DNA from: Pseudomonas sp. J452
Lineage (GTDB): Bacteria > Pseudomonadota > Gammaproteobacteria > Pseudomonadales > Pseudomonadaceae
Reading direction: 5' to 3'
Assembly: GCF_024666525.1 (NCBI RefSeq)
Contig: NZ_CP088294.1
Coordinates: forward strand, 248,001 to 312,000
DNA: 64,000 nucleotides
Shown here: piece by piece, positions 1-64,000 of the stretch
Numbering within the stretch: the stretch's first letter is position 1
How the letters are laid out: each line of letters begins with the position of its first letter
The notes under the pieces: generated by a model
The model's input: the letters and a program-made list of their open reading frames with translations, nothing else
Told to the model about the DNA's origin: nothing
Database searches by the model: none
Translations under genes and position numbers: made by a program

Positions 1-177
1 ATTGATCCGTTATAGGGCCACTGCTAGGATCGAAAACGGTTCTGGTCTCCGCCTTGCTGCCCCGAGGAAAACCAGCTCAAATCGAAGCCCATATCTTTCC
101 CTTGTGGCCCGCCCGGCAAGCAGCATGCTCAGCAAAGCGAAAGCTTTAATGGCTGCATTTTGTCGAGGAAATTTGTG

Positions 178-774
178 ATGTTCGATTTCGAATGTGTAAC
201 TAACGCGGTTCGAGCCATGGAGCTGGACAGCGTGCCCGACGACCTTTCCTACTGCCAGCAGTTGGAGCTCAAAGCAAAGCACTTGGGCTACCAAAACTGG
301 AACCATTTGCTCGACACTTTGAAGAACGAGCCCGCAAAAGACCGCCTTCAAAAAAGCACAATGCGCTTGATGCAGCGGGTTTGCCAAGTGCGCTTGCCGC
401 TCCGCAACAAAGCTTACGTGCAACTAACTGTCCTGCCTGGTGGCGGAGTTGGTCATTACAGTTACTGGATAGGCTGGGATAAGGAAGGCAATGAGGTTCG
501 CGTGCCTCGCCCTATTGACGGCAGGGAGCAAGCACGAAAACTTCGCAAATTTCAGCCCTCTCCCGTTTTTGCTATCGAAACAGAAAGAGAGTTAATAGCC
601 TGGCTGCATTTGTGGTTTTCGACTGCAATAGTGCCACCAAAGTTAGCCAGAGAGTTTTTTCCGGCGTTGTTCAACAAGAAGCACCTTGTGGCAAAAAATC
701 CACCCCTTGATGTCATCAAAGACAAGTACGAGGCAATGGGTGATCTCTATGCAAATAACCTCGAAGAAAATTAA
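178..774 (+). CDS. Hypothetical protein of the island edge
   Basis: 198 codons from the ATG at 178, which has a GAGGAA ribosome site 8 bases upstream; an upstream TTG at 160 lacks one. Residues about 25-50 (LELKAKHLGYQNWNHLLDTL) resemble the short helical segment found in plasmid and island proteins annotated as glyoxalase-related, in which an 'xxLGFxxWNxL' motif recurs. The rest, rich in aromatic and basic residues, is not recognised. No signal peptide or membrane segment is visible. The gene is more AT-rich than the core genes of this window, which fits recent acquisition. It converges on jetD across a shared hairpin. Function unknown. Confidence 0.6.
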   Translation: MFDFECVTNAVRAMELDSVPDDLSYCQQLELKAKHLGYQNWNHLLDTLKNEPAKDRLQKSTMRLMQRVCQVRLPLRNKAYVQLTVLPGGGVGHYSYWIGWDKEGNEVRVPRPIDGREQARKLRKFQPSPVFAIETERELIAWLHLWFSTAIVPPKLAREFFPALFNKKHLVAKNPPLDVIKDKYEAMGDLYANNLEEN

Positions 775-780
775 ATAAAA

Positions 781-810
781 TTTCAGCGGCTCTCCTCGGA
801 GCCGCTGAAA
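781..810 (-). terminator. Hairpin terminator between the jetD operon and the convergent island gene
   Basis: Perfect 12-bp arms (781-792 and 799-810, TTTCAGCGGCTC) with a 6-base loop. Read on the minus strand it is followed by TTTTATTT, so it suits the end of the jetABCD transcript. It also lies just after the stop of the plus-strand gene. Confidence 0.65.
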
Positions 811-859
811 CAGCTTACTGAATCGCACCGGACTAACCGGATAAGCCACTGCAATTGAG

Positions 860-1768
860 TCAGTCGGGCGATCGGCCTCTTCTTAGCTCGACGGGTTCCA
901 GTACGGTCGAGGGCACTGCCAGACAATACTCCTGCTCAACACCTCTGCCCTTGCATTTGAGCAGGGCGAACAGGTCCCGCAGAGGCGGTTCCTGCCGCTC
1001 TAACCAAGGAAGCAGCGCCGGGACCAGGGCAAAGTTCTCTCGCCAGATGGTTTCGTCTCCATACTGATCGACTATTTCGGGACTCAGAAGCGGTACCAGC
1101 ATACCCGCGCCGGGCAAGGCCTCGGCTATGCGTCGGGCATTGGCCAGGCCAACTGGGTCAAGGTCGGGCAGCAGCCAGATCTTCGCGCCCTCCCAGCAAA
1201 CCAACAGCGCCAGCAGCCGATCAGACAGCCAGCCTTCGTAATGGGCCACCAGCGCGCCACTCAATGCTGCCGGCAGGCGTGTCGGCAGATGCAACAAGGT
1301 GTCGCGGTTTTCCACTAACACCACATGGCCGGTCGGTCTGGGTGTCGCTTCGGGCCTGCGCTCGTCGTGCCATAGCAGCTTCAGAAACGCAGGGGAAGGC
1401 GATTCCCATTGCAGGGCATTGCCCTGCGCATCCACCCAAGTAACAGCCTCACCAGCGCTGCAGCTGATCATGAGCGAGGGCAGTCGCCCCCCGCGCTTGC
1501 TCGAGCCGGCGTTGATGATGTTCAAGCCGCGCACCGAACAGCTGTCCAGATCCGTTGGCGGCTGCAGCCGGGCGATGCGCTGTCCTAGCGAATCCGAGTG
1601 CTGCACGATCACATGCGGCGACACGCGCCCGGGCACACGGCCCACCGTGACGATGCCGGAGACTCTGAGCTGATCGAGCACCGCTTCGAGTGCCTTCGGC
1701 CAACTGCGCACAGGGACAGGTCCTTTGCGCAACCGCTCGAGTATTTCCAGCTCTCTCGACCGATTCAT
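860..1768 (-). CDS. jetD: JetD (MksG-type) toprim nuclease subunit of Wadjet
   Basis: 302 residues. In Wadjet/MksBEFG systems this subunit cleaves circular DNA that the SMC complex has extruded. The C-terminal half shows a toprim-like pattern: the acidic strand VVLVENRDTLL near residue 150 and the DLD motif of LLPDLDPVGLANARRI near residue 202, the usual metal-binding positions of the DUF2220 family. The N-terminal third is a likely winged-helix or DNA-contact region. It is shorter than many JetD proteins I know (about 380-400 residues). The start overlaps the jetC stop by 4 bases (ATGA), so translation is probably coupled. Family assignment rests on the toprim motif plus jetA-B-C context. 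Confidence 0.82.
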   Translation of the reverse strand: MNRSRELEILERLRKGPVPVRSWPKALEAVLDQLRVSGIVTVGRVPGRVSPHVIVQHSDSLGQRIARLQPPTDLDSCSVRGLNIINAGSSKRGGRLPSLMISCSAGEAVTWVDAQGNALQWESPSPAFLKLLWHDERRPEATPRPTGHVVLVENRDTLLHLPTRLPAALSGALVAHYEGWLSDRLLALLVCWEGAKIWLLPDLDPVGLANARRIAEALPGAGMLVPLLSPEIVDQYGDETIWRENFALVPALLPWLERQEPPLRDLFALLKCKGRGVEQEYCLAVPSTVLEPVELRRGRSPD

Positions 1769-4689
1769 GGCTGCGCTACCGTGTCAGCCTTCGCGGTCTC
1801 CACCTGCAGGCTATCACCGAACTGCCCGACGTCTACCTCGTACTTCTCGTCTCTCTCGCTTTGCGGCGGAGCCTGCACCGGCTTGTCGTCTTCGGGATGG
1901 TCGAAGTGCTGCCAGTCCGCCTGGGTCACGTAGATACGGTTGTCGGTGTTGATGCACTCACTGATATTGATGCAGTAGCGCACCGTGGTAGTCGGGTCGA
2001 CGGATGCAAAAACAGGGGTGAAACCAAGGTTCTCGCTGAATGCCAAGATAGTGCGCTGGTTGCTCGGGTCAACCGAAGCAATCTCGTCCAGGTAGAACGG
2101 CAGGAAAGGTTCGACCCGGGCACCGCGGTCGGTCAGGTGACGGATCAGCGAGAAGTACAAAAGTGGCTTGAGCGTCATGGTCGAGCCATTAGAGGCCAGC
2201 TCGTCGAGTGTGTTGCAGACGATGACCTTGCCGTTGACCTCTTCCACAGTGAATCCGATGTCGAATAGGTCGCCGAGTTCAAGGGTACCGTCACGACCAT
2301 CTTCAACCAGACGAGACAGCCGATCCATGGCGCGCACCAGCTCGGTCTGGGATGCGCCCCCGCCTTGCTGGCCGAACAGGTCGGTCTCGTTTTCGTCAGC
2401 CTGGGCGATGTGTGAGGACAGGGTATTGATGGCGTCGAGTATCGGTTCGTTCCTCTTCAGATCTAACCTGAAGCCACGAAGGTTCGAGACTTTGCGCGCA
2501 TTGATCCGGCGGTTGAATAGCGAAATCTCGTGTTCCAGCGTCACGTAGTTCTCAGAAAGATCGCGCAGAGCCCCCGAGAGCTGGGCAATGCCCTCCTGAT
2601 GGTAGCGCTTGAGCATCTCACGCATTTGCGGCAGCGTTTCCAACCGCTCGCGTGCGTGCTGCACCAGATCGCTCAGACTCTCGTGTCGGGCAAGATCAGG
2701 TAGGTCGCCAACGATCGAGTGCTGGTAGTTCTTCATGGTCAGGGCTATGCGGTCGAGCGCGTTGCTGATCCACTCCAGCCGGTTCAGCGTGTCACCGAAG
2801 TTGTACCCGGTAAGATCGCGTTCGAAGGCCTCGGTCGGCCCGTCAGCAGGAATAAAGGGACTGTTCTGGATCTGGCGGTGCTGCTGCACGTCCTTGAGCT
2901 GGCGGGCCTGCTCGAGGGCATCGTTGAGCTTCTGCTCGATAACGTTGATGGTCCGGGTGGCACCCTCGATCCGCTCCTGGTGCCCTTGCAGCCACTCGTC
3001 GATCTGAGCGAGGCACATCATCACACCCTCGAGCACCTGACGATCAGCGGTCTCGGTGGCTTCCAAGACCTCGAGCTCGGTCAGCTCCTGCAGGTAGCCC
3101 TGCTGGTTGCTCAGCTGCTTTGCCAGCGAATCCAATTCGGTACGCTTGAGCGCCTGGTTCTGGGCAACCTCGAGTTGCCCCTGAAGCTTGGCCAGGTCCT
3201 CTTGATACATGGCGATCGACTGTTGCAGCTGCGCCGGGTCATCGCTATGAAAATCCATTGGAGGCAGATCGGTCAGGTCGAGCTCGAAACCCTGTAAATT
3301 TAGCAGCCCCTCCTTCGACATGAGTTGGGTGCGTACCCAATGGTTGAAACTGCCCGGGCGGATTTCGGTCAGCGCTGTAGCCTCAAGGCTGAACATGTCG
3401 CTGCGAAGCAGCCGCGACAGCTCGGCCTTTTCCGCATCGACAAAGCCCTGGGTATCCAACAGTCCGTCGCCATTGCGGATCTGCTCCAGCCGCTTGTTGA
3501 GCTTGCGAATTTCATGTTCAGTGTGGCGCAGCCTGCTGCTGACGGTTGCCACATCGTAGATGTCAGCCTGGCGCAACTGATCGCTGAGCGTGGCGTGCTG
3601 GGCTGTCAGTGTTCGAATCGACTTCTCGACCGCCTCGCGGCAGGTCATCGCATTGCGCTCGCGCAACTCGTCGAGGCGGGTCAGCCTGCCGGCCAAGGTG
3701 ATGCGCTGCTCGACCGTCCGGTCGCGCTCTTGCATGCGGCTATTAAGCTGTTCGTTGAGCTTGGCGCGCTTTTCGATTTCTCCCTTGTGCAGCGCGTTGA
3801 GCTGCTCGATGCATAGCGGTGTCCGCTCCACCGCCAGGGTCAGGTTTACCCGCAGCTCGCGCACCAGCCAGCCGCCTTCTTGCGAAAGTTCGGTGTATTC
3901 GTCGTATTCCTTGCCTAGGGCCAGGATGTCCTCGCGACGGTACCCCAGGCGCTCGACTTCCCGCTCGGCAAGACGAAAGCGCTGGAAGGCGCGCTCGCGG
4001 ACCTCTAGGAAGTTCAAATTGGCATTGCTCAGTTTTTCACTGAAGACGTTGAGGATGAGTTCCTTGATCTCGCGGCTCTTGAGTAGCGGCTGAGTGAGCA
4101 GGTTGCGATAGATCTGGCGGAACACCTGGTAGCGCCTTTCGTTGGCGTTGGCCAGCGGCACCATGGTCACGTCCCAGTCGCCGCCTTTGACCCGCCCGCT
4201 CTCTCCGTAGAGCATTTGGCGCATCTGTTCGCGGGTCAGGTTGCGCACCTCGATGCCCTGTTCGTACCAGTGGCGGAACAGCTCCTTGTAGGGGCGTATG
4301 CGGTTGATCGGGTCGACGAAGTCACCCATGTCCAGCTCACCTTTAGCCACGAACAGTTCATATTCGTTGCCGGCGGTAGGTCCCTTGCCGTGAGCACCGA
4401 CGATGAACACGCCGTCGGGGGTCAGCACCTCCATCAGTAGGTAGCTGTGGTCGCTGGGAAAGAAGAACGCGCGGCTGGTGTTGGCCTGGTGGGCGCCGAA
4501 GTGCATGTGTGCTAGGTGGGTGAAGAAGAGAAACTGCATGCTTTGCAGCGCCTGGGTCTTGCCCAAGTTGTTGTGTCCGCAGATGCTCAGTGGCCCGTCC
4601 ATGGGGAAGACCGACATGATGTGGTTGCCGGAGTTGACCATGGCGTAATGGCGCACGCCCCAGCGGGTCTTGAGTGCTTTGCTGCGCAT
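1765..4689 (-). CDS. jetC: JetC (MksB/MukB-like) SMC ATPase of Wadjet
   Basis: 974 residues. The loop-extruding SMC motor of a Wadjet system, which detects small circular DNA such as plasmids. The N-terminal head has a Walker A motif GHNNLGKT at residues 38-45. Long coiled-coil arms fill roughly residues 230-780 (repeated E, K, Q, R and L heptads with a hinge-like break). The C-terminal head has the signature-like segment SNGSTMTLKPLLYFSL and a Walker B PFYLDEIASVD near residue 865. An acidic, Gln-rich tail follows. It starts 2 bases after the jetB stop, with a GGAG site in the jetB end, and overlaps jetD. SMC-family identity is sure; Wadjet identity follows from the jetD partner. Confidence 0.9.
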   Translation of the reverse strand: MRSKALKTRWGVRHYAMVNSGNHIMSVFPMDGPLSICGHNNLGKTQALQSMQFLFFTHLAHMHFGAHQANTSRAFFFPSDHSYLLMEVLTPDGVFIVGAHGKGPTAGNEYELFVAKGELDMGDFVDPINRIRPYKELFRHWYEQGIEVRNLTREQMRQMLYGESGRVKGGDWDVTMVPLANANERRYQVFRQIYRNLLTQPLLKSREIKELILNVFSEKLSNANLNFLEVRERAFQRFRLAEREVERLGYRREDILALGKEYDEYTELSQEGGWLVRELRVNLTLAVERTPLCIEQLNALHKGEIEKRAKLNEQLNSRMQERDRTVEQRITLAGRLTRLDELRERNAMTCREAVEKSIRTLTAQHATLSDQLRQADIYDVATVSSRLRHTEHEIRKLNKRLEQIRNGDGLLDTQGFVDAEKAELSRLLRSDMFSLEATALTEIRPGSFNHWVRTQLMSKEGLLNLQGFELDLTDLPPMDFHSDDPAQLQQSIAMYQEDLAKLQGQLEVAQNQALKRTELDSLAKQLSNQQGYLQELTELEVLEATETADRQVLEGVMMCLAQIDEWLQGHQERIEGATRTINVIEQKLNDALEQARQLKDVQQHRQIQNSPFIPADGPTEAFERDLTGYNFGDTLNRLEWISNALDRIALTMKNYQHSIVGDLPDLARHESLSDLVQHARERLETLPQMREMLKRYHQEGIAQLSGALRDLSENYVTLEHEISLFNRRINARKVSNLRGFRLDLKRNEPILDAINTLSSHIAQADENETDLFGQQGGGASQTELVRAMDRLSRLVEDGRDGTLELGDLFDIGFTVEEVNGKVIVCNTLDELASNGSTMTLKPLLYFSLIRHLTDRGARVEPFLPFYLDEIASVDPSNQRTILAFSENLGFTPVFASVDPTTTVRYCINISECINTDNRIYVTQADWQHFDHPEDDKPVQAPPQSERDEKYEVDVGQFGDSLQVETAKADTVAQP

Positions 4690-4691
4690 CG

Positions 4692-5441
4692 TTACTCCGG
4701 GGTCTCGTCGTCTTCGTCGGGTTGGGTATTCAGAAAGTCGTCTGCCAGCTCGTCCACTGAGCGGTCGCTGTAGGAATAGTCTTCCCCACGCTCTTTGGCC
4801 TCGAGCTGTTGCTGATGCTGGTCAGCCAGGCGCCGGCAGATGTCGAGGTAGAAGTAGGCCGGCAGGCCCAGGGTGTAGGCGACCTTGTCTTGGGAGAGAC
4901 GGCGTTCATTCATCACCCCGACGTCGACCAGCCGGCGAATACCGTTGTCGATGAACGACTCCACACTGCCCAGTCCAAGACGGGTGAGCCGGTCGTGGTA
5001 CTGGTTGAACATCGCTCCCAGGTCGTCGAGGATGATCGGTTCTTCATGGGTGATCATCGATTCGATCGGAAGGCCCTTGTCGCACAAGTGTTCGATCAAG
5101 GAGAAGATCGCCGCTGCTGCCATGCGCTCGCGCTGGGGCAGCTGGGCCTGGCTCATCTCGCGCGGCTGCAGGTAGTAGAACCCTGTGGGGTGATGTCGCA
5201 GCTCATGCCCCATCATGCGCAACAACACCTCGTAGGTGTCCTGAAAGCGCGACAGCTCGCGATATTCCTTGATCCGGTCAGTGCTGCTGATAAAGCGCCC
5301 CGCCTCGAGCGCTTCGACAACCCGGGGGAACAGGCTGAGCTCGCGATCGAGGCGCTGGGCATAGTGTCTGGCATCGCGCACGCGATCTTCGAGCGACAGC
5401 TCGAGACCCTCGGCAGATTCGGCCTGAGGCAGATCATCCAT
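4692..5441 (-). CDS. jetB: JetB (MksE-like) Wadjet kite subunit
   Basis: 249 residues from the ATG at 5441, chosen for its GGGAG site 8 bases upstream and because it overlaps the jetA stop by 8 bases; a longer frame to 5522 would lie deep inside jetA. Mostly helical, with winged-helix-like segments (residues about 140-215, including 'LGSVESFIDNGIRRLVDVGVMNE') and an acidic tail (QPDEDDETPE). This fits the MukE/MksE 'kite' subunit that bridges the kleisin JetA and the SMC JetC. Sequence alone is weakly diagnostic; the call depends on order and neighbours. Confidence 0.8.
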   Translation of the reverse strand: MDDLPQAESAEGLELSLEDRVRDARHYAQRLDRELSLFPRVVEALEAGRFISSTDRIKEYRELSRFQDTYEVLLRMMGHELRHHPTGFYYLQPREMSQAQLPQRERMAAAAIFSLIEHLCDKGLPIESMITHEEPIILDDLGAMFNQYHDRLTRLGLGSVESFIDNGIRRLVDVGVMNERRLSQDKVAYTLGLPAYFYLDICRRLADQHQQQLEAKERGEDYSYSDRSVDELADDFLNTQPDEDDETPE

Positions 5442-6759
5442 CGGCGGGCTCCCGGGTAGGCAAGGGTTCGTAATGTCTGTAGAAGGCGATCGGGGCCGGT
5501 CGCCGCGGGGCCGGTTCGGCATTGTATGAGCGCCGGTTCATGCGGATTTCGAGTTCCTCAAATTGGTAGTGCTGCATGTCGTCGTGGCGCTGGATGAAAG
5601 GTGCAGTCTTATCTTCCATCGTCAGCCGGGTCAGCACGCGCAGCACCGAGTCGGGCCGGGCCTTGGGGTACTGAGCCATCAGCTTTGCGACAACATCCTC
5701 GACAGGCTGCTGCTGCTTCAGCCAGCTGAGCATCTGCGGGGATATCTCCCGGCGCTCGCGGGCCTCGAGCGCCGCGGCCGAGGGGGCGCGCACGAGGATC
5801 GCGTCGGGGGCAATCGACTGCAGCTCCTTGAGCTGCGCCCACCAGGCCTGCAGCGAATCCTGGTCAGGCTTGTGGACGCGTCGCTTGCGCGGCGGCAGGG
5901 CCAGAGTGTCACTGCGCGTCAATTGGCTGCTGTGGTGGCCAAGGTCCTGAAGTCCCAGCGCCGCTCCCTGGGCGATGCGCGCATTGATCTGCGCCTGGCG
6001 CACAAGCGGCGCCAGATGGCTCGCCATGTTCTCGATCGAATGATTGAGGCTCTCGCGAAAATCGAGCATGCGAAACAGGATGCTGTCTATTTCGTAGCGG
6101 GCATCATCCATGCTCAGCAGGTGCAGCGCCGGGTCCTGCTGCCACTCCTGCAGGGTGCGTTTGATGCGCATGAGCGAAAGATCGAACGGCCCACCCATGC
6201 TCTTCATCTGCAGCGCCGGTGTCACGTACTCGTCCCAGGCCTTGATCACCTGCTCATAGCGCTCGGCCAGCGGCTGGCTCTGATCCGAGCGCTTGGCCTT
6301 GTCCACCAGCGCGTAGATAGCACGTCTATTAGATTCAACCATGCGGCGCAACGTCTGAAAGCGCGACTGCATCTCCTGGGACTTGGCAAAAAAGCCCGTG
6401 CGCCGACCGCTGAGCAGGGCCGCAGCCAGCTCTTCAAGGTGCCCCTCGAGCCTGTTGGCGTTAGCGCTGATCTCCTCGATCAAGCCCAGACTCTGCTCAT
6501 CGAGCAAAAACTGCACAAAGGGCACGATCTGCAGGTTCAGCGAATAGCCCCGCCCACCGCGGGAGAACTCCGAAAGGATGCCGATATCGACCATGCGCTT
6601 GACTGCCACCTGCTCAGGCTGGTCGGTGCCGACAATGAACGGCCGTACGATATGCAGCAGTTCGCGCTCGGTCAGGGTGCGGGTTTCGTAGCGAGACCAG
6701 ATGGTACTTACGATGTCCCAGCAGTCACCAAGGGCGCGAATGAATGACCGTGGTTTCAT
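5434..6759 (-). CDS. jetA: JetA (MksF-like) Wadjet kleisin subunit
   Basis: 441 residues. Kleisin of the Wadjet/Mks complex, expected to join the two JetC heads. The N-terminus (residues 1-90) reads as a winged-helix domain that ends 'VDIGILSEFSRGGRGYSLN'. Residues 100-300 are long helices, and the C-terminal 70 residues form a small domain ending in basic residues, as in MukF/MksF proteins. A GAGG site precedes the ATG by about 5 bases. It is the first Wadjet gene, 85 bases after the second MBL gene, and I see no clear terminator in that gap. It could therefore be read with the upstream MBL-E2/E1/JAB-MBL genes. Confidence 0.8.
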   Translation of the reverse strand: MKPRSFIRALGDCWDIVSTIWSRYETRTLTERELLHIVRPFIVGTDQPEQVAVKRMVDIGILSEFSRGGRGYSLNLQIVPFVQFLLDEQSLGLIEEISANANRLEGHLEELAAALLSGRRTGFFAKSQEMQSRFQTLRRMVESNRRAIYALVDKAKRSDQSQPLAERYEQVIKAWDEYVTPALQMKSMGGPFDLSLMRIKRTLQEWQQDPALHLLSMDDARYEIDSILFRMLDFRESLNHSIENMASHLAPLVRQAQINARIAQGAALGLQDLGHHSSQLTRSDTLALPPRKRRVHKPDQDSLQAWWAQLKELQSIAPDAILVRAPSAAALEARERREISPQMLSWLKQQQPVEDVVAKLMAQYPKARPDSVLRVLTRLTMEDKTAPFIQRHDDMQHYQFEELEIRMNRRSYNAEPAPRRPAPIAFYRHYEPLPTREPADG

Positions 6760-6844
6760 TGAGCCTCAGACCTACTACAGATAAATGGGACATAGACTGC
6801 CCATGCTCTGGAGCCTGGAAAGCAGGGCCGCCCCTCTACTAGGC

Positions 6845-7915
6845 TCAACTTTCTTGCTCTTCGGGATACGCTGCTTGGGGAATTGATACCCATCCATCAC
6901 GGGTGATGCCTGCCCCGATGCGTATGTTCTGACTTTCGGTTGCTGACCAATGCCCACCCCGGTGCAGTACAGCGCGAATCACCGACTTCCGTGGATGATC
7001 CTCATCCGCCTTGGCAGAGCTGCATATGGCATTCCAGGTATGTTTGTCTGGCATGCTGTCCAACCTTGGGCCAACCAACTGATCCAGAATCTCAGTCGAA
7101 ACATTGTGTCGCCCGCCATGATGCGGCACCTGGAAATACCGAATGCCGGGCAACGTAAGTCCCGCAAAAGGTGCGTAGTCAATCACCTCTTGCAGCGCTT
7201 CACGCCCGGCGTCGCCAGTAAGCATGACGCGATGGCCATTCAGGACAGCCGACTGCACTACACTCATTTCATTTTCACGACTAGTTGGCGCAGACGGAAA
7301 ATACTCGTCGCCCCACAAGGATTTGATGTAGGAGGTCGCAGCCTTAACTGCCCGAAAAATGCTGCTCAGAGCACTATCCATGGCACCTTCTTCAACAGCT
7401 TCAGGTGTCTTCGTGGAATCCACGATTAAGTCCATGTAGCGACCTAGCGTCGGTGCCATCACCGTGAAGGGGCCGATGCTCTGCCCCTGAAGCGGGGCAT
7501 GAATGGGGATTCCCTTCTCAACCGCAATATCCTCAAGAGCTGCAGTGGCATCGTAGACAGAACGTAATTTCCGCCTCAGCGCTTCCACCGACTCATAGGT
7601 CTCGAAGCGATCTATCAATTGCTCTGCATATATCCACGGCCTATTGATCCAGAGATTCCTGACCGAGCATTGTTCCAAGACTTTTCGAAGCCCATTGGCG
7701 TGATCGCGATCCGGATGCGTGAGGATCACGTGATCGATAACTGTTGTGCCGTAGTAGGTTTTCAGGTGCTCAACGATCTGATCCCCGGTATCCAGATAAC
7801 CACCGTCAACCACATGTATACCTTCGGTGCCATTTACCGAGTAGCGCAGCGTGATCGCATCCCCGCTCTTCGCTGTTTCGACGCCAAGAAAATCGATCTC
7901 AAAGTAGTCAGCCAT
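6845..7915 (-). CDS. MBL-fold hydrolase, third gene of the E1/E2/JAB module (MBL2)
   Basis: 356 residues from the ATG at 7915, preceded by AGAGGG; an upstream ATG at 7960 abuts the previous stop and lacks a site. A metallo-beta-lactamase-fold protein of the ComEC-like branch. It has the metal motif HPDRDH at residues 67-72, a 'MLTGDAG' strand and the later 'VPHHGGRHN' histidines. No signal peptide, so cytoplasmic. Such proteins in defence loci are predicted nucleases or phosphodiesterases; the substrate here is unknown. It follows the E2/E1/JAB gene by 45 bases. It is not an antibiotic beta-lactamase by family or context. Confidence 0.85.
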   Translation of the reverse strand: MADYFEIDFLGVETAKSGDAITLRYSVNGTEGIHVVDGGYLDTGDQIVEHLKTYYGTTVIDHVILTHPDRDHANGLRKVLEQCSVRNLWINRPWIYAEQLIDRFETYESVEALRRKLRSVYDATAALEDIAVEKGIPIHAPLQGQSIGPFTVMAPTLGRYMDLIVDSTKTPEAVEEGAMDSALSSIFRAVKAATSYIKSLWGDEYFPSAPTSRENEMSVVQSAVLNGHRVMLTGDAGREALQEVIDYAPFAGLTLPGIRYFQVPHHGGRHNVSTEILDQLVGPRLDSMPDKHTWNAICSSAKADEDHPRKSVIRAVLHRGGHWSATESQNIRIGAGITRDGWVSIPQAAYPEEQES

Positions 7916-7960
7916 ACATCCCTCTTGCCTAATACCAACGAAGTGCCGGTGGTTTTCCAC

Positions 7961-10216
7961 CTACCAGCGATCCACCGCACATGTGAGTCCTGTCGGAGTC
8001 CATACCAACGACACAGCAGGAAGGCCACCAGCATCCTCGGCGATGCCGCGTAACGTATGTCGGTCTATACCCGAATGAGCGCCGCCTTTCGGATGGCTGT
8101 GCCAAGTGCCGATAAAGGCGAGATATCCCAAAGAGGCCGAATTCGCAGTACGCAAATTTTGAACAAGCCCATCGGTGCCCAAAACGAAGCGTGCGGCCTC
8201 TCGAACGCTGTCTGGCGGTGCGTCAACAAGCCCCGCAATGATGATGGTTCGATTTTCAAACGAGATGCGGCCGACCAAGGCGCCGCCTGTTTCCAACGCG
8301 CCCCAGCGCAGCGCATCAGCATGGATCGCTTGCGCGACCGTGTGCAGAATCCGAATGTTCCAGCCACCATCGTCCGCTACATCGAGCACAGTGGTGGTGC
8401 CAAGGCTGGCGCGGGTCCATGCTATGCCGAGGCCTTCGGCATCCGAGATCCCAGCGCAAAGCGTCGCTTCCTCCGGAAGCCCGTCAACGAGCCAGCGTTC
8501 CAGTTGTAGCCCAGCAAGTGAAGCAGACCGCGAAACGACGGCATCAGACATTGGCATGGTCAGTGAGCGGCAGTTGTCACCCACAAAAATACGCGTCGGC
8601 TCGGATGTATCACCGGCAATCGACGCACGCAGTTCCGGCACAAATCGGCAGCACTCGAACAAGAATGCCGTGAGGTCATCAACCCGACCGGCGCGACCAG
8701 GTCCTTCGAGCAAAACTGCAACACAGCGGCCCTGACCATACATCGCGATCCGTACCAGCCGGGCAGGTGATTGATCCAGCGCTGTCGATTGTGTTTCTGC
8801 GGCCAGCACCTGAAGTGAAGCCGTTGCGTCCACGATGAGCGCTGCATCCTGCGGAACGGTTGTGGCGAACTGTGCCGAATCGACCAGGAGGGTCACTGCG
8901 TCGGCGTCGAACGCGCGCGATTGAAGATGCGACAGCTCCTCAAAGGCCGTCTTCATCAGAGCCACCTTCCGAGGTGGAACCAGCACTGATGCCCTCTCAA
9001 TGAGTGCATGCCGTGCTGCGTTGTGAGGCGACATGGATTCGTTGTCGACGAAAGCCATTGAGCCGAAACCGGCTCGCCCCAGGTGCATCGCGATTTTCGA
9101 CCCTACGCTTCCGCAGCCGAGCATGACCAGCGGCTGCGATGTGGGCGCCGCTGGAATGCCGGACGTCCTTGCCAGCAGTTCGGGAGATAACGCATGCGCG
9201 TGGAAGGCCGGGTGAACCGTGGCATTTCGATCCAGGAGCGATTGAGCGTTGAGCTCATAGCGCACCACGTAGGGCAATACCTCGACACTTCTCCCTGGAG
9301 AGCCAACAAGCGACGCAGGCCGCTGTACAGTCAGAATTACAATCGCGTACAAGCCATGCGTCCAGGCACGCGAGTCTTGCCGCATATCCAAGATCGAACG
9401 TCCGTAGTAGCCGTCCAGGCCTTGGGCCAAAGCGTCGCGATCAATACCCAGTTCCGCTGCTCGATCGAACAACGTCGCGAGATCGACAACCGTCTCGGGT
9501 TGGTAGTGGCCGACCACATGCGGGTGGCCGCCGACCATTGGGGCTCGCGCAATGAAGACCGCGGCATGGCCATTTCCCCATTTACCCAACTTGTCGTTGT
9601 GAACATCTTGGGAAAACACAGGATCGACTTGTGCGGTCAGTTCGGCGTTGACGATGGCGTATAGCCCGCCATCAATCGTCACGTATCCGGCGGGGACCAC
9701 CAAAATAGTGCCGTCAGCGGGAGCCGCGGCCGCGACCTTCTCAGCGCTAAACACAACGGTTGAAGGGCAACTGTCTCGACGCGTCGGCTCCCACCCATGC
9801 TCCAGGTCCAGCAGAGTCCCGGCTGCGGCTTTATGCAGCCAATCAATCAACTGATCGACAATGGCATCCAGGCCAAATCGATGCAGTAGCTCGTCCAAAG
9901 ATCCCTCGAACAGGCAAGGTGAGACCAGCTCACCTTCGCGGTGGGGGTTGATGTGTGGCAACTTGAGCGGGAAGTCCGTACGCAAGAAAGGCTTGGGCGC
10001 GGATAGGGGCCAGTCACTGCCGAATACCAGAACGCATGTCTCGACCGAGCGCACGCCGGTCTCGGATACGCCATTGCGCCGAGACCGGCTCGGCAGTTCA
10101 ACAGCAACATCGACTTCAATCTGCGTCGATTCCCCGCTTATCCTTGGCTCCTTAACGCGGACAAGGCCTCGATGCCGCTGAAGTTGATGCAGTGCGTCCG
10201 CGATGCTGTCCGTCAT
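7961..10216 (-). CDS. E2-E1-JAB triple-domain ubiquitin-like conjugation protein
   Basis: 751 residues combining three activities usually split over two or more proteins. Residues 1-150 are E2-like: 'PHINP' (87-91) and a candidate catalytic Cys101 in SPCLF, followed by the helix 'IDWLHKAAAGTLLD' that is also typical of CBASS Cap2. Residues about 350-600 are a ThiF/E1-like adenylyltransferase with the nucleotide loop GCGSVG (367-372), VDNESMSPHN, and Cys549 in GDNCRS as a candidate thioester cysteine. Residues 635-751 are a JAB/JAMM isopeptidase: Glu642, His706-Ser-His708, Ser715 and Asp718. The start overlaps the MBL1 stop (ATGA). Expected to attach and remove a protein C-terminus, but no free ubiquitin-like gene or CD-NTase is nearby. 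Confidence 0.88.
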   Translation of the reverse strand: MTDSIADALHQLQRHRGLVRVKEPRISGESTQIEVDVAVELPSRSRRNGVSETGVRSVETCVLVFGSDWPLSAPKPFLRTDFPLKLPHINPHREGELVSPCLFEGSLDELLHRFGLDAIVDQLIDWLHKAAAGTLLDLEHGWEPTRRDSCPSTVVFSAEKVAAAAPADGTILVVPAGYVTIDGGLYAIVNAELTAQVDPVFSQDVHNDKLGKWGNGHAAVFIARAPMVGGHPHVVGHYQPETVVDLATLFDRAAELGIDRDALAQGLDGYYGRSILDMRQDSRAWTHGLYAIVILTVQRPASLVGSPGRSVEVLPYVVRYELNAQSLLDRNATVHPAFHAHALSPELLARTSGIPAAPTSQPLVMLGCGSVGSKIAMHLGRAGFGSMAFVDNESMSPHNAARHALIERASVLVPPRKVALMKTAFEELSHLQSRAFDADAVTLLVDSAQFATTVPQDAALIVDATASLQVLAAETQSTALDQSPARLVRIAMYGQGRCVAVLLEGPGRAGRVDDLTAFLFECCRFVPELRASIAGDTSEPTRIFVGDNCRSLTMPMSDAVVSRSASLAGLQLERWLVDGLPEEATLCAGISDAEGLGIAWTRASLGTTTVLDVADDGGWNIRILHTVAQAIHADALRWGALETGGALVGRISFENRTIIIAGLVDAPPDSVREAARFVLGTDGLVQNLRTANSASLGYLAFIGTWHSHPKGGAHSGIDRHTLRGIAEDAGGLPAVSLVWTPTGLTCAVDRW

Positions 10217-11406
10217 GATGCACCGTGCGGCATGGGAGTGCGCGCTGAGGTGATCACGGCTGCGGCCTTCGATCCAGCCTCCTTCTTCGAGGGAGGCTGC
10301 ACACCCTGAGCGGTGACGATAAACACTAGAGGCTCGACAGATTTTTCGCTCGGGTATTCGCCCGTGCAGTAAAACTCGCCTTTTGCTTCGTCCACGATTG
10401 CTACGTACTCTCGCTTTGCACGGATGCAGGGCGGATCACTGGCGTCGTCTGCAATCGGCTTACAACTGGCGACAATGACAGCACCGTCACGCGTCTGCGA
10501 AAGCGCCTTACGAGCGTCGGCGTCGAGTTTGGCCTTCTCGCCGTAGTCGGACCAGCTGTCATAGGACAGCGAATGCCAGGAACAGTGATGCGGTACCTGC
10601 ATGATGTCGTACTCAAGCACATCGGTTTCGGTCTTGTGGCGCTGCCACTGGCGGTTCCAGATGAATACCTCAGCATCGCCGCCAGTAAGGAATTTCGCAC
10701 CATCTGGCGTCTGCGCATCAGCAGCCAATGTGATGTTCAGGATCACGCTCGACTGGTTCTTGACCAGGCACTCTTCCTCTTCTTCGTCGTCCTGGGCATC
10801 CAGGGGCGCCAGAAGAAACGCGGAGAAGAATGCGGAACTCTTGCCATTGATCGTCGAGAAGCGCGTGTCCACCCTCCGCACAATCGGAGTGAGATCATCA
10901 GTCTTTCCGTCGATGTCCTCGCCCATGATCTGAATACGGTCACCGTTCCCGACGGCAAAATTCTTGTCGCGGTTCAGCTGTACCCGCCGACGCGCCTCCG
11001 TGTTGAATGCCTTGGCGTCGTCGCTCAATGTGTGCGTCTTGCTGGCGCGTCGAAACACGATCGGGGACGACCACATCTCGCGGATCACGATCTTTTTGTC
11101 CTTGTCGTCCTTCTTGTCATCTGGGTACGTGTCCAGCGGCCCCAGGTGGAAGTGCCGAGTCAGGCCTCGACAATGGTCTTGGTCTGGGTGGCTCAGCAAG
11201 AACGCATCGACATAAGGCCTACCGTTTTCATCCCTCTTCAAACGGTCGCGCAGATCCGTGGCGACATCGCGCGCCTCCCCATCAGGGTCGTCGGCATCCT
11301 GCCTGATGTTTACGTCGATCAGGAGGGTGGTTACGTCGATATCGCCGAACTTGATAAGGGCCATATCCCCGTTGTCTACGGGGAAAAACGTGATGGTTGT
11401 GGGCAT
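10213..11406 (-). CDS. MBL-fold hydrolase, first gene of the E1/E2/JAB module (MBL1)
   Basis: 397 residues, metallo-beta-lactamase fold, cytoplasmic. Metal motif HPDQDH at residues 73-78, then FLTGGDAEVF and VPHHCSWHS in the second half. It carries two charged inserts (DDKKDDKDKK and a DDEEEEE run) and a flexible, Ala/Ser/Lys-rich tail of about 25 residues ending HGAS. A GGAG site lies 6 bases before the ATG. It is the promoter-proximal gene of the seven-gene run and faces the WYL regulator. It differs clearly from MBL2, so the two are not a simple duplication. It may cut nucleic acid or a small phosphodiester; its tail is a candidate conjugation tail (inference). Confidence 0.85.
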   Translation of the reverse strand: MPTTITFFPVDNGDMALIKFGDIDVTTLLIDVNIRQDADDPDGEARDVATDLRDRLKRDENGRPYVDAFLLSHPDQDHCRGLTRHFHLGPLDTYPDDKKDDKDKKIVIREMWSSPIVFRRASKTHTLSDDAKAFNTEARRRVQLNRDKNFAVGNGDRIQIMGEDIDGKTDDLTPIVRRVDTRFSTINGKSSAFFSAFLLAPLDAQDDEEEEECLVKNQSSVILNITLAADAQTPDGAKFLTGGDAEVFIWNRQWQRHKTETDVLEYDIMQVPHHCSWHSLSYDSWSDYGEKAKLDADARKALSQTRDGAVIVASCKPIADDASDPPCIRAKREYVAIVDEAKGEFYCTGEYPSEKSVEPLVFIVTAQGVQPPSKKEAGSKAAAVITSARTPMPHGAS

Positions 11407-11455
11407 CTGGGTCTCCAGGTAGACGACCTAAGGAGTAGTCGCGTATATTTAATGT

Positions 11456-11476
11456 ACGGATATTATTTATATCCGT
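11456..11476. promoter_or_regulatory. Inverted repeat in the divergent promoter region; candidate WYL operator
   Basis: Perfect 8-bp arms ACGGATAT (11456-11463) and ATATCCGT (11469-11476) around 5 AT bases, in the 90-base gap between MBL1 (minus) and the WYL gene (plus). A second short dyad, GTAGAC at 11419-11424 and GTCTAC at 11475-11480, flanks it. CapW/BrxR-type WYL regulators bind palindromes in the promoter of their own defence operon, so this is the natural site. I could not fix -10/-35 boxes with confidence. Confidence 0.6.
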
Positions 11477-11496
11477 CTACTTTTTAGGCGGTCACC

Positions 11497-12399
11497 ATGA
11501 AAGAAACCTCGATTACTACTGCCGAACCCTCTGAGTCCAAGGGCTTGAGCTGGGGCTTGGAGAGCAGACTCCAGTTCATCGATTTTCGTCTGCGCTGGGA
11601 GCGGCGCATCAATCGGATGGATCTCACCGAGCACTTTGGCATATCGGTTCCTCAGGCATCACTGGACATTGCCAAATACACTGAGTTGGCACCGAGCAAT
11701 CTGACTTATGACCGCAGCTCCAAGACCTACACAGCCACTCTGCATTTTCAGCCGCTTTACCAACGAAGCTCGGCGCAACGCTATCTAGCGGAACTGCTGG
11801 CGACCAAGATGGGAATTGTCGAACCGAGAGCCACCTTTATCGGCTCAGCGCCCGAGACCGATTGGGCACCTTCCCCCTGGCGCACGATCAATGAGCAGAC
11901 CGTAGAAGCAGTGGTCCGAGCCATTCGGCAGCAGGAAGCTATTCGAGTGAGCTACCAGTCCATGACGTCTCTGGACGAATCAATCCGGTTACTTTCGCCG
12001 CACGCTCTTGGCAATGACGGTTTCCGCTGGCATGTGCGCGCGTATTGCCACAAGCGTCAGCGCTTCAGCGATTTTGTTCTCGCCCGAATTTTGCGCATCG
12101 AAGATTTCGAGCCGAGCCATGTGGACTCCAGCCAGGATGCGCATTGGCACACCGTGCTGACGCTAGTGCTTGCGCCGCATCCCGATTTGCCTGCAACCAA
12201 GAAACGAGTCTTGGAACTGGACTACGGCATGGAAGACGGGCAGGTCAAACTTCCCTGTCGTCAAGCATTTCTGTACTACACGCTAAGGCGTTTGGGCTTG
12301 CATACCAAGGAAGCGCCAGATCCTCTCGCGCAACAGATCACGCTGAGAAATCGCGATGAAATCCAACCCTACATCGATGCTTTGACAGCTCAGGCCTGA
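11497..12399 (+). CDS. WYL-domain transcriptional regulator (CapW/BrxR-like)
   Basis: 300 residues. N-terminal winged helix-turn-helix (residues about 25-75: 'RINRMDLTEHFGISVPQASLDIAKY'), central WYL domain (about 125-210, with 'QQEAIRVSYQSM' and 'SPHALGNDGFRWHVRAYC') and a C-terminal WCX-like domain. This layout is that of the repressors CapW (CBASS) and BrxR (BREX), which silence defence genes until infection or damage is sensed. An AGGCGG site precedes the ATG. Divergent from the MBL-E2/E1/JAB run and separated by an inverted repeat, it is the likely repressor of that run and of itself. The ligand is unknown. Confidence 0.85.
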   Translation: MKETSITTAEPSESKGLSWGLESRLQFIDFRLRWERRINRMDLTEHFGISVPQASLDIAKYTELAPSNLTYDRSSKTYTATLHFQPLYQRSSAQRYLAELLATKMGIVEPRATFIGSAPETDWAPSPWRTINEQTVEAVVRAIRQQEAIRVSYQSMTSLDESIRLLSPHALGNDGFRWHVRAYCHKRQRFSDFVLARILRIEDFEPSHVDSSQDAHWHTVLTLVLAPHPDLPATKKRVLELDYGMEDGQVKLPCRQAFLYYTLRRLGLHTKEAPDPLAQQITLRNRDEIQPYIDALTAQA

Positions 12400-12405
12400 C
12401 ATCCC

Positions 12406-13197
12406 ATGACAACAATTTTCGAACTAGTTAAAGACCCGTACGAGCGCAAGGCTCGCGTAGTTCCAGGTCTTCTCGTGGCATTGCCATTGCTCGTCCCTTT
12501 GATATGCGTATACGGAGCAAAGCACCCTGTGCTCACAGGTGTTATCGGTTTACTTGGCGGCTGCGGTGCCATTTACGCGCTTGCGAGCGTGGCACGCGGG
12601 CGCGGCAAAAAGCTTGAAGAGCTTTTAGTTAAAAAATGGGGAGGCATGCCTACAACCATAGCTCTGCGGCATCGCGACAATTTTCTCGATAATGTCAGCA
12701 AGCAGAGGTACCACTCCGCGATCACTACCAAACTGGGTATTGATATACCAACGGCAGAAGAAGAATCAGCGAACCCTGACAAAGCAGACGATACCTACAT
12801 TGGAGCAACCAAGCGACTTCGCGAACTCACGCGCACCAATAAGCAACTTCTGCTGAAAGAGAATATTGCCTACGGATTTCACCGCAATATGCTGGCAATG
12901 AAGCCCGTCGGCATCGTGTCGAGCCTCTTGGGAGTCCTCTACGGATTGCTGATTGCAAAGGTTCTGCAGATAACGCCTCCCCATTTTTTCCCCGTACACT
13001 TTGCCGACCCGGGGCTCGCCGCTGGCTTGACGTTACTTATTTCGATGGCGCTACTTGCGGCCTGGCTGCTGTATTTCGATCAGAGTGCCGTCAGACGTAT
13101 GGGATTCGTGTATGCGGAACGCCTATTTGAGTGTTTACCGTCACTGACTTCTTCAGCATCACGAAAGAAAGCGCCAAAATCGACACCTACAGAATGA
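12406..13197 (+). CDS. Uncharacterised membrane protein downstream of the WYL regulator
   Basis: 263 residues, not recognised. Hydrophobic segments lie at about 20-37 and 42-60, and again at about 165-185 and 205-228. A cytoplasmic-looking charged stretch (residues 65-160) separates the two pairs, so four membrane passes are likely. The C-terminus is short, Ser/Lys/Pro-rich and basic. It starts 7 bases after the WYL stop, so it is surely co-transcribed with the regulator. Paired membrane proteins in defence loci often act as effectors that damage the envelope; nothing in the sequence proves that here. Confidence 0.65.
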   Translation: MTTIFELVKDPYERKARVVPGLLVALPLLVPLICVYGAKHPVLTGVIGLLGGCGAIYALASVARGRGKKLEELLVKKWGGMPTTIALRHRDNFLDNVSKQRYHSAITTKLGIDIPTAEEESANPDKADDTYIGATKRLRELTRTNKQLLLKENIAYGFHRNMLAMKPVGIVSSLLGVLYGLLIAKVLQITPPHFFPVHFADPGLAAGLTLLISMALLAAWLLYFDQSAVRRMGFVYAERLFECLPSLTSSASRKKAPKSTPTE

Positions 13198-13430
13198 CAC
13201 CCCACCCTCCGACTGCACTCTTCACGTGCAGCCGGTTGGGCTGCGGGGATAAGGGAGCTGGATCGAACTAACTGGAGAGCTGCCACGACATCAGCGATGA
13301 AATAACATCACTGAAAGATATCAAGCAGCCAATAATCGCACCAAGCCTGCCCCTGTACGCCGCAGCAGGTTGTCCCGATAAGCACTGAATCGCACGATAC
13401 CCCCATCCAGCCAGACTCATGGAGTCCGAG

Positions 13431-13803
13431 ATGGAACATCTATCGCCTACGCCCGGTGCTTCAATCTCCGAGACCGCCCAGTCTCTTCCGATGCCTGGCA
13501 CGGATGCCTACGAGGCACTGCCGCAGTTTCCGAAACGCAGCCCCCTACCCTTCCGGCGCACCATTCGGCGGCAAGAGCTGAGACAGATCATCCCCCCTGT
13601 CCGAAACGACGATCTACGAAATGGAACGCCGTGGAGAGTTCCCCCGGCGCTTCAACCTGACACCGCGTTGCGTAGTGTGGGACTTGGCCGAGGTCGAAGC
13701 GTGGATTGAGGAACGCAAGCAGGCACCTCGCACGAACATCAGCAGGCCGGATGTCCGCCTAAGAAAAACCCGCCCTGTTCGGGCGGGCGCAGACCAAGAA
13801 TGA
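13431..13803 (+). pseudogene. alpA: AlpA-family excision/transcription regulator, frameshifted
   Basis: AlpA-like proteins are small MerR-fold regulators next to P4-type integrases that control excision. The first frame runs from the ATG at 13431 (GGAG 6 bases before) through RRTIRRQELRQIIP. The second frame, from about 13598, continues with SETTIYEMERRGEFP and RRFNLTPRCVVWDLAEVEAWIEE, which is the rest of the domain. The join falls at a run of six C (13592-13597). Removing one C restores one continuous domain. Either the regulator is broken or the base count is a sequencing error. Confidence 0.75.
13764..13787 (-). terminator. Terminator for the minus-strand toxin-antitoxin-like pair
   Basis: CCCGCCC (13769-13775), loop TGTTC, GGGCGGG (13781-13787). 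On the minus strand it is followed by TTTTT, directly after the stop at 13818. It lies within the tail of the convergent alpA frame. Confidence 0.75.
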
Positions 13804-13817
13804 GGCCAGTGACGGCC

Positions 13818-14342
13818 TCAACCAACAAGGGCTTCCAACTCCCCGGAAGTCGAGCGCGATAATCGTCGACCTTCCTTGGCCACGTTAACCTGCAAAGCCA
13901 CGCGCGCCACGTCCTGAACCTCCCTGGCCAGCTCGTAGCTGCCCTTGGCCTGCAGCCAGGCCAATACGTCCGCTAGGTGCCAGATCGACGCACTGCCCTC
14001 ATGCACAGGTGCTGGGAAGCTGCTTGGGTGGGCCAGCATGAGCTTGCGCATGTTCTGCCGCGACACGCCGACCATCTCCGCCACGTCGGTCAGACCGACC
14101 AAATCCGGGGCTACCTCGATCAATTTGGCCGACGGTACGGCTCTGCGCACGTCAGCCAGTGCGCTGCGCACAGCCGCATCTGCGCTGTCCGCTTCGCGGG
14201 TGAACTCCAGCGCCAACCGCCCCGGCTGGCCGATGCCGACCAAAGAATCATCGCAACCGGCCTCTCCAAGGCGCTCGACCAGCGCATCCGGGTCACGATC
14301 ATCGTCGGCAAGTTGGTACTTCAGAGTAAAGGTATATTCCAT
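13818..14342 (-). CDS. HTH protein, second gene of a toxin-antitoxin-like pair
   Basis: 174 residues from the ATG at 14342, which has a GAGGAG site 7 bases before it; the longer frame has no support. The first 65 residues (MEYTFTLKYQLADDD onward) form a small alpha/beta domain of the kind seen in HicB-like or ferredoxin-like antitoxins. Residues about 85-140 are a helix-turn-helix: LVGLTDVAEMVGVSRQNMRKLM and 'SIWHLADVLAWL', like AlpA/MerR folds. It follows the 91-codon gene by 4 bases. Plausible DNA-binding antitoxin that autoregulates the pair; not proven. Ends at a strong hairpin terminator. Confidence 0.65.
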   Translation of the reverse strand: MEYTFTLKYQLADDDRDPDALVERLGEAGCDDSLVGIGQPGRLALEFTREADSADAAVRSALADVRRAVPSAKLIEVAPDLVGLTDVAEMVGVSRQNMRKLMLAHPSSFPAPVHEGSASIWHLADVLAWLQAKGSYELAREVQDVARVALQVNVAKEGRRLSRSTSGELEALVG

Positions 14343-14346
14343 CGTA

Positions 14347-14622
14347 TTACTCCTCAGCACCGTCCGCGGCTTCTTGCTGCTTACGGTGCGTGGTGCAGTT
14401 GTCCACGACACGCCCCAAGGCGCGTGCGTGATTGCCAGGGCTCTTCGGCGTGCTCCATACGCTGGTGATGCAGAACTCGCCGCAGCGACACTCCTCATCG
14501 TTGTAAGGGCAGTAGATCCGCCCCCAGGCATGGCTTCCACCTACTTCCACGCGCCAGCCCTGCTCTTCGGCGTACCTCAGTACTTCCTCGACCTCTTTCT
14601 TCGGATGAGAGGGACGGGCCAT
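14347..14622 (-). CDS. Small HicA-like protein, first gene of a toxin-antitoxin-like pair
   Basis: 91 residues. It begins with a basic helix (PKKEVEEVLRYAEEQGWRVE) followed by GGSHAWGRIYCP, which resembles the beta-strand plus catalytic-histidine 'GSH' pattern of HicA mRNA interferases. A cysteine set (Cys39, Cys46, Cys48, Cys52 by my count) could bind metal, which HicA lacks. A GGAG site lies 7 bases upstream. The gene follows a 24-bp perfect palindrome and precedes an HTH gene by 4 bases, an arrangement typical of toxin-antitoxin operons. The toxin role is inferred. Confidence 0.55.
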   Translation of the reverse strand: MARPSHPKKEVEEVLRYAEEQGWRVEVGGSHAWGRIYCPYNDEECRCGEFCITSVWSTPKSPGNHARALGRVVDNCTTHRKQQEAADGAEE

Positions 14623-14650
14623 CAGTGATCTCCAGTATTGGCATAACCAG

Positions 14651-14674
14651 CAAGGTTGTCAACTGACAACCTTG
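14651..14674. promoter_or_regulatory. Perfect 11-bp inverted repeat, candidate operator or terminator
   Basis: CAAGGTTGTCA (14651-14661), 2-base spacer, TGACAACCTTG (14664-14674). It lies between the integrase stop and the 91-codon gene start, 28 bases before the ATG. The 2-base spacer and lack of a T-run favour a protein-binding dyad over a terminator. The HTH gene two positions down is the likely binder. Confidence 0.55.
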
Positions 14675-14682
14675 CCATTCCT

Positions 14683-15939
14683 TTAAACCGCAGCACTCAG
14701 CACCGGCACGACCACATTGTCCGGCAACAGTTTCGGCACATGAGTGCGACCTTCGATCCAGGCATCGACCATATCCGCCCACTCCTGCAGCATGTGGCGC
14801 CGCTGCTCGGCGTACTCGGCCTTGTTGTAGACCGATCGCGAAGAACGTCCATCCTCGTGCGCCAGGCACTTCTCGATCCAGTCGCCATTGAAGCCTACTT
14901 CGTTAAGCAACGTAGAGCCCGTCCGGCGCAAGTCGTGAACCGTGAATGGCTCCAACGGCAGTCCAGCCTCCTTGGCACGCGATGCGATAAGTTGCGTGAT
15001 CCGGTTCAACGTTGCGTGCGACATGCAGCGATAAATCTCATAGCGCGATGGCAGCACGAACTTGGAGCCACCAGCACAGGTGTGCAGTGCCACGAAAATG
15101 TCCAGGCACTGGCGTGATAGGTAGACCACATGCGGATTACGCCCCTTCATCCGTTGCTTTGAGATCGTCCAGGTGGCGCTTTCAAAGTCCACCTCATCCC
15201 AGGTCGCCTCGATTAACTCGCTCTTGCGCACCAGGGTCAGCAGCACCAGTCGCAAGGCCAGCCTGATGGTGGGGTACGCCGCGATGGATTCCAACTGATG
15301 GAAAGCCAGGCGTATCTCCGTCGGAGTCAACGCTCGGTCCTTCGGCACAAAGGTGGCAATCGAGGCCGCCTTCACATCGTTGGCCGGATTGTCGATTTTC
15401 TCCCCATGCAGGGCCGCGAACGCATACACCTGCTTCACGATGTCACGAATGTGGACGGCCGTGGCCGGGGCACCGCGAGCTTTTACCTTGGCACAGAGTG
15501 CCCGCAGGTCGTCAGGAGTGACTTCAGTCAGGAGCCGGTTCTCGAAGACCGGCAGAATGTCGCGGTCGATGATGCTCTTGCGCATTGCCCGCGTACTGTC
15601 GGCCATGCGCGCATCGGCCAGCCAGCTCTTCAGCATCTCGCCGAACGTCTTGGCGGCTGTCAGGCGTCGCTTGGCCCTCTGCTTCTCCAGGGAGGGTGAG
15701 TTTCCCTGGGCGACCATGCGCTTGGCATCGAGCAACTTTTCGCGAGCCATGGCCAACGAAATGCCCACTGGGCCATACCGCCCAATGGTCAGAGTTTCCC
15801 TGCGTCCATTGAGACGGTAATCGTAGCGAAAGGTGACGGTACCGCTAGGCGATACCGTCACGTACATGCCATCGCGGTCGGAAGCCTTGTACGGCTTGGC
15901 CTTGGGTTTGAGATTGCGCAGTGCGGTGTCGGTAAGCAT
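14683..15939 (-). CDS. P4-type tyrosine integrase of the island
   Basis: 418 residues from the ATG at 15939 (MLTDTALRNLKPK), chosen for the AGGAG site 10 bases upstream; the frame also extends to 15978. N-terminal arm-binding DUF4102-like domain (residues 1-90, with SDRDGMYVTVSP and LTIGRYGPVGISLAMAR), a core-binding SAM-like domain, and a C-terminal catalytic domain. The catalytic domain shows Arg in LTLVRKSELIEATW, HDLRRTG (His and Arg), the second His in CLAHEDGR, and the nucleophile Tyr in SVYNKAEY. All key residues are present, so it looks active. Placed at the guaA 3' end, reading away from it, it marks the right end of the island. Confidence 0.92.
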   Translation of the reverse strand: MLTDTALRNLKPKAKPYKASDRDGMYVTVSPSGTVTFRYDYRLNGRRETLTIGRYGPVGISLAMAREKLLDAKRMVAQGNSPSLEKQRAKRRLTAAKTFGEMLKSWLADARMADSTRAMRKSIIDRDILPVFENRLLTEVTPDDLRALCAKVKARGAPATAVHIRDIVKQVYAFAALHGEKIDNPANDVKAASIATFVPKDRALTPTEIRLAFHQLESIAAYPTIRLALRLVLLTLVRKSELIEATWDEVDFESATWTISKQRMKGRNPHVVYLSRQCLDIFVALHTCAGGSKFVLPSRYEIYRCMSHATLNRITQLIASRAKEAGLPLEPFTVHDLRRTGSTLLNEVGFNGDWIEKCLAHEDGRSSRSVYNKAEYAEQRRHMLQEWADMVDAWIEGRTHVPKLLPDNVVVPVLSAAV

Positions 15940-15968
15940 CGAGGTTTTTCTCCTGTTCATGACGGCTT

Positions 15969-16220
15969 TTACCGTCAAGGGTCAGGAGACCTGCTGATGC
16001 CGGGAAAGCCGCGTAACAGAAGCTTTCCCAAGGAGAGATTTACCGTCAAAGACCGGTTTGGTCTCGATAGTAAACGGGAGGGTCTTAATCCGACCTCCGG
16101 TTCCTACCGTCACCGCTACCGCCAAACCATTCTGCTGCCTGGCGATAGTCACCGATAGATACCGTGACGTGTTTTCTTTCAAATCAACACGTTACAGCAT
16201 CTTATCGATAGGTACCGATA
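15969..16220. repeat. Short repeats TACCGTCA / ACCGATAG between integrase and guaA
   Basis: This stretch of about 300 bases has no gene. TACCGTCA occurs at about 15970, 16041 and 16105, and TACCGTGA at about 16160. ACCGATAG occurs at 16151-16158 and 16213-16220. Spacing is irregular. Such clusters next to a P4-type integrase are usually arm-type binding sites for the integrase and its excision factor. Seen directly; the role is inferred. Confidence 0.5.
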
Positions 16221-16224
16221 GTCC

Positions 16225-16270
16225 CCGAAGGACCTGATTTCACTCCCACTCGATGGTCGCTGGCGGCTTG
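16225..16270. other. Likely right attachment site at the guaA 3' end
   Basis: The 3' end of guaA is a known integration hotspot for islands with this kind of integrase, and the island starts directly after the guaA stop at 16240. I found no second copy of the guaA end inside bases 1-16,200. The other attachment site must therefore be left of the window, or the core is too short to see by eye. Confidence 0.4.
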
Positions 16271-17820
16271 CTCGACACGTCGTAGGTGACGCGGGAGATG
16301 CCTTCGATCTCGTTGATGATGCGGTTGGAGACCTTCTCCAGCAGCTCGTAGGGCAGGTGCGCCCAACGTGCGGTCATGAAGTCGATGGTTTCCACGGCGC
16401 GCAGGGCGACGACCCAGGCGTAGCGACGGCCGTCACCGACCACGCCGACCGACTTCACCGGCTGGAACACCACGAAGGCCTGGCTGGTCTTGTGGTACCA
16501 GTCGAAGTTGTGCAGTTCTTCGAGGAAGATGTGGTCGGCGCGACGCAGGATGTCGGCGTACTCCTTCTTCACTTCGCCGAGGATGCGCACGCCCAGGCCC
16601 GGGCCTGGGAACGGGTGGCGGTAGACCATGTCGTACGGCAGGCCCAGCTCCAGGCCGATCTTGCGCACTTCGTCCTTGAACAGTTCGCGCAGCGGCTCGA
16701 CCAGCTTGAACTGCATGTCTTCCGGCAGGCCACCAACGTTGTGGTGGCTCTTGATCACATGGGCCTTGCCGGTCTTGGCGCCGGCCGACTCGATCACGTC
16801 CGGGTAGATGGTGCCTTGGGCGAGGAACTTCACGTCCTGCAGCTTGGTGGCTTCCTGATCGAACACTTCGATGAAGCTGCCGCCGATGATCTTGCGCTTC
16901 TGCTCCGGGTCGCTGACGCCAGCCAGACGGCCAAGGAACAGCTCTTCGGCGTTGGCACGGATGACCTTGACGCCCATGTTCTCGGCGAACATGGCCATCA
17001 CCTGATCACCCTCGTGCAGGCGCAGCAGGCCGTTGTCGACGAACACGCAGGTCAGCTGGTCGCCGATGGCCTTGTGCAGCAGCGCCGCGACCACCGAGGA
17101 GTCGACGCCGCCGGACAGGCCCAGCAGCACCTTGGACGAACCGACCTGGGCACGCACGGTGGCGATGGCGTCTTCGACGATATTGGCCGGGGTCCACAGG
17201 GCCGCGCAGCCGCAGATGTCGAGGATGAAGCGCGAGAGGATGCGCCCGCCCTGCTTGGTGTGGGTCACTTCCGGGTGGAACTGCACACCGTAGTAGCCGC
17301 GCACATCGTCGGCCATGGCGGCGATCGGGCAGCTCGGGGTGCTGGCGAGGATGTGGAAGCCGGCCGGGATCTCGGTGACCTTGTCGCCGTGGCTCATCCA
17401 CACATCGAGGCCGAATACGCCGTCGGTGTCGACGTGGTCTTCGATGCCATCGAGCAGGCGGCTCTTGCCGACCACGTCGACGCGGGCGTAGCCGAACTCA
17501 CGCAGGTCGGAACCCTGCACACGACCACCGAGCTGCTCGGACATGGTCTGCATGCCGTAGCAGATGCCGAAGATCGGCACATTCAGGTCGAACACCGCCT
17601 GCGGCGCGCGCGGGCTGTTGGCCTCGTGCACAGACTCCGGACCGCCGGCGAGGATGATGCCCTTCGGCGCGTAGGCGCGGATGGCGTCGTTCTCCATGTC
17701 GAACGGGTGGATTTCGCAATACACACCGATCTCGCGCACGCGGCGGGCGATCAGCTGGGTGTACTGGGAACCGAAGTCCAGAATCAGGATGCGGTGGGCG
17801 TGAATGTCAGGGTGAGCCAT
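16240..17820 (-). CDS. guaA: GMP synthase (glutamine-hydrolysing)
   Basis: 526 residues, the normal length. Converts XMP to GMP with ATP and glutamine. The N-terminal class I amidotransferase has the nucleophile in FGICYGMQ and the His/Glu pair in [10 protein letters not shown]. The ATP-pyrophosphatase has [14 protein letters not shown] near residue 230. The C-terminal dimerisation domain ends [17 protein letters not shown], complete despite the island beside it, so integration rebuilt the 3' end. It lies 82 bases after guaB with a hairpin between them. Confidence 0.98.
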
Positions 17821-17850
17821 GGCCGTCTCTCGTAGCGGAATTCACAAATG

Positions 17851-17879
17851 ACACGGGGCTGATTGGAACAGCCCCGTGT
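17851..17879 (-). other. Intercistronic hairpin between guaB and guaA
   Basis: ACACGGGGCTG (17851-17861) and CAGCCCCGTGT (17869-17879) around a 7-base loop. On the minus strand no long T-run follows, so it may be a partial terminator or an RNA-stability element that tunes guaA relative to guaB. Confidence 0.5.
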
Positions 17880-17902
17880 CTCTTCATCTCAACTGCCGGG
17901 AA

Positions 17903-19465
<1,563 letters not shown>

Positions 19466-19479
19466 TCATCGCCCGACGC

Positions 19480-20031
19480 TCAAAGCACAACCCGCACCAG
19501 CGCCACGGGATAACCCAGGCGCTCGGCAAACTCCTCGAGAAAGCCCTCCTTGAAAGTTGCCGGGCCCCAGTTATTGAAGATGAAACCCAGGTTGGAGAAG
19601 GCGCAGGGCTGCAGGAACAGGAAGCCGTTGATGTCGTCCTCATGGCCGCATTGTGGACAACGGAAGTTGTCGGTGTGCCCGGGCATCCACTCTTCCAGGC
19701 TGTCGAACAGCGCCTCGCCTATCTCCTGACGACACTCGGGGCAACCCGCTTCCTCGGCGAAATCCTCGGTCGGGGTATAGATGCAGCGCTTGCTCACCAC
19801 CTCCAGGCCGTTGATCGGTTGGCCGAAAGGCAGCAGCTGCGGCTGCTCGACCACCCGTCGCGCGCCGGGGGCGATGGCATAGGCCATGCGATTGAAACTG
19901 CGCCCGCAGGTGCTCGGCTGCTCCTCGATGACATTCAGCTGCGCCAGCCAGCGCAGGATCACCCGCGCCCGCCCCTCATGACCGGGAAAGCTGGAAATGC
20001 GCGGCACGATAATCGCCTGGTTCTCGCTCAT
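19480..20031 (-). CDS. Conserved hypothetical protein with a zinc-ribbon pattern
   Basis: 183 residues. Two CPxC knuckles (CPECRQEIG and CPQCGHEDDINGF, about 35 residues apart) suggest a zinc ribbon. It has no signal peptide or membrane segment. The N-terminal half is unfamiliar and the C-terminus is hydrophobic and aromatic. It is divergent from xseA. It reads as a conserved Pseudomonas protein of unknown function, sometimes given misleading transporter names. Confidence 0.75.
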   Translation of the reverse strand: MSENQAIIVPRISSFPGHEGRARVILRWLAQLNVIEEQPSTCGRSFNRMAYAIAPGARRVVEQPQLLPFGQPINGLEVVSKRCIYTPTEDFAEEAGCPECRQEIGEALFDSLEEWMPGHTDNFRCPQCGHEDDINGFLFLQPCAFSNLGFIFNNWGPATFKEGFLEEFAERLGYPVALVRVVL

Positions 20032-20137
20032 GGCAGGCTTCGCCTCTCACTCAAAGGCGCGCAGCTTAGCGACTGCTGCGCGGCGGTCAACGCCGTCGAC
20101 CTATGGCCGGCCCGGCAAAGCCTTTATCATGCCGACC

Positions 20138-21517
20138 ATGATCAACGACCCGTTCCAACGCCTCGGCCTCGACCGCGATGTGCTTAGCGTCAGCCAGCTC
20201 AACAACCGCGCGCGGCTGTTGCTGGAGGACGTGTTCGCCCAGATCTGGGTCGAAGGCGAAATCTCCAACCTGGCCAAGCCGGCGTCCGGGCATCTCTATT
20301 TCACCCTTAAAGATAGCCAGGCTCAGGTGCGCTGCGCGCTGTTCCGGCAGAACGCCAGCCGCGTGCGCCAGGCCCTGCGCGACGGCCTGGCGGTCAAGGT
20401 ACGCGGCAAGGTCTCGCTGTTCGAGGGCCGCGGCGACTACCAGCTGATCCTCGATAGCGTCGAGCCGGCCGGCGACGGCGCCCTGCGCCTGGCCTTCGAG
20501 GCGCTGAAGGAAAAACTCGCCGGCGAAGGCCTGTTCAGCACCGAGAACAAGATCGCTCTGCCCGCCCACCCGCAACGCATCGGCATCATCAGTTCGCCGA
20601 CCGGCGCAGTGATCCGCGACATCATCAGCGTGTTCCGCCGCCGTGCGCCGCAGGTGGCGCTGACCCTGATTCCCACTGCCGTACAGGGCCGCGAAGCCAC
20701 CGCGCAAATCGTCCGCGCCCTGCAGCTGGCCGACACCCAGGGTTTCGACGCGCTGATCCTGGCCCGTGGCGGCGGCTCGCTGGAAGACCTCTGGTGCTTT
20801 AACGAGGAAGCCGTGGCGCGCGCCGTGGCCGCCTGCAAGACGCCTATCGTCAGCGCCGTCGGCCACGAGACCGATGTATCGATCAGCGACTTCGTTGCCG
20901 ACGTACGCGCGCCAACGCCCTCCGCCGCCGCCGAACTGCTAGCCCCGGACAGCAGCGACTTGCGCCACCGCCTGGACAACCTCAAGCGCCGCCTGCTGCT
21001 GCGCATGCAGGGCCGCCTTGCCCACGAACGCCTGCGCCTGGACGGCATGGCCCGGCGTCTGCGCCACCCCGGCGAACGTCTGCGCCAACAGGCTCAGCGC
21101 CTCGACGACCTGGACATGCGCCTGCGCCGCGCCTTTGCCCAGCAACTGCACAGCCGCGGCGAACGCCTGGCGCGCCTGGACACACGTCTGGCCGCCCAGC
21201 ATCCAGGGCGCAGCCTGGCCCTACTGCGCCAGCGCCTGGACAGCCTGGCCGAACGCCTGCCACGCGCCGCACTCGGCCAACTGCGCGAGCGCCGGCAAAA
21301 ACTCGCCAGCCTGATGCAGAACCTGCACATCGTCAGCCCGCTGGCGACCCTCGGCCGCGGCTACAGCATCCTCCTCGACGAACGCGGCCAGGCCATCCGT
21401 AGTGCTGCGCAGACCCGACCCGGCCAGCGCCTCAAGGCCAGGCTCGGTGAAGGCGAGTTGGTGGTACGGGTGGAAGACAACCACCTGACGCCGGTGACCC
21501 TATCGCTGCTCGACTAA
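20138..21517 (+). CDS. xseA: Exodeoxyribonuclease VII large subunit
   Basis: 459 residues from the ATG at 20138 (MINDPFQRLGLD), matching the usual N-terminus; an ATG at 20129 is the alternative and neither has a clear ribosome site. Degrades single-stranded DNA together with XseB. N-terminal OB fold (IWVEGEISNLAKPASGHLYFTLKD), then the catalytic core with ILARGGGSLEDLWCFNEE and 'AVGHETDVSISDFVADVRAPTPSAAAE', followed by long Arg/Leu-rich coiled coils and the C-terminal LGRGYSILLDERGQ segment. Complete. Confidence 0.96.
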   Translation: MINDPFQRLGLDRDVLSVSQLNNRARLLLEDVFAQIWVEGEISNLAKPASGHLYFTLKDSQAQVRCALFRQNASRVRQALRDGLAVKVRGKVSLFEGRGDYQLILDSVEPAGDGALRLAFEALKEKLAGEGLFSTENKIALPAHPQRIGIISSPTGAVIRDIISVFRRRAPQVALTLIPTAVQGREATAQIVRALQLADTQGFDALILARGGGSLEDLWCFNEEAVARAVAACKTPIVSAVGHETDVSISDFVADVRAPTPSAAAELLAPDSSDLRHRLDNLKRRLLLRMQGRLAHERLRLDGMARRLRHPGERLRQQAQRLDDLDMRLRRAFAQQLHSRGERLARLDTRLAAQHPGRSLALLRQRLDSLAERLPRAALGQLRERRQKLASLMQNLHIVSPLATLGRGYSILLDERGQAIRSAAQTRPGQRLKARLGEGELVVRVEDNHLTPVTLSLLD

Positions 21518-21568
21518 CCCCACGGGGGATGGGTAACGCGCCCTCCACCCTACGCTGGACTGCCATTC

Positions 21569-22387
21569 ATGCGCCTGCTTACCTTCCTGCTGCTCTGCCT
21601 CGCCCTGCCCGTCCACGCCGAAGGCTTCATCAGCCGCCTGTTGCACAAGCCAGTACCGGGCGGTGTCGCCGTACTCCAGCTCGGCAGCAGCGCCAGTGCG
21701 CCGCAAGTGCGCTTCCAGGGCAAACCGGTGCTGACGGTCAAGGAAGACGGCCAGCAGTGGATCGCCATCATCGGCCTGCCACTGACCAGCCAGCCCGGCC
21801 CGGCGCAAGCGCTGGTCGACGGTCTGGCGATCGAGTTCCAGATCGGCAGCAAGCACTACCGCGAGCAGCGCATCACCCTGAAGAACCCGGAGCAGGTCAA
21901 CCCCAACCCGACCAACCTCAAGCGCATCGAGCGCGAGCTGGCCGAGCAGACCAGCGCTTACCAGCAATTCAGCCCACGCCAGCCGAGCAACCTGCTGTTC
22001 GACAAGCCAGTCGCCGGCCCGCTTTCCAGCCCCTTTGGCCTGCGCCGCTTCTTCAATGGCGAGGAACGCAACCCGCACTCCGGCCTGGACTTCGCCGCCA
22101 AGGCCGGTACACCGATCAAGGCGCCGGCGGCCGGCAAGGTGATCCTGATCGGCGACTACTTCTTCAACGGCAAGACTGTGTTCATCGACCACGGCCAGGG
22201 CCTGATCAGCATGTTCTGTCACTTGTCAGCGGTAGATGTACAACTCGGCCAGGAGCTGGCGCGCGGCGGCCTGCTTGGCAAAGTCGGCAGCACCGGCCGC
22301 GCCACCGGCCCGCACTTGCACTGGAACGTCAGCCTCAACGATGCGCGGGTCGACCCGGCGATTTTCATCGGCGCGTTCAAACCCTGA
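21569..22387 (+). CDS. Secreted M23-family peptidase
   Basis: 272 residues with a signal peptide (MRLLTFLLLCLALPVHAEG, cleavage after VHA). The C-terminal LytM/M23 domain has the zinc ligands in NPHSGLDFAA and GPHLHWNV (HxH), with the companion segment PLSSPFGLRRFFNG. The N-terminal part is a small beta domain. Cleaves peptidoglycan peptide bridges in the periplasm, or acts as a regulator of such enzymes; the zinc residues are intact, so activity is likely. It follows xseA by 51 bases. No obvious ribosome site is seen. Confidence 0.9.
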   Translation: MRLLTFLLLCLALPVHAEGFISRLLHKPVPGGVAVLQLGSSASAPQVRFQGKPVLTVKEDGQQWIAIIGLPLTSQPGPAQALVDGLAIEFQIGSKHYREQRITLKNPEQVNPNPTNLKRIERELAEQTSAYQQFSPRQPSNLLFDKPVAGPLSSPFGLRRFFNGEERNPHSGLDFAAKAGTPIKAPAAGKVILIGDYFFNGKTVFIDHGQGLISMFCHLSAVDVQLGQELARGGLLGKVGSTGRATGPHLHWNVSLNDARVDPAIFIGAFKP

Positions 22388-22531
22388 GAAAGGCAAAGTC
22401 TGCCGCGCAACCCAACCAAAGCCGCAGACCTAATTGAGCAATATTATTTTCATATTCGTCTTTATCAGCATTAAATCAGCGTTTTTCCGGCAAGCCTTGC
22501 CAGCTTTAACCTCTGCCGGTAGGGTTTACCC

Positions 22532-22609
22532 ATGAACAGCTCTCACACCCTCATTCTGTTGCGCCAACACGCCTGCCTGCGCCTGGTCAGTCCACGACTG
22601 CGCGGCTAA
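22532..22609 (+). CDS. Possible leucine-rich leader peptide upstream of leuA
   Basis: 25 codons starting [13 protein letters not shown] and ending VSPRLRG, with 6 Leu codons. An AGGG site lies about 8 bases before the ATG. It ends 60 bases before leuA. Leucine biosynthesis genes are often controlled by attenuation through such a peptide. I do not see a strong T-tailed terminator between it and leuA, so control would have to act on RNA structure or translation. AT-rich promoter-like sequence lies at about 22435-22500. Confidence 0.5.
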
Positions 22610-22668
22610 CTCCCTGCGTTCGCCAACACCTCGTATCTCCGGCCTGCCGCCGACCAAGGATTAGCCCC

Positions 22669-24339
22669 ATGACCATGCTCAAAGACCCATCGAAGAAGTA
22701 TCGCCCCTTCACTCCGATCAACATTCCGGACCGCACCTGGCCGGATCAGATCATCGACCAGGCACCGATCTGGCTGTCCACCGACCTGCGTGACGGCAAC
22801 CAGTCGCTGATCGAGCCGATGGATGCCGAGAAGAAGATGCGCTTCTTCAAGACCCTGCTGAAGGTCGGCATCAAGGAAATCGAAGTGGGCTTCCCGTCCG
22901 CCTCGCAGACCGACTTCGACTTCGTCCGCGAGCTGATCGAAGGCGGCCACATCCCTGATGACGTGACCATCCAGGTGCTGACCCAGGCCCGTGAAGACCT
23001 GATCACCCGCACCTTCGAGTCGCTCAAGGGCGCCAAGAAAGCCATCGTCCACTACTACAACGCCACCGCGCCGAGCTTCCGCCGCATCGTCTTCAACCAG
23101 GACAAGGCCGGCGTGGTCGAGATTGCCGTGGAAGCGGCGAAGATCGTCAAGCGCCTGGCCGCCGCCCAGCCGGAAACCCAGTGGGGCTTCGAGTACTCGC
23201 CGGAAGTGTTCAGCTCCACCGAGATCGATTTCGCCGTTGAGGTGTGCAACGCGGTGATCGGCGTATTCCAGCCGACCCCGGCGAACAAGCTGATCCTCAA
23301 CCTGCCGGCCACCATCGAGGGCGCCACGCCGAACAACTACGCCGACCAGATCGAGTGGTTCGGCCGCCATGTCGACCGTCGCGATAGCGTGCTGCTCAGC
23401 CTGCACACCCACAACGACCGCGGCACCGGCGTGGCCGCCACCGAGCTGGGCCTGATGGCTGGCGCCGACCGCGTGGAAGGCTGCCTGTTTGGCAACGGCG
23501 AGCGTACCGGCAACGTCTGCCTGGTGACCGTGGCGCTCAACCTCTACACCCAGGGCGTCGACCCGCAGCTGGATTTCTCCGACATCGACACCGTGCGCAA
23601 GGTGGTCGAGGAGTGCAACCAGCTGCCGGTACACCCGCGTCACCCCTACGTCGGCGACCTGGTACACACCGCGTTCTCCGGCTCGCACCAGGATGCGATC
23701 CGCAAGGGCTTCGCCCAGCAGGACCCGGACGGTATCTGGGAAGTGCCGTACCTGCCGATCGATCCGGCCGACATCGGCCGCGACTACGAGGCGGTCATTC
23801 GCGTCAACAGCCAGTCCGGCAAGGGTGGCATCACCTTCCTCCTCGAGCAGGAATACGGCATCAGCCTGCCGCGCCGCATGCAGATCGAGTTCAGCCAGGT
23901 GGTGCAGAAGGAAACCGATCGCCTCGGCCTGGAAATGACCGCCGCGCAGATCTACGGCCTGCTGGAAAACGAGTACCTCAAGGCCAACAGCCCCTACGTG
24001 CTGAAGAGCCATCGCCTGCAGGAAGAGAACGGCATCTGCAACGTCGACATCGACGTTACCGTAGGCGGCGAGCTGCGCCGCAAGCACGGCACCGGCAAAG
24101 GCCCGCTGGAGGCGCTGGTCGCCGCCCTGCCGCTGAGCGTGGAGATCATGGATTACCATGAGCACGCCATCAGCTCTGGCACCAATGCCCAGGCCGCGGC
24201 GTATATCGAGGTCCGCGTCAACGGCGGGCGTCCACTGCACGGCATCGGCATCGACGAGAACCTGACCACGGCGACCTTCCGTGCCCTGTTCAGCGCGCTC
24301 AACCGCGCCATGAGCCAGGCCGAAGTGCAAGCTGCCTGA
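22669..24339 (+). CDS. leuA: 2-isopropylmalate synthase
   Basis: 556 residues of the long (type 2) form. Condenses acetyl-CoA with 2-oxoisovalerate, the first leucine-specific step. The TIM-barrel domain begins with [17 protein letters not shown], has the metal ligands of [18 protein letters not shown], and shows [23 protein letters not shown] (split here over the barrel end). The C-terminal regulatory domain contains [25 protein letters not shown] lies before the ATG. Single gene between a possible leader peptide and a terminator; leucine feedback is expected from the family. Confidence 0.97.
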
Positions 24340-24355
24340 TTCATACAGTTGTTAG

Positions 24356-24386
24356 TAAAAAGGGGAGCTCAGGCTCCCCCTTTTTT
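24356..24386. terminator. Bidirectional terminator after leuA
   Basis: AAAAA, GGGGAGC (24362-24368), loop TCAG, GCTCCCC (24373-24379), C, TTTTTT. Classic intrinsic terminator in both directions. Confidence 0.9.
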
Positions 24387-24446
24387 CCGTGCGCATCAAC
24401 CGTCCTAACTAGACTGCAGGTTGTTGTCTGCTGGTGGAGACCGCTG

Positions 24447-25202
24447 ATGCGCAAATCTGGATTGCTACCCCGCTGCCTGTTGCTCGGCCTGCTGCTGGCT
24501 GGCACCAGCCTGAGCAACGCCGCCGACGTAGTGATGGCCTTCGGCGAGAAGATTCCGCCGTTCTGCTTCCCCGAAAGCGACAGCGGCATCGAACTGGAAA
24601 TCATCGGCGAAGCCCTGGCCTTCAAGGGCCATCAGCTCAAACCGCGCTACTACCCACTGGCCCGCGTACCGCTGACCTTTCGCCAGGGCGAAGTGGATGC
24701 GGCGATGACCGACCTGGGCCAGGATCTCAGCGAAATCGGCGCCCACTACGGTAATCCGGCGGTCATCTACCAGAACGTATTCGTCACCCTCAAAGGCCGC
24801 AAGCTCAGCATCAAGCAACCGGAAGACCTCAAGGGCCTGAGCGTGGTGGCATTCCAGGGTGCGGCCAAACGCTACCCGGAATGGCTGGCCGCCAGCGAAC
24901 AGGCCGGCCTGTACTTCGAGCAGAACAATCAGGAGCTGCAGGTGCTCGGTCTGAACAAGGCCCGCTACGACGTGGTACTCAGCGACCGCAGCATCTTCCG
25001 TTATTTTGAGCTGCTGCTGGAGCGCACCACCCTGTTCAAGGCCAAGTCGGTGCAGATGCACGAGTTCACCGAAATCGATCCCGATGACTACCGCCCGGTG
25101 TTCCGCGACCCGCAGATCCGTGACGACTTCAATGCCGGTCTGGAAAACCTCAAGGCCACGGGCCGCTACCAGGAAATCTACGACCACTACCTGCAGCAGT
25201 AA
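24447..25202 (+). CDS. Periplasmic solute-binding protein, family 3 (amino-acid type)
   Basis: 251 residues with a signal peptide ending 'SLSNAADVVMAFG'. The two-lobed family 3 layout is visible: 'KIPPFCFPES' opening, PLTFRQGEVDAAMTDLGQD, 'DLKGLSVVAFQG', and the C-terminal 'RDPQIRDDFNAGLENLKATGRYQEIYDHYL'. It has no ABC permease or ATPase beside it, so it may feed another transporter or act as a stand-alone sensor. A GGAG site precedes the start. Ligand not predictable. Confidence 0.85.
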   Translation: MRKSGLLPRCLLLGLLLAGTSLSNAADVVMAFGEKIPPFCFPESDSGIELEIIGEALAFKGHQLKPRYYPLARVPLTFRQGEVDAAMTDLGQDLSEIGAHYGNPAVIYQNVFVTLKGRKLSIKQPEDLKGLSVVAFQGAAKRYPEWLAASEQAGLYFEQNNQELQVLGLNKARYDVVLSDRSIFRYFELLLERTTLFKAKSVQMHEFTEIDPDDYRPVFRDPQIRDDFNAGLENLKATGRYQEIYDHYLQQ

Positions 25203-25227
25203 CGCCCGTAGCCTGTTGCTGCGTCAG

Positions 25228-26016
25228 TCAGGGTTCGCCCAGGTTGAAAGCATCGGCATCCAGATGCGCGGGGAAACGTTCGCGATAGGTCGCCAGGTTG
25301 GCCGCACTGAGGCGGACACGGAACACCCCAGCCGTCTCGCCCGGCGCCAGCAGCGCCTCGCCCTGGAAGTCCAGCACCTGGCTGTCGCCACTGTAGGGAT
25401 GGCCATTGCCGTCACTGCCGATGCGATTGACCGCCGCCACGTAACACAGGTTCTCGATCGCCCGCGCCGGTAGCAGGCGATTCCAGTGCTGACGCCGCGC
25501 CGCTGGCCAGTTGGCGGTGTACAGCAGCAGGTCGGTGCCGCCGGCATCGCGGCTCCACACCGGGAAGCGCAGGTCGTAGCAAATCAGCGGGCGCACCCGC
25601 CAGCCATTCAACTCCAGCAGCACCTGCTGCTCGCCGGCGGCATAGTGCTTATGCTCGCCCGCCATGCGGAACAGGTGGCGCTTGTCGTAATGCGCCAGCG
25701 TGCCATCCGGGCGCGCCCACAGCAGGCGATTGCGGTAGCTGCCATCGGCGGCCTGGATGATCAGGCTGCCGCAGATCACCGAGCCGATACGCTCGGCCTG
25801 CTCCAGCAGCCAGGCGGTAGTCGGCCCATCCTCCGGTTCGGCCAGGGCCGAGGAGTGCATGGAGAAACCGGTGCTGAACATTTCCGGCAGGATAACCAGA
25901 TCGGCAGCACGCGCCTCGGCCAGCAGATCGGCAAAGTGCGCGCGGTTGGCCGCCGGGTCTTGCCAGGCCAGTTCGCTCTGAATCAGGGCCAGTTCGAGAT
26001 CGGGTTTATGGCTCAT
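25228..26016 (-). CDS. Carbon-nitrogen hydrolase, omega-amidase (YafV-like)
   Basis: 262 residues from the ATG at 26016 with a GGAGG site. Nitrilase superfamily: Glu in 'VILPEMFSTGFSM', Lys in LAHYDKRHLFRMAGEHKHY, and Cys in 'RPLICYDLRFPVWSR'. YafV-type omega-amidases hydrolyse the alpha-keto acid monoamides left by glutamine transaminases. The next gene upstream on the same strand is a KMTB-type transaminase, so the pair probably works in methionine salvage. A REP-like inverted repeat lies between the two genes. Confidence 0.88.
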   Translation of the reverse strand: MSHKPDLELALIQSELAWQDPAANRAHFADLLAEARAADLVILPEMFSTGFSMHSSALAEPEDGPTTAWLLEQAERIGSVICGSLIIQAADGSYRNRLLWARPDGTLAHYDKRHLFRMAGEHKHYAAGEQQVLLELNGWRVRPLICYDLRFPVWSRDAGGTDLLLYTANWPAARRQHWNRLLPARAIENLCYVAAVNRIGSDGNGHPYSGDSQVLDFQGEALLAPGETAGVFRVRLSAANLATYRERFPAHLDADAFNLGEP

Positions 26017-26039
26017 CGCAACGCCTCCAGATGACTTTT

Positions 26040-26105
26040 TGTAGGAGCCAGCTTGCTGGCGATCCACTCCACCGCAACAGCATCGCCAGCAAGCTGGCTC
26101 CTACA
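26040..26105. repeat. REP-like inverted pair, copy 1
   Basis: Perfect 24-bp arms at 26040-26063 and 26082-26105 (opening TGTAGGAGCCAGCTTGCTGG) with an 18-base middle. The same arms recur at 62912-62974. Typical of Pseudomonas repetitive extragenic palindromes. It sits between two co-directional genes. Confidence 0.9.
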
Positions 26106-26123
26106 TGCGCGCTTAATCTGCCA

Positions 26124-27272
26124 CTACACCGCACAGAGCTTCTCGGCGGCCTGGCGCAAGGTGTCTTCGCGCTTGGCGAAGCAGAAGCGTACCAGGCGCA
26201 GTTCGGCCGGCGGCTGCTGGTAGAACACCGACACCGGAATGGCCGCCACGCCGTGCTCGCGGGTCAACCATTCGGCCATGGCCACGTCGTCCAGATCGGG
26301 GCGGATCGCCGAATAATCGACCAGCTGGAAATAGGTACCGGTGGTGCGGCGGAAGCGAAAACGCGAGCTCGCCAGCAGGTCGCAGAACAGATCGCGCTTG
26401 CTCTGGTAGAACGCCGGCAGCTCCTCGACATGTTCGGGATGCTCACTCATGAAGTCGGCCAGCGCCCACTGCAGCGGGGTCACCCCGCAGAAACTGACGT
26501 ACTGGTGGACCTTGCGCAGTTCCGCAGTCAGCGCCGGCGGTGCCACCACGTAGCCGGTCTTCCAGCCGGTGACGTGATAGGTCTTGCCGAACGAACTGAC
26601 CACGAAGGCACGCTGGTACAGCTCCTCATGGGCCAGCACGCTGGCGTGCGATACGCCGTCGAATACCAGGTGCTCATAGACCTCGTCGCTGATCAGGTAG
26701 ATGTCGTGTTCTCGGATCAATGCCGCCAGGCGATCCAGCTCGGCGCGGGCAATCAGCGCGCCGCTGGGGTTATGCGGGCTGTTGAGGATGATCAGGCGGG
26801 TGCGCGGGCTCAGCGCATCCTGCAGGCGCTGCCAGTCGATGGCGAAGTCCGGGAGAGCCAGCGGCACATGCACGCAGCGCCCACCGGCCAGCTCCACCGA
26901 GGGTTCGTAGCTGTCGTAGCTGGGGTCGAAGACGATCACCTCGTCGCCGGGATGGATCAGCGCCTGGATCGCGCAGAAGATCGCCTGGGTGGCACCGGGG
27001 GTGATGATCACCTCCGTCTCGGCACTGACGCTGCGTCCGTAGCAGCGGGAAATCTTCGCTGCCACCTGCTCGCGCAGGGCCGGCAGGCCGGTCATCGCCG
27101 CGTACTGGTTGTGGCCGGCGGCAATATGCCGGCCGACGGCATCACGCAGGGCCTGCGGCCCGTCGAAGTCGGGAAAGCCCTGGGACAGGTTGAGCGCGCC
27201 GGTTTCCGCGGCGAGCTGGGACATGCGGGTGAAGATGGTGGTGCCGACATGCGGCAACTTGCTGGTGAGCAT
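26124..27272 (-). CDS. PLP-dependent methionine/glutamine-type aminotransferase
   Basis: 382 residues, class I aminotransferase. Visible motifs: NLSQGFPDFDGP, PGATQAIFCAIQAL, NSPHNPSGALI, the Asp/Tyr of LISDEVYEHLVFDG, and the PLP Lys in SSFGKTYHVTGWKTGY. The C-terminal Arg in RLVRFCFAK binds the substrate carboxylate. It is most like YbdL-type methionine aminotransferases, which convert KMTB to methionine using glutamine. The omega-amidase just downstream on the same strand would remove the keto-glutaramate made. Substrate is inferred from family and context. Confidence 0.88.
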   Translation of the reverse strand: MLTSKLPHVGTTIFTRMSQLAAETGALNLSQGFPDFDGPQALRDAVGRHIAAGHNQYAAMTGLPALREQVAAKISRCYGRSVSAETEVIITPGATQAIFCAIQALIHPGDEVIVFDPSYDSYEPSVELAGGRCVHVPLALPDFAIDWQRLQDALSPRTRLIILNSPHNPSGALIARAELDRLAALIREHDIYLISDEVYEHLVFDGVSHASVLAHEELYQRAFVVSSFGKTYHVTGWKTGYVVAPPALTAELRKVHQYVSFCGVTPLQWALADFMSEHPEHVEELPAFYQSKRDLFCDLLASSRFRFRRTTGTYFQLVDYSAIRPDLDDVAMAEWLTREHGVAAIPVSVFYQQPPAELRLVRFCFAKREDTLRQAAEKLCAV

Positions 27273-27349
27273 CTGGCCTATTCCTGCAGACGGGCGCGAG
27301 CCGCGAGGATAGCCGATGGCTGTAGCCGGATGCAGCAGGCACGTCTATG

Positions 27350-27386
27350 AAAAAGGCGCAGAGGCTGATGCCTTCTGCGCCTTTTT
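27350..27386. terminator. Bidirectional terminator after der
   Basis: AAAAAGGCGCAGA (27350-27362) pairs with TCTGCGCCTTTTT (27374-27386). The inner GGC/GCC extends the stem with one bulge. T-rich on both strands. Confidence 0.9.
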
Positions 27387-27407
27387 AACCAGCGGCTGAT
27401 GCGACCC

Positions 27408-28871
27408 TTACTTCTTGTCGCGCCGCTTCTTCTCGGCCTTCTTGTGGTGGCTCATCAGGCGACGCTTCTTGTTCACCTGACGGTCGGTGAGGGTGTTCTT
27501 CTTGCCCTCGTAGGGGTTCTCGCCACCCTTGTATTCGATACGGATTGGCGTACCGACCAGCTTGAGCACGCGGCGGAAGGTGTTTTCCAGGTAGCGCGAG
27601 TAGGACTTCGGCACCGCATCGACCTGGTTGCCGTGGATCACGATCAGCGGCGGGTTGGCACCACCGAGGTGGGCATAGCGCAGCTTGATGCGCCGACCAC
27701 TGACCATCGGCGGCTGGTGCTCGCGCACCGCGTCCTCGAGGATCTGCGTCAGGCGGTTGGTCGGCCAGCGGGTGATCGCCGACTTGAACGAGGCCTGTAC
27801 CGACTTGTAGAGGTTACCCACGCCAGTGCCGTGCAGGGCGGAGATGAAGTGGATATCGGCATAGTCGACGAAGAACAGCCGGCGCTCCAGCTCGGTCTTC
27901 ACGTAGTCGCGCTCGCCCGGCTCCATGCCGTCCCACTTGTTCAGCGCGATGACCAGCGCCCGGCCGGACTCGATGGCGAAGCCGAGCAGGTTGAGGTCGT
28001 GGTCGACCACCCCTTCGCGGGCATCCATGACGAAGATCACCACGTTGGCGTCTTTGATCGCCTGGAGGGTCTTCACCACCGAGAACTTTTCCACTTCCTC
28101 GTGGATCTTGCCGCGCTTGCGCACGCCGGCGGTGTCGATCAGCGTGTACTTCTCGTCATTGCGCTCGAACGGGATGTAGATACTGTCGCGGGTGGTACCG
28201 GGCTGGTCATAGACCACCACGCGCTCTTCACCGAGCATGCGGTTGACCAGGGTCGACTTGCCGACGTTAGGCCGGCCGATGATGGCGATCTTGATGCCAT
28301 CCTTCTCGCTCGGGCCGGGGATGCGCTTGGCCTCCTCGCCTTCGGCAACCTCTTCGTCGAGGGCGTCCTCTTCCGCGTCTTGCGGGAACTCACCGAGTGC
28401 CGCTTCAAGCATCTGGGTGATGCCACGGCCATGGGCGCCGGCGATCGGCAGGGCTTCGCCCAAGCCCATCGGGCTGAATTCGGCACGGGCGATGTCCGGA
28501 TCGATGTTGTCGATCTTGTTCACCACCAGGTAGCTGCGTTTGTTGCGCTTGCGCAGGTGCTCGCCGATCATCTGGTCGCCAGCGGTCATGCCGGCACGGG
28601 CGTCGACCAGGAACAGCACCACATCGGCTTCCTCGATGGCCAGCAGCGACTGCTCGGCCATCTTCTCGTCGATGCCCTCTTCGTCGCCGGAGATGCCGCC
28701 GGTGTCGACCAGGATGTAGCTACGACCTTCCCACTTGGCCTCGCCATACTGGCGGTCACGGGTCAGGCCCGACAGGTCACCGACGATGGCATCGCGGCTG
28801 CGGGTCAGGCGGTTGAACAGGGTCGACTTGCCCACATTGGGACGGCCCACCAGGGCGATTACCGGAACCAT
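27408..28871 (-). CDS. der: Ribosome-assembly GTPase Der (EngA)
   Basis: 487 residues from the ATG at 28871 ([17 protein letters not shown]) with a GAGGAG site. Tandem GTPase domains: first P-loop GRPNVGKS near residue 8 with NKID near 118, second P-loop GRPNVGKS near 185 with ALNKWD. The KH-like C-terminal domain ends in a very basic Lys/Arg tail. An acidic linker ([22 protein letters not shown]) joins the two GTPase domains, as usual in gammaproteobacteria. It functions in 50S maturation. Downstream of bamB behind a hairpin. Confidence 0.98.
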
Positions 28872-28906
28872 TGGGCTCCTCCACAACTAAATCCAGAAAA
28901 CACAAA

Positions 28907-28933
28907 GGCCGCTGCCGTAGAACGGCAGCGGCC
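28907..28933 (-). terminator. Hairpin between bamB and der
   Basis: GGCCGCTGCCGT (28907-28918), loop AGA, ACGGCAGCGGCC (28922-28933). On the minus strand it is followed by TTTGTGTTTT. Probable partial terminator after bamB. Confidence 0.6.
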
Positions 28934-28950
28934 GGACATTGCAAAACAGC

Positions 28951-30090
28951 TTAGCGGATGGTCAGCGCGACCAGCTTACCGCTGTTGCCGTAGGCGTAAA
29001 TCCAGTCACCCACTACCAGCGGACGGGCACGCAGGCCGTCGCCGTCGATCTTCTTGCGACCGACGAAGTGGCCATCCACCTGGCTCAGCAGGTGCAGGTA
29101 ACCTTCCAGGTCGCCGACTGCGACGTAGCTGGAAAACACTTCGGGCGCCGACAGCTGGCGACGGGCCAGGGCATCGTTGTTCCACAGCGCCGAAGTGGAG
29201 CGCTCGTCGATACTCTCGACGCTGCCACCGGCCTGGCTGACGTAGACGTTGCCGAAGCCCTGGGCCAGGCCCACGTAGCTGGAGGCCTCACGTTGCCACA
29301 GCTGGCGGCCACTTTCGATGTCGATGGCGGCCACTTTGCCCTGGTAGGTCACCACGTACAGGGTGCCACCGGACAGCAGCAGGCTGCCGTCGATGTCGAC
29401 CACGCGCTCCAGCTCGGAACGGCCTTGCGGCACGGCCACGCGCTGTTCCCACACCGGGATGCCACGCTGGATATCCAGGGCAATCACCTTGCCGGTGGAC
29501 AGGCCGGCGATGGCCAGACGGTTGGTCACTACCGGACTGCTGGTACCACGCAGGGTCAGTACGGCCGGGCTGTTCTCGAAGATCCAGCGTTGCTCGCCGG
29601 TGCTGGCATCCAGGCCGATCAGGCGGTCATCCTGGGTCTGTACCACCACCACGTCACCGTTGGTGGCCGGAGCGGACAGCACTTCGCTGGTCACTCGGGC
29701 GCGCCAGCGCTCTTCACCGGAGCTGGAGTCGAGGGCCACGACTTCACCCTTGAGGGTGCCGACCAGCACCAGGCCGTAGCCGGCGCCCACACCGCCGGAT
29801 ACCGGCAGCTCCAGGTCGACTTTCCAGAACACGTCGCCACTCAGGCGGTCGAGCGCCATCACCACGCCTTCGGCATCGGCGGCGAACAGGCGCTCGCCAT
29901 CCACGGCCGGGGTCAGCAGGTTATACAGCTCGCCCTGGCCGTCACCGACGGAGCGGCTCCATTGCTTCTCCAGCTGCACTTCTTCCTGAATATCAGGCAA
30001 CTCGGCAGGCGGCAGTTCCTTCTTGCTGTTGCTGCTGCAACCCACGGCCAGAACGGCCAGGGCCAGCACGGCGGCATTCTTCCAGCGCAT
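28951..30090 (-). CDS. bamB: Outer-membrane assembly lipoprotein BamB
   Basis: 379 residues from the ATG at 30090 (MRWKNAAVLALAV); an ATG at 30102 overlaps yfgM and sits too close to the AAGGGG site. Lipobox VLAVGC with Cys18. Eight-bladed beta-propeller with repeated PQQ-like blades ('ALDRLSGDVFWKVDLE', 'ALDSSSGEERWRARV', 'GLDASTGEQRWIFE', 'AIDIESGRQLWQRE'). Supports BamA-driven folding of outer-membrane proteins. Fourth in the co-directional hisS-yfgM-bamB-der block. Confidence 0.96.
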   Translation of the reverse strand: MRWKNAAVLALAVLAVGCSSNSKKELPPAELPDIQEEVQLEKQWSRSVGDGQGELYNLLTPAVDGERLFAADAEGVVMALDRLSGDVFWKVDLELPVSGGVGAGYGLVLVGTLKGEVVALDSSSGEERWRARVTSEVLSAPATNGDVVVVQTQDDRLIGLDASTGEQRWIFENSPAVLTLRGTSSPVVTNRLAIAGLSTGKVIALDIQRGIPVWEQRVAVPQGRSELERVVDIDGSLLLSGGTLYVVTYQGKVAAIDIESGRQLWQREASSYVGLAQGFGNVYVSQAGGSVESIDERSTSALWNNDALARRQLSAPEVFSSYVAVGDLEGYLHLLSQVDGHFVGRKKIDGDGLRARPLVVGDWIYAYGNSGKLVALTIR

Positions 30091-30094
30091 CACG

Positions 30095-30736
30095 TCACGC
30101 ATCCCCTTTTGCCAGGTCGTCGAGCTTCATTTGCAGGCCACCTACGGCAGCATCGTCGGCCAGTGCTTCCTTGGCTTTCTGATAGGCCGCATGGGCATCG
30201 TCAGTTCGGCCGAGCTGCACCAGCAGATCGCCCTTGAGTTCTTCACGGCTGGCCAGCCAGGCTTTGCCCGCTTCGCCATCCAGCAGCTTGAGGCCATCTT
30301 CGACCTTGCCCTGGGCGGCCAGCACGCGAGCCAGGCGCTGGCGAGCCAGCTCGGCCACAGTCGCATCGACCGGCTTGTCGATCAGCGCCTTCAGTTCGGC
30401 CGCCGCATCGTCCAGCTTGCCACTTTCCACCGCTACCTTGGCCACGAACAGGGCCGCGTACTGGGCATAGTGGCTACCGGCATGCTCGCTCTTGAGCTTG
30501 CCCGCCAGCTCGGCAACCTTAGCAATATCCGGCTTGCCCTCGGCAGTCAGGCTGGTTTCCAGCAGTTGCTGATAGGTCAGCGAAGCCGTTTGCGCCTGGG
30601 TGCTCTGGTATTCCTGCCAGCCTTTCCAGCCGAATACCAGTGCCAGCGCCAGCACGCCACCGGTCAGCAGGGGTTTGCCATTGCGCTGCCACCAGTCTTT
30701 GATCTGCGCAATCTGTTCGTCTTCGGTCATGCTCAC
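30095..30736 (-). CDS. yfgM: YfgM-family TPR membrane-anchored protein
   Basis: 213 residues. Starts MSMTEDEQIAQIKDWWQRNG, with one membrane segment at about 24-42 (LLTGGVLALALVFGWKGWQEY), then periplasmic tetratricopeptide-like helices rich in Ala, Leu and Lys. YfgM works at the Sec translocon with PpiD in periplasmic protein biogenesis. The bamB start lies within a few bases of its stop, as in other gammaproteobacteria. Confidence 0.93.
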   Translation of the reverse strand: MSMTEDEQIAQIKDWWQRNGKPLLTGGVLALALVFGWKGWQEYQSTQAQTASLTYQQLLETSLTAEGKPDIAKVAELAGKLKSEHAGSHYAQYAALFVAKVAVESGKLDDAAAELKALIDKPVDATVAELARQRLARVLAAQGKVEDGLKLLDGEAGKAWLASREELKGDLLVQLGRTDDAHAAYQKAKEALADDAAVGGLQMKLDDLAKGDA

Positions 30737-30765
30737 CCCGGTAACTCCTTAATTCTCGATCTGCT

Positions 30766-32055
30766 TCAAGCCTGCGCCAGGCAGGTGGCAAGGTGCTGCG
30801 CAAGCGCATCCCAGGCAATGGTTTGTTGTTCGCTGTCGTCGCGCAAAGGTTTGCAACCTACCACGCGGGTGGCCAGTTCGTCCTCACCCAGAATCAGGGC
30901 GAAGCGTGCGCCGCTCTTGTCGGCCTTCTTGAACTGGCTCTTGAAACTGCCGGCACCGGCGTTGACCACCAGGCGCAAGCCCGGCATGGCATCACGCAGA
31001 CGCTCGGCCAAGGTCAGGGCAGCCAACTCGGCCGGCTCGCCAAACGCACACAGGTAAAGGTCGGCCGGGCTATGCAGTTCTGCAGGCACCAACTCCAGGG
31101 TTTCCAGCAGCAGCACCAGGCGCTCGACACCCATGGCAAAGCCAACGCCGGGCGTCGGCTTGCCGCCGAACTGGCTGATCAGCCCGTCGTAACGGCCGCC
31201 AGCACACACGGTGCCTTGCGAACCGAGCTTGTCGGTAACCCACTCGAACACGGTACGGCCGTAGTAATCCAGGCCACGCACCAGCTTCGGATTGATTTCG
31301 TAGCCAATGCCGAGCGCATCCAGACGGGCCTTGAGCCCCTCGAAGTGCGCACGCGACTCCTCGTCGAGGTAGTCGTGCAGGGTCGGTGCGCCGACCAGCA
31401 AGGCCTGGGTCTGGGCGTTCTTGCTGTCGAGAATGCGCAGCGGGTTGGTGGTCAGGCGGCGCTGGCTGTCCTCGTCGAGCTGCTCGAAGCGCTCCTGCAG
31501 ATAGGCCACCAGGGCGTCACGATACACCGCACGGGCTTCACTGGAGCCCAGGCTGTTGAGCTGCAGGGTCACCGAGCCGGCCAGCCCGAGCTGCTGCCAC
31601 AGGCGTGCGGTGAGCACGATCAGCTCGGCATCGATATCCGGCCCTGGCAGGTTGAAGACTTCCACGCCGACCTGGTGAAACTGGCGGTAGCGGCCTTTCT
31701 GCGGCTTTTCGTAGCGGTACATCGGGCCGGCGTACCAGAGTTTCTGCACCTGGCCGCCACCGGTCAGGCCATGCTCCAGCACCGCCCGCACGCAGCCCGC
31801 AGTGCCTTCCGGACGCAGGGTCAGCGACTCTGCGTTGCGGTCGAGGAAGGTGTACATCTCCTTGTCGACCACATCGGTGCCTTCGCCGATGCCGCGGGCG
31901 AACAGCTCGGTGAATTCGAGCACCGGCAGGCGGATTTCCTTGTAACCGTAGCCATCCAACAGGGTGGCCAGGGTGTTCTCCAGATAGCGCCAGGTCGGCG
32001 TCTGCTCCGGCAGGATATCGTTCATGCCGCGAATGGCTTGTAGGGTCTTGCTCAC
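30766..32055 (-). CDS. hisS: Histidyl-tRNA synthetase
   Basis: 429 residues, class II synthetase. Motif 2 region '[21 protein letters not shown]', the histidine-binding segment [15 protein letters not shown], motif 3 '[16 protein letters not shown]', and a C-terminal anticodon-binding domain. Charges tRNA-His. The start [16 protein letters not shown] is the family norm. It lies 18 bases after ispG. Confidence 0.98.
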
Positions 32056-32073
32056 AAATAATCCTTAGTGCGG

Positions 32074-33186
32074 TCAGCCGCGGGCGATAACGGCCGCTTC
32101 GGCCTCGACCTTCTCAGCCGCTTTCTGGCGGATCAGCTTTTCCAGCTGGTCCACCAGGTTTTCATTGGTCAGTTTGTGCGCCGGCTTGCCGTCGATATAG
32201 ATCAGGTTGTTCGGCGAGCCACCGGTCAGGCCGATATGCGCTTCCTTGGCTTCGCCGGGACCATTGACCACGCAGCCGATCACCGCCACATCGAGCGGCA
32301 CCAGCAGGTCTTCGACGCGGGTCTCCAGCTCGTTCATGGTCTTCACCACATCGAAGTTCTGCCGCGAGCAGCTCGGGCAGGCGATGAAGTTAATGCCACG
32401 CGAGCGCAGGCGCAGGGACTTGAGGATGTCGTAGCCGACCTTGATCTCTTCCACCGGATCGGCGGCCAGGGAGATGCGAATGGTGTCGCCGATGCCGTCC
32501 ATCAGCAGCATGCCCAGGCCCACGGCGGACTTCACCGTACCGGAGCGCAGGCCACCGGCCTCGGTGATGCCCAGGTGCAGCGGCTGCTCGATCTGCTTGG
32601 CCAGCAGGCGATAGGCCTCGACGGCCATGAACACGTCGGAGGCCTTCACGCTGACCTTGAAGTCAGGGAAGTTCAGGCGATCCAGGTGCTCGACATGACG
32701 CAGCGCCGACTCGACCAGTGCAGCCGGGGTCGGTTCGCCGTATTTCTTCTGCAGGTCTTTTTCCAGCGACCCGGCATTGACCCCGATGCGGATCGGGATG
32801 CCTTTGTCGCGCGCCGCCTCAACCACCGCACGCACGCGGTCTTCGCGACCGATATTGCCGGGGTTGATGCGCAGGCAGTCAACGCCCAGCTCCGCCACAC
32901 GCAGGGCGATCTGGTAATCAAAGTGAATGTCGGCGACCAGCGGCACATTCACCTGCTGCTTGATCTTGCCGAAGGCTTCGGCGGCCTGCATGTCCGGCAC
33001 GGACACCCGAACGATATCGGCGCCGGCCTCTTCCAGGCGCCGAATCTGCCCGACGGTGGCAGCCACGTCGCAGGTATCGGTGTTGGTCATGCTCTGCACG
33101 GCAATCGGCGCATCGCCGCCGACTGGAACCGAGCCAACCCAGATTTTACGGGACAGACGACGCTTGATCGGGGATTCGCAATGCAT
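32074..33186 (-). CDS. ispG: 4-hydroxy-3-methylbut-2-enyl diphosphate synthase
   Basis: 370 residues. Reduces MEcPP to HMBPP in the MEP isoprenoid pathway, using a [4Fe-4S] cluster. The cluster cysteines are in [10 protein letters not shown] and [14 protein letters not shown]. The TIM barrel opens with [20 protein letters not shown]. It starts 2 bases after the rodZ stop, so the two are translationally close. The isc operon downstream supplies clusters for this kind of enzyme. Confidence 0.98.
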
Positions 33187-33188
33187 GC

Positions 33189-34247
33189 TTATTGCCCCAG
33201 CTTCAGGCGCGCGGTTTCACCATGGGTGAAGGCGGCCACGTCGACTGGCTGGCCATCCAGGCGCACCTGGGCGCCGCTGGCAAAGCCAAGACGCAGCTCC
33301 AGCGGGGCCTTGCCGACCAGCTCGATACTTTCACCGCGACGTTTCAGGGCGCTGAGTAGAACCTTGCCATTGGCATCGGTCAGCTGCGTCCAGCAGTCCG
33401 CCGTGAACTGCAGGTGAACCTTGGACTCACCGGCAGCCGGCGCTACCGCTACAACCGGCTCGCTGACCACCGGCGCAGCAGGTTCAGGAGCCGGCGGGGT
33501 GACAGGAGCAGGCTGTACAGGCGAAGCAGCAGGGGCAGGAGCAGCAGGTACGGCCGACGGTTGAATTTCCGGCTGCGGCACGAGCGGAGCCTGACTGCCA
33601 ACCTCGACCGGTGCAGCTACTGCTGGCGGCATGACCGCCTCGCTGGCGCCAGGCACTTCAGGCTGTGCAGCAAGTTCTGCAGTCAATACCGGCGCCTCTG
33701 GCTCGACAGCGCCTTGCGCGTCGACAACGGCCTGGTCTTCCGGCTCGTCCAGGGGGTGAATTTCCGTGGTGCCATCCGCACCTTCGACCTCGACATGTTC
33801 CAGTCCGAGATCGGCCGGCAAGGTCGGTACATTGCCCGCACCGGCCTGCCACCAGAAAAACGCACCCGCACCCAGCGCCAGCAACAGGCACAGGCTGACC
33901 ATCTTCAGGATGCTTTGCGAAAGCCGCACAGGCTCTTCGATGCGCCCCAGGCTGTGCACGCGGCTACCGCTGGCGTCACTACCGGTGAATTGGTCAAACT
34001 CACTGACCAGGCGATTCTGGTCCATGCCCAGCAACTTGGCATAGGCGCGTACATAGCCACGGGCAAAGGTGTGCCCAGGCAGTTTATCGAACGCGCCAGA
34101 CTCCAGTTGCTGCAGGGCCATGGGGGTCAAATGCAGTTGCGCAGCCACGTCGGCCAAGACCCAGCTCTTGCTCTCACGAGCCTTGCGCAGGGTTTCGCCC
34201 GGATTCACACGACTCGCCGCGACTGCTTCGGGATGCGACGTTTTCAT
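33189..34247 (-). CDS. rodZ: Cytoskeletal/cell-shape protein RodZ
   Basis: 352 residues from the ATG at 34247, which shares one base with the pilF stop (TGATG) and has GGAG 5 bases before it. Cytoplasmic helix-turn-helix (residues about 17-85, [21 protein letters not shown]), one membrane helix (about 110-130, [19 protein letters not shown]), a Pro/Ala-rich periplasmic linker, and a C-terminal beta domain ([19 protein letters not shown]). Binds MreB and links it to the elongation machinery. Confidence 0.95.
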
Positions 34248-35008
34248 CACTGCTCCGACAGATATTGCTGGTATTCCGGAGTGCCCGGATAAAGTCTCTT
34301 CAGCTGCAGGGCGAGGCTCGCAACCTGATCACGATCCTCGAACACCCTGGCCAGGCGGATGCCCAGCAACAGGCTTGTAGCGGTCTGTTCGGACTGCTGG
34401 CTGAAGCGTTCATAGAAACCACGGGCCGGCACGTACTGCTTGTCCTCGAGGGATAGCTGCGCCATCTGCAACAACGCCAGCGTGCGCCGGCTATTGAGGC
34501 GCAGGGCGCGCTCGAAAAAGCCCTTCGCCTCATCGCGACGACCAAGCTGCACGGCGGTCATGCCGAGGTTTTCGAACACCCGGGAACGTTCGGAATACAG
34601 GGTATCCTCGGAGGCCTTGAGATAGACGTCGAACGCTTCCTGATAGCGTTTCTGCTCGTAGAGAAAGCCGCCATAGTTGTTGAGGATGCGGGCTTCGCTG
34701 GAGCTCAGGGACAGCGCCTTGCGATAATGCTGTTCTGCCAGTTTGTTTTCCATCTCGCGCTGGAATACCACCGCCAGGGTGGCATGCGCCTCGGCACTCG
34801 ATGGATCGAGCTCCAGCGCCGATTTCAGGGGTGCCTTGGCCTTCTCCGTAGCGCCCTGCACCAGGTAACCAAGCCCCAACTGAATGTAGGCATCACGCGC
34901 CTGATCACGCCCTTCTTCCGTACTCAGCGGGTCCTTGGCCCCACCATCAGTGATGCAACCCGCCAACAGGCCGGCAAGCGACAGGAAAAGCGCAGCGCGC
35001 AAGGTCAT
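34247..35008 (-). CDS. pilF: Type IV pilus assembly lipoprotein PilF (PilW)
   Basis: 253 residues from the ATG at 35008, chosen for the AGGGG site 6 bases before; an ATG two codons upstream is possible. Lipobox LAGLLAGC. Six TPR units ('AYIQLGLGYLVQGATEKAKAPL', 'AEAHATLAVVFQREMENKLAEQHY', 'ARILNNYGGFLYEQKRYQEAF'). It is the pilotin that brings the PilQ secretin to the outer membrane. Conserved position between rlmN and rodZ in Pseudomonas. Confidence 0.94.
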   Translation of the reverse strand: MTLRAALFLSLAGLLAGCITDGGAKDPLSTEEGRDQARDAYIQLGLGYLVQGATEKAKAPLKSALELDPSSAEAHATLAVVFQREMENKLAEQHYRKALSLSSSEARILNNYGGFLYEQKRYQEAFDVYLKASEDTLYSERSRVFENLGMTAVQLGRRDEAKGFFERALRLNSRRTLALLQMAQLSLEDKQYVPARGFYERFSQQSEQTATSLLLGIRLARVFEDRDQVASLALQLKRLYPGTPEYQQYLSEQ

Positions 35009-35019
35009 GAACATCCCCT

Positions 35020-36168
35020 TCAGGTTCTATTTTCGCTATTGCGAGGTTCTTCGGCCTCGTTACCCAGCTGGCGCACGGCGATGTAGCGCTCACTACGCCG
35101 CGTGCGGTCCTGCACCTGGCCAACCAGCTGGCCACAGGCAGCATCGATGTCATCGCCACGCGTGGTGCGCACGGTGACATTGTGCCCAGCCTTGTACAAC
35201 AGGTCCTGGAAGCGACGAATGGCGTTATTGCTCGGCCGTTCGTAACCGGAGAAGGGGAATGGATTAAACGGAATCAAATTGATCTTGCAAGGAAAATCCT
35301 TGAGAAGTGCGATCATCTGCTCAGCGTGCTCAGGCTGGTCGTTGACGTCCTTGAGCAGGGTGTACTCGATGGTCAGGAAGCGCTTCTCGCCCAGGCCTTC
35401 GATATAACGACGGCAGGCCGGCAGCAGCACATCCAGCGGGTATTTCTTGTTGATCGGCACCAGCTCGCTACGCAGCGCGTCGTTCGGCGCATGCAGCGAC
35501 AGGGCCAGCGACACGTCGATGACTTCACCCAGCTTGTCGATCATCGGTACCACGCCGGAGGTGGACAGGGTCACCTTGCGCTTGGAGATGCCGTAGCCGA
35601 GGTCGTCCATCATGATGCGCATGGCGGCAACGACATTGTCGAAGTTCAGCAGGGGCTCGCCCATGCCCATCATCACCACGTTGGTGACGGCACGGTCGAT
35701 CTTGGCCGGCACGGTGCCGAAGGATTTATTGGCAATCCACACCTGGCCGATGATTTCCGCGGCAGTCAGGTCGCTGTTGAAGCCCTGCTTGCCGGTGGAA
35801 CAGAAGCTGCAATCCAGCGCACAGCCGGCCTGGGACGACACACACAGGGTGCCACGGCCGCCTTGCGGGATGTACACGGTCTCGACGCAGCTGCCGGACG
35901 CCACACGAACCACCCATTTGCGGGTGCCATCGGTGGAGATGTCCTGGCTGACGACCTCGGGACCACGAATTTCGGCACAGGCCTTGAGCTTTTCGCGCAA
36001 GGCCTTGCCCAGATTGCTCATGGCGTCGAAATCATCGACGCCAAAGTGGTGAATCCATTTCATCACCTGGCCGGCACGGAAGCGCTTGTCTCCGATGGAC
36101 TCGAAGAAGCTTTCCATTTCAGTCTGGGTCAGACCCAGCAGATTGATTTTACCGGCAGTTGCAGTCAT
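35020..36168 (-). CDS. rlmN: Dual-specificity 23S rRNA/tRNA adenine-C2 methyltransferase RlmN
   Basis: 382 residues. Radical SAM enzyme: [14 protein letters not shown] carries the CxxxCxxC cluster motif. The second conserved cysteine, near the end in '[16 protein letters not shown]', forms the methylated intermediate. Methylates A2503 of 23S rRNA and A37 of some tRNAs. The N-terminal domain is HhH-like ([21 protein letters not shown]). It lies 11 bases before pilF and 24 bases after ndk. Confidence 0.97.
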
Positions 36169-36192
36169 GGAATCACCCTCGCCTGTTCGCGA

Positions 36193-36624
36193 TTAGCGAA
36201 TGCGAGCGCACACCTCGGTGGCGGCGAAGAAGTAAGCGATTTCGCGAGCGGCGGAAGCCTCGGAATCGGAACCGTGTACGGCGTTTTCGTCGATGGAAAC
36301 GGCGAAGTCAGCACGGATGGTGCCGGCAGCAGCTTCTTTCGGGTTGGTAGCGCCCATCAGTTCGCGGTTTTTGGCGATAGCGTCTTCACCTTCCAGAACC
36401 TGAACGATGACCGGACCGGAAACCATGAAGGCAACCAGATCTTTGAAGAAGCCACGCTCGCTGTGCTCGGCGTAGAAACCGCCAGCTTCGCGCTCGGACA
36501 GCTGAACCATTTTCGAAGCAACGACGCGCAGGCCGGCTTTTTCGAAACGGCTGGTGATCTCGCCTACTACGTTTTTGGCGACGGCATCGGGCTTGATGAT
36601 AGAGAAAGTGCGTTGAACAGCCAT
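36193..36624 (-). CDS. ndk: Nucleoside diphosphate kinase
   Basis: 143 residues from the ATG at 36624 ([15 protein letters not shown]), the family start. Active-site His in '[17 protein letters not shown]' context with the HGSDS loop ([18 protein letters not shown]). Balances NTP pools. A TATAAT on the minus strand at about 36671-36676, inside a small hairpin after iscX, may be its own -10 box. Confidence 0.97.
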
Positions 36625-36739
36625 GTGAAACTCCGGAAACAAGGATTAAAGCGAACAAGTAAACCCGCGAATTATACGCGGGTTAGGGAAAAATGCGTAG
36701 GCCGGCACCGAGCGGCGCCGCCAGTTACTGGGTTTTCAG

Positions 36740-36940
36740 TTACTCGGCTTCTTCGATCCAGGCGGCCTGGATCGCTTCCAGCACTTTCTCGCCGCCGCGC
36801 TGCGGATCGTCACTGAAGTCCGGCAGGGCCAACACCCAGCTATGCAGATCGACGAAGTTGACATAGCGCGGATCGACATCCGGCTTGCTCTCGGCCAGTT
36901 CGATGGCGATATCCAGCACATCAGCCCATTTCAGACTCAT
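36740..36940 (-). CDS. iscX: Fe-S assembly protein IscX
   Basis: 66 residues, MSLKWADVLDIAIELAES, the classic short acidic IscX fold. Binds IscS and iron, modulating cluster assembly. Last gene of the isc operon, 14 bases after fdx. A hairpin with arms AACCCGCG/CGCGGGTT at 36662-36684 follows it. Confidence 0.96.
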   Translation of the reverse strand: MSLKWADVLDIAIELAESKPDVDPRYVNFVDLHSWVLALPDFSDDPQRGGEKVLEAIQAAWIEEAE

Positions 36941-36954
36941 GACAGCTCCTTGGA

Positions 36955-37296
36955 TCAGTGCGGCGCTTCAGCGGCGTGGTTGAGCGAGTACTTGGGGATT
37001 TCCACAGTCAGGTCTTCAGTGCCGACGATCGCCTGACAGGCCAGGCGCGATTGCGGCTCCAGCCCCCAGGCCCGATCGAGGAAGTCTTCTTCCAGCTCGT
37101 CAGCCTCTTCCAGCGAGGCAAAACCCTCGCGGACGATGCAGTGGCAAGTCGTGCAGGCACAGACGCCGCCGCAGGCGCTTTCCATCTCGATATGGTGCGC
37201 ATGGGCCACTTCGAGAATGGAGGTGCCAGGCTCAGCCTCGACCACCATGCCATCGGGGCAGAACTTCTCGTGGGGCAGAAAAATGACCTGCGGCAT
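36955..37296 (-). CDS. fdx: [2Fe-2S] ferredoxin of the isc system
   Basis: 113 residues. Adrenodoxin-type ferredoxin with cluster cysteines in ACGGVCACTTCHC (three) and a fourth in 'QSRLACQAIVG'. Supplies electrons during cluster assembly. Its ATG shares one base with the hscA stop (TGATG), showing translational coupling. Confidence 0.97.
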   Translation of the reverse strand: MPQVIFLPHEKFCPDGMVVEAEPGTSILEVAHAHHIEMESACGGVCACTTCHCIVREGFASLEEADELEEDFLDRAWGLEPQSRLACQAIVGTEDLTVEIPKYSLNHAAEAPH

Positions 37297-39164
37297 CAGT
37301 TATCCTCGATTTCATTCAGATTGCGCCCGGCCAGAGCGGCCTTCACCGTCAAGTCCATGCGCCGGGCAGCAAAGGCGTCGGTCACCTGCGACAGACGCTT
37401 GGTCTGCTGCTCGATGGCGTAACCGTCGCTACCTGTCATCAATTCGGCCAGTTCCTGCATCTGCATCTCGATGGCCAGACGCTCTTCGGCATCCAGCAAG
37501 CGCTCGCCATCAGCCTCCAGGGCGGCCTGCACCGCTTCGATCAGGCGCTGGGCATCGACCTGCTGCTCGCGCAGCACCCGGGCGACTTTGTCATCCCCGG
37601 CATTCTGGAAGGACTCCTGCAGCATGCGCGCGATCTCGCCATCGGTCAGGCCATAGGACGGCTTGACCTGGATGCTCGCCTCGACACCAGAACCTAGCTC
37701 GCGGGCTGCCACGCTGAGCAGGCCGTCGGCATCGACCTGGAAGGTCACGCGAATCTTTGCCGAGCCGGCCACCAGGGGCGGAATACCACGCAGCTCGAAG
37801 CGCGCCAGGGAGCGGCAATCGCTGATCAGCTCGCGCTCACCCTGCAGCACATGGATCATCATGGCCGTCTGGCCATCTTTATAGGTGGTGAAGTCCTGCG
37901 CGCGCGCCACCGGAATCGTGGTGTTGCGCGGAATGACCTTCTCCATCAAGCCGCCCATGGTTTCCAGCCCCAGGGACAGCGGAATCACGTCGAGCAGCAA
38001 CAGCTCTTCGCCGTTGCCACGCTGGTTGCCGGCCAGGGTATCGGCCTGGATCGCGGCACCAATGGCCACCACCTGATCCGGGTCGATATCGGTCAGTGGC
38101 TGCCGACCGAACAGCTCGCCGACCGCCGCACGCACGCGCGGCACGCGGGTGGAGCCGCCGACCATGACCACCGCCTCGACTTCCTCGATCTCGATGCCGG
38201 CATCGCGCACCGCACGGCGACAGGCCTTGAGGCTGCGCGCCAGCATCGGCTCGATCAGCGCATCGAACTGCGCCCGACTCAGCTCGCCGCGCCAGTCGCC
38301 ATGCACCAGCTCGACCGCATCGGCAGTGGTCAGCGCTTCCTTGGCCGCACAAGCGGCCTGCAGCAGGCTGCGTTGGGTGCCTGGATCGATATCCATGGAC
38401 AGCCCAGCCTGCTGCATCATCCAGCCGGCGATGGCATGGTCGAAGTCATCGCCACCCAGGGCGCTGTCGCCACCGGTAGCCATCACCTCGAACACGCCAC
38501 GACTCAGACGCAGAATGGAAATATCAAAGGTGCCGCCGCCCAGGTCATAGATGGCGACCACGCCCTCGGCCTGCTGGTCGAGACCATAGGCCACCGCCGC
38601 CGCGGTCGGCTCGTTGAGCAGGCGCAGCACACTGAGGCCGGCCAGACGCGCAGCATCCTTGGTGGCCTGGCGCTGGGCATCGTCGAAGTAGGCCGGTACG
38701 GTGATCACCGCCCCCACCAGTTCGCCACCCAGCGCTTCTTCGGCACGCAGGCGCAGCACCTTGAGAATCTCGGCCGACACCTCGACCGGGCTCTTCGCGC
38801 CCTGCACGGTGTCGACGAATGGCATATGCGATTCACCGACGACGAAGCGGTAGGGCAACTGCTCACCCAGTTGCTTGACGTCTTCCAGGCCGCGCCCCAT
38901 CAGGCGCTTGACCGACAGCACGGTATTCAGCGGATCGAGCGGCGCGGCCAGCTTGGCGGCCTGCCCCACCTCGACGCGATCGGCATGATAGCGCACGGCC
39001 GACGGCAGGATGACCCGCCCCTCGGCATCCGCCAGTGGCGCGGACAGGCCGCTGCGCACGGCAGCGACCAGGGAATTGGTGGTGCCCAGATCGATACCCA
39101 CAGCCAGGCGGCGCTGGTGGGGTTGGGGACTCTGGCCGGGTTCGGCGATCTGCAGTAGGGCCAT
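37296..39164 (-). CDS. hscA: Fe-S specialised Hsp70 chaperone HscA
   Basis: 622 residues. Hsp70 ATPase domain: [14 protein letters not shown] near residue 22, '[20 protein letters not shown]', '[13 protein letters not shown]', '[13 protein letters not shown]'. Substrate domain with [22 protein letters not shown]. Helps transfer the cluster from IscU, with HscB as co-chaperone. 42 bases separate it from hscB. Confidence 0.98.
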
Positions 39165-39206
39165 GATGCTCAGGAAGTCAGGCGCGCAGCCGCAGCTGCA
39201 CGGCGG

Positions 39207-39728
39207 TTAATCGTCGAGGCGCTCTTCCAGCTGGCGCACTTCGTGGGACAACTTGTCGAGAAACTGCATGCGTCGCACCAGGCGCTCGGCCTCCTCGCGA
39301 CGCTGCGCGTCATCCCAGCAAGCAGCAAAATCTGCATCAAGCTCATCCTGAGCCTGTTTCAGGCGGCGCTTGAACGCCGCCACGCCGGCCACATCGGCAC
39401 TGTCCTGCAGATCTTCCAGCTCTTCGCGTAAACGCATCTGCTGGAGCAGGAACTCGGGGTCCTGCACGGTCACTTCCATCGGCAGCTCGCGCCCGCGCAG
39501 AGCCAGCAGATAAAGAGCGCGGCGCGGCGCATTCTTCAGGGTCTGGTAAGCCTCATTGAGGCTGGCCGAATGCTCCAGCGCCAGGCGCTGATCGCGCTCG
39601 GGGGCATCGGCAAAGCGATCCGGATGCATGGTCTTGGCCAGCTCGCGATAACGCGCGGAAAGCTGCGCCAGGTCCAGACGGAAGGCGGGCTGCAGATCGA
39701 ACAGAGCAAAGTGACAGGGTCTACCCAC
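39207..39728 (-). CDS. hscB: J-domain co-chaperone HscB
   Basis: 173 residues from a GTG start at 39728 (read [16 protein letters not shown]), chosen because it matches the family N-terminus and has GAGG 6 bases upstream; the open frame continues further up into iscA without meaning. J-domain HPD motif in [19 protein letters not shown]. The C-terminal three-helix bundle ([19 protein letters not shown]) contacts IscU. Starts 7 bases after iscA. Confidence 0.96.
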
Positions 39729-39735
39729 GCTAGCC

Positions 39736-40059
39736 TCAGACGTTGAAGCTCTCGCCGCAGCCGCATTCGCCGCGCACGTTGGGGTTGTTGAACTTGAAGC
39801 CCTCGTTGAGCCCCTCGCGGACGAAGTCCAGCTCGGTGCCATCGATATAGGTCAGGCTCTTCGGATCGATGATCACTTTCACCCCGAAGCTTTCGAACAC
39901 CTGATCCTCGGCTGCCAGCTCGTCGACGAACTCCAGCACATAGGCCAGGCCCGAGCAGCCCGTAGTGCGCACACCCAGACGAATGCCCGCACCCTTGCCA
40001 CGCCCCTCCAGGGAGCGCTGCACATGACGTGCGGCGGCTTCGGTCATGCTGATAGCCAT
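39736..40059 (-). CDS. iscA: A-type Fe-S carrier IscA
   Basis: 107 residues. The A-type cysteines are all present: [13 protein letters not shown], and [10 protein letters not shown] at the C-terminus. Carries iron or clusters to apo-targets. 25 bases from iscU. Confidence 0.97.
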
Positions 40060-40084
40060 AGCAACTCCTTACGCGACAACGAAC

Positions 40085-40471
40085 TCAGACCAGGCCTTTC
40101 TTCTGCTTGTAGTCGCGCACGGCTGCCTTGATGGCATCCTCGGCGAGTACCGAACAGTGGATCTTCACCGGCGGCAGCGCCAGCTCTTCGGCCAGCTGGG
40201 TGTTCTTGATGGTTTCCGCTTCATCCAGGGTCTTGCCCTTCATCCACTCGGTAGCGAGGGAGCTGGAAGCGATCGCCGAACCGCAGCCGTAGGTCTTGAA
40301 CTTGGCGTCTTCGATGACGCCCTGCTCGTTGACCTTGATCTGCAGGCGCATGACGTCGCCGCACGCCGGGGCGCCGACCATGCCGGTGCCGACGTTCGGA
40401 TCCTCGGCATCCATCTTGCCGACGTTGCGGGGGTTCTCGTAATGGTCGATGACCTTTTCACTGTAAGCCAT
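40085..40471 (-). CDS. iscU: Fe-S scaffold protein IscU
   Basis: 128 residues. Ligand cysteines in GAPACGDVMRL, KTYGCGSAIASS and KIHCSVLAEDA; the HscA recognition motif LPPVK precedes the third. Scaffold on which IscS builds clusters. Complete and typical. Confidence 0.98.
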   Translation of the reverse strand: MAYSEKVIDHYENPRNVGKMDAEDPNVGTGMVGAPACGDVMRLQIKVNEQGVIEDAKFKTYGCGSAIASSSLATEWMKGKTLDEAETIKNTQLAEELALPPVKIHCSVLAEDAIKAAVRDYKQKKGLV

Positions 40472-40520
40472 GGTGCAATTCCTCTTTCATCAGGTGCCGC
40501 TCTTGGAGGCGACTAAACAA

Positions 40521-41735
40521 TCAATGTGCCTGCCATTCGACCTTGGAGATGTCGACACCTTCTTTGAACATATCCCACAGCGGCGACAGCTCGCGCAGCT
40601 TGTTGACGGCATCGCGAATCTTCGACGCGGCGTAATCGACTTCTTCCTCGGTGGTGAAGCGCCCGAAGGTGAAGCGGATCGAACTGTGCGCCAGCTCGTC
40701 GTTACGGCCCAGAGCGCGCAGCACGTAGGACGGCTCCAGCGAAGCAGAGGTACAGGCGGAACCGGAGGAAACCGCCAGATCCTTGAGCGCCATGACCAGC
40801 GACTCACCTTCGACATAGTTGAAGCTGAGGTTGAGGTTGTGCGCGACGCGCTGGGTCATGCTGCCGTTGATGTACAGCTCCTCCATGCCCTCGACCTGCT
40901 TGTAGAAGCGATCACGCAGGGCACGAATACGCTCGTTTTCCTGGGCCATTTCCGCCTTGGCGATACGGAAGGCTTCGCCCATGCCGACGATCTGGTGAGT
41001 CGCCAGGGTGCCGGAGCGCATGCCGCGCTCATGACCGCCACCGTGCATCTGCGCCTCCAGACGTACGCGCGGCTTGCGGCGCACGTAGAGCGCGCCGATG
41101 CCTTTCGGGCCGTAGGTCTTGTGGGCGGAGAAGGACATCAGGTCGACCTTGAGCTTCTCCAGGTCGATTTCCACCTTGCCGGTGGACTGCGCCGCGTCGA
41201 CATGGAACAGCACACCGCGGGAGCGGGTCAGTTCACCGATGGCGGCGATGTCGTTGATGGTGCCGATCTCGTTGTTGACGTGCATGATCGAGACCAGAAT
41301 GGTGTCGTCGCGCAGCGCGGCTTCGACCAGCGCCGGGGTGATCAGACCGTCTTCGCCAGGCTCGAGGTAGGTGACTTCGAAACCTTCACGCTCAAGCTGG
41401 CGCGTCGAGTCGAGCACGGCTTTGTGCTCGATCTTCGAGGTGATGATGTGCTTGCCCTTGGTGCTGTAGAAGTGCGCAACACCCTTGATCGCCAGGTTGT
41501 TGGACTCGGTGGCACCGGAGGTCCAGACGATCTCGCGCGGATCGGCATTGACCAGCTCGGCCACCTGGCGGCGACCATTCTCGACCGCCTCTTCGGCCTT
41601 CCAGCCGAACACATGGGAGCGCGAGGCCGGGTTGCCAAAGTTGCCATCCACCAGCAAGCACTCGCTCATCTTCTGCGCAACGCGCGGATCGACCGGAGTG
41701 GTGGCGGAATAATCGAGGTAAATCGGCAATCTCAT
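40521..41735 (-). CDS. iscS: Cysteine desulfurase IscS
   Basis: 404 residues from the ATG at 41735 ([16 protein letters not shown]) with an AGGAG site. PLP Lys in [18 protein letters not shown], mobile-loop catalytic Cys in [17 protein letters not shown]. Provides sulfur to IscU and tRNA thiolation. Follows iscR by 32 bases. Confidence 0.98.
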
Positions 41736-41767
41736 CAGATTTCTCCTAATACAGGCTGGCGCCCTGC

Positions 41768-42259
41768 TCAATCAACGGCGGACGCTTCAATCTTATCCAG
41801 GCGCGGCGTCCTGCCATTGCAACGGCGCTGATCCTGACGCAGAGCGACTTCCTGCACTTCGCTACGGGTCACCAGGTCAGCCAGGCTGATCCCACTGAGG
41901 AATTCGTGAATCTGCTGACTGAGGTCACACCACAGATGGTGGGTCAGACAGGTATCGCCAGAGTGGCAATCACCCTGACCTTGGCAGCGCGTGGCATCGA
42001 CCGATTCATTGACCGCATCGATCACCTGCGCCACTTGAATGACCCGCATGTCGCGCGACAACTGATAACCGCCACCCGGGCCACGCACGCTGCTGACCAG
42101 GTTGCCACGGCGCAGCTTGGCGAACAGTTGCTCGAGATAGGACAGGGAAATACCCTGACGCTCGGAAATATCGGCCAGGGACACCGGCCCATGCTGAGCA
42201 TGCAGCGCCAGATCGAGCATCGCGGTGACGGCGTAACGGCCTTTGGTGGTCAAGCGCAT
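41768..42259 (-). CDS. iscR: Fe-S cluster-sensing regulator IscR
   Basis: 163 residues from the ATG at 42259 ([14 protein letters not shown]). Rrf2-family winged helix (about 1-75) with cluster ligands Cys92, Cys98 and Cys104 and the His107 partner in [18 protein letters not shown]. Holo-IscR represses this operon. Two IscR-type sites lie directly upstream, so autoregulation is visible in the sequence. The C-terminal tail (about 140-163) is basic and variable. Confidence 0.97.
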
Positions 42260-42292
42260 GGTGTTTACCACGGTTTCGCTGAAGTGCCGCAA

Positions 42293-42349
42293 GTATCCCC
42301 TTTTCCTACTAATTAGGTCAACTATAAGACCTATTAAAATAGTAGGAAT
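42293..42349 (-). promoter_or_regulatory. isc promoter with two tandem IscR-type sites
   Basis: On the minus strand site A (42325-42303) opens ATAGTTGACCTAATTAGTAG, close to the E. coli type 1 IscR box. Site B (42349-42325) reads TTCCTACTATTTTAATAGG with the same outer bases. A -35 box TTGACC (42321-42316) lies inside site A, and GATACT (42298-42293) is a fair -10 at 17-18 bases. Binding here would block RNA polymerase. Confidence 0.75.
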
Positions 42350-42398
42350 TAGGCTTGGCGAGGGGCGCGAATCATAGCAAAAACCTTTACCCCAGGCA

Positions 42399-43182
42399 TC
42401 AGGCCGCCGGCTTGTCGCCCTGCTGTTCCTTGCATACGCCCTCGAAGTCCTCATCACGCAGAGCTGGCAGCTCTTTGGCACAGTAATCGCTACCCAGGGC
42501 CTTGAGCGCCCCGCACATGCCTTCGAGACGCGAATCGACCGCCTGCAGGTGATCCAGCAGCTGACCAATGGCACGCGCCACCGGATCCGGCATGTCCTGG
42601 CTGACACCATAGGCATCGAAGCCGAGCTTCTCGGCCAGGGCCTGGCGCTTGGCCTCCTGCTCGTCATCCGCCTTGGCGATGATCCGCCCGGGAATACCGA
42701 CGGCCGTGGCACCAGCCGGCACCGCCTTGGTCACCACCGCATTGGAACCGATCTTGGCCCCGGCACCGACGGTGAACGGGCCGAGCACCTTGGCCCCCGC
42801 CCCCACCACCACACCATCTTCCAGGGTCGGGTGACGCTTGCCCTTGTTCCAGCTGGTGCCGCCCAGGGTCACGCCCTGATAGAGCGTAACGTCATTGCCG
42901 ATCTCGGCCGTTTCGCCGATGACGATACCCATGCCGTGGTCGATGAAGAAGCGCCGACCGATCTTCGCCCCCCGGATGAATCTCGATACCGGTCATCCAG
43001 CGCCCGAAGTTCGACACCAGCCGCGCCAGCCATTTCCAGCCGGCACCCCACAACGCATGCGCCAGACGATGCAGCCACACCGCATGCAGCCCCGGATAGC
43101 AAGTGACCACCTCAAACGCATTGCGCGCCGCCGGGTCGCGATGAAATACGCTCTGGATATCTTCGCGCACACGCTCAAACAT
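42399..43182 (-). pseudogene. cysE: Serine O-acetyltransferase, interrupted by one extra base
   Basis: Makes O-acetylserine, the cysteine precursor. The N-terminal part runs from the ATG at 43182 ([16 protein letters not shown]) to [10 protein letters not shown]. The second frame continues with the left-handed beta-helix core: [20 protein letters not shown], '[21 protein letters not shown]', 'GIPGRIIA'. The join is at a run of six C on the plus strand (42968-42973); deleting one restores '[17 protein letters not shown]'. Length and order are otherwise normal. A break of this gene would cause cysteine auxotrophy unless another copy exists, so a base-count error is likely. The start overlaps the trmJ stop by 8 bases. 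Confidence 0.88.
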
Positions 43183-43954
43183 CGTCTTTTCTCCGCTTGT
43201 GGGGCTCGCCACGCACTGCTTTCTGGGTTTCCGTGAGGATGCCACGGAGAATATTCATTTCCAGCTTGCTGATGCCACTACGCCCATACAGGCGGCGCAG
43301 ACGCGGCATCAGGTGGCGCGGATTGCTCGGATCGAGGAAGCCGATCTCCACCAGCACGCTCTCCAGGTGGACATAGAACGACTCCAACTCATCGGTAGTG
43401 ACCGACTGCGTATTGAGCATCGCCGTGGTTTCCAGCTTGCTCATCTTGGTCGGCTGCCCCTGGGCCGCCAACCAGGCCATGCGCACCTCGTAGACCAGCA
43501 CCTGAACCGCCGTGGCCAGGTTCAGCGAACTGAACTCCGGATCGGACGGAATATGCACATGGAACTGACAGCGCTGCAGCTCTTCATTGGTCAGCCCGGC
43601 GTACTCGCGACCGAACACCAGCGCCACCTCGCCACCCTGCTCCGCGTGCTGCAGGCAGGTCGTCGCGCACTCGCGCGGATCGAGCAGCGGCCAGGGAATC
43701 CGCCGATCACGGGCACTGGTGCCGAGCACCACACTGCAGCCGACCAGTGCTTCTTCCAGCGTAGCGACCACCTGCACCGCATCGAGGATGTCAGTTGCGC
43801 CGGAGGCCCGCGCCACCGCCTCGCTGCTGGGGAACTCCACCGGATCGACCAGCACCAGACGCGACAGGCCCATGTTTTTCATGGCCCGCGCGGCACCACC
43901 GATATTGCCGGGATGACTGGTATTGACCAGAACCACACGAATATTCTGCAGCAA
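43175..43954 (-). CDS. trmJ: tRNA (cytidine/uridine-32-2'-O)-methyltransferase TrmJ
   Basis: About 259 residues from a TTG start at 43954 ([19 protein letters not shown]), favoured by GGAG 7 bases upstream and the family N-terminus; an ATG at 43975 is the alternative. SPOUT methyltransferase: '[20 protein letters not shown]', '[17 protein letters not shown]', and the trefoil-knot end '[22 protein letters not shown]'. Methylates position 32 of several tRNAs. Divergent from suhB. Confidence 0.95.
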
Positions 43955-44101
43955 GACCAGCTCCAGGCAGGGCACGAAAGGGGCATCGATCTTACAGGAC
44001 TCAAGCGGACTTACGCCACGCGCGACAAAGGCTAGGCTACATCCAAGCAGCTTTTCTGCTAGTATGGCCGGCTTTCTTTAACGACCCAGGTGAATCTCCC
44101 C

Positions 44102-44917
44102 ATGCAGCCCATGCTGAATATCGCGCTGCGCGCAGCCCGCAGCGCCGGTGAACTGATCTTCCGCTCCATCGAGCGCCTGGACGTCATCTCGGTCAGCGAG
44201 AAAGATGCCCACGACTACGTGTCCGAAGTCGACCGCGCCGCCGAGCAGACCATTATCCAGGCCCTGCAGAAGGCTTACCCGACGCACGGCTTCATGGGCG
44301 AGGAAAGCGGCATCATCCAGGGTACTGGCGACGGCGCCGACTACCAGTGGATCATCGACCCGCTGGATGGCACCACCAACTTCCTGCGCGGCGTGCCGCA
44401 CTTCGCCGTCAGCATCGCCTGCAAATACCGCGGCCGCCTCGAGCACGCCGTAGTACTCGACCCGGTTCGCCAGGAAGAATTCACCGCCAGCCGCGGTCGT
44501 GGCGCCGCCATCAATGGTCGTCGCCTGCGCGTCAGCACCCGCAAGAGTCTGGACGGCGCCCTGCTCGGCACCGGCTTCCCGTTCCGCGACAGCCAACTGG
44601 AAAACCTCGACAACTACTTCGGCATGTTCCGCAGCCTGGTTGGCCAGACCGCCGGCATCCGCCGCGCTGGCGCCGCCAGCCTGGATCTGGCCTACGTGGC
44701 TGCCGGCCGCTACGACGCCTTCTGGGAGTTCGGCCTGTCCGAATGGGACATGGCTGCAGGCGCCCTGCTGATCCAGGAAGCGGGCGGCCTGGTCAGCGAC
44801 TTCAGCGGCGGCCACGACTTCCTTGAGAAAGGCCAGATCGTTGCCGGCAACACCAAATGCTTCAAGGCCGTGCTGACCGCCATCCAGCCGCACCTGGCAC
44901 CCTCGATGAAGCGCTGA
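44102..44917 (+). CDS. suhB: Inositol-1-monophosphatase family protein SuhB
   Basis: 271 residues from the ATG at 44102. Metal-binding motifs of the family: GFMGEESG, WIIDPLDGTTNFLRGVPHF, and 'FWEFGLSEWDMAAGALLIQEAGG'. In enterics SuhB also joins the rRNA antitermination complex; in Pseudomonas it affects virulence switches. Ends before a strong terminator. Confidence 0.96.
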   Translation: MQPMLNIALRAARSAGELIFRSIERLDVISVSEKDAHDYVSEVDRAAEQTIIQALQKAYPTHGFMGEESGIIQGTGDGADYQWIIDPLDGTTNFLRGVPHFAVSIACKYRGRLEHAVVLDPVRQEEFTASRGRGAAINGRRLRVSTRKSLDGALLGTGFPFRDSQLENLDNYFGMFRSLVGQTAGIRRAGAASLDLAYVAAGRYDAFWEFGLSEWDMAAGALLIQEAGGLVSDFSGGHDFLEKGQIVAGNTKCFKAVLTAIQPHLAPSMKR

Positions 44918-44936
44918 AACACGCTATCGAGGTAAT

Positions 44937-44965
44937 AAAAAACCGCCCCGAAGGGCGGTTTTTTT
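44937..44965. terminator. Terminator after suhB
   Basis: A-run, CCGCCC (44943-44948), CGAA tetraloop, GGGCGG (44953-44958), T7. Can serve both the suhB gene and the convergent glycine-zipper gene. Confidence 0.92.
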
Positions 44966-44978
44966 ATGCCTTACAGCA

Positions 44979-45527
44979 TTACTGGATCACTTGTGCCGGA
45001 TCAGCCAGCACCAGCTGCCCCTGCTCATTGAGCGGAATTCGGCTACCCGGATCACGATCCATGCGCACCTGGCCGACCTTGCCATCCAGCTGGTACTTCA
45101 CGTCATAACCGACCAGCTTCTCACTGGTGTCGGTCACCGTATTGCAGCGAGTTTCAGTGGTGGTGTAGGTGTCACCTTCCTGCATGTTTTCCTGCACCTT
45201 GTTGCCGGCATAGCCACCGCCGACAGCACCCGCCACAGTGGCGATCTTCTTGCCACTGCCGCCACCCACCTGGTTACCCAGCAATCCACCTACCACGGCA
45301 CCGATGGCCGTACCGGCAATCTGATGCTGATCCTTGACCGGCTTCTGCCGGGTCACAGTGACGTCCTTGCACACCTGACGCGGCGTCTTGATGGTTTCAT
45401 TCACCGGCTGCACGGCCAGCACCTCGGCATATTGAGGGCCGCTGACCAGGCTATAGGTCGCCACGGCACCACCGGCAGTGACACCCACCGCACCCAATAC
45501 CGCGCCCACGATCATCGACTTGTTCAT
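44979..45527 (-). CDS. Glycine-zipper 2TM-domain outer-membrane-type protein
   Basis: 182 residues from the ATG at 45527 with GGGAGGG upstream. N-terminal signal or anchor (MNKSMIVGAVLGAVGVTAGGAVATYS), then a glycine zipper at about 70-105 (IAGTAIGAVVGGLLGNQVGG, then 'GAVGGGYAGNKVQENMQ'). Cysteines are few and no lipobox is clear. Related to the SlyB/Rick-17kDa fold group of envelope proteins. It is convergent with suhB. Function not known. Confidence 0.85.
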   Translation of the reverse strand: MNKSMIVGAVLGAVGVTAGGAVATYSLVSGPQYAEVLAVQPVNETIKTPRQVCKDVTVTRQKPVKDQHQIAGTAIGAVVGGLLGNQVGGGSGKKIATVAGAVGGGYAGNKVQENMQEGDTYTTTETRCNTVTDTSEKLVGYDVKYQLDGKVGQVRMDRDPGSRIPLNEQGQLVLADPAQVIQ

Positions 45528-45662
45528 TTGGCCCTCCCAGGACTCATTCAGCCCGACGCGCTTTGCGTCATTACTCCTAGCCTTGGAGGCAATAACGGCG
45601 CCCAAGTTCCACCCCACCACAGGTACAACCAACAACTGCGAGCTTCGTCACACCCCACAAAC

Positions 45663-45690
45663 ACCAAGCCCGGCTTGAGCCGGGCTTGGT
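45663..45690 (-). terminator. Hairpin terminator after secF
   Basis: ACCAAGCCCGGCT (45663-45675), TG, AGCCGGGCTTGGT (45678-45690). On the minus strand TGTTTGTG follows. It lies after the secF stop at 45705. Confidence 0.75.
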
Positions 45691-45704
45691 GGGTACAGAC
45701 AAAC

Positions 45705-46613
45705 TCAGGGACGCTCGTCCACTTCCTCCGCCTCGACCGGCGGGATCAGATCCTCAGTGGTCAGGTTCAGCCAGATCAGCACCACGTTGGCGATGTAGAT
45801 CGACGAGTAGGTACCCGCCAACACCCCCACGAACAGAGCGATGGAGAAACCGAACAGGTTGTCTCCACCGAAAACCAGCAGCGCAACGATCGCCAACAAG
45901 GTGGAAATCGAGGTCGCCATGGTGCGCAGCAGGGTCTGCGTGGTGGAGATGTTGATGTTGTCGATCAAGCTGGTCTTGCGCAGCACGCGGAAGTTCTCGC
46001 GCACCCGGTCGAATACCACGATGGTGTCGTTCAGCGAGTAGCCGATGATCGCCAGCACCGCAGCCAGCACAGTCAGGTCGAAGGTGATCTGGAAGAACGA
46101 CAGGATACCCAGCGTCACCACCACGTCATGCACCAGCGAGACGATGGCACCCACGGCGAATTTCCACTGAAAACGGAACGCCAGGTACAGCATGATGCCG
46201 CCCAGCGCCAGCAGCATGCCCAGGCCACCCTGATCACGCAGTTCCTCGCCCACCTGCGGGCCAACGAACTCGACTTTCTTCACCTGCACCGGATTGCCGG
46301 CATCGGCAGCACTCAGCGCTGTCACCACCTTGCTACCCAGCTGCGGGTCATCGCCCTGCATGCGCACCACCACATCGGTAGTGGCACCAAAGCTCTGCAC
46401 CACGGCATCGGCAAAACCAGCCGCCGCCAACTGCTCGCGCACCTGATTGAGATCGGCCGGTTTCTCATAGCTCAGCTCGATCTGCGCACCACCGGTGAAG
46501 TCGAGACCGAAGTTCAGCCCCTTGAAGAACCAGCTACCCAGCGCAATCAAGGTCAGGAGCACGGTGACGGCGAACGCAACATTGCGCACGCCCATGAAAT
46601 TGATAGTTTTCAT
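45705..46613 (-). CDS. secF: Protein translocase subunit SecF
   Basis: 302 residues, six membrane passes. Family motifs: FGLDFTGGAQIELSYE, VYLSLNDTIVVFDRVREN-type segment at 'IGYSLNDTIVVFDRVREN', and 'FGFSIALFVGVLAGTYSS'. RND-like partner of SecD that uses the proton gradient to finish export. AAGGGG before the ATG. 9 bases after secD. Confidence 0.98.
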   Translation of the reverse strand: MKTINFMGVRNVAFAVTVLLTLIALGSWFFKGLNFGLDFTGGAQIELSYEKPADLNQVREQLAAAGFADAVVQSFGATTDVVVRMQGDDPQLGSKVVTALSAADAGNPVQVKKVEFVGPQVGEELRDQGGLGMLLALGGIMLYLAFRFQWKFAVGAIVSLVHDVVVTLGILSFFQITFDLTVLAAVLAIIGYSLNDTIVVFDRVRENFRVLRKTSLIDNINISTTQTLLRTMATSISTLLAIVALLVFGGDNLFGFSIALFVGVLAGTYSSIYIANVVLIWLNLTTEDLIPPVEAEEVDERP

Positions 46614-46622
46614 CTCTGCCCC

Positions 46623-48491
46623 TTAGATCCACAGCTTCTTGTAGTCACGACCACCGAAGATCAGGTTAACCATCGCACGAGTCACCATGATCGCGGTGAA
46701 CATCGAGGTGACGATACCCAGCGACATGGTCACGGCGAAGCCCTTGACCGGCCCAGTACCCATGGCGAAGAGGATGCCACCGACCAGCAAGGTGGTCAGG
46801 TTGGAGTCGAGAATCGCCGTATAGGCACGATCGAAGCCCTCATGAATGGCACGCTGCACCGACATGCCATTGGCGATTTCCTCGCGGATACGCGAGAAGA
46901 TCAGCACGTTGGCATCCACCGCCATACCCATGGTCAGGACGATACCGGCGATACCCGGCAGGGTCAGGGTGGCACTGAGCAGCGACATCAGCGCCAGCAG
47001 CAGCACCATGTTGAAACCCAAGGCTACAGTCGCCAGGATGCCGAAGAAGCGGTAGATGGCGAGAATGAACAGGGACACGAAGAGCATGCCCCACAGGGAC
47101 GCATCGATACCCTTGGCAATGTTGTCGGCACCCAGGCTCGGGCCGATGGTGCGCTCTTCGGCGAAGTACATCGGCGCCGCCAGGCCACCGGCACGCAGCA
47201 GCAGGGCCAGCTCCGACGACTCGCCCTGACCATCCAGGCCGGTAATGCGGAACTGGCTACCCAGCGGCGACTGGATGGTCGCCAGACTGATGATCTTGCG
47301 CTCTTCCTTGAAGGTCTGGATCGCCTGCTCTTTCTCGACACCGTCAACCATCTGCTTGGCGTAACGAGTCATCGGCTTCTGCTCGATGAAGATCACCGCC
47401 ATGCTGCGCCCGACATTGTTGCGGGTGGCGCGATTCATCAGCTCGCCACCATGGTTGTCCAGGCGGATATTGACCTGCGGACTGCCATTCTCATCGAAGC
47501 TGGCCTGGGCGTCGGTCACCTGGTCGCCGGTGATGATCAGGCCACGCTCCAACGCTACAGCTGGACGACCCTCCTCGCGGAACTCGAAGAATTCACTGGA
47601 AGCGCGCGGCGCATCCACCTCGGCCTGCAAGCGGAACTCCAGGTTGGCGGTCTTGCCGAGGATGCGCTTGGCTTCGGCAGTATCCTGCACGCCCGGCAGC
47701 TCGACCACGATGCGGTTGGCACCCTGACGCTGCACCAGCGGTTCCGCCACACCGAGCTCATTGACCCGGTTACGTACGGTGGTCAGGTTCTGCTTGATCG
47801 AATACTCGCGAATCTCTGCAAGCTTGGCCTGACTCAGCACCAGACTCAGCACCTGCAAGCCATTGCGCTCGCTGGTAACCTGTTCGAAATCGATGAAGTC
47901 CTTGCGAATCAGGCCCTGGGCCTTTTCCAGCTGCTCGGCATCAGTGAAGCCAAGCTGGATCGCCCCCTCCTGCTGCGGCAGGCTGCGATAGCGCAGACGC
48001 TCCTTGCGCAGCAGGCTCTTCACTTCGCCTTCATATACCTTAAGACGCGCACCAACAGCCTTGTCCATGTCCACTTCCAACAGGAAGTGCACACCGCCGG
48101 ACAAGTCCAGACCCAGCTTCATCGGGCCGGCACCAATGCTGCGCAGCCACTGCGGCGTAGTCGGCGCCAGGTTCAGCGCTACCACGTACTCATCACCGAG
48201 CAGACGATGCACCAGCTCCTTGCCCGGCAGCTGATCAGCCTTGTTGGCCAGACGTACCAGCCCCGCATTACCCTTATCGTTCAGGGTGGCAGCCTTGACC
48301 TCGATACCCGCCTCGCTCAGCGCCTTGCTGATGCGATCCAGATCGGCCTGACCGACCTGCAAGGCCGTACTGGCACCACTGACCTGGATAGCCGGATCAT
48401 CCGGATACAGGTTGGGTGCGGAGTAAATGAAGCCAACCACCAGCACAGCCAGGATCAGCAGGTACTTCCACAAGGGGTATTTATTGAGCAT
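46623..48491 (-). CDS. secD: Protein translocase subunit SecD
   Basis: 622 residues. First membrane helix at the N-terminus (YPLWKYLLILAVLVVGFIYS), the LGLDLSGGVHFLLEVDM signature, a large periplasmic P1 domain, then five helices with 'GMAVDANVLIFSRIREE'. Works with SecF and YajC at SecYEG. It has a weak ribosome site, and a hairpin separates it from yajC. Confidence 0.98.
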   Translation of the reverse strand: MLNKYPLWKYLLILAVLVVGFIYSAPNLYPDDPAIQVSGASTALQVGQADLDRISKALSEAGIEVKAATLNDKGNAGLVRLANKADQLPGKELVHRLLGDEYVVALNLAPTTPQWLRSIGAGPMKLGLDLSGGVHFLLEVDMDKAVGARLKVYEGEVKSLLRKERLRYRSLPQQEGAIQLGFTDAEQLEKAQGLIRKDFIDFEQVTSERNGLQVLSLVLSQAKLAEIREYSIKQNLTTVRNRVNELGVAEPLVQRQGANRIVVELPGVQDTAEAKRILGKTANLEFRLQAEVDAPRASSEFFEFREEGRPAVALERGLIITGDQVTDAQASFDENGSPQVNIRLDNHGGELMNRATRNNVGRSMAVIFIEQKPMTRYAKQMVDGVEKEQAIQTFKEERKIISLATIQSPLGSQFRITGLDGQGESSELALLLRAGGLAAPMYFAEERTIGPSLGADNIAKGIDASLWGMLFVSLFILAIYRFFGILATVALGFNMVLLLALMSLLSATLTLPGIAGIVLTMGMAVDANVLIFSRIREEIANGMSVQRAIHEGFDRAYTAILDSNLTTLLVGGILFAMGTGPVKGFAVTMSLGIVTSMFTAIMVTRAMVNLIFGGRDYKKLWI

Positions 48492-48509
48492 GACGCCGCC
48501 CGTTATGAC

Positions 48510-48532
48510 ACGGGGCGCATGATGCGCCCCGT
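48510..48532 (-). other. Intercistronic hairpin between yajC and secD
   Basis: ACGGGGCGC (48510-48518), ATGAT loop, GCGCCCCGT (48524-48532). No T-run, so it may be an RNA-stability or partial-stop element within the yajC-secD-secF transcript. Confidence 0.55.
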
Positions 48533-48553
48533 CGTTGGTGAAGAATGAATCGT

Positions 48554-48895
48554 TTAGATAGCTTTCAGAGTGCCTTTCGGCAGGGTCGCCGCAATGGCCT
48601 GCTTCTGAAACTTCAGCTCGACATTGTCGGAAACTTCAACCACCACGAAATCATCGGAAACCTTGGTGACCTTGCCAGCCAGACCGCCGGAAGTGACCAC
48701 TTCGTCGCCCTTCTGCAGGCCGCCGAGCAGGTTCTTGTGCTCCTTGGCGCGCTTGGCCTGAGGGCGCCAGATCATCAGATAGAATATGACCAAAAAGCCA
48801 ACCAGGAACACCCACTCGAAACCACTACCAGCAGGACCAGCTGCAGCAGCCGGAGCGGCGGTATCGGCAAAAGCGGAGGGAATCAGAAAGCTCAT
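48554..48895 (-). CDS. yajC: Sec translocon accessory protein YajC
   Basis: 113 residues. One membrane helix (about 28-47, WVFLVGFLVIFYLMIWRPQAKR), then the cytoplasmic KEHKNLLGGLQKGDEVVTSG motif. AGGAG before the ATG. An Ala-rich N-terminus lies in the periplasm. Confidence 0.97.
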   Translation of the reverse strand: MSFLIPSAFADTAAPAAAAGPAGSGFEWVFLVGFLVIFYLMIWRPQAKRAKEHKNLLGGLQKGDEVVTSGGLAGKVTKVSDDFVVVEVSDNVELKFQKQAIAATLPKGTLKAI

Positions 48896-49052
48896 GGATA
48901 ACTCCTATTACGAGGTCTTTAAACTGTTGTTATTGGCAACTGCTGATGCAGGCCATGAATAGATCAGGGCGACGCGAGCGAACGCACGGGCTAGAAGCTA
49001 AATGGGTGCATTTCACCCGATTTCAACACCACCGTGCGCCGGCAAACAGCTT

Positions 49053-51226
<2,174 letters not shown>

Positions 51227-51335
51227 GGTGAAAGATCGTCTTGCAGGGCCACAAAGCTTACCGGAAACCACCCACACTGGCCACGCAAGCCGATTGACCG
51301 ACTTCCACGGCCTCCCTATACTGCGCGCCCATCGT

Positions 51336-51419
51336 GCCCCGGTGGCGGAATGGTAGACGCGGCGGATTCAAAATCCGTTTTCGCAAGAAGTGGGAGTTCG
51401 AGTCTCCCCCGGGGCACCA
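51336..51419 (+). tRNA. tRNA-Leu(CAA)
   Basis: Acceptor GCCCCGG pairs with CCGGGGC and the CCA is encoded. Anticodon stem GCGGA/TCCGT with loop TTCAAAA gives anticodon CAA. A long variable arm (TTTCGCAAGAAG) shows the class II fold, and GTTCGAGTC is the T loop. 84 bases. Confidence 0.95.
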
Positions 51420-51709
51420 GTCACCCAGTTTCAGCACTCATTCGAGACGCCTGAAACCCTCCTGAAACACCCGCCGCAGAGCCCCGAAAAAGTGCACGAA
51501 AGTGACCGTTTCGCAGGGCTTGGCAAACCCAACCGAGTTAGCTAGAGTGTGCCCACTGTGTTTGCATGGGTCGCTATGAATCGTGACCTGGTGCAGTAGA
51601 TCCTAGATCCGCTAAACCCGCTCGACTTCTCTTACTCTCTGCAACCAGTCCCAGCCCTCTTCGCCAAAGCAAGAGGCTGTCATTAACTCTAGTTTCAAGG
51701 AAATAAGAC
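51420..51709 (+). other. Gene-free stretch, likely 5' leader of the cold-shock gene
   Basis: 290 bases between the tRNA and the cold-shock gene, without an open frame I would trust. Cold-shock mRNAs of the CspA type usually carry a long 5' leader whose folding controls translation. I see no convincing named motif. Confidence 0.35.
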
Positions 51710-51922
51710 ATGTCGAATCGTCAAACCGGCACCGTTAAGTGGTTCAACGACGAGAAGGGCTTTGGCTTCATCACCCCAGAGAGCGGTCCGGATCTGTTCG
51801 TACACTTCCGCGCTATCGAAGGTAATGGCTTCAAGAGCCTGAAAGAAGGCCAGAAGGTTACTTTCGAAGCCGTTCAAGGCCAGAAAGGCATGCAGGCTGA
51901 CAAGGTCCAGGTTCTGGGCTAA
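51710..51922 (+). CDS. CspA-family cold-shock protein
   Basis: 70 residues. RNP1 KGFGFI and RNP2 DLFVHF are intact ([20 protein letters not shown]). Single-stranded nucleic-acid binder that melts RNA structure. Closest in my memory to Pseudomonas CapB/CspA. AAGGAAAT before the ATG; strong terminator after. Confidence 0.95.
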
Positions 51923-51940
51923 GTTTCGCTGCTCCGAAGA

Positions 51941-51970
51941 GCCCCTGATGGCAACATCAGGGGCTTTTTT
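51941..51970 (+). terminator. Terminator after the cold-shock gene
   Basis: GCCCCTGATG (51941-51950), GCAA, CATCAGGGGC (51955-51964), TTTTTT. Confidence 0.93.
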
Positions 51971-52026
51971 GTGCCTGCAATTTGTTGCCCGTACAATCGG
52001 CGCAGTCTTTCTCTCCCGAGCCATCC

Positions 52027-52533
52027 ATGCCCAAGCACATGCTGCGCCCCCAAGGCGACTTCCCCGCCGCCAGACTGCCCCGCCGCCTGGCCGCGATGTT
52101 CTACGATTTCCTGCTGTCCATCGCGCTGATGATGGTGGTTACGCTGCTCTACCAGCAGGGCCTGCTGCGCCTGATCTATGGCGACGAGCAACTGCTGGCC
52201 ATGTCGCAGGCCGGCGGCCTGGATCGCGACCCGATGCTCGCAACTGTTGTGCTGTTCAGCCTGTTCGCCTTCTTCGCCAAGTTCTGGACCCACAACGGCC
52301 AGACCCTCGGCATGCAGGTGTGGGGCCTGCGCATCCAGAATGCCGATGGCTCGGCGATCACCTTGTGGCAGGCCTTGCTACGCTTCCTGATCGCCATCAT
52401 CTCCTGGCTGCTCGGGGGCCTGGGCTTCCTGTGGATGCTGTGGGACAAGCAACAGCGCAGCTGGCACGACATCTACTCGGAAAGCCGCGTCATCCAGCTG
52501 CCGAAGAACATTCATCAGCAGGGCAAGAACTAG
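52027..52533 (+). CDS. RDD-family membrane protein
   Basis: 168 residues from the ATG at 52027. N-terminal PRRLAAMFYDFLLSIALM gives the RDD-type Arg/Asp pattern, with three hydrophobic segments (about 22-45, 72-92, 118-145). The 'SLGMQVWGLRI'-like region (QTLGMQVWGLRIQNADG) is the family hallmark. Role unclear; RDD proteins have been linked to transport and stress. The stop codon lies inside an inverted repeat. Confidence 0.9.
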   Translation: MPKHMLRPQGDFPAARLPRRLAAMFYDFLLSIALMMVVTLLYQQGLLRLIYGDEQLLAMSQAGGLDRDPMLATVVLFSLFAFFAKFWTHNGQTLGMQVWGLRIQNADGSAITLWQALLRFLIAIISWLLGGLGFLWMLWDKQQRSWHDIYSESRVIQLPKNIHQQGKN

Positions 52534-52605
52534 CAGGCCGTTGAGAAGCGCTGGCGAGGCAGTCGAGCCTGTTTGCGCAGGTAGTTCTTCAACGGCCTGC
52601 TAGTT
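52528..52605. repeat. Long inverted repeat shared by two convergent stop codons
   Basis: Perfect 17-bp arms: AACTAGCAGGCCGTTGA at 52528-52544 and its complement at 52589-52605, with 44 bases between. Both flanking genes end with the TAG inside the arms. It probably acts as a two-way terminator; REP-like origin is possible. Confidence 0.85.
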
Positions 52606-53514
52606 CGCCAGCCCCGGCAGCAGCACATTGCTGACCAACCAGGTGGTCGCCAGCGCACCCACCAGGCACAGCACAGCGCCACCGGCCGCCTGCCAATAGA
52701 AACCGCGCGCCAACACATCCTCGCCATGACTGGAAAGGATGAAAGGCTGCGACTCGGGCGGGCGACGCAACTGGTTGTAGCTTGGCAAATCACCCTGCTG
52801 GAGCTGCCGGCGCTGCGCCTCGACCCGCGCCGACTCGCGCATGCGCGTCCACTCGCCATCATCCAGCCGACCATCGTCGTTGCTGTCGAAGCGTTGCAGC
52901 AGACCGGCGAAGTCGCCCTTCCACTCGCGCACCACGGCGCCCTGCGCCAGCGTCAGGTCGAATGCCTGGGCGCCACCGGCAGTACGAAAATCACCGATGG
53001 CATACAGCGGCTCGCCGGCATGCAGGCGCTCTTCGGTGTAGCGGTAGTCGCTGCCGCCAGATAGCAACCAGCCGAGCATGCCACTGGAACCCTCCAGCAT
53101 CCGCGGATGACGCTGACTGCCGCGCCAGACCTGCTTGGTCGCCGGGCGTACCTCGGCCCCCAGCGGGTTGATCAGGCACTCGCCCGTACCGTCGTCGAAG
53201 CGCAGCCAGCCTTCACTGCTGCCACTCTCGACCACGCGCCAGGAGCGATTCTTGCCGTTCTGGCTGTACTCCTCGATCTTGAAGCGCCACCACAGGCAAG
53301 GCGTGCCGGTCAGCGGGCCGGTGATCTGCACATCCGGCTGATCCTGCAGCACGCCATACAGCTCGACATAACCCTGCGCCGCCGAGCGCACCTTCGAGGT
53401 TGGCGTATCCAGCAGGAAGCGCGCTTCAGCCAGACGTTTCAGGCACCACCAGCCACCGCCGGCACAGGCGCCGACGCTGAAGGCCAGGCTGATGACCAGT
53501 CCACCGACACCCAT
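52600..53514 (-). CDS. GIDE-domain (MULAN-like) membrane protein with an EF-hand
   Basis: 304 residues. Hydrophobic N-terminus (1-24) and C-terminus (about 273-297) suggest two membrane passes with a soluble domain between. The middle carries the GIDE pattern of bacterial relatives of the mitochondrial ligase MULAN (GPLTGTPCLWWRFKIEEYSQ, 'PLYAIGDFRTAGG'). No RING finger is present, so ligase activity is not expected. A full EF-hand loop DSNDDGRLDDGE lies at 210-221. It follows lemA by 2 bases on the same strand, a common bacterial pairing of unknown function. Confidence 0.82.
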   Translation of the reverse strand: MGVGGLVISLAFSVGACAGGGWWCLKRLAEARFLLDTPTSKVRSAAQGYVELYGVLQDQPDVQITGPLTGTPCLWWRFKIEEYSQNGKNRSWRVVESGSSEGWLRFDDGTGECLINPLGAEVRPATKQVWRGSQRHPRMLEGSSGMLGWLLSGGSDYRYTEERLHAGEPLYAIGDFRTAGGAQAFDLTLAQGAVVREWKGDFAGLLQRFDSNDDGRLDDGEWTRMRESARVEAQRRQLQQGDLPSYNQLRRPPESQPFILSSHGEDVLARGFYWQAAGGAVLCLVGALATTWLVSNVLLPGLAN

Positions 53515-53516
53515 GC

Positions 53517-54089
53517 TCAGTTGAACAGCGACTTGAGGTCGACGTCGGCCTTCTCCGCATCGCTGAACTCCAGCAACTCGGCCGCCTGGAAGGCGAACAG
53601 GCGCGCGATGATCACGTCCGGAAACTGCTCGATGCGCACGTTGTTCAGGTTGACCGCCTCGTTGTACAGCTCGCGGCGATCGGCGATGGCGTTCTCCAGG
53701 CCGGAGATGCGCTGCTGCAGGTGCTGGAAGCTGTCATTGGCCTTGAGGTCCGGGTAGTTCTCGGCCAGCGCGAACAACTGGCCGAGACCGGCACGCAGGC
53801 CGCTTTCCGCCTGCCCGAGGGCGCCGACGTCGTGTTTCTCGCGGGCACTGGCCACGGCATTGCGCGCGGCGATCACCCGCTCCAGAGTGGTGCGCTCGTG
53901 CTGCATGTACTGCTTGCAGGTTTCCACCAGCTTGGGCAGCTCGTCGTGGCGCTGCTTGAGCAGTACATCGATGTTCGACCAGGCCTTGCTCACCCCGTGC
54001 TTGAGGCGCACCAGGCCGTTATACAGACCAACCGCCCAGGCGGCGGCGAGGAACAGGACAACCAGAACGGCGACTAGGGTCAAACTCAT
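53517..54089 (-). CDS. lemA: LemA-family protein
   Basis: 190 residues. One membrane segment at the N-terminus (about 4-24), then the helical LemA domain ('NGLVRLKHGVSKAWSNIDVLLKQRHDELPKLVETCKQYMQHE', 'ENYPDLKANDSFQHLQQRISGLENAIADRRELYNEAVN'). The membrane segment comes first, so most of the protein is soluble. Co-transcribed with the GIDE protein downstream. No biochemical role known. Confidence 0.93.
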   Translation of the reverse strand: MSLTLVAVLVVLFLAAAWAVGLYNGLVRLKHGVSKAWSNIDVLLKQRHDELPKLVETCKQYMQHERTTLERVIAARNAVASAREKHDVGALGQAESGLRAGLGQLFALAENYPDLKANDSFQHLQQRISGLENAIADRRELYNEAVNLNNVRIEQFPDVIIARLFAFQAAELLEFSDAEKADVDLKSLFN

Positions 54090-54189
54090 GGCAACACTCC
54101 TTGTGGACTGCCGGCATTCTAGCGGCAGCGGCCCGCCTGCACAGTCCCCGGAATGCTGGCCAGTTCGGAATAAATAGTCCTTTACATAA

Positions 54190-54208
54190 AATGCAAATCT
54201 TTCGCATT
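54190..54208. promoter_or_regulatory. Fur-like dyad upstream of the imelysin operon
   Basis: AATGCAAAT-C-TTTCGCATT, a 9-1-9 imperfect dyad. It matches an idealised Fur site (AATGATAAT and its complement) at about 14 of 19 bases by eye. It lies 62 bases before the first gene. Related operons in P. aeruginosa are iron-repressed, which supports the call. Confidence 0.45.
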
Positions 54209-54270
54209 ATTGCGCGGTTTTCTAGTGCAACTGCATTGCACTCCCATCTCCATACGCAAAGGACCCCGCC

Positions 54271-55599
54271 ATGACTCGTATGCCCCTGGCCACCGCCAGC
54301 CTGCTGGCCCTCGCCATTGCCCTCGCCGGCTGCGGTGAAGACAAAGCCGCCGCACCGCAAGCCGCTGCCCCAGCAGCCGCCAGCAGTGCTGCCGCGACCC
54401 TGAAAGTCGCCGATGCCGACGCCAAGGCCGTAGTCAGCCATTACGCGGATCTGGCCCTGGCCGTGTTCAGCGATGCCGCCAGCACCGGCAAAGCCCTGCA
54501 AACCGCCATCGACGCCCTGCTCGCCAACCCGAGCGACGCCACCCTGCAAGCCGCTCGCCAAGCCTGGCTGGCCGCCCGCGCCCCCTACATGCAGACCGAA
54601 GTGTTCCGCTTCGGCAACGCCGTGGTCGACGACTGGGAAGGCCAGTTGAACGCCTGGCCGCTGGACGAAGGCCTGATCGACTACGTCGCCAAGGATTACC
54701 AGCACGCCCTGGGCAACCCGGGCGCCAGCGCCAACATCATCGCCAACACCACCATCCAGGTTGGCGAAGACAAGGTCGATGCCACCACCATCACCCCCGA
54801 ACTGCTGGCCAGCCTGAACGAGCTGGGCGGTTCCGAGGCCAACGTCGCCACCGGTTACCACGCCATCGAGTTCCTCCTCTGGGGCCAGGACCTGAATGGC
54901 AGCAACCCGGGTGCCGGCGCCCGTCCAGCCAGCGACTTCATCGTCGGCGCCGGCGCTACCGGCGAGCACAACGAGCGTCGCCGCGCCTACCTGAAAGCCG
55001 CTACCGACCTGCTGGTCAGCGACCTCGACGCGATGGTCGTGCAGTGGCAAGCCGGCAACGCCGACAACTACCGCGCCAAGCTGGAAGCCGAATCGGCCGA
55101 GAATGGCCTGCGCAAGATGCTGTTCGGCATGGGCAGCCTGTCCCTCGGCGAACTGGCCGGCGAGCGCATGAAAGTCGCCCTGGAAGCCAACTCCACCGAA
55201 GACGAGCACGACTGCTTCAGCGACAACACCCACAACTCGCATTTCTACAACGGTAAAGGCATCCGCAACGTTTACCTGGGCGAGTACAAGAAAGTCGACG
55301 GCACCACCCTGAGCGGTCCGAGCCTGTCGTCCCTGGTGGCCAAGCTCGACGCCGCCGCCGACAGCACCCTCAAAGCCGACCTGGCAGCCAGCGAAGCCAA
55401 GCTGCAGGCCCTGGTCGACAGCGCCGAGAAGAGCAACGTGCACTTCGACCAGCTGATCGCCGCCGACAACACTGCCGGCCAGCAGATCGTCCGCGACGCC
55501 ATTGCCGCCCTGGTCAAGCAGACCGGCGCCATCGAGCAGGCTGCCGGCAAGCTGGGCATCAGCGACCTGAACCCGGACACCGCCGACCACCAGTTCTGA
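54271..55599 (+). CDS. Imelysin-family lipoprotein (IcmP-like)
   Basis: 442 residues. Lipobox LAIALAGC with Cys21, then an Ala-rich linker. Imelysin domain: motif HAIE (His197-x-x-Glu200) in GYHAIEFLLWG, plus the YVAKDYQHALG and DDEHDCFSDNTHNSHFYN-like segment (EDEHDCFSDNTHNSHFYN). Related to P. aeruginosa IcmP (PA4370), reported as an insulin-cleaving metalloprotease; for most family members a role in iron uptake is likelier. First gene of a four-gene operon, followed by its own terminator, so read-through may be limited. Confidence 0.92.
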   Translation: MTRMPLATASLLALAIALAGCGEDKAAAPQAAAPAAASSAAATLKVADADAKAVVSHYADLALAVFSDAASTGKALQTAIDALLANPSDATLQAARQAWLAARAPYMQTEVFRFGNAVVDDWEGQLNAWPLDEGLIDYVAKDYQHALGNPGASANIIANTTIQVGEDKVDATTITPELLASLNELGGSEANVATGYHAIEFLLWGQDLNGSNPGAGARPASDFIVGAGATGEHNERRRAYLKAATDLLVSDLDAMVVQWQAGNADNYRAKLEAESAENGLRKMLFGMGSLSLGELAGERMKVALEANSTEDEHDCFSDNTHNSHFYNGKGIRNVYLGEYKKVDGTTLSGPSLSSLVAKLDAAADSTLKADLAASEAKLQALVDSAEKSNVHFDQLIAADNTAGQQIVRDAIAALVKQTGAIEQAAGKLGISDLNPDTADHQF

Positions 55600-55615
55600 T
55601 ATCCGCAGCACTGGC

Positions 55616-55649
55616 AACCGATGCGCCCACAAGGCGCATCGGTTTTTTT
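55616..55649 (+). terminator. Terminator after the first imelysin gene
   Basis: AACCGATGCGCC (55616-55627), CACAA, GGCGCATCGGTT (55633-55644), then more T. A second, AT-rich hairpin (AAAAATTGC/GCAATTTTT) lies at 55700-55722. Confidence 0.9.
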
Positions 55650-55886
55650 ATGTCCGCCATCCCTGGCGGCCACCCTTCGGGCCGTCGCTACGCGACGTTA
55701 AAAATTGCTCCCGGCAATTTTTCTATGCCTGCCAGCCCAGAATCTGTTCCCGAAAACGCTTAATGCCGACCTGCACACCAGCCCCTGCGGCAGCACGCCT
55801 CAGTTCGCGAACGCAAATCCCTCTTATTTGAATTCCATTAGCCTGCTAAGATTGTCCGCCAGATTTTCTGCTCAGGTTCGTGCTCG

Positions 55887-57299
55887 ATGCCTTTCCAGCT
55901 CCGCCTCTGTGTCCTGGCGCTGACGCTCAGTCTGGCCGCCTGTGAACAGCCGCTGCCGCCGGTCGAACCCGGCGAGGCGCTATCTGCGGGCAGCGCCACG
56001 GTGCGCCAGGCCGACCAGAATGCCTTCTCCCTGCCCTCCGCCAACCTCGCTCCGTCGCGGCGCCTGGACTTCAGCGTGGGCAACAGTTTCTTCCGCAATC
56101 CCTGGGTCAGTGCCCCGGCAACCACCACCGCGCGTGACGGCCTGGGCCCGCTGTTCAACACCAACGCCTGCCAGAACTGCCATATCAAGGACGGTCGCGG
56201 CCACCCACCGGCGCCGGACGCCAGCACGGCGACCTCCATGCTGGTGCGTCTGTCGATTCCCAGTGATGGCTCGCCTGCCCATACCGAGTTGCTGTTACAC
56301 CAGGGCGTGGTCCCTGAACCGGTCTATGGCGGCCAGCTGCAGGACATGAGCAACCCCGGCCATGCGCCGGAAGCCAAGGTGCGGGTGAGCTACAGCAGCG
56401 TGCCGGTACGCTTTGCCGACGGCACTCAGGTCGAGTTGCGCCAACCCAAGCTGGAGATCAGCCGCCTGGCCTATGGCGAGCTGCACCCACAGACCCAGCT
56501 CTCCGCCCGCATCGCCCCGCCGATGATCGGCCTCGGCCTGCTCGAAGCCATCCCAGAGGCCGCCATCCTGGCCAATGCCGACCCCGATGACCGCAACGGC
56601 GACGGCATCCGCGGCGTAGCCAACCAGGTCTGGGACCGCGCCCAGCAGCGCACGGTGCTCGGGCGCTTCGGCTGGAAGGCCGGACAGCCCAGTCTCAACC
56701 AGCAGAATGCCGACGCCTTCGCCAACGACATGGGCCTGACCAGCGCGGCGAACCGCCAGGACAACTGCAGCAGCGCACAGACCGACTGCCGCACTGCGGT
56801 GAATGGCGACGAGCTGGAGGTCAGCGACACCATCATGGCCAGCGTGCTGTTCTACACCCGCAACCTGGCAGTGCCGGCACGCCGTGCCGTGGACGATCTG
56901 CAGGTGCGCCGTGGCAAGCAGCTGTTCAGCCAGGCCGGCTGCGCGCAGTGCCACACGCCGAGCTTCACCACCGCAGCCGATGCCGCCGAACCGGAGCTGG
57001 CCAACCAGCTGATCCGCCCTTACAGCGACCTGCTGCTGCACGATATGGGCGAAGGGCTGGCTGACGGCCGCGACGAGTTCCAGGCCAATGGTCGCCAGTG
57101 GCGCACCGCGCCGCTGTGGGGCATCGGCCTGACCCAGGCAGTCAACGGCCACACCCAGCTCCTCCACGACGGTCGTGCCCGCAACCTGCTGGAGGCCATC
57201 CTCTGGCATGGCGGCGAAGCGCAACAAGCCAAAGACCAGATTCTCGAATTCGATGCCGACCAGCGCCAGGCGCTGCTGGCATTCCTCAACTCGCTCTAA
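55887..57299 (+). CDS. Dihaem cytochrome c / peroxidase-like lipoprotein (DUF1111 type)
   Basis: 470 residues. Lipobox SLAAC (Cys19). Two haem-binding sites: CQNCH at 95-99 and CAQCH at 352-356. The body, with DPDDRNGDGIRGVANQVWD and RFGWKAGQPSLNQQNADAF, matches the family often annotated 'thiol oxidoreductase'. A Ca-binding-like DRNGDG loop is visible. Periplasm-facing. It sits between two imelysin genes, as in the iron-regulated PA4370-PA4373 group, where it may oxidise iron or act as an electron partner. 11 bases to the next gene. Confidence 0.9.
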   Translation: MPFQLRLCVLALTLSLAACEQPLPPVEPGEALSAGSATVRQADQNAFSLPSANLAPSRRLDFSVGNSFFRNPWVSAPATTTARDGLGPLFNTNACQNCHIKDGRGHPPAPDASTATSMLVRLSIPSDGSPAHTELLLHQGVVPEPVYGGQLQDMSNPGHAPEAKVRVSYSSVPVRFADGTQVELRQPKLEISRLAYGELHPQTQLSARIAPPMIGLGLLEAIPEAAILANADPDDRNGDGIRGVANQVWDRAQQRTVLGRFGWKAGQPSLNQQNADAFANDMGLTSAANRQDNCSSAQTDCRTAVNGDELEVSDTIMASVLFYTRNLAVPARRAVDDLQVRRGKQLFSQAGCAQCHTPSFTTAADAAEPELANQLIRPYSDLLLHDMGEGLADGRDEFQANGRQWRTAPLWGIGLTQAVNGHTQLLHDGRARNLLEAILWHGGEAQQAKDQILEFDADQRQALLAFLNSL

Positions 57300-57310
57300 A
57301 GGAGACCGGC

Positions 57311-58372
57311 ATGATCCGCACCCCTCTGGCTCTCGCCCTGCTTGGCTTTGCCCTCGCCGCCTGCAGCCCGCAAGACCCGCAGCAGGCAACCAGCAGCGCC
57401 CTGGGCGAGGGCGTGTTGCTGCCGGCCTACAGCAGCTGGCACCAGGCCAACCAGCAACTGGCCAGCAGCGCCCAGGCACTCTGTAACGGCAGCCAGGACC
57501 TGACCAGCGCGCGCCAGACCCTGCTCACCAGTATCGGCAGCTGGGCGACCCTGCAACCGCTGCTGGTGGGCCCGCTGGCCGAAGGCAATCGTGCCTGGCA
57601 GGTACAGTTCTGGCCGGATAAAAAGAACCTGGTGCAGCGCCAGGTCGAGACCCTGCTGAAGAACAAGCCGCAACTGATTCAGGCCGATCTGGACAAGGCC
57701 AGCGTGGTGGTTCAGGGCCTCACCGCTTATGAATACGTGCTGTTCGATGCCGCCATCGACCTCGGTCAAGCCGCCCAGAAAAGCCGCTACTGCCCCCTGC
57801 TGATCGCCATCGGCGAGCACCAGAGCAAGCTCAGCGGCGAGGTCCTCGCCCAGTGGCAGGCGAAAGACGGCATGGCTGCGCAGCTCAAGCACTTCCCCAA
57901 TAGCCGCTACGCCGATGCTCCGGAAGCGGTAGGCGAACTGCTGCGCGCCCAGGTCAGTGCCCTCGATGGCCTGAAGAAGAAGCTCGGCGCCGCCCTCGGC
58001 CGGCAGAATAAGGGCCAGCCGCAGCCCTACCAGGCCGAGTTCTGGCGCAGCAATGCCAGCCTCGTCAGCCTCGCCGCCAGCCTGGCCAGCGCCGAGCGCA
58101 TCTGGCTCGGCAGCAACAACGACGGCATCAAGGCCCTGCTCGGCAGCGACCAGGCCGAGCTGAGCCAGCGCCTGGATGCCCAGTACAGCGCCACTCGCCA
58201 GCAACTGGCAGCGATCCAGCGACCGCTCAGCGAACTGCTCGGCGAGGAAGCTGGCCGTCAGCAACTCAACGCCTTCTACGACAGCCTCGACCAACTGCAC
58301 CGTCTGCAGGAAAGTGAGCTGGCCAAGACGCTCGGCATCCAGCTGGGCTTCAATGCCCACGACGGGGACTGA
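57311..58372 (+). CDS. Second imelysin-like lipoprotein, without the HxxE motif
   Basis: 353 residues from the ATG at 57311 (AAAGGAG upstream). Lipobox GFALAAC. Imelysin-like alpha-helical body. Where the first protein has HAIE this one reads TAYEYVLFD, so the His is missing and metallopeptidase activity is unlikely. Ends 3 bases before the DUF1513 gene. Role: partner in the iron-linked operon. Confidence 0.88.
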   Translation: MIRTPLALALLGFALAACSPQDPQQATSSALGEGVLLPAYSSWHQANQQLASSAQALCNGSQDLTSARQTLLTSIGSWATLQPLLVGPLAEGNRAWQVQFWPDKKNLVQRQVETLLKNKPQLIQADLDKASVVVQGLTAYEYVLFDAAIDLGQAAQKSRYCPLLIAIGEHQSKLSGEVLAQWQAKDGMAAQLKHFPNSRYADAPEAVGELLRAQVSALDGLKKKLGAALGRQNKGQPQPYQAEFWRSNASLVSLAASLASAERIWLGSNNDGIKALLGSDQAELSQRLDAQYSATRQQLAAIQRPLSELLGEEAGRQQLNAFYDSLDQLHRLQESELAKTLGIQLGFNAHDGD

Positions 58373-58375
58373 CGC

Positions 58376-59470
58376 ATGCAGCGCAGAGCCTTTCTCGGCC
58401 TTGCGGGCGCCGCCCTCGCGGCCAGCGCTTTGGGCGGCTGGCAGCTGGTCAGCCATGGCCAACAACCCCTGCTGCTGTCGGCCCGTGACGACAGCAACGG
58501 CCGGCACTATGCCGTCGGCTACCGCCTGGATGGCAGCAAAGCCTTCGCCACGCCGGTCAAAGAACGCTGCCACGATGTGGTGCCGCACCCGAGCCTACCG
58601 CTGGCGGTGTTTGTCGGCCGCCGGCCGAGCCGCGAGAGCTACCTGATCGACACCCGCGACGGCCGCCTGCTGCAGACCCTGAGCGCCGCGGACGACCGCC
58701 ACTTCTACGGCCACGGCCTGTTCCACCAGGCGGGCGAGCTGTTCTACAGCACTGAGAACGACACCTCGCAGCCAGGCCGTGGCGTGCTCGGTGTCTATCG
58801 CCTGCAGGGCAACCAGCTGCAGCGCATCGGCGAGCACGCCACCCACGGCATCGGCCCGCACCAGCTGCTCTGGCTGCCCGGCGGCGAAAACCTGGTGGTG
58901 GCCAACGGCGGCATCCGTACCGAGGCCGACAGCCGGGTGATGATGAACCTGCAAGCCATGGAACCCAGCCTGGTGCTGATGCAGCGCGACGGCACGCTGC
59001 TGAGCAAGGAGCAGCTGCCGCAGCAGATGAACAGCGTGCGTCACCTGGCCGTGGCCAGCGACGGCACCATCGTCTCCGGCCAGCAGTACGAAGGCGACCC
59101 ACTGGACGCCGTGCCGCTGCTGGCGATCAAGCGCCCTGGGCAACCCTTCCAGCCCTTCCCCCTGGGCGAAGCGCAGCGCGCGGCGATGCACCAGTACACC
59201 GCCAGCCTGGCCATCCACAACGACTTGCGCCTGCTGGCCCTGACCGCACCGCGCGGCAACCGCTTCTTTATCTGGAACCTGGACAGCAGCGAGCTGCTGC
59301 TCGACGCGCCCGTGGCGGATTGCGCGGGCGTCGGCGCGGTGAGCGAAGGCTTCGTCGTCACCTCCGGCCAAGGCCGCTGTCGCCTGTACGACTGCCGCGG
59401 CGCACAGATCACCGCGCAGCCGCTGCAGCTGCCAGCCGGGCTATGGGACAACCACCTGCGTCTGGCCTAA
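58376..59470 (+). CDS. DUF1513 protein with a twin-arginine-type signal
   Basis: 364 residues. The N-terminus MQRRAFLGLAGAALAASALGG is a likely Tat signal (RR followed by FLG). The body has repeated short strands ('DVVPHPSLPLAVFVGRRPS', 'DDRHFYGHGLFHQAGELFYSTEND', 'RTEADSRVMMNLQ'), consistent with a beta-propeller. Last gene of the imelysin operon. Its stop lies in the end of the following MITE-like repeat. Function unknown. Confidence 0.88.
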   Translation: MQRRAFLGLAGAALAASALGGWQLVSHGQQPLLLSARDDSNGRHYAVGYRLDGSKAFATPVKERCHDVVPHPSLPLAVFVGRRPSRESYLIDTRDGRLLQTLSAADDRHFYGHGLFHQAGELFYSTENDTSQPGRGVLGVYRLQGNQLQRIGEHATHGIGPHQLLWLPGGENLVVANGGIRTEADSRVMMNLQAMEPSLVLMQRDGTLLSKEQLPQQMNSVRHLAVASDGTIVSGQQYEGDPLDAVPLLAIKRPGQPFQPFPLGEAQRAAMHQYTASLAIHNDLRLLALTAPRGNRFFIWNLDSSELLLDAPVADCAGVGAVSEGFVVTSGQGRCRLYDCRGAQITAQPLQLPAGLWDNHLRLA

Positions 59471-59750
59471 GAACCCGTTCAATGTCTGCTGCGCGTCGGC
59501 CATGCTGCGTTGCAACGCAGTAACAGCCGCGGGCTGGTCAATCGGGCTCGGAAAGCGGCTTGCCGCTAACGCGCTTTAGCGCGACCCGAAGGGCGAGTGA
59601 AACGAGTCATGCTCATTTACAGCTCGTAAACTGCGCTTCTTCGCCCGATTTATGCGCTGGCGCTTACCCTTCGGACCAGCCTGCGGCTGTTACTCCCGTT
59701 GGTCGTTGCGCCTTGCCTGGCTCTAGCTCGCGAGACTTTGAACAGGCTCT
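59470..59750. mobile_element. MITE-like element with imperfect terminal inverted repeats
   Basis: Part of a gene-free stretch of about 470 bases (59471-59939). Terminal repeats of 18 bases match at 15 positions: AGAACCCGTTCAATGTCT at 59470-59487 and AGAGCCTGTTCAAAGTCT (complement) at 59733-59750. Inner arms also pair: GTAACAGCCGCGGGCTGGTC near 59520 and its near-complement near 59690. It has no transposase. Overlaps the DUF1513 stop codon. No clear target duplication was seen. Confidence 0.65.
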
Positions 59751-59770
59751 AATAAATCTCGGGTAATGGC

Positions 59771-59797
59771 TTAAGGCCGTCTTCTTTCTGCCGACCT
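59771..59797 (+). promoter_or_regulatory. Sigma-28 (FliA)-type promoter of the chemoreceptor gene
   Basis: TTAAG (59771-59775), 14-base spacer, GCCGACCT (59790-59797), compared with the FliA consensus TCAAG-N14-GCCGATAA. Chemoreceptor genes are regular FliA targets. The transcript would carry a leader of about 140 bases. Confidence 0.55.
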
Positions 59798-59888
59798 ATA
59801 CTGAAACGGACAATGCCTCCAGGCCGCCCCTTGGCCCGGCCGCATGTAACCGAAACATCATGTTCCGGGGATAGGGATATCCGCAGAT

Positions 59889-59939
59889 CCGACGCCCATC
59901 TGGGTGTCGGGGGTAGCAAACCCCGAAGAGGCGTCCCCC
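59889..59939 (+). other. Structured leader ahead of the chemoreceptor start
   Basis: Stem CCGACGCCC (59889-59897)/GGGTGTCGG (59902-59910). Then a G-run (59909-59913) that can pair with CCCC at 59921-59924 or with CCCCC at 59935-59939, next to the ATG. The alternatives would expose or hide the start. No known riboswitch family recognised. Confidence 0.4.
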
Positions 59940-61565
59940 ATGTTCCTGCAAAAATCCCTGCGCGCGCAGATCCTCGCTCTGCTCGGCGGCAGCCTGGTGC
60001 TGATCCTGGTCACCGCCCTGGCCTGTTTCAGCTTCCTCTCCAGTGGCATGCAGGCTTATCGCGGCCTGCTCGACGGCCCGCTGGAAGCCACCCGCCTGAT
60101 CGACGCGGCCAACGTCGAGTTCAAGATCCAGGTTCAGGAATGGAAGAACGTCCTACTGCGCGGCCAGGACAGCGAGAACCTCAACAAATACTGGGGCCAG
60201 TTCGAGTCCCAGGAGCGCAAGGTGCAGGACACCCTCGGCCAACTGGTGCAGATCGCCAGCGCCGACCCGGCGCTGAAAACCCAGGTCGAGCGCCTGCGTA
60301 GCGAGCACCAGACCCTCGGCGCCAACTACCGCAAGGGCCGCGACGCCTTCGTTGCCGCCAGTGGCGATGCCAAGGCCGGCGATGCCGCGGTCAAGGGCAT
60401 CGACCGCGCCGCCAGCGAACAGATGAGCACCCTGGTCACCCAGCTGCGCGAACAGAGCCTGGAGCAGGCCAAGCAGATCAACGCTAGCGCCGACCGCACC
60501 ATTCTCGTCGGCACCGTGCTACTGCTGGCGGCCAGCATAGTCATCGCCCTGTTCAGCCTGTGGCTGGTCAACCGCAACCTGATCATCCCGATCCGCCACC
60601 TGATCAGCCATGTCGATGAGCTCAGCCACGGTCACTTCGGCCAGCATGTGGCAACCACGCGTGCCGATGAACTGGGCATGCTGGCCGTCGCCTCCAATAC
60701 CCTGCGCGACTTCCTCGCCAGCACCACCCAGAGCCTGAAGCAGAGCAGCAACAACCTGGACAATGCCAGCGGCGAACTGAACAACATCGCCTCGCGCATG
60801 ACCCAGGGCATCAACGACCAGTTCGAGCGCACTGACCAGGTCGCCACGGCCATGCACGAGATGTCTGCCACGGCCCAGGAAGTGGCCCGGCATGCCGCCG
60901 AAGCCGCGCATGCCGCCGATGACGCCGACGACTCGGCGCGCCAGGGCGGCAAGGTGATGACCTCGACCATCCAGACCATCACCAGCATGCGCAGCGAAAT
61001 CGCCAACACCGCCGAAGTGATCCGCCGCCTGGAAGCCGACAGCGGGCGCATCGGCAAGGTGCTGGAAGTGATCCGCGGCATCGCCGAACAGACCAACCTG
61101 CTGGCCCTCAACGCCGCCATCGAAGCCGCCCGCGCCGGCGAACAGGGCCGCGGCTTCGCCGTGGTCGCCGACGAGGTACGCACCCTGGCCCAGCGCACTG
61201 CCGAGTCCACTGCCGAGATCAACCAGATCATCGACACAGTGCAGACCGGTGCGATCAATGCCGTGCGCGCCATCGAGAGCGGGCAGAACCGCAGCGAGGA
61301 AGGCGTGACTCAGGTCACCGAGGCCGGCGCGATGCTGCAGCGCATCACCGGCGCGGTAGAGGCCATCCGTGACATGAACCGGCAGATCGCCACTGCCGCC
61401 GAGGAGCAGACCTCGGTGGCCGAGGACATCTCGCGCAACCTCACCGAGATCACCTCCATCGCCAGTTCCAACCAGGAAAACGTCGAGCGCACCCAGGCCG
61501 CCAGCCAGAACCTGCAGAACCTGTCGGGCGAGCTGGGCGAAGTGACCCGCCGCCTCGGCGCCTGA
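59940..61565 (+). CDS. Methyl-accepting chemotaxis protein
   Basis: 541 residues from the ATG at 59940. First membrane helix about 9-31 ([23 protein letters not shown]), periplasmic helical ligand-binding domain (about 35-185, four-helix type), second helix about 188-210, HAMP domain, then the signalling hairpin with [20 protein letters not shown]. Glu/Gln methylation regions are visible. No C-terminal CheR pentapeptide. Single gene, so its ligand cannot be guessed from neighbours. Confidence 0.95.
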
Positions 61566-61674
61566 AGCGGCATCACGGCACAGGGAGGTGCCGGCAAAAT
61601 GCCAGTGCGGGGCAATAACCGCGACACGCTGTTGCAACAATCTTTGCTGGCAACTTCTTGCAAATGGGCGTCTT

Positions 61675-61703
61675 TTGACTTGATGGTCAAGTCGGACTAA
61701 GGT
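61675..61703 (+). promoter_or_regulatory. Promoter with overlapping palindrome ahead of the RND efflux genes
   Basis: TTGACT (61675-61680), 17-base spacer, TAAGGT (61698-61703). The palindrome GACTTGA-TGG-TCAAGTC (61677-61693) overlaps the -35 box, as operators of TetR-type efflux repressors do. The regulator gene is not in the window. Confidence 0.55.
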
Positions 61704-61755
61704 GCCCGCTTCGCCTATTCCCAGGCCCCTTTTTGCCCCGCCAAGGAACCGGAAT

Positions 61756-62892
61756 ATGTTGCTCCGCCGCATGTTTGTCATGCTGGGCGCTGTCATCCTC
61801 GTGGTGCTCGCCCTCGCCGCCTATAAAGGCTATTCGATCTACCAGCAGGTGCAGATGTTCTCCGCGCCGCAGCCGGCCATCAGCGTGTCCGCTGCTGCCG
61901 CTACAGAACAACCCTGGCAGAGCCGTCTGCCGGCCATCGGCACGCTCAAGGCGTTCCAGGGCGTCGACCTGACCGCCGAAGTCCAGGGCACCGTGCAACA
62001 GGTGCTGTTCCAGTCCGGTGAAAAAGTCAGCCTCGGCCAGCCCTTGCTGCAACTGGACAGCCAGGTGGAGCAGGCGATCCTCGCCACCGCCCTGGCCGTG
62101 CGCAACCTGGCCCAGGTGGAATACCAGCGCGGCAAGAACCTGGCGGTCAAACAGGCCATCTCCAAGAGCGAATTCGACCGTCTGAATGCCGAACTGCTCA
62201 AGGCCGAGGCCAGCGTCACCCAGCTGCAGGCCAGCCTGGACAAGAAGCGCATCCTCGCGCCCTTCGCCGGCACCATCGGCATCCGCCAGGTCGACACCGG
62301 TGACTACCTGAGCCCCGGCAATACCGTGGCCACCCTGCAGGACCTGTCCAAACTGTATGTCGACTTCTTTCTGCCGGAACAGACCGTGCCGCTGCTCGCC
62401 ATCGGCCAGCGCGTACGCCTGAACGTCGCCGCCTATCCGGGCGAGGTGTTCGAGGGCGAAATCGCTGCGATCAACCCCAAGGTCGAGGAAACCACGCGCA
62501 ACCTGCAGGTGCGCGCCATGCTGCCGAACCCCGAGAGCAAGCTGCTGCCGGGCATGTTCGCCAACCTGGACGTCCTTCTGCCCGGTGAGAAGCCGGTAAT
62601 CGTGGTGCCGGAAACCGCCATCACCTACACCCTGTACGGCAACTCGGTGTACGTCATCGGCGAGAAGAAGGACGACCAGGGCGCCGTCGTAAAAGACGAC
62701 AAGGGCCAGGCCCAGCTGCAGGTCGAGCGCCGCTTCGTCGAGACCGGCGAGCGCCGCGATGGCCAGGTGCTGGTGCTCAAGGGCCTCAAGGCCGGCGAGC
62801 AGGTGGTCACCGCCGGCCAGCTCAAACTGGATAACGGCGCCCACGTAACCATAGTCGCGGACCAGGCGCTGCAACCGGAAGCGAACCACTAA
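61756..62892 (+). CDS. RND efflux periplasmic adaptor (membrane-fusion protein)
   Basis: 378 residues from the ATG at 61756 (AAGGA upstream). N-terminal membrane anchor (about 6-24), no lipobox. Lipoyl/barrel-sandwich halves ('VDLTAEVQGTVQQVLFQSGEKVSLGQPLLQLDS' and 'KKRILAPFAGTIGIRQVDTGDYLSPG'), helical hairpin between them, beta-barrel and membrane-proximal domains after. Links an inner-membrane RND pump to an outer-membrane channel. The permease follows after a REP-like repeat. Confidence 0.93.
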   Translation: MLLRRMFVMLGAVILVVLALAAYKGYSIYQQVQMFSAPQPAISVSAAAATEQPWQSRLPAIGTLKAFQGVDLTAEVQGTVQQVLFQSGEKVSLGQPLLQLDSQVEQAILATALAVRNLAQVEYQRGKNLAVKQAISKSEFDRLNAELLKAEASVTQLQASLDKKRILAPFAGTIGIRQVDTGDYLSPGNTVATLQDLSKLYVDFFLPEQTVPLLAIGQRVRLNVAAYPGEVFEGEIAAINPKVEETTRNLQVRAMLPNPESKLLPGMFANLDVLLPGEKPVIVVPETAITYTLYGNSVYVIGEKKDDQGAVVKDDKGQAQLQVERRFVETGERRDGQVLVLKGLKAGEQVVTAGQLKLDNGAHVTIVADQALQPEANH

Positions 62893-62911
62893 TTCGGCGC
62901 TGAGCACTTTT

Positions 62912-62974
62912 TGTAGGAGCCAGCTTGCTGGCGATCCCCTCCTGGGACTGATCGCCAGCAAGCTGGCTCCTACA
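62912..62974. repeat. REP-like inverted pair, copy 2
   Basis: Same 24-bp arms as the copy at 26040 (62912-62935 and 62951-62974) with a 15-base middle. It sits between adaptor and permease genes of one operon. Confidence 0.9.
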
Positions 62975-63000
62975 GGTAACAACCGCCAAGGACATCGTTA

Positions 63001-64000
63001 TGGCTTTTACAGATCCCTTTATCCGTCGTCCGGTACTGGCCACCGTGGTCAGCCTGCTGATCATCCTGCTGGGCTTCCAGGCCTTCAGCAAACTGGTGAT
63101 CCGTCAGTACCCGCAGATGGAAAACGCCCTGATCACGGTGGCCACCGCCTACCCCGGAGCGAATGCCGAGACCATCCAGGGCTATATCACCCAGCCGCTG
63201 CAGCAGAGCCTGGCCAGCGCCGAAGGCATCGACTACATGACCTCGTCGAGCCAGCAGAACCTCTCGGTGATTTCCATCTACGCGCGCATCGGCGCCGACA
63301 GCGACCGCCTGTTCACCGAGCTGCTGGCCAAGGCCGGTGAGGTGAAGAACCAGCTGCCGCAAGATGCCGAAGACCCGGTGCTGTCCAAGGAAGCGGCCGA
63401 CTCGACTGCGCTGATGTACGTCAGCTTCTACAGCGAGCAACTGTCCAACCCGCAGATCACCGACTACCTGTCCCGGGTGATCCAGCCCAAGCTGGCGACC
63501 CTGCCGGGCATGGCCGAAGCGGAAATCCTCGGCAACCAGGTATTCGCCATGCGCCTGTGGCTGGACCCGGTGAAGATGGCCGCTTACGGCGTTACCGCCG
63601 GCGAGTTCAGCGAGGCCGTGCGCCAGTACAACTTCCTCGCCGCCGCCGGCGAAGTGAAGGGCCAGTACGTGGTCACCAGCATCAATGCCAGCACCGACCT
63701 GAAAACCCCGGAAGCCTTCGGCGCCATCCCGCTGAAGACCGTCGGCGACACCCGCGTGCTGGTGCGTGACGTGGCCCGGGTGGAAATGGGCGCGGCCAAC
63801 TACGACTCGATCAGCTCGTTCGACGGCACGCCCTCGGTGTACATCGCCATCAAGGGCACGCCCAGCGCCAACCCGCTGGACGTGATCAAGCACGTGCGCG
63901 CCCTCCTCCCGGAGCTGGAAGCGCAGCTGCCGCCGAACCTGAAAGTCTCCATCGCCTACGACGCCACCCGCTTCATCCAGGCGTCCATCGACGAGGTGGT
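63001..64000 (+). CDS. RND efflux permease, truncated by the window end
   Basis: 333 codons seen, no stop before base 64,000; full family members have about 1,000-1,050. Starts MAFTDPFIRRPVLATVVSLL with AAGGA upstream. First membrane helix (about 12-30), then the porter-domain start 'YPGANAETIQGYITQPLQQSLASAEGIDYMTSSS'. Hydrophobe/amphiphile efflux (HAE-1) family. Proton-driven pump with the adaptor upstream; substrate not deducible here. Confidence 0.93.

Follow-up and report, generated by a model that had tools for sequence, protein, structure and literature searches.

Related bacterial systems

Bil and Bub operons encode E1, E2 and JAB proteins of their own together with a ubiquitin-like protein, and Bil is reported to disable phage tail proteins by direct conjugation. 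Domains of the E1 superfamily normally load proteins of the beta-grasp fold, of which ThiS and MoaD are found in most bacteria. Patatins form a known class of CBASS effector (CapV).

In the sections of Jenson et al. drawn on here, CBASS cyclases encoded with Cap2 and Cap3 have a conserved C-terminal Gly or Ala, which is not conserved in other CBASS architectures (PMC10097602). When the C-terminal residue of the cyclase is removed, conjugation ceases and defence is weaker; a linear fusion is cut by Cap3 immediately after this Gly/Ala (PMC10097602, same sections).

The operons closest to the locus described below were reported by Iyer et al. (2006), where a triple-module protein is almost always found beside a metallo-beta-lactamase (MBL), usually as two genes; the part of the paper cited here names no modifier for these 6a operons (PMC1779556). 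Operons of this kind are also mentioned in passing in the cited part of PMC13373217. Published MBL operons of which seven were found beside CapK and CapS are probably of the same kind as well, and the published passages that describe these are silent on conjugation site, effectors and a second MBL. The NCBIfam collection labels the pair 6A-MBL, and the ‘6A’ is presumably taken from row 6a in the survey by Iyer et al. A search of the CC-licensed PMC literature found no paper that uses ‘6A-MBL’ as a name; the NCBIfam label implies a report.

A cassette of five genes in Pseudomonas sp. J452

The window analysed is a stretch of 64,000 nucleotides from Pseudomonas sp. J452 (contig NZ_CP088294.1, positions 248,001–312,000). 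The initial annotation drew attention to three packed genes ending at position 11406, which encode two MBL-fold proteins around one protein with E2, E1 and JAB signatures. These three genes are all found where it placed them, on the minus strand, but the genes for CapW and a membrane protein belong to the unit too, and the core had already been named. The conserved unit extends past 11406 and consists of five genes (6845–13197), with TM-A and CapW on the plus strand, divergent from MBL1, E2-E1-JAB and MBL2 on the minus strand.

MBL1 (10213–11406, minus strand) is a ComEC-like metallohydrolase of 397 aa and the proposed conjugated protein, or modifier. Its gene overlaps by 4 bp that of the E2-E1-JAB triple-module protein (7961–10216, minus strand; 751 aa), and the second ComEC-like metallohydrolase, MBL2 (6845–7915, minus strand; 356 aa), is a putative accessory component. 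In the divergent direction are the CapW (WYL) transcriptional regulator (11497–12399, plus strand) and TM-A, a membrane protein of 263 aa and a candidate effector (12406–13197, plus strand).

Comparison of the window with 32 loci by blastn shows that in 22 the homology block has its limits at 6816–6845 and 13161–13197, that is, where the genes for MBL2 and TM-A end, with 79–88% DNA identity within the blocks. The blocks are shared with organisms as distant as Acinetobacter, Burkholderiaceae and Azospirillum, and the cassette is present in unrelated bacterial genomes and plasmids. Two loci, L006 and L017, share longer flanks with the window, Mks-like genes included. The same blastn comparison shows the block with internal gaps in L021 and L030 and partial matches only in L003, L019, L024, L025, L027 and L029. 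Matches to MBL2, TM-A and the WYL gene are present in all 25 close cassettes, some of the MBL2 matches being partial, and it should be pointed out that these loci are not independent, several being nearly identical elements. TM-A is split in L017, and L024 is without TM-A. L025, whose E2-E1-JAB protein is at 75% identity, keeps four of the five genes and has a different type of MBL (PADLOC PDLC04674) in the MBL2 slot. With respect to the island end, no repeat of at least 14 bp of window positions 15980–16360 was found within 94 kb to the left.

MBL1 and E2-E1-JAB form a two-gene core that was on record before, both as 6A-MBL in NCBIfam and as row 6a of Iyer et al. (2006). With NCBIfam 20.0, the 751 aa protein matches NF058523, ‘anti-phage 6A-MBL system cap2_3 protein’, at 560.5 bits (cut-off 320), and MBL1 matches NF058524 at 435.3 bits (cut-off 220). 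The likeness to 6A-MBL is the presence of E2, E1 and JAB in one protein beside a specialized MBL protein. The 6A-MBL models name two proteins, whereas the cassette also has TM-A, CapW and MBL2, which match no 6A-MBL model over the cut-off.

The E2-E1-JAB protein

Pfam finds Prok-E2_A (5e-56), ThiF (6e-10) and Prok-JAB (2e-11) in the 751 aa protein, in agreement with the active-site residues assigned earlier, all of which are present. The E2 domain (residues 5–165; 9722–10204, minus strand) carries the catalytic Cys101 at 9914–9916 and His88. The ThiF-type E1 domain has approximate limits of 8537–9196 on the minus strand, Pfam covering residues 364–467, and contains the GCGSVG motif and the catalytic Cys549 at 8570–8572. 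The JAB isopeptidase domain, with approximate limits of 8006–8362 on the same strand (residues 627–737 in Pfam), has E642, H706, H708, S715 and D718. Residues C101, G367, G369, G372, C549, E642, H706, H708 and D718 do not vary among 16 aligned homologues, and the same E2, E1 and JAB active-site residues are found in all of 41 wider rows, save for L076 from C549 on; the L076 gene is cut by an insertion sequence before C549. By profile search the E1 part matches the Cap2 structures 7tsq and 7to3 (E = 3e-16). The E2-E1-JAB protein as its own modifier was considered and rejected, as the C-terminus is DRW in 91 of 114 homologues.

Comparison with CBASS, Bil and Bub

The cassette resembles type II CBASS in its E2-E1 and JAB domains and its CapW regulator, and a membrane protein or patatin is encoded where CBASS has its effector; the operon enzyme also has a conserved glycine close to its C-terminus, although here this is two residues short of the end. 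In contrast to type II CBASS, E2-E1 and JAB are parts of one protein, a second MBL is sometimes present, and there is no recognized CD-NTase, a ComEC-type MBL being in its place. The view in the initial annotation that this is a separate system is upheld, in that the core is related to CBASS but distinct.

No CD-NTase was matched among the five cassette proteins by Pfam, NCBIfam or PADLOC. The sole SMODS match of the genome belongs to a separate CBASS, 3.48 Mb distant on the contig; the cyclase there ends in ..VGRLG directly before its own E1-type, Cap2-like neighbour. When 73 loci were scanned with a simple motif up to 5 kb from the core, one match appeared, in a DnaK-like chaperone. Both checks are limited, since SMODS does not represent every CD-NTase and the motif is crude; nevertheless they agree with the earlier statement that no CD-NTase accompanies the core, and a hidden CD-NTase was rejected, the SMODS match being distant and the one match of the scan a chaperone.

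Bil and Bub share with the cassette operon-encoded E1, E2 and JAB, but the modifier in both is a ubiquitin-like protein. Pfam recognized no beta-grasp domain in any of the five cassette proteins, which agrees, as far as these five go, with the earlier observation that a ubiquitin-like gene is missing.

MBL1 and its C-terminal glycine

As had been proposed, both proteins flanking E2-E1-JAB are MBL-fold proteins, and both display HxDxDH and PHH motifs. MBL1 is of the ComEC type, having the HxDxDH motif, here H73-P-D75-Q-D77-H78 (11173–11190, minus strand), and the ComEC-domain fold. A sequence search for solved relatives of MBL1 found none at E 0.01. By weak profile matches, the MBL proteins of Avs1a, LmuA and RT-associated systems (PADLOC) belong to the same ComEC-like group, but their scores are well below that of the 6A-MBL model and their partner genes were not found at the cassette.

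The AlphaFold model of MBL1 has a mean pLDDT of 88.9, with residues 376–397 below 50. The disordered tail, residues 376–395 (10222–10281, minus strand), ends in His394-Gly395 and is followed by Ala-Ser (10216–10221, minus strand), two residues that are proposed to be trimmed; the conserved glycine is thus two residues short of the C-terminus here. NF058524 aligns over its whole model length with MBL1 residues 7–368, and therefore the tail and its glycine are outside the model.

Gly395 is highly conserved. In a 41-row MBL1 alignment that reaches down to 21% identity it is invariant, as are the metal ligands H73, D75, D77, H78, D244, H273 and H274; this set has no row of the VGFG group (L033, L034, L076, L115, L124). 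Gly395 is invariant also in the 47-row set used for folding, which includes L034 of that group. A variable extension of 0–6 residues follows the glycine in MBL1 relatives.

A closer set comprises 115 homologues of 380–415 aa, taken from the best 120 of 3158. His-Gly is found within the last 14 residues in 114 of these, the sole exception being P0081, which ends in EAGS. Thirty-nine stop exactly at HG, and the other 75 bear 34 different extensions, mostly of two residues. Since the tail before HG is rather conserved in these 114 proteins, with several positions above 90%, the drift of the tail is visible in the wider set only. There, among 21 MBL1 proteins at less than 75% identity, the window's own included, the tails are Ala/Ser-rich and drifting; HG is present in 17, YG in two and AG in one, with a looser match in L033, and the glycine is exactly C-terminal in 11. 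The residues that precede the glycine follow clades (HG, RAG, YG and VGFG).

When MBL1 is grouped into 28 clusters at less than 60% identity, Gly is the very last residue in 13; with a Gly frequency of 0.13 as the background for the tails, the binomial probability is 1.9e-5 with relatedness ignored. A Gly is found at most six residues from the end in all 28 clusters, which is likely by chance for any single tail with 13% Gly. L134, in which an IS5 element sits where the MBL1 gene ends, was left out of the glycine count. Because loci were collected through their resemblance to E2-E1-JAB or MBL1, the sample consists of these rather than of MBL1 homologues without E2-E1-JAB, which would be the proper control.

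These properties suggest that MBL1 itself is likely to be the tag or modifier of the conjugation machinery, acting via its C-terminal glycine, because in nearly all relatives examined its flexible tail has a conserved glycine as the last residue or close to it. The conjugation site on MBL1 is the firmest of the inferences made here and a highly probable one. The MBL1 C-terminus appears to follow a rule like that of the CBASS cyclases. In 15 of the 28 clusters MBL1 would have to be trimmed before E1 could act, and the JAB domain would be the natural enzyme to remove the residues after the glycine. The initial annotation saw no modifier in the module, and here the C-terminal His-Gly of MBL1 provides a good candidate. 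Its suggestion that an MBL protein is the conjugated enzyme is likely to be right for MBL1 but does not hold for MBL2.

MBL2 and CapW

MBL2 matches PADLOC PDC-M48B (PDLC04676) at 510 bits and is within the block that blastn finds conserved, and an MBL2 profile finds a second MBL in only four of the 28 clusters. Its start is probably the ATG at 7915 (356 aa) and not the GTG at 7960, because most of the listed homologues are about 356 aa long. MBL2 as the modifier was rejected: HG is found in the last 14 residues of none of 111 homologues. These have mostly acidic QE-x ends, and three end in QEG.

The WYL protein is a full-length CapW homologue, with a Pfam WYL domain and a match to the CapW of S. 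maltophilia (7tb6; E = 3.8e-74) over residues 10–292 of 300. A perfect 8 bp inverted repeat with a 5 nt spacer (11456–11476, no strand assigned) is a candidate CapW operator. With small changes in the spacer, the palindrome is found in the window, L006 and L017 only, and is absent from the repeats listed for other loci.

A slot for membrane proteins and patatins

A further gene lies near the core in most loci. In a tally read by eye from tables, this slot holds a membrane protein in 17 of the 28 MBL1 clusters, a patatin-like phospholipase in eight and nothing recognizable in three; a membrane protein here means one of 140–320 aa called by a simple hydropathy rule. The three clusters without a visible effector are L093, L114 and L131, the last having an annotated patatin at the locus edge; L100 and L138 likewise showed none. 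The patatin was identified as Pfam PF01734 in all seven clusters tested, and the eighth, L076, was read from its motif. In L033 and L124 the patatin is fused to the C-terminus of the E2-E1-JAB protein, and in L127 an annotated patatin is found one gene further on as well. The slot gene is not always directly downstream. It is past the divergent WYL gene in L001 and L096, after MBL2 in L071 and upstream of MBL1 in L123.

On a quick tree of 40 E2-E1-JAB proteins, 35 of them labelled by effector, there are at least five switches between membrane protein and patatin, and slot type differs between the well-supported sister rows L122 and L135; for this tree the truncated L076 was dropped, and L033 and L124 were cut before the patatin domain. 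In loci with a patatin the core proteins are still above the 6A-MBL cut-offs (both proteins in L130, MBL1 in L128). The slot therefore switches type while the core stays, which resembles the behaviour of effectors in CBASS.

TM-A matches no Pfam, NCBIfam or PADLOC family over cut-off. Its homologues have mostly three to four segments by hydropathy, and they share a conserved YGFxRN block and can be recognized at identities as low as about 30%. The AF2 model of TM-A is poor (pLDDT 52, pTM 0.39). By its position and the simple hydropathy rule, TM-A is a candidate effector.

Distribution

NF058523 is over cut-off in six of 398 sampled genomes of the phylum, and NF058524 in five of 385 for one class and five of 369 for the window's class, these samples including the window's own genome or one already found. 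The E2-E1-JAB protein has matches in 280 of 72,556 plasmid records. In 30 of these the match spans 80% or more of the protein, and 164 of the plasmid matches are Klebsiella records. In the Klebsiella locus L140, small hypothetical and WYL genes are divergent from those for MBL1, which ends PRAG-VSNQ, and E2-E1-JAB. No match was found in 50,697 phage records. Loci are found on plasmids and beside integrases, and some adjoin restriction-modification genes.

The locus scan covered 88 loci. The short loci L036–L070 and L104–L113 were left out, as were L079 and L118–L121, several of these being re-fetched longer, and 15 of the loci scanned were without a usable MBL1/E2-E1-JAB pair. Among these 15 are two incomplete close relatives (L019 and L030), L116 on a short contig, L117 with its MBL1 in two frames, and L125, whose MBL1 lies at a contig end.

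A possible mechanism and its alternatives

We infer, as a moderately probable reading of the locus, a CBASS-like five-gene 6A-MBL cassette with a role in defence, in which MBL1 takes the place of the cyclase, is conjugated through its C-terminus and so arms a membrane-acting effector. CapW would keep the operon off until DNA damage or infection. JAB would trim the residues after Gly395 (Ala-Ser here) and would later undo conjugates. MBL1 would then be carried as a thioester on Cys549 and subsequently on Cys101, before its attachment to lysine residues of phage or host proteins. Once conjugated, MBL1 might become active and turn on the membrane protein, or the patatin in other lineages, and the membrane effector, once switched on, would halt the infected cell. 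MBL2, which is optional and has no glycine motif, may be an accessory hydrolase, perhaps an off-switch. The arming of an effector and the involvement of a messenger are much less sure than the conjugation site.

One version of this scheme is a CBASS without a cyclase, where MBL1, activated by conjugation, would make or remove a small messenger that gates interchangeable membrane effectors, with MBL2 as the matching off-switch. This is put forward tentatively, and is on the whole doubtful.

MBL1 might instead be a conjugated warhead, which upon attachment through Gly395 disables phage proteins directly, with no signalling to a neighbouring gene. The C-terminal glycine would be expected here as well, and the ComEC-like fold suggests a hydrolase able to act where it is placed. 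However, a self-sufficient warhead would not need the membrane protein or patatin that accompanies the core in 25 of the 28 clusters, in two of them as a fusion with E2-E1-JAB, and this explanation is considered unlikely.

The presence of CapW also raises the question of whether the cassette functions in a stress response and not in phage defence, CapW opening the system upon DNA damage and MBL1 conjugation tuning host proteins. The same question was left open for the related Bub operons by their authors, in the part of the work cited (PMC13373217). Against this, NCBIfam labels the MBL1/E2-E1-JAB pair anti-phage, and the loci are on plasmids and beside integrases, some by restriction-modification genes. 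The patatin, moreover, belongs to a known class of CBASS effectors, and a stress response appears improbable.

There is little to commend a small ubiquitin-like modifier encoded elsewhere, with MBL1 merely its substrate or an effector. The E1 superfamily does normally load beta-grasp proteins, and host ThiS and MoaD are common; nevertheless, Pfam found no ubiquitin-like domain in the cassette proteins, and the invariant C-terminal glycine of MBL1 would be left unexplained. In the sections of Jenson et al. cited above, moreover, what had been looked for as a ubiquitin-like adduct in CBASS turned out to be the cyclase (PMC10097602). A last view would be that the core has two genes only, with MBL2, CapW and the membrane protein as mere passengers, as the scarcity of second MBLs and the usual two genes in the cited part of Iyer et al. 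(PMC1779556) might suggest. This is scarcely credible when in 22 of 32 loci homology stops close to where the two outermost of the five genes end, and when the MBL2 slot of L025 is filled by an MBL of a different type.

Significance

With respect to the CBASS-like cassette proposed here, Gly395 is the single residue whose change would test the whole idea of conjugation. The slot for a patatin or a membrane protein suggests a system with the plan of CBASS in which a hydrolase takes the central place of the cyclase. If this is true, Cap2-type machinery would be a general way to arm immune enzymes, one that is not tied to cyclic nucleotides.

Flanks of the cassette

A divergent set of MksF/MksE/MksB-like genes with a weak JetD-like gene lies at 860-6759, all Mks-like scores being below the NCBIfam cut-offs, and such a set adjoins the cassette in two other loci (L006 and L017) as well. 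In the second of these, from Stutzerimonas BAL361, the membrane-protein gene is broken into two frames (L017:7018-7810), whereas tblastn shows the cassette genes around it to be full-length. On the other side, a tyrosine integrase gene (14683-15978) adjoins the 3′ end of guaA (16240-17820), and this suggests an island inserted at that end; no far end of the putative island turned up in 94 kb of sequence. At 20000-64000, scanning all six frames with the profiles of the five cassette proteins gave no further matches.

The regulator position and a separate CBASS-like pair

Three loci (L073:5430-6113, L085:2947-3630 and L086:2969-3652) have a gene for a short GSHARGD..SDTD-type nucleotidyltransferase adjoining the WYL gene; in L086, the one scanned of the three, all PADLOC matches are weak. 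An IrrE/M78-type peptidase gene is found upstream, at the position that CapW has in other loci, in L031 (6862-7599), L114 (9673-10581) and L130 (1491-2378), accompanied in L130 by an HTH gene; this is similar to CapH and CapP.

Apart from the cassette, the same genome has a CBASS-like pair (L078:7630-10651, C1:3745.6-3748.7 kb), in which a cyclase (785 bits against PADLOC Cyclase) with the C-terminus ..VGRLG is followed by an E1-type, Cap2-like protein. After the pair, at C1:3748888, is a 106-aa frame with a 50-residue JAB-like match.

DUF2235 genes

Four 6A-MBL cores, i.e. MBL1 plus the E2-E1-JAB protein, have DUF2235 genes at a distance of up to ~4 kb (L029:15156-16634, L081:9106-10650, L092:1-787 and L093:8089-9132). 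The name comes from annotation in the last three, and in L029 solely from a reading of the gene's start. DUF2235 proteins are possibly another lipase-type partner of these cores.
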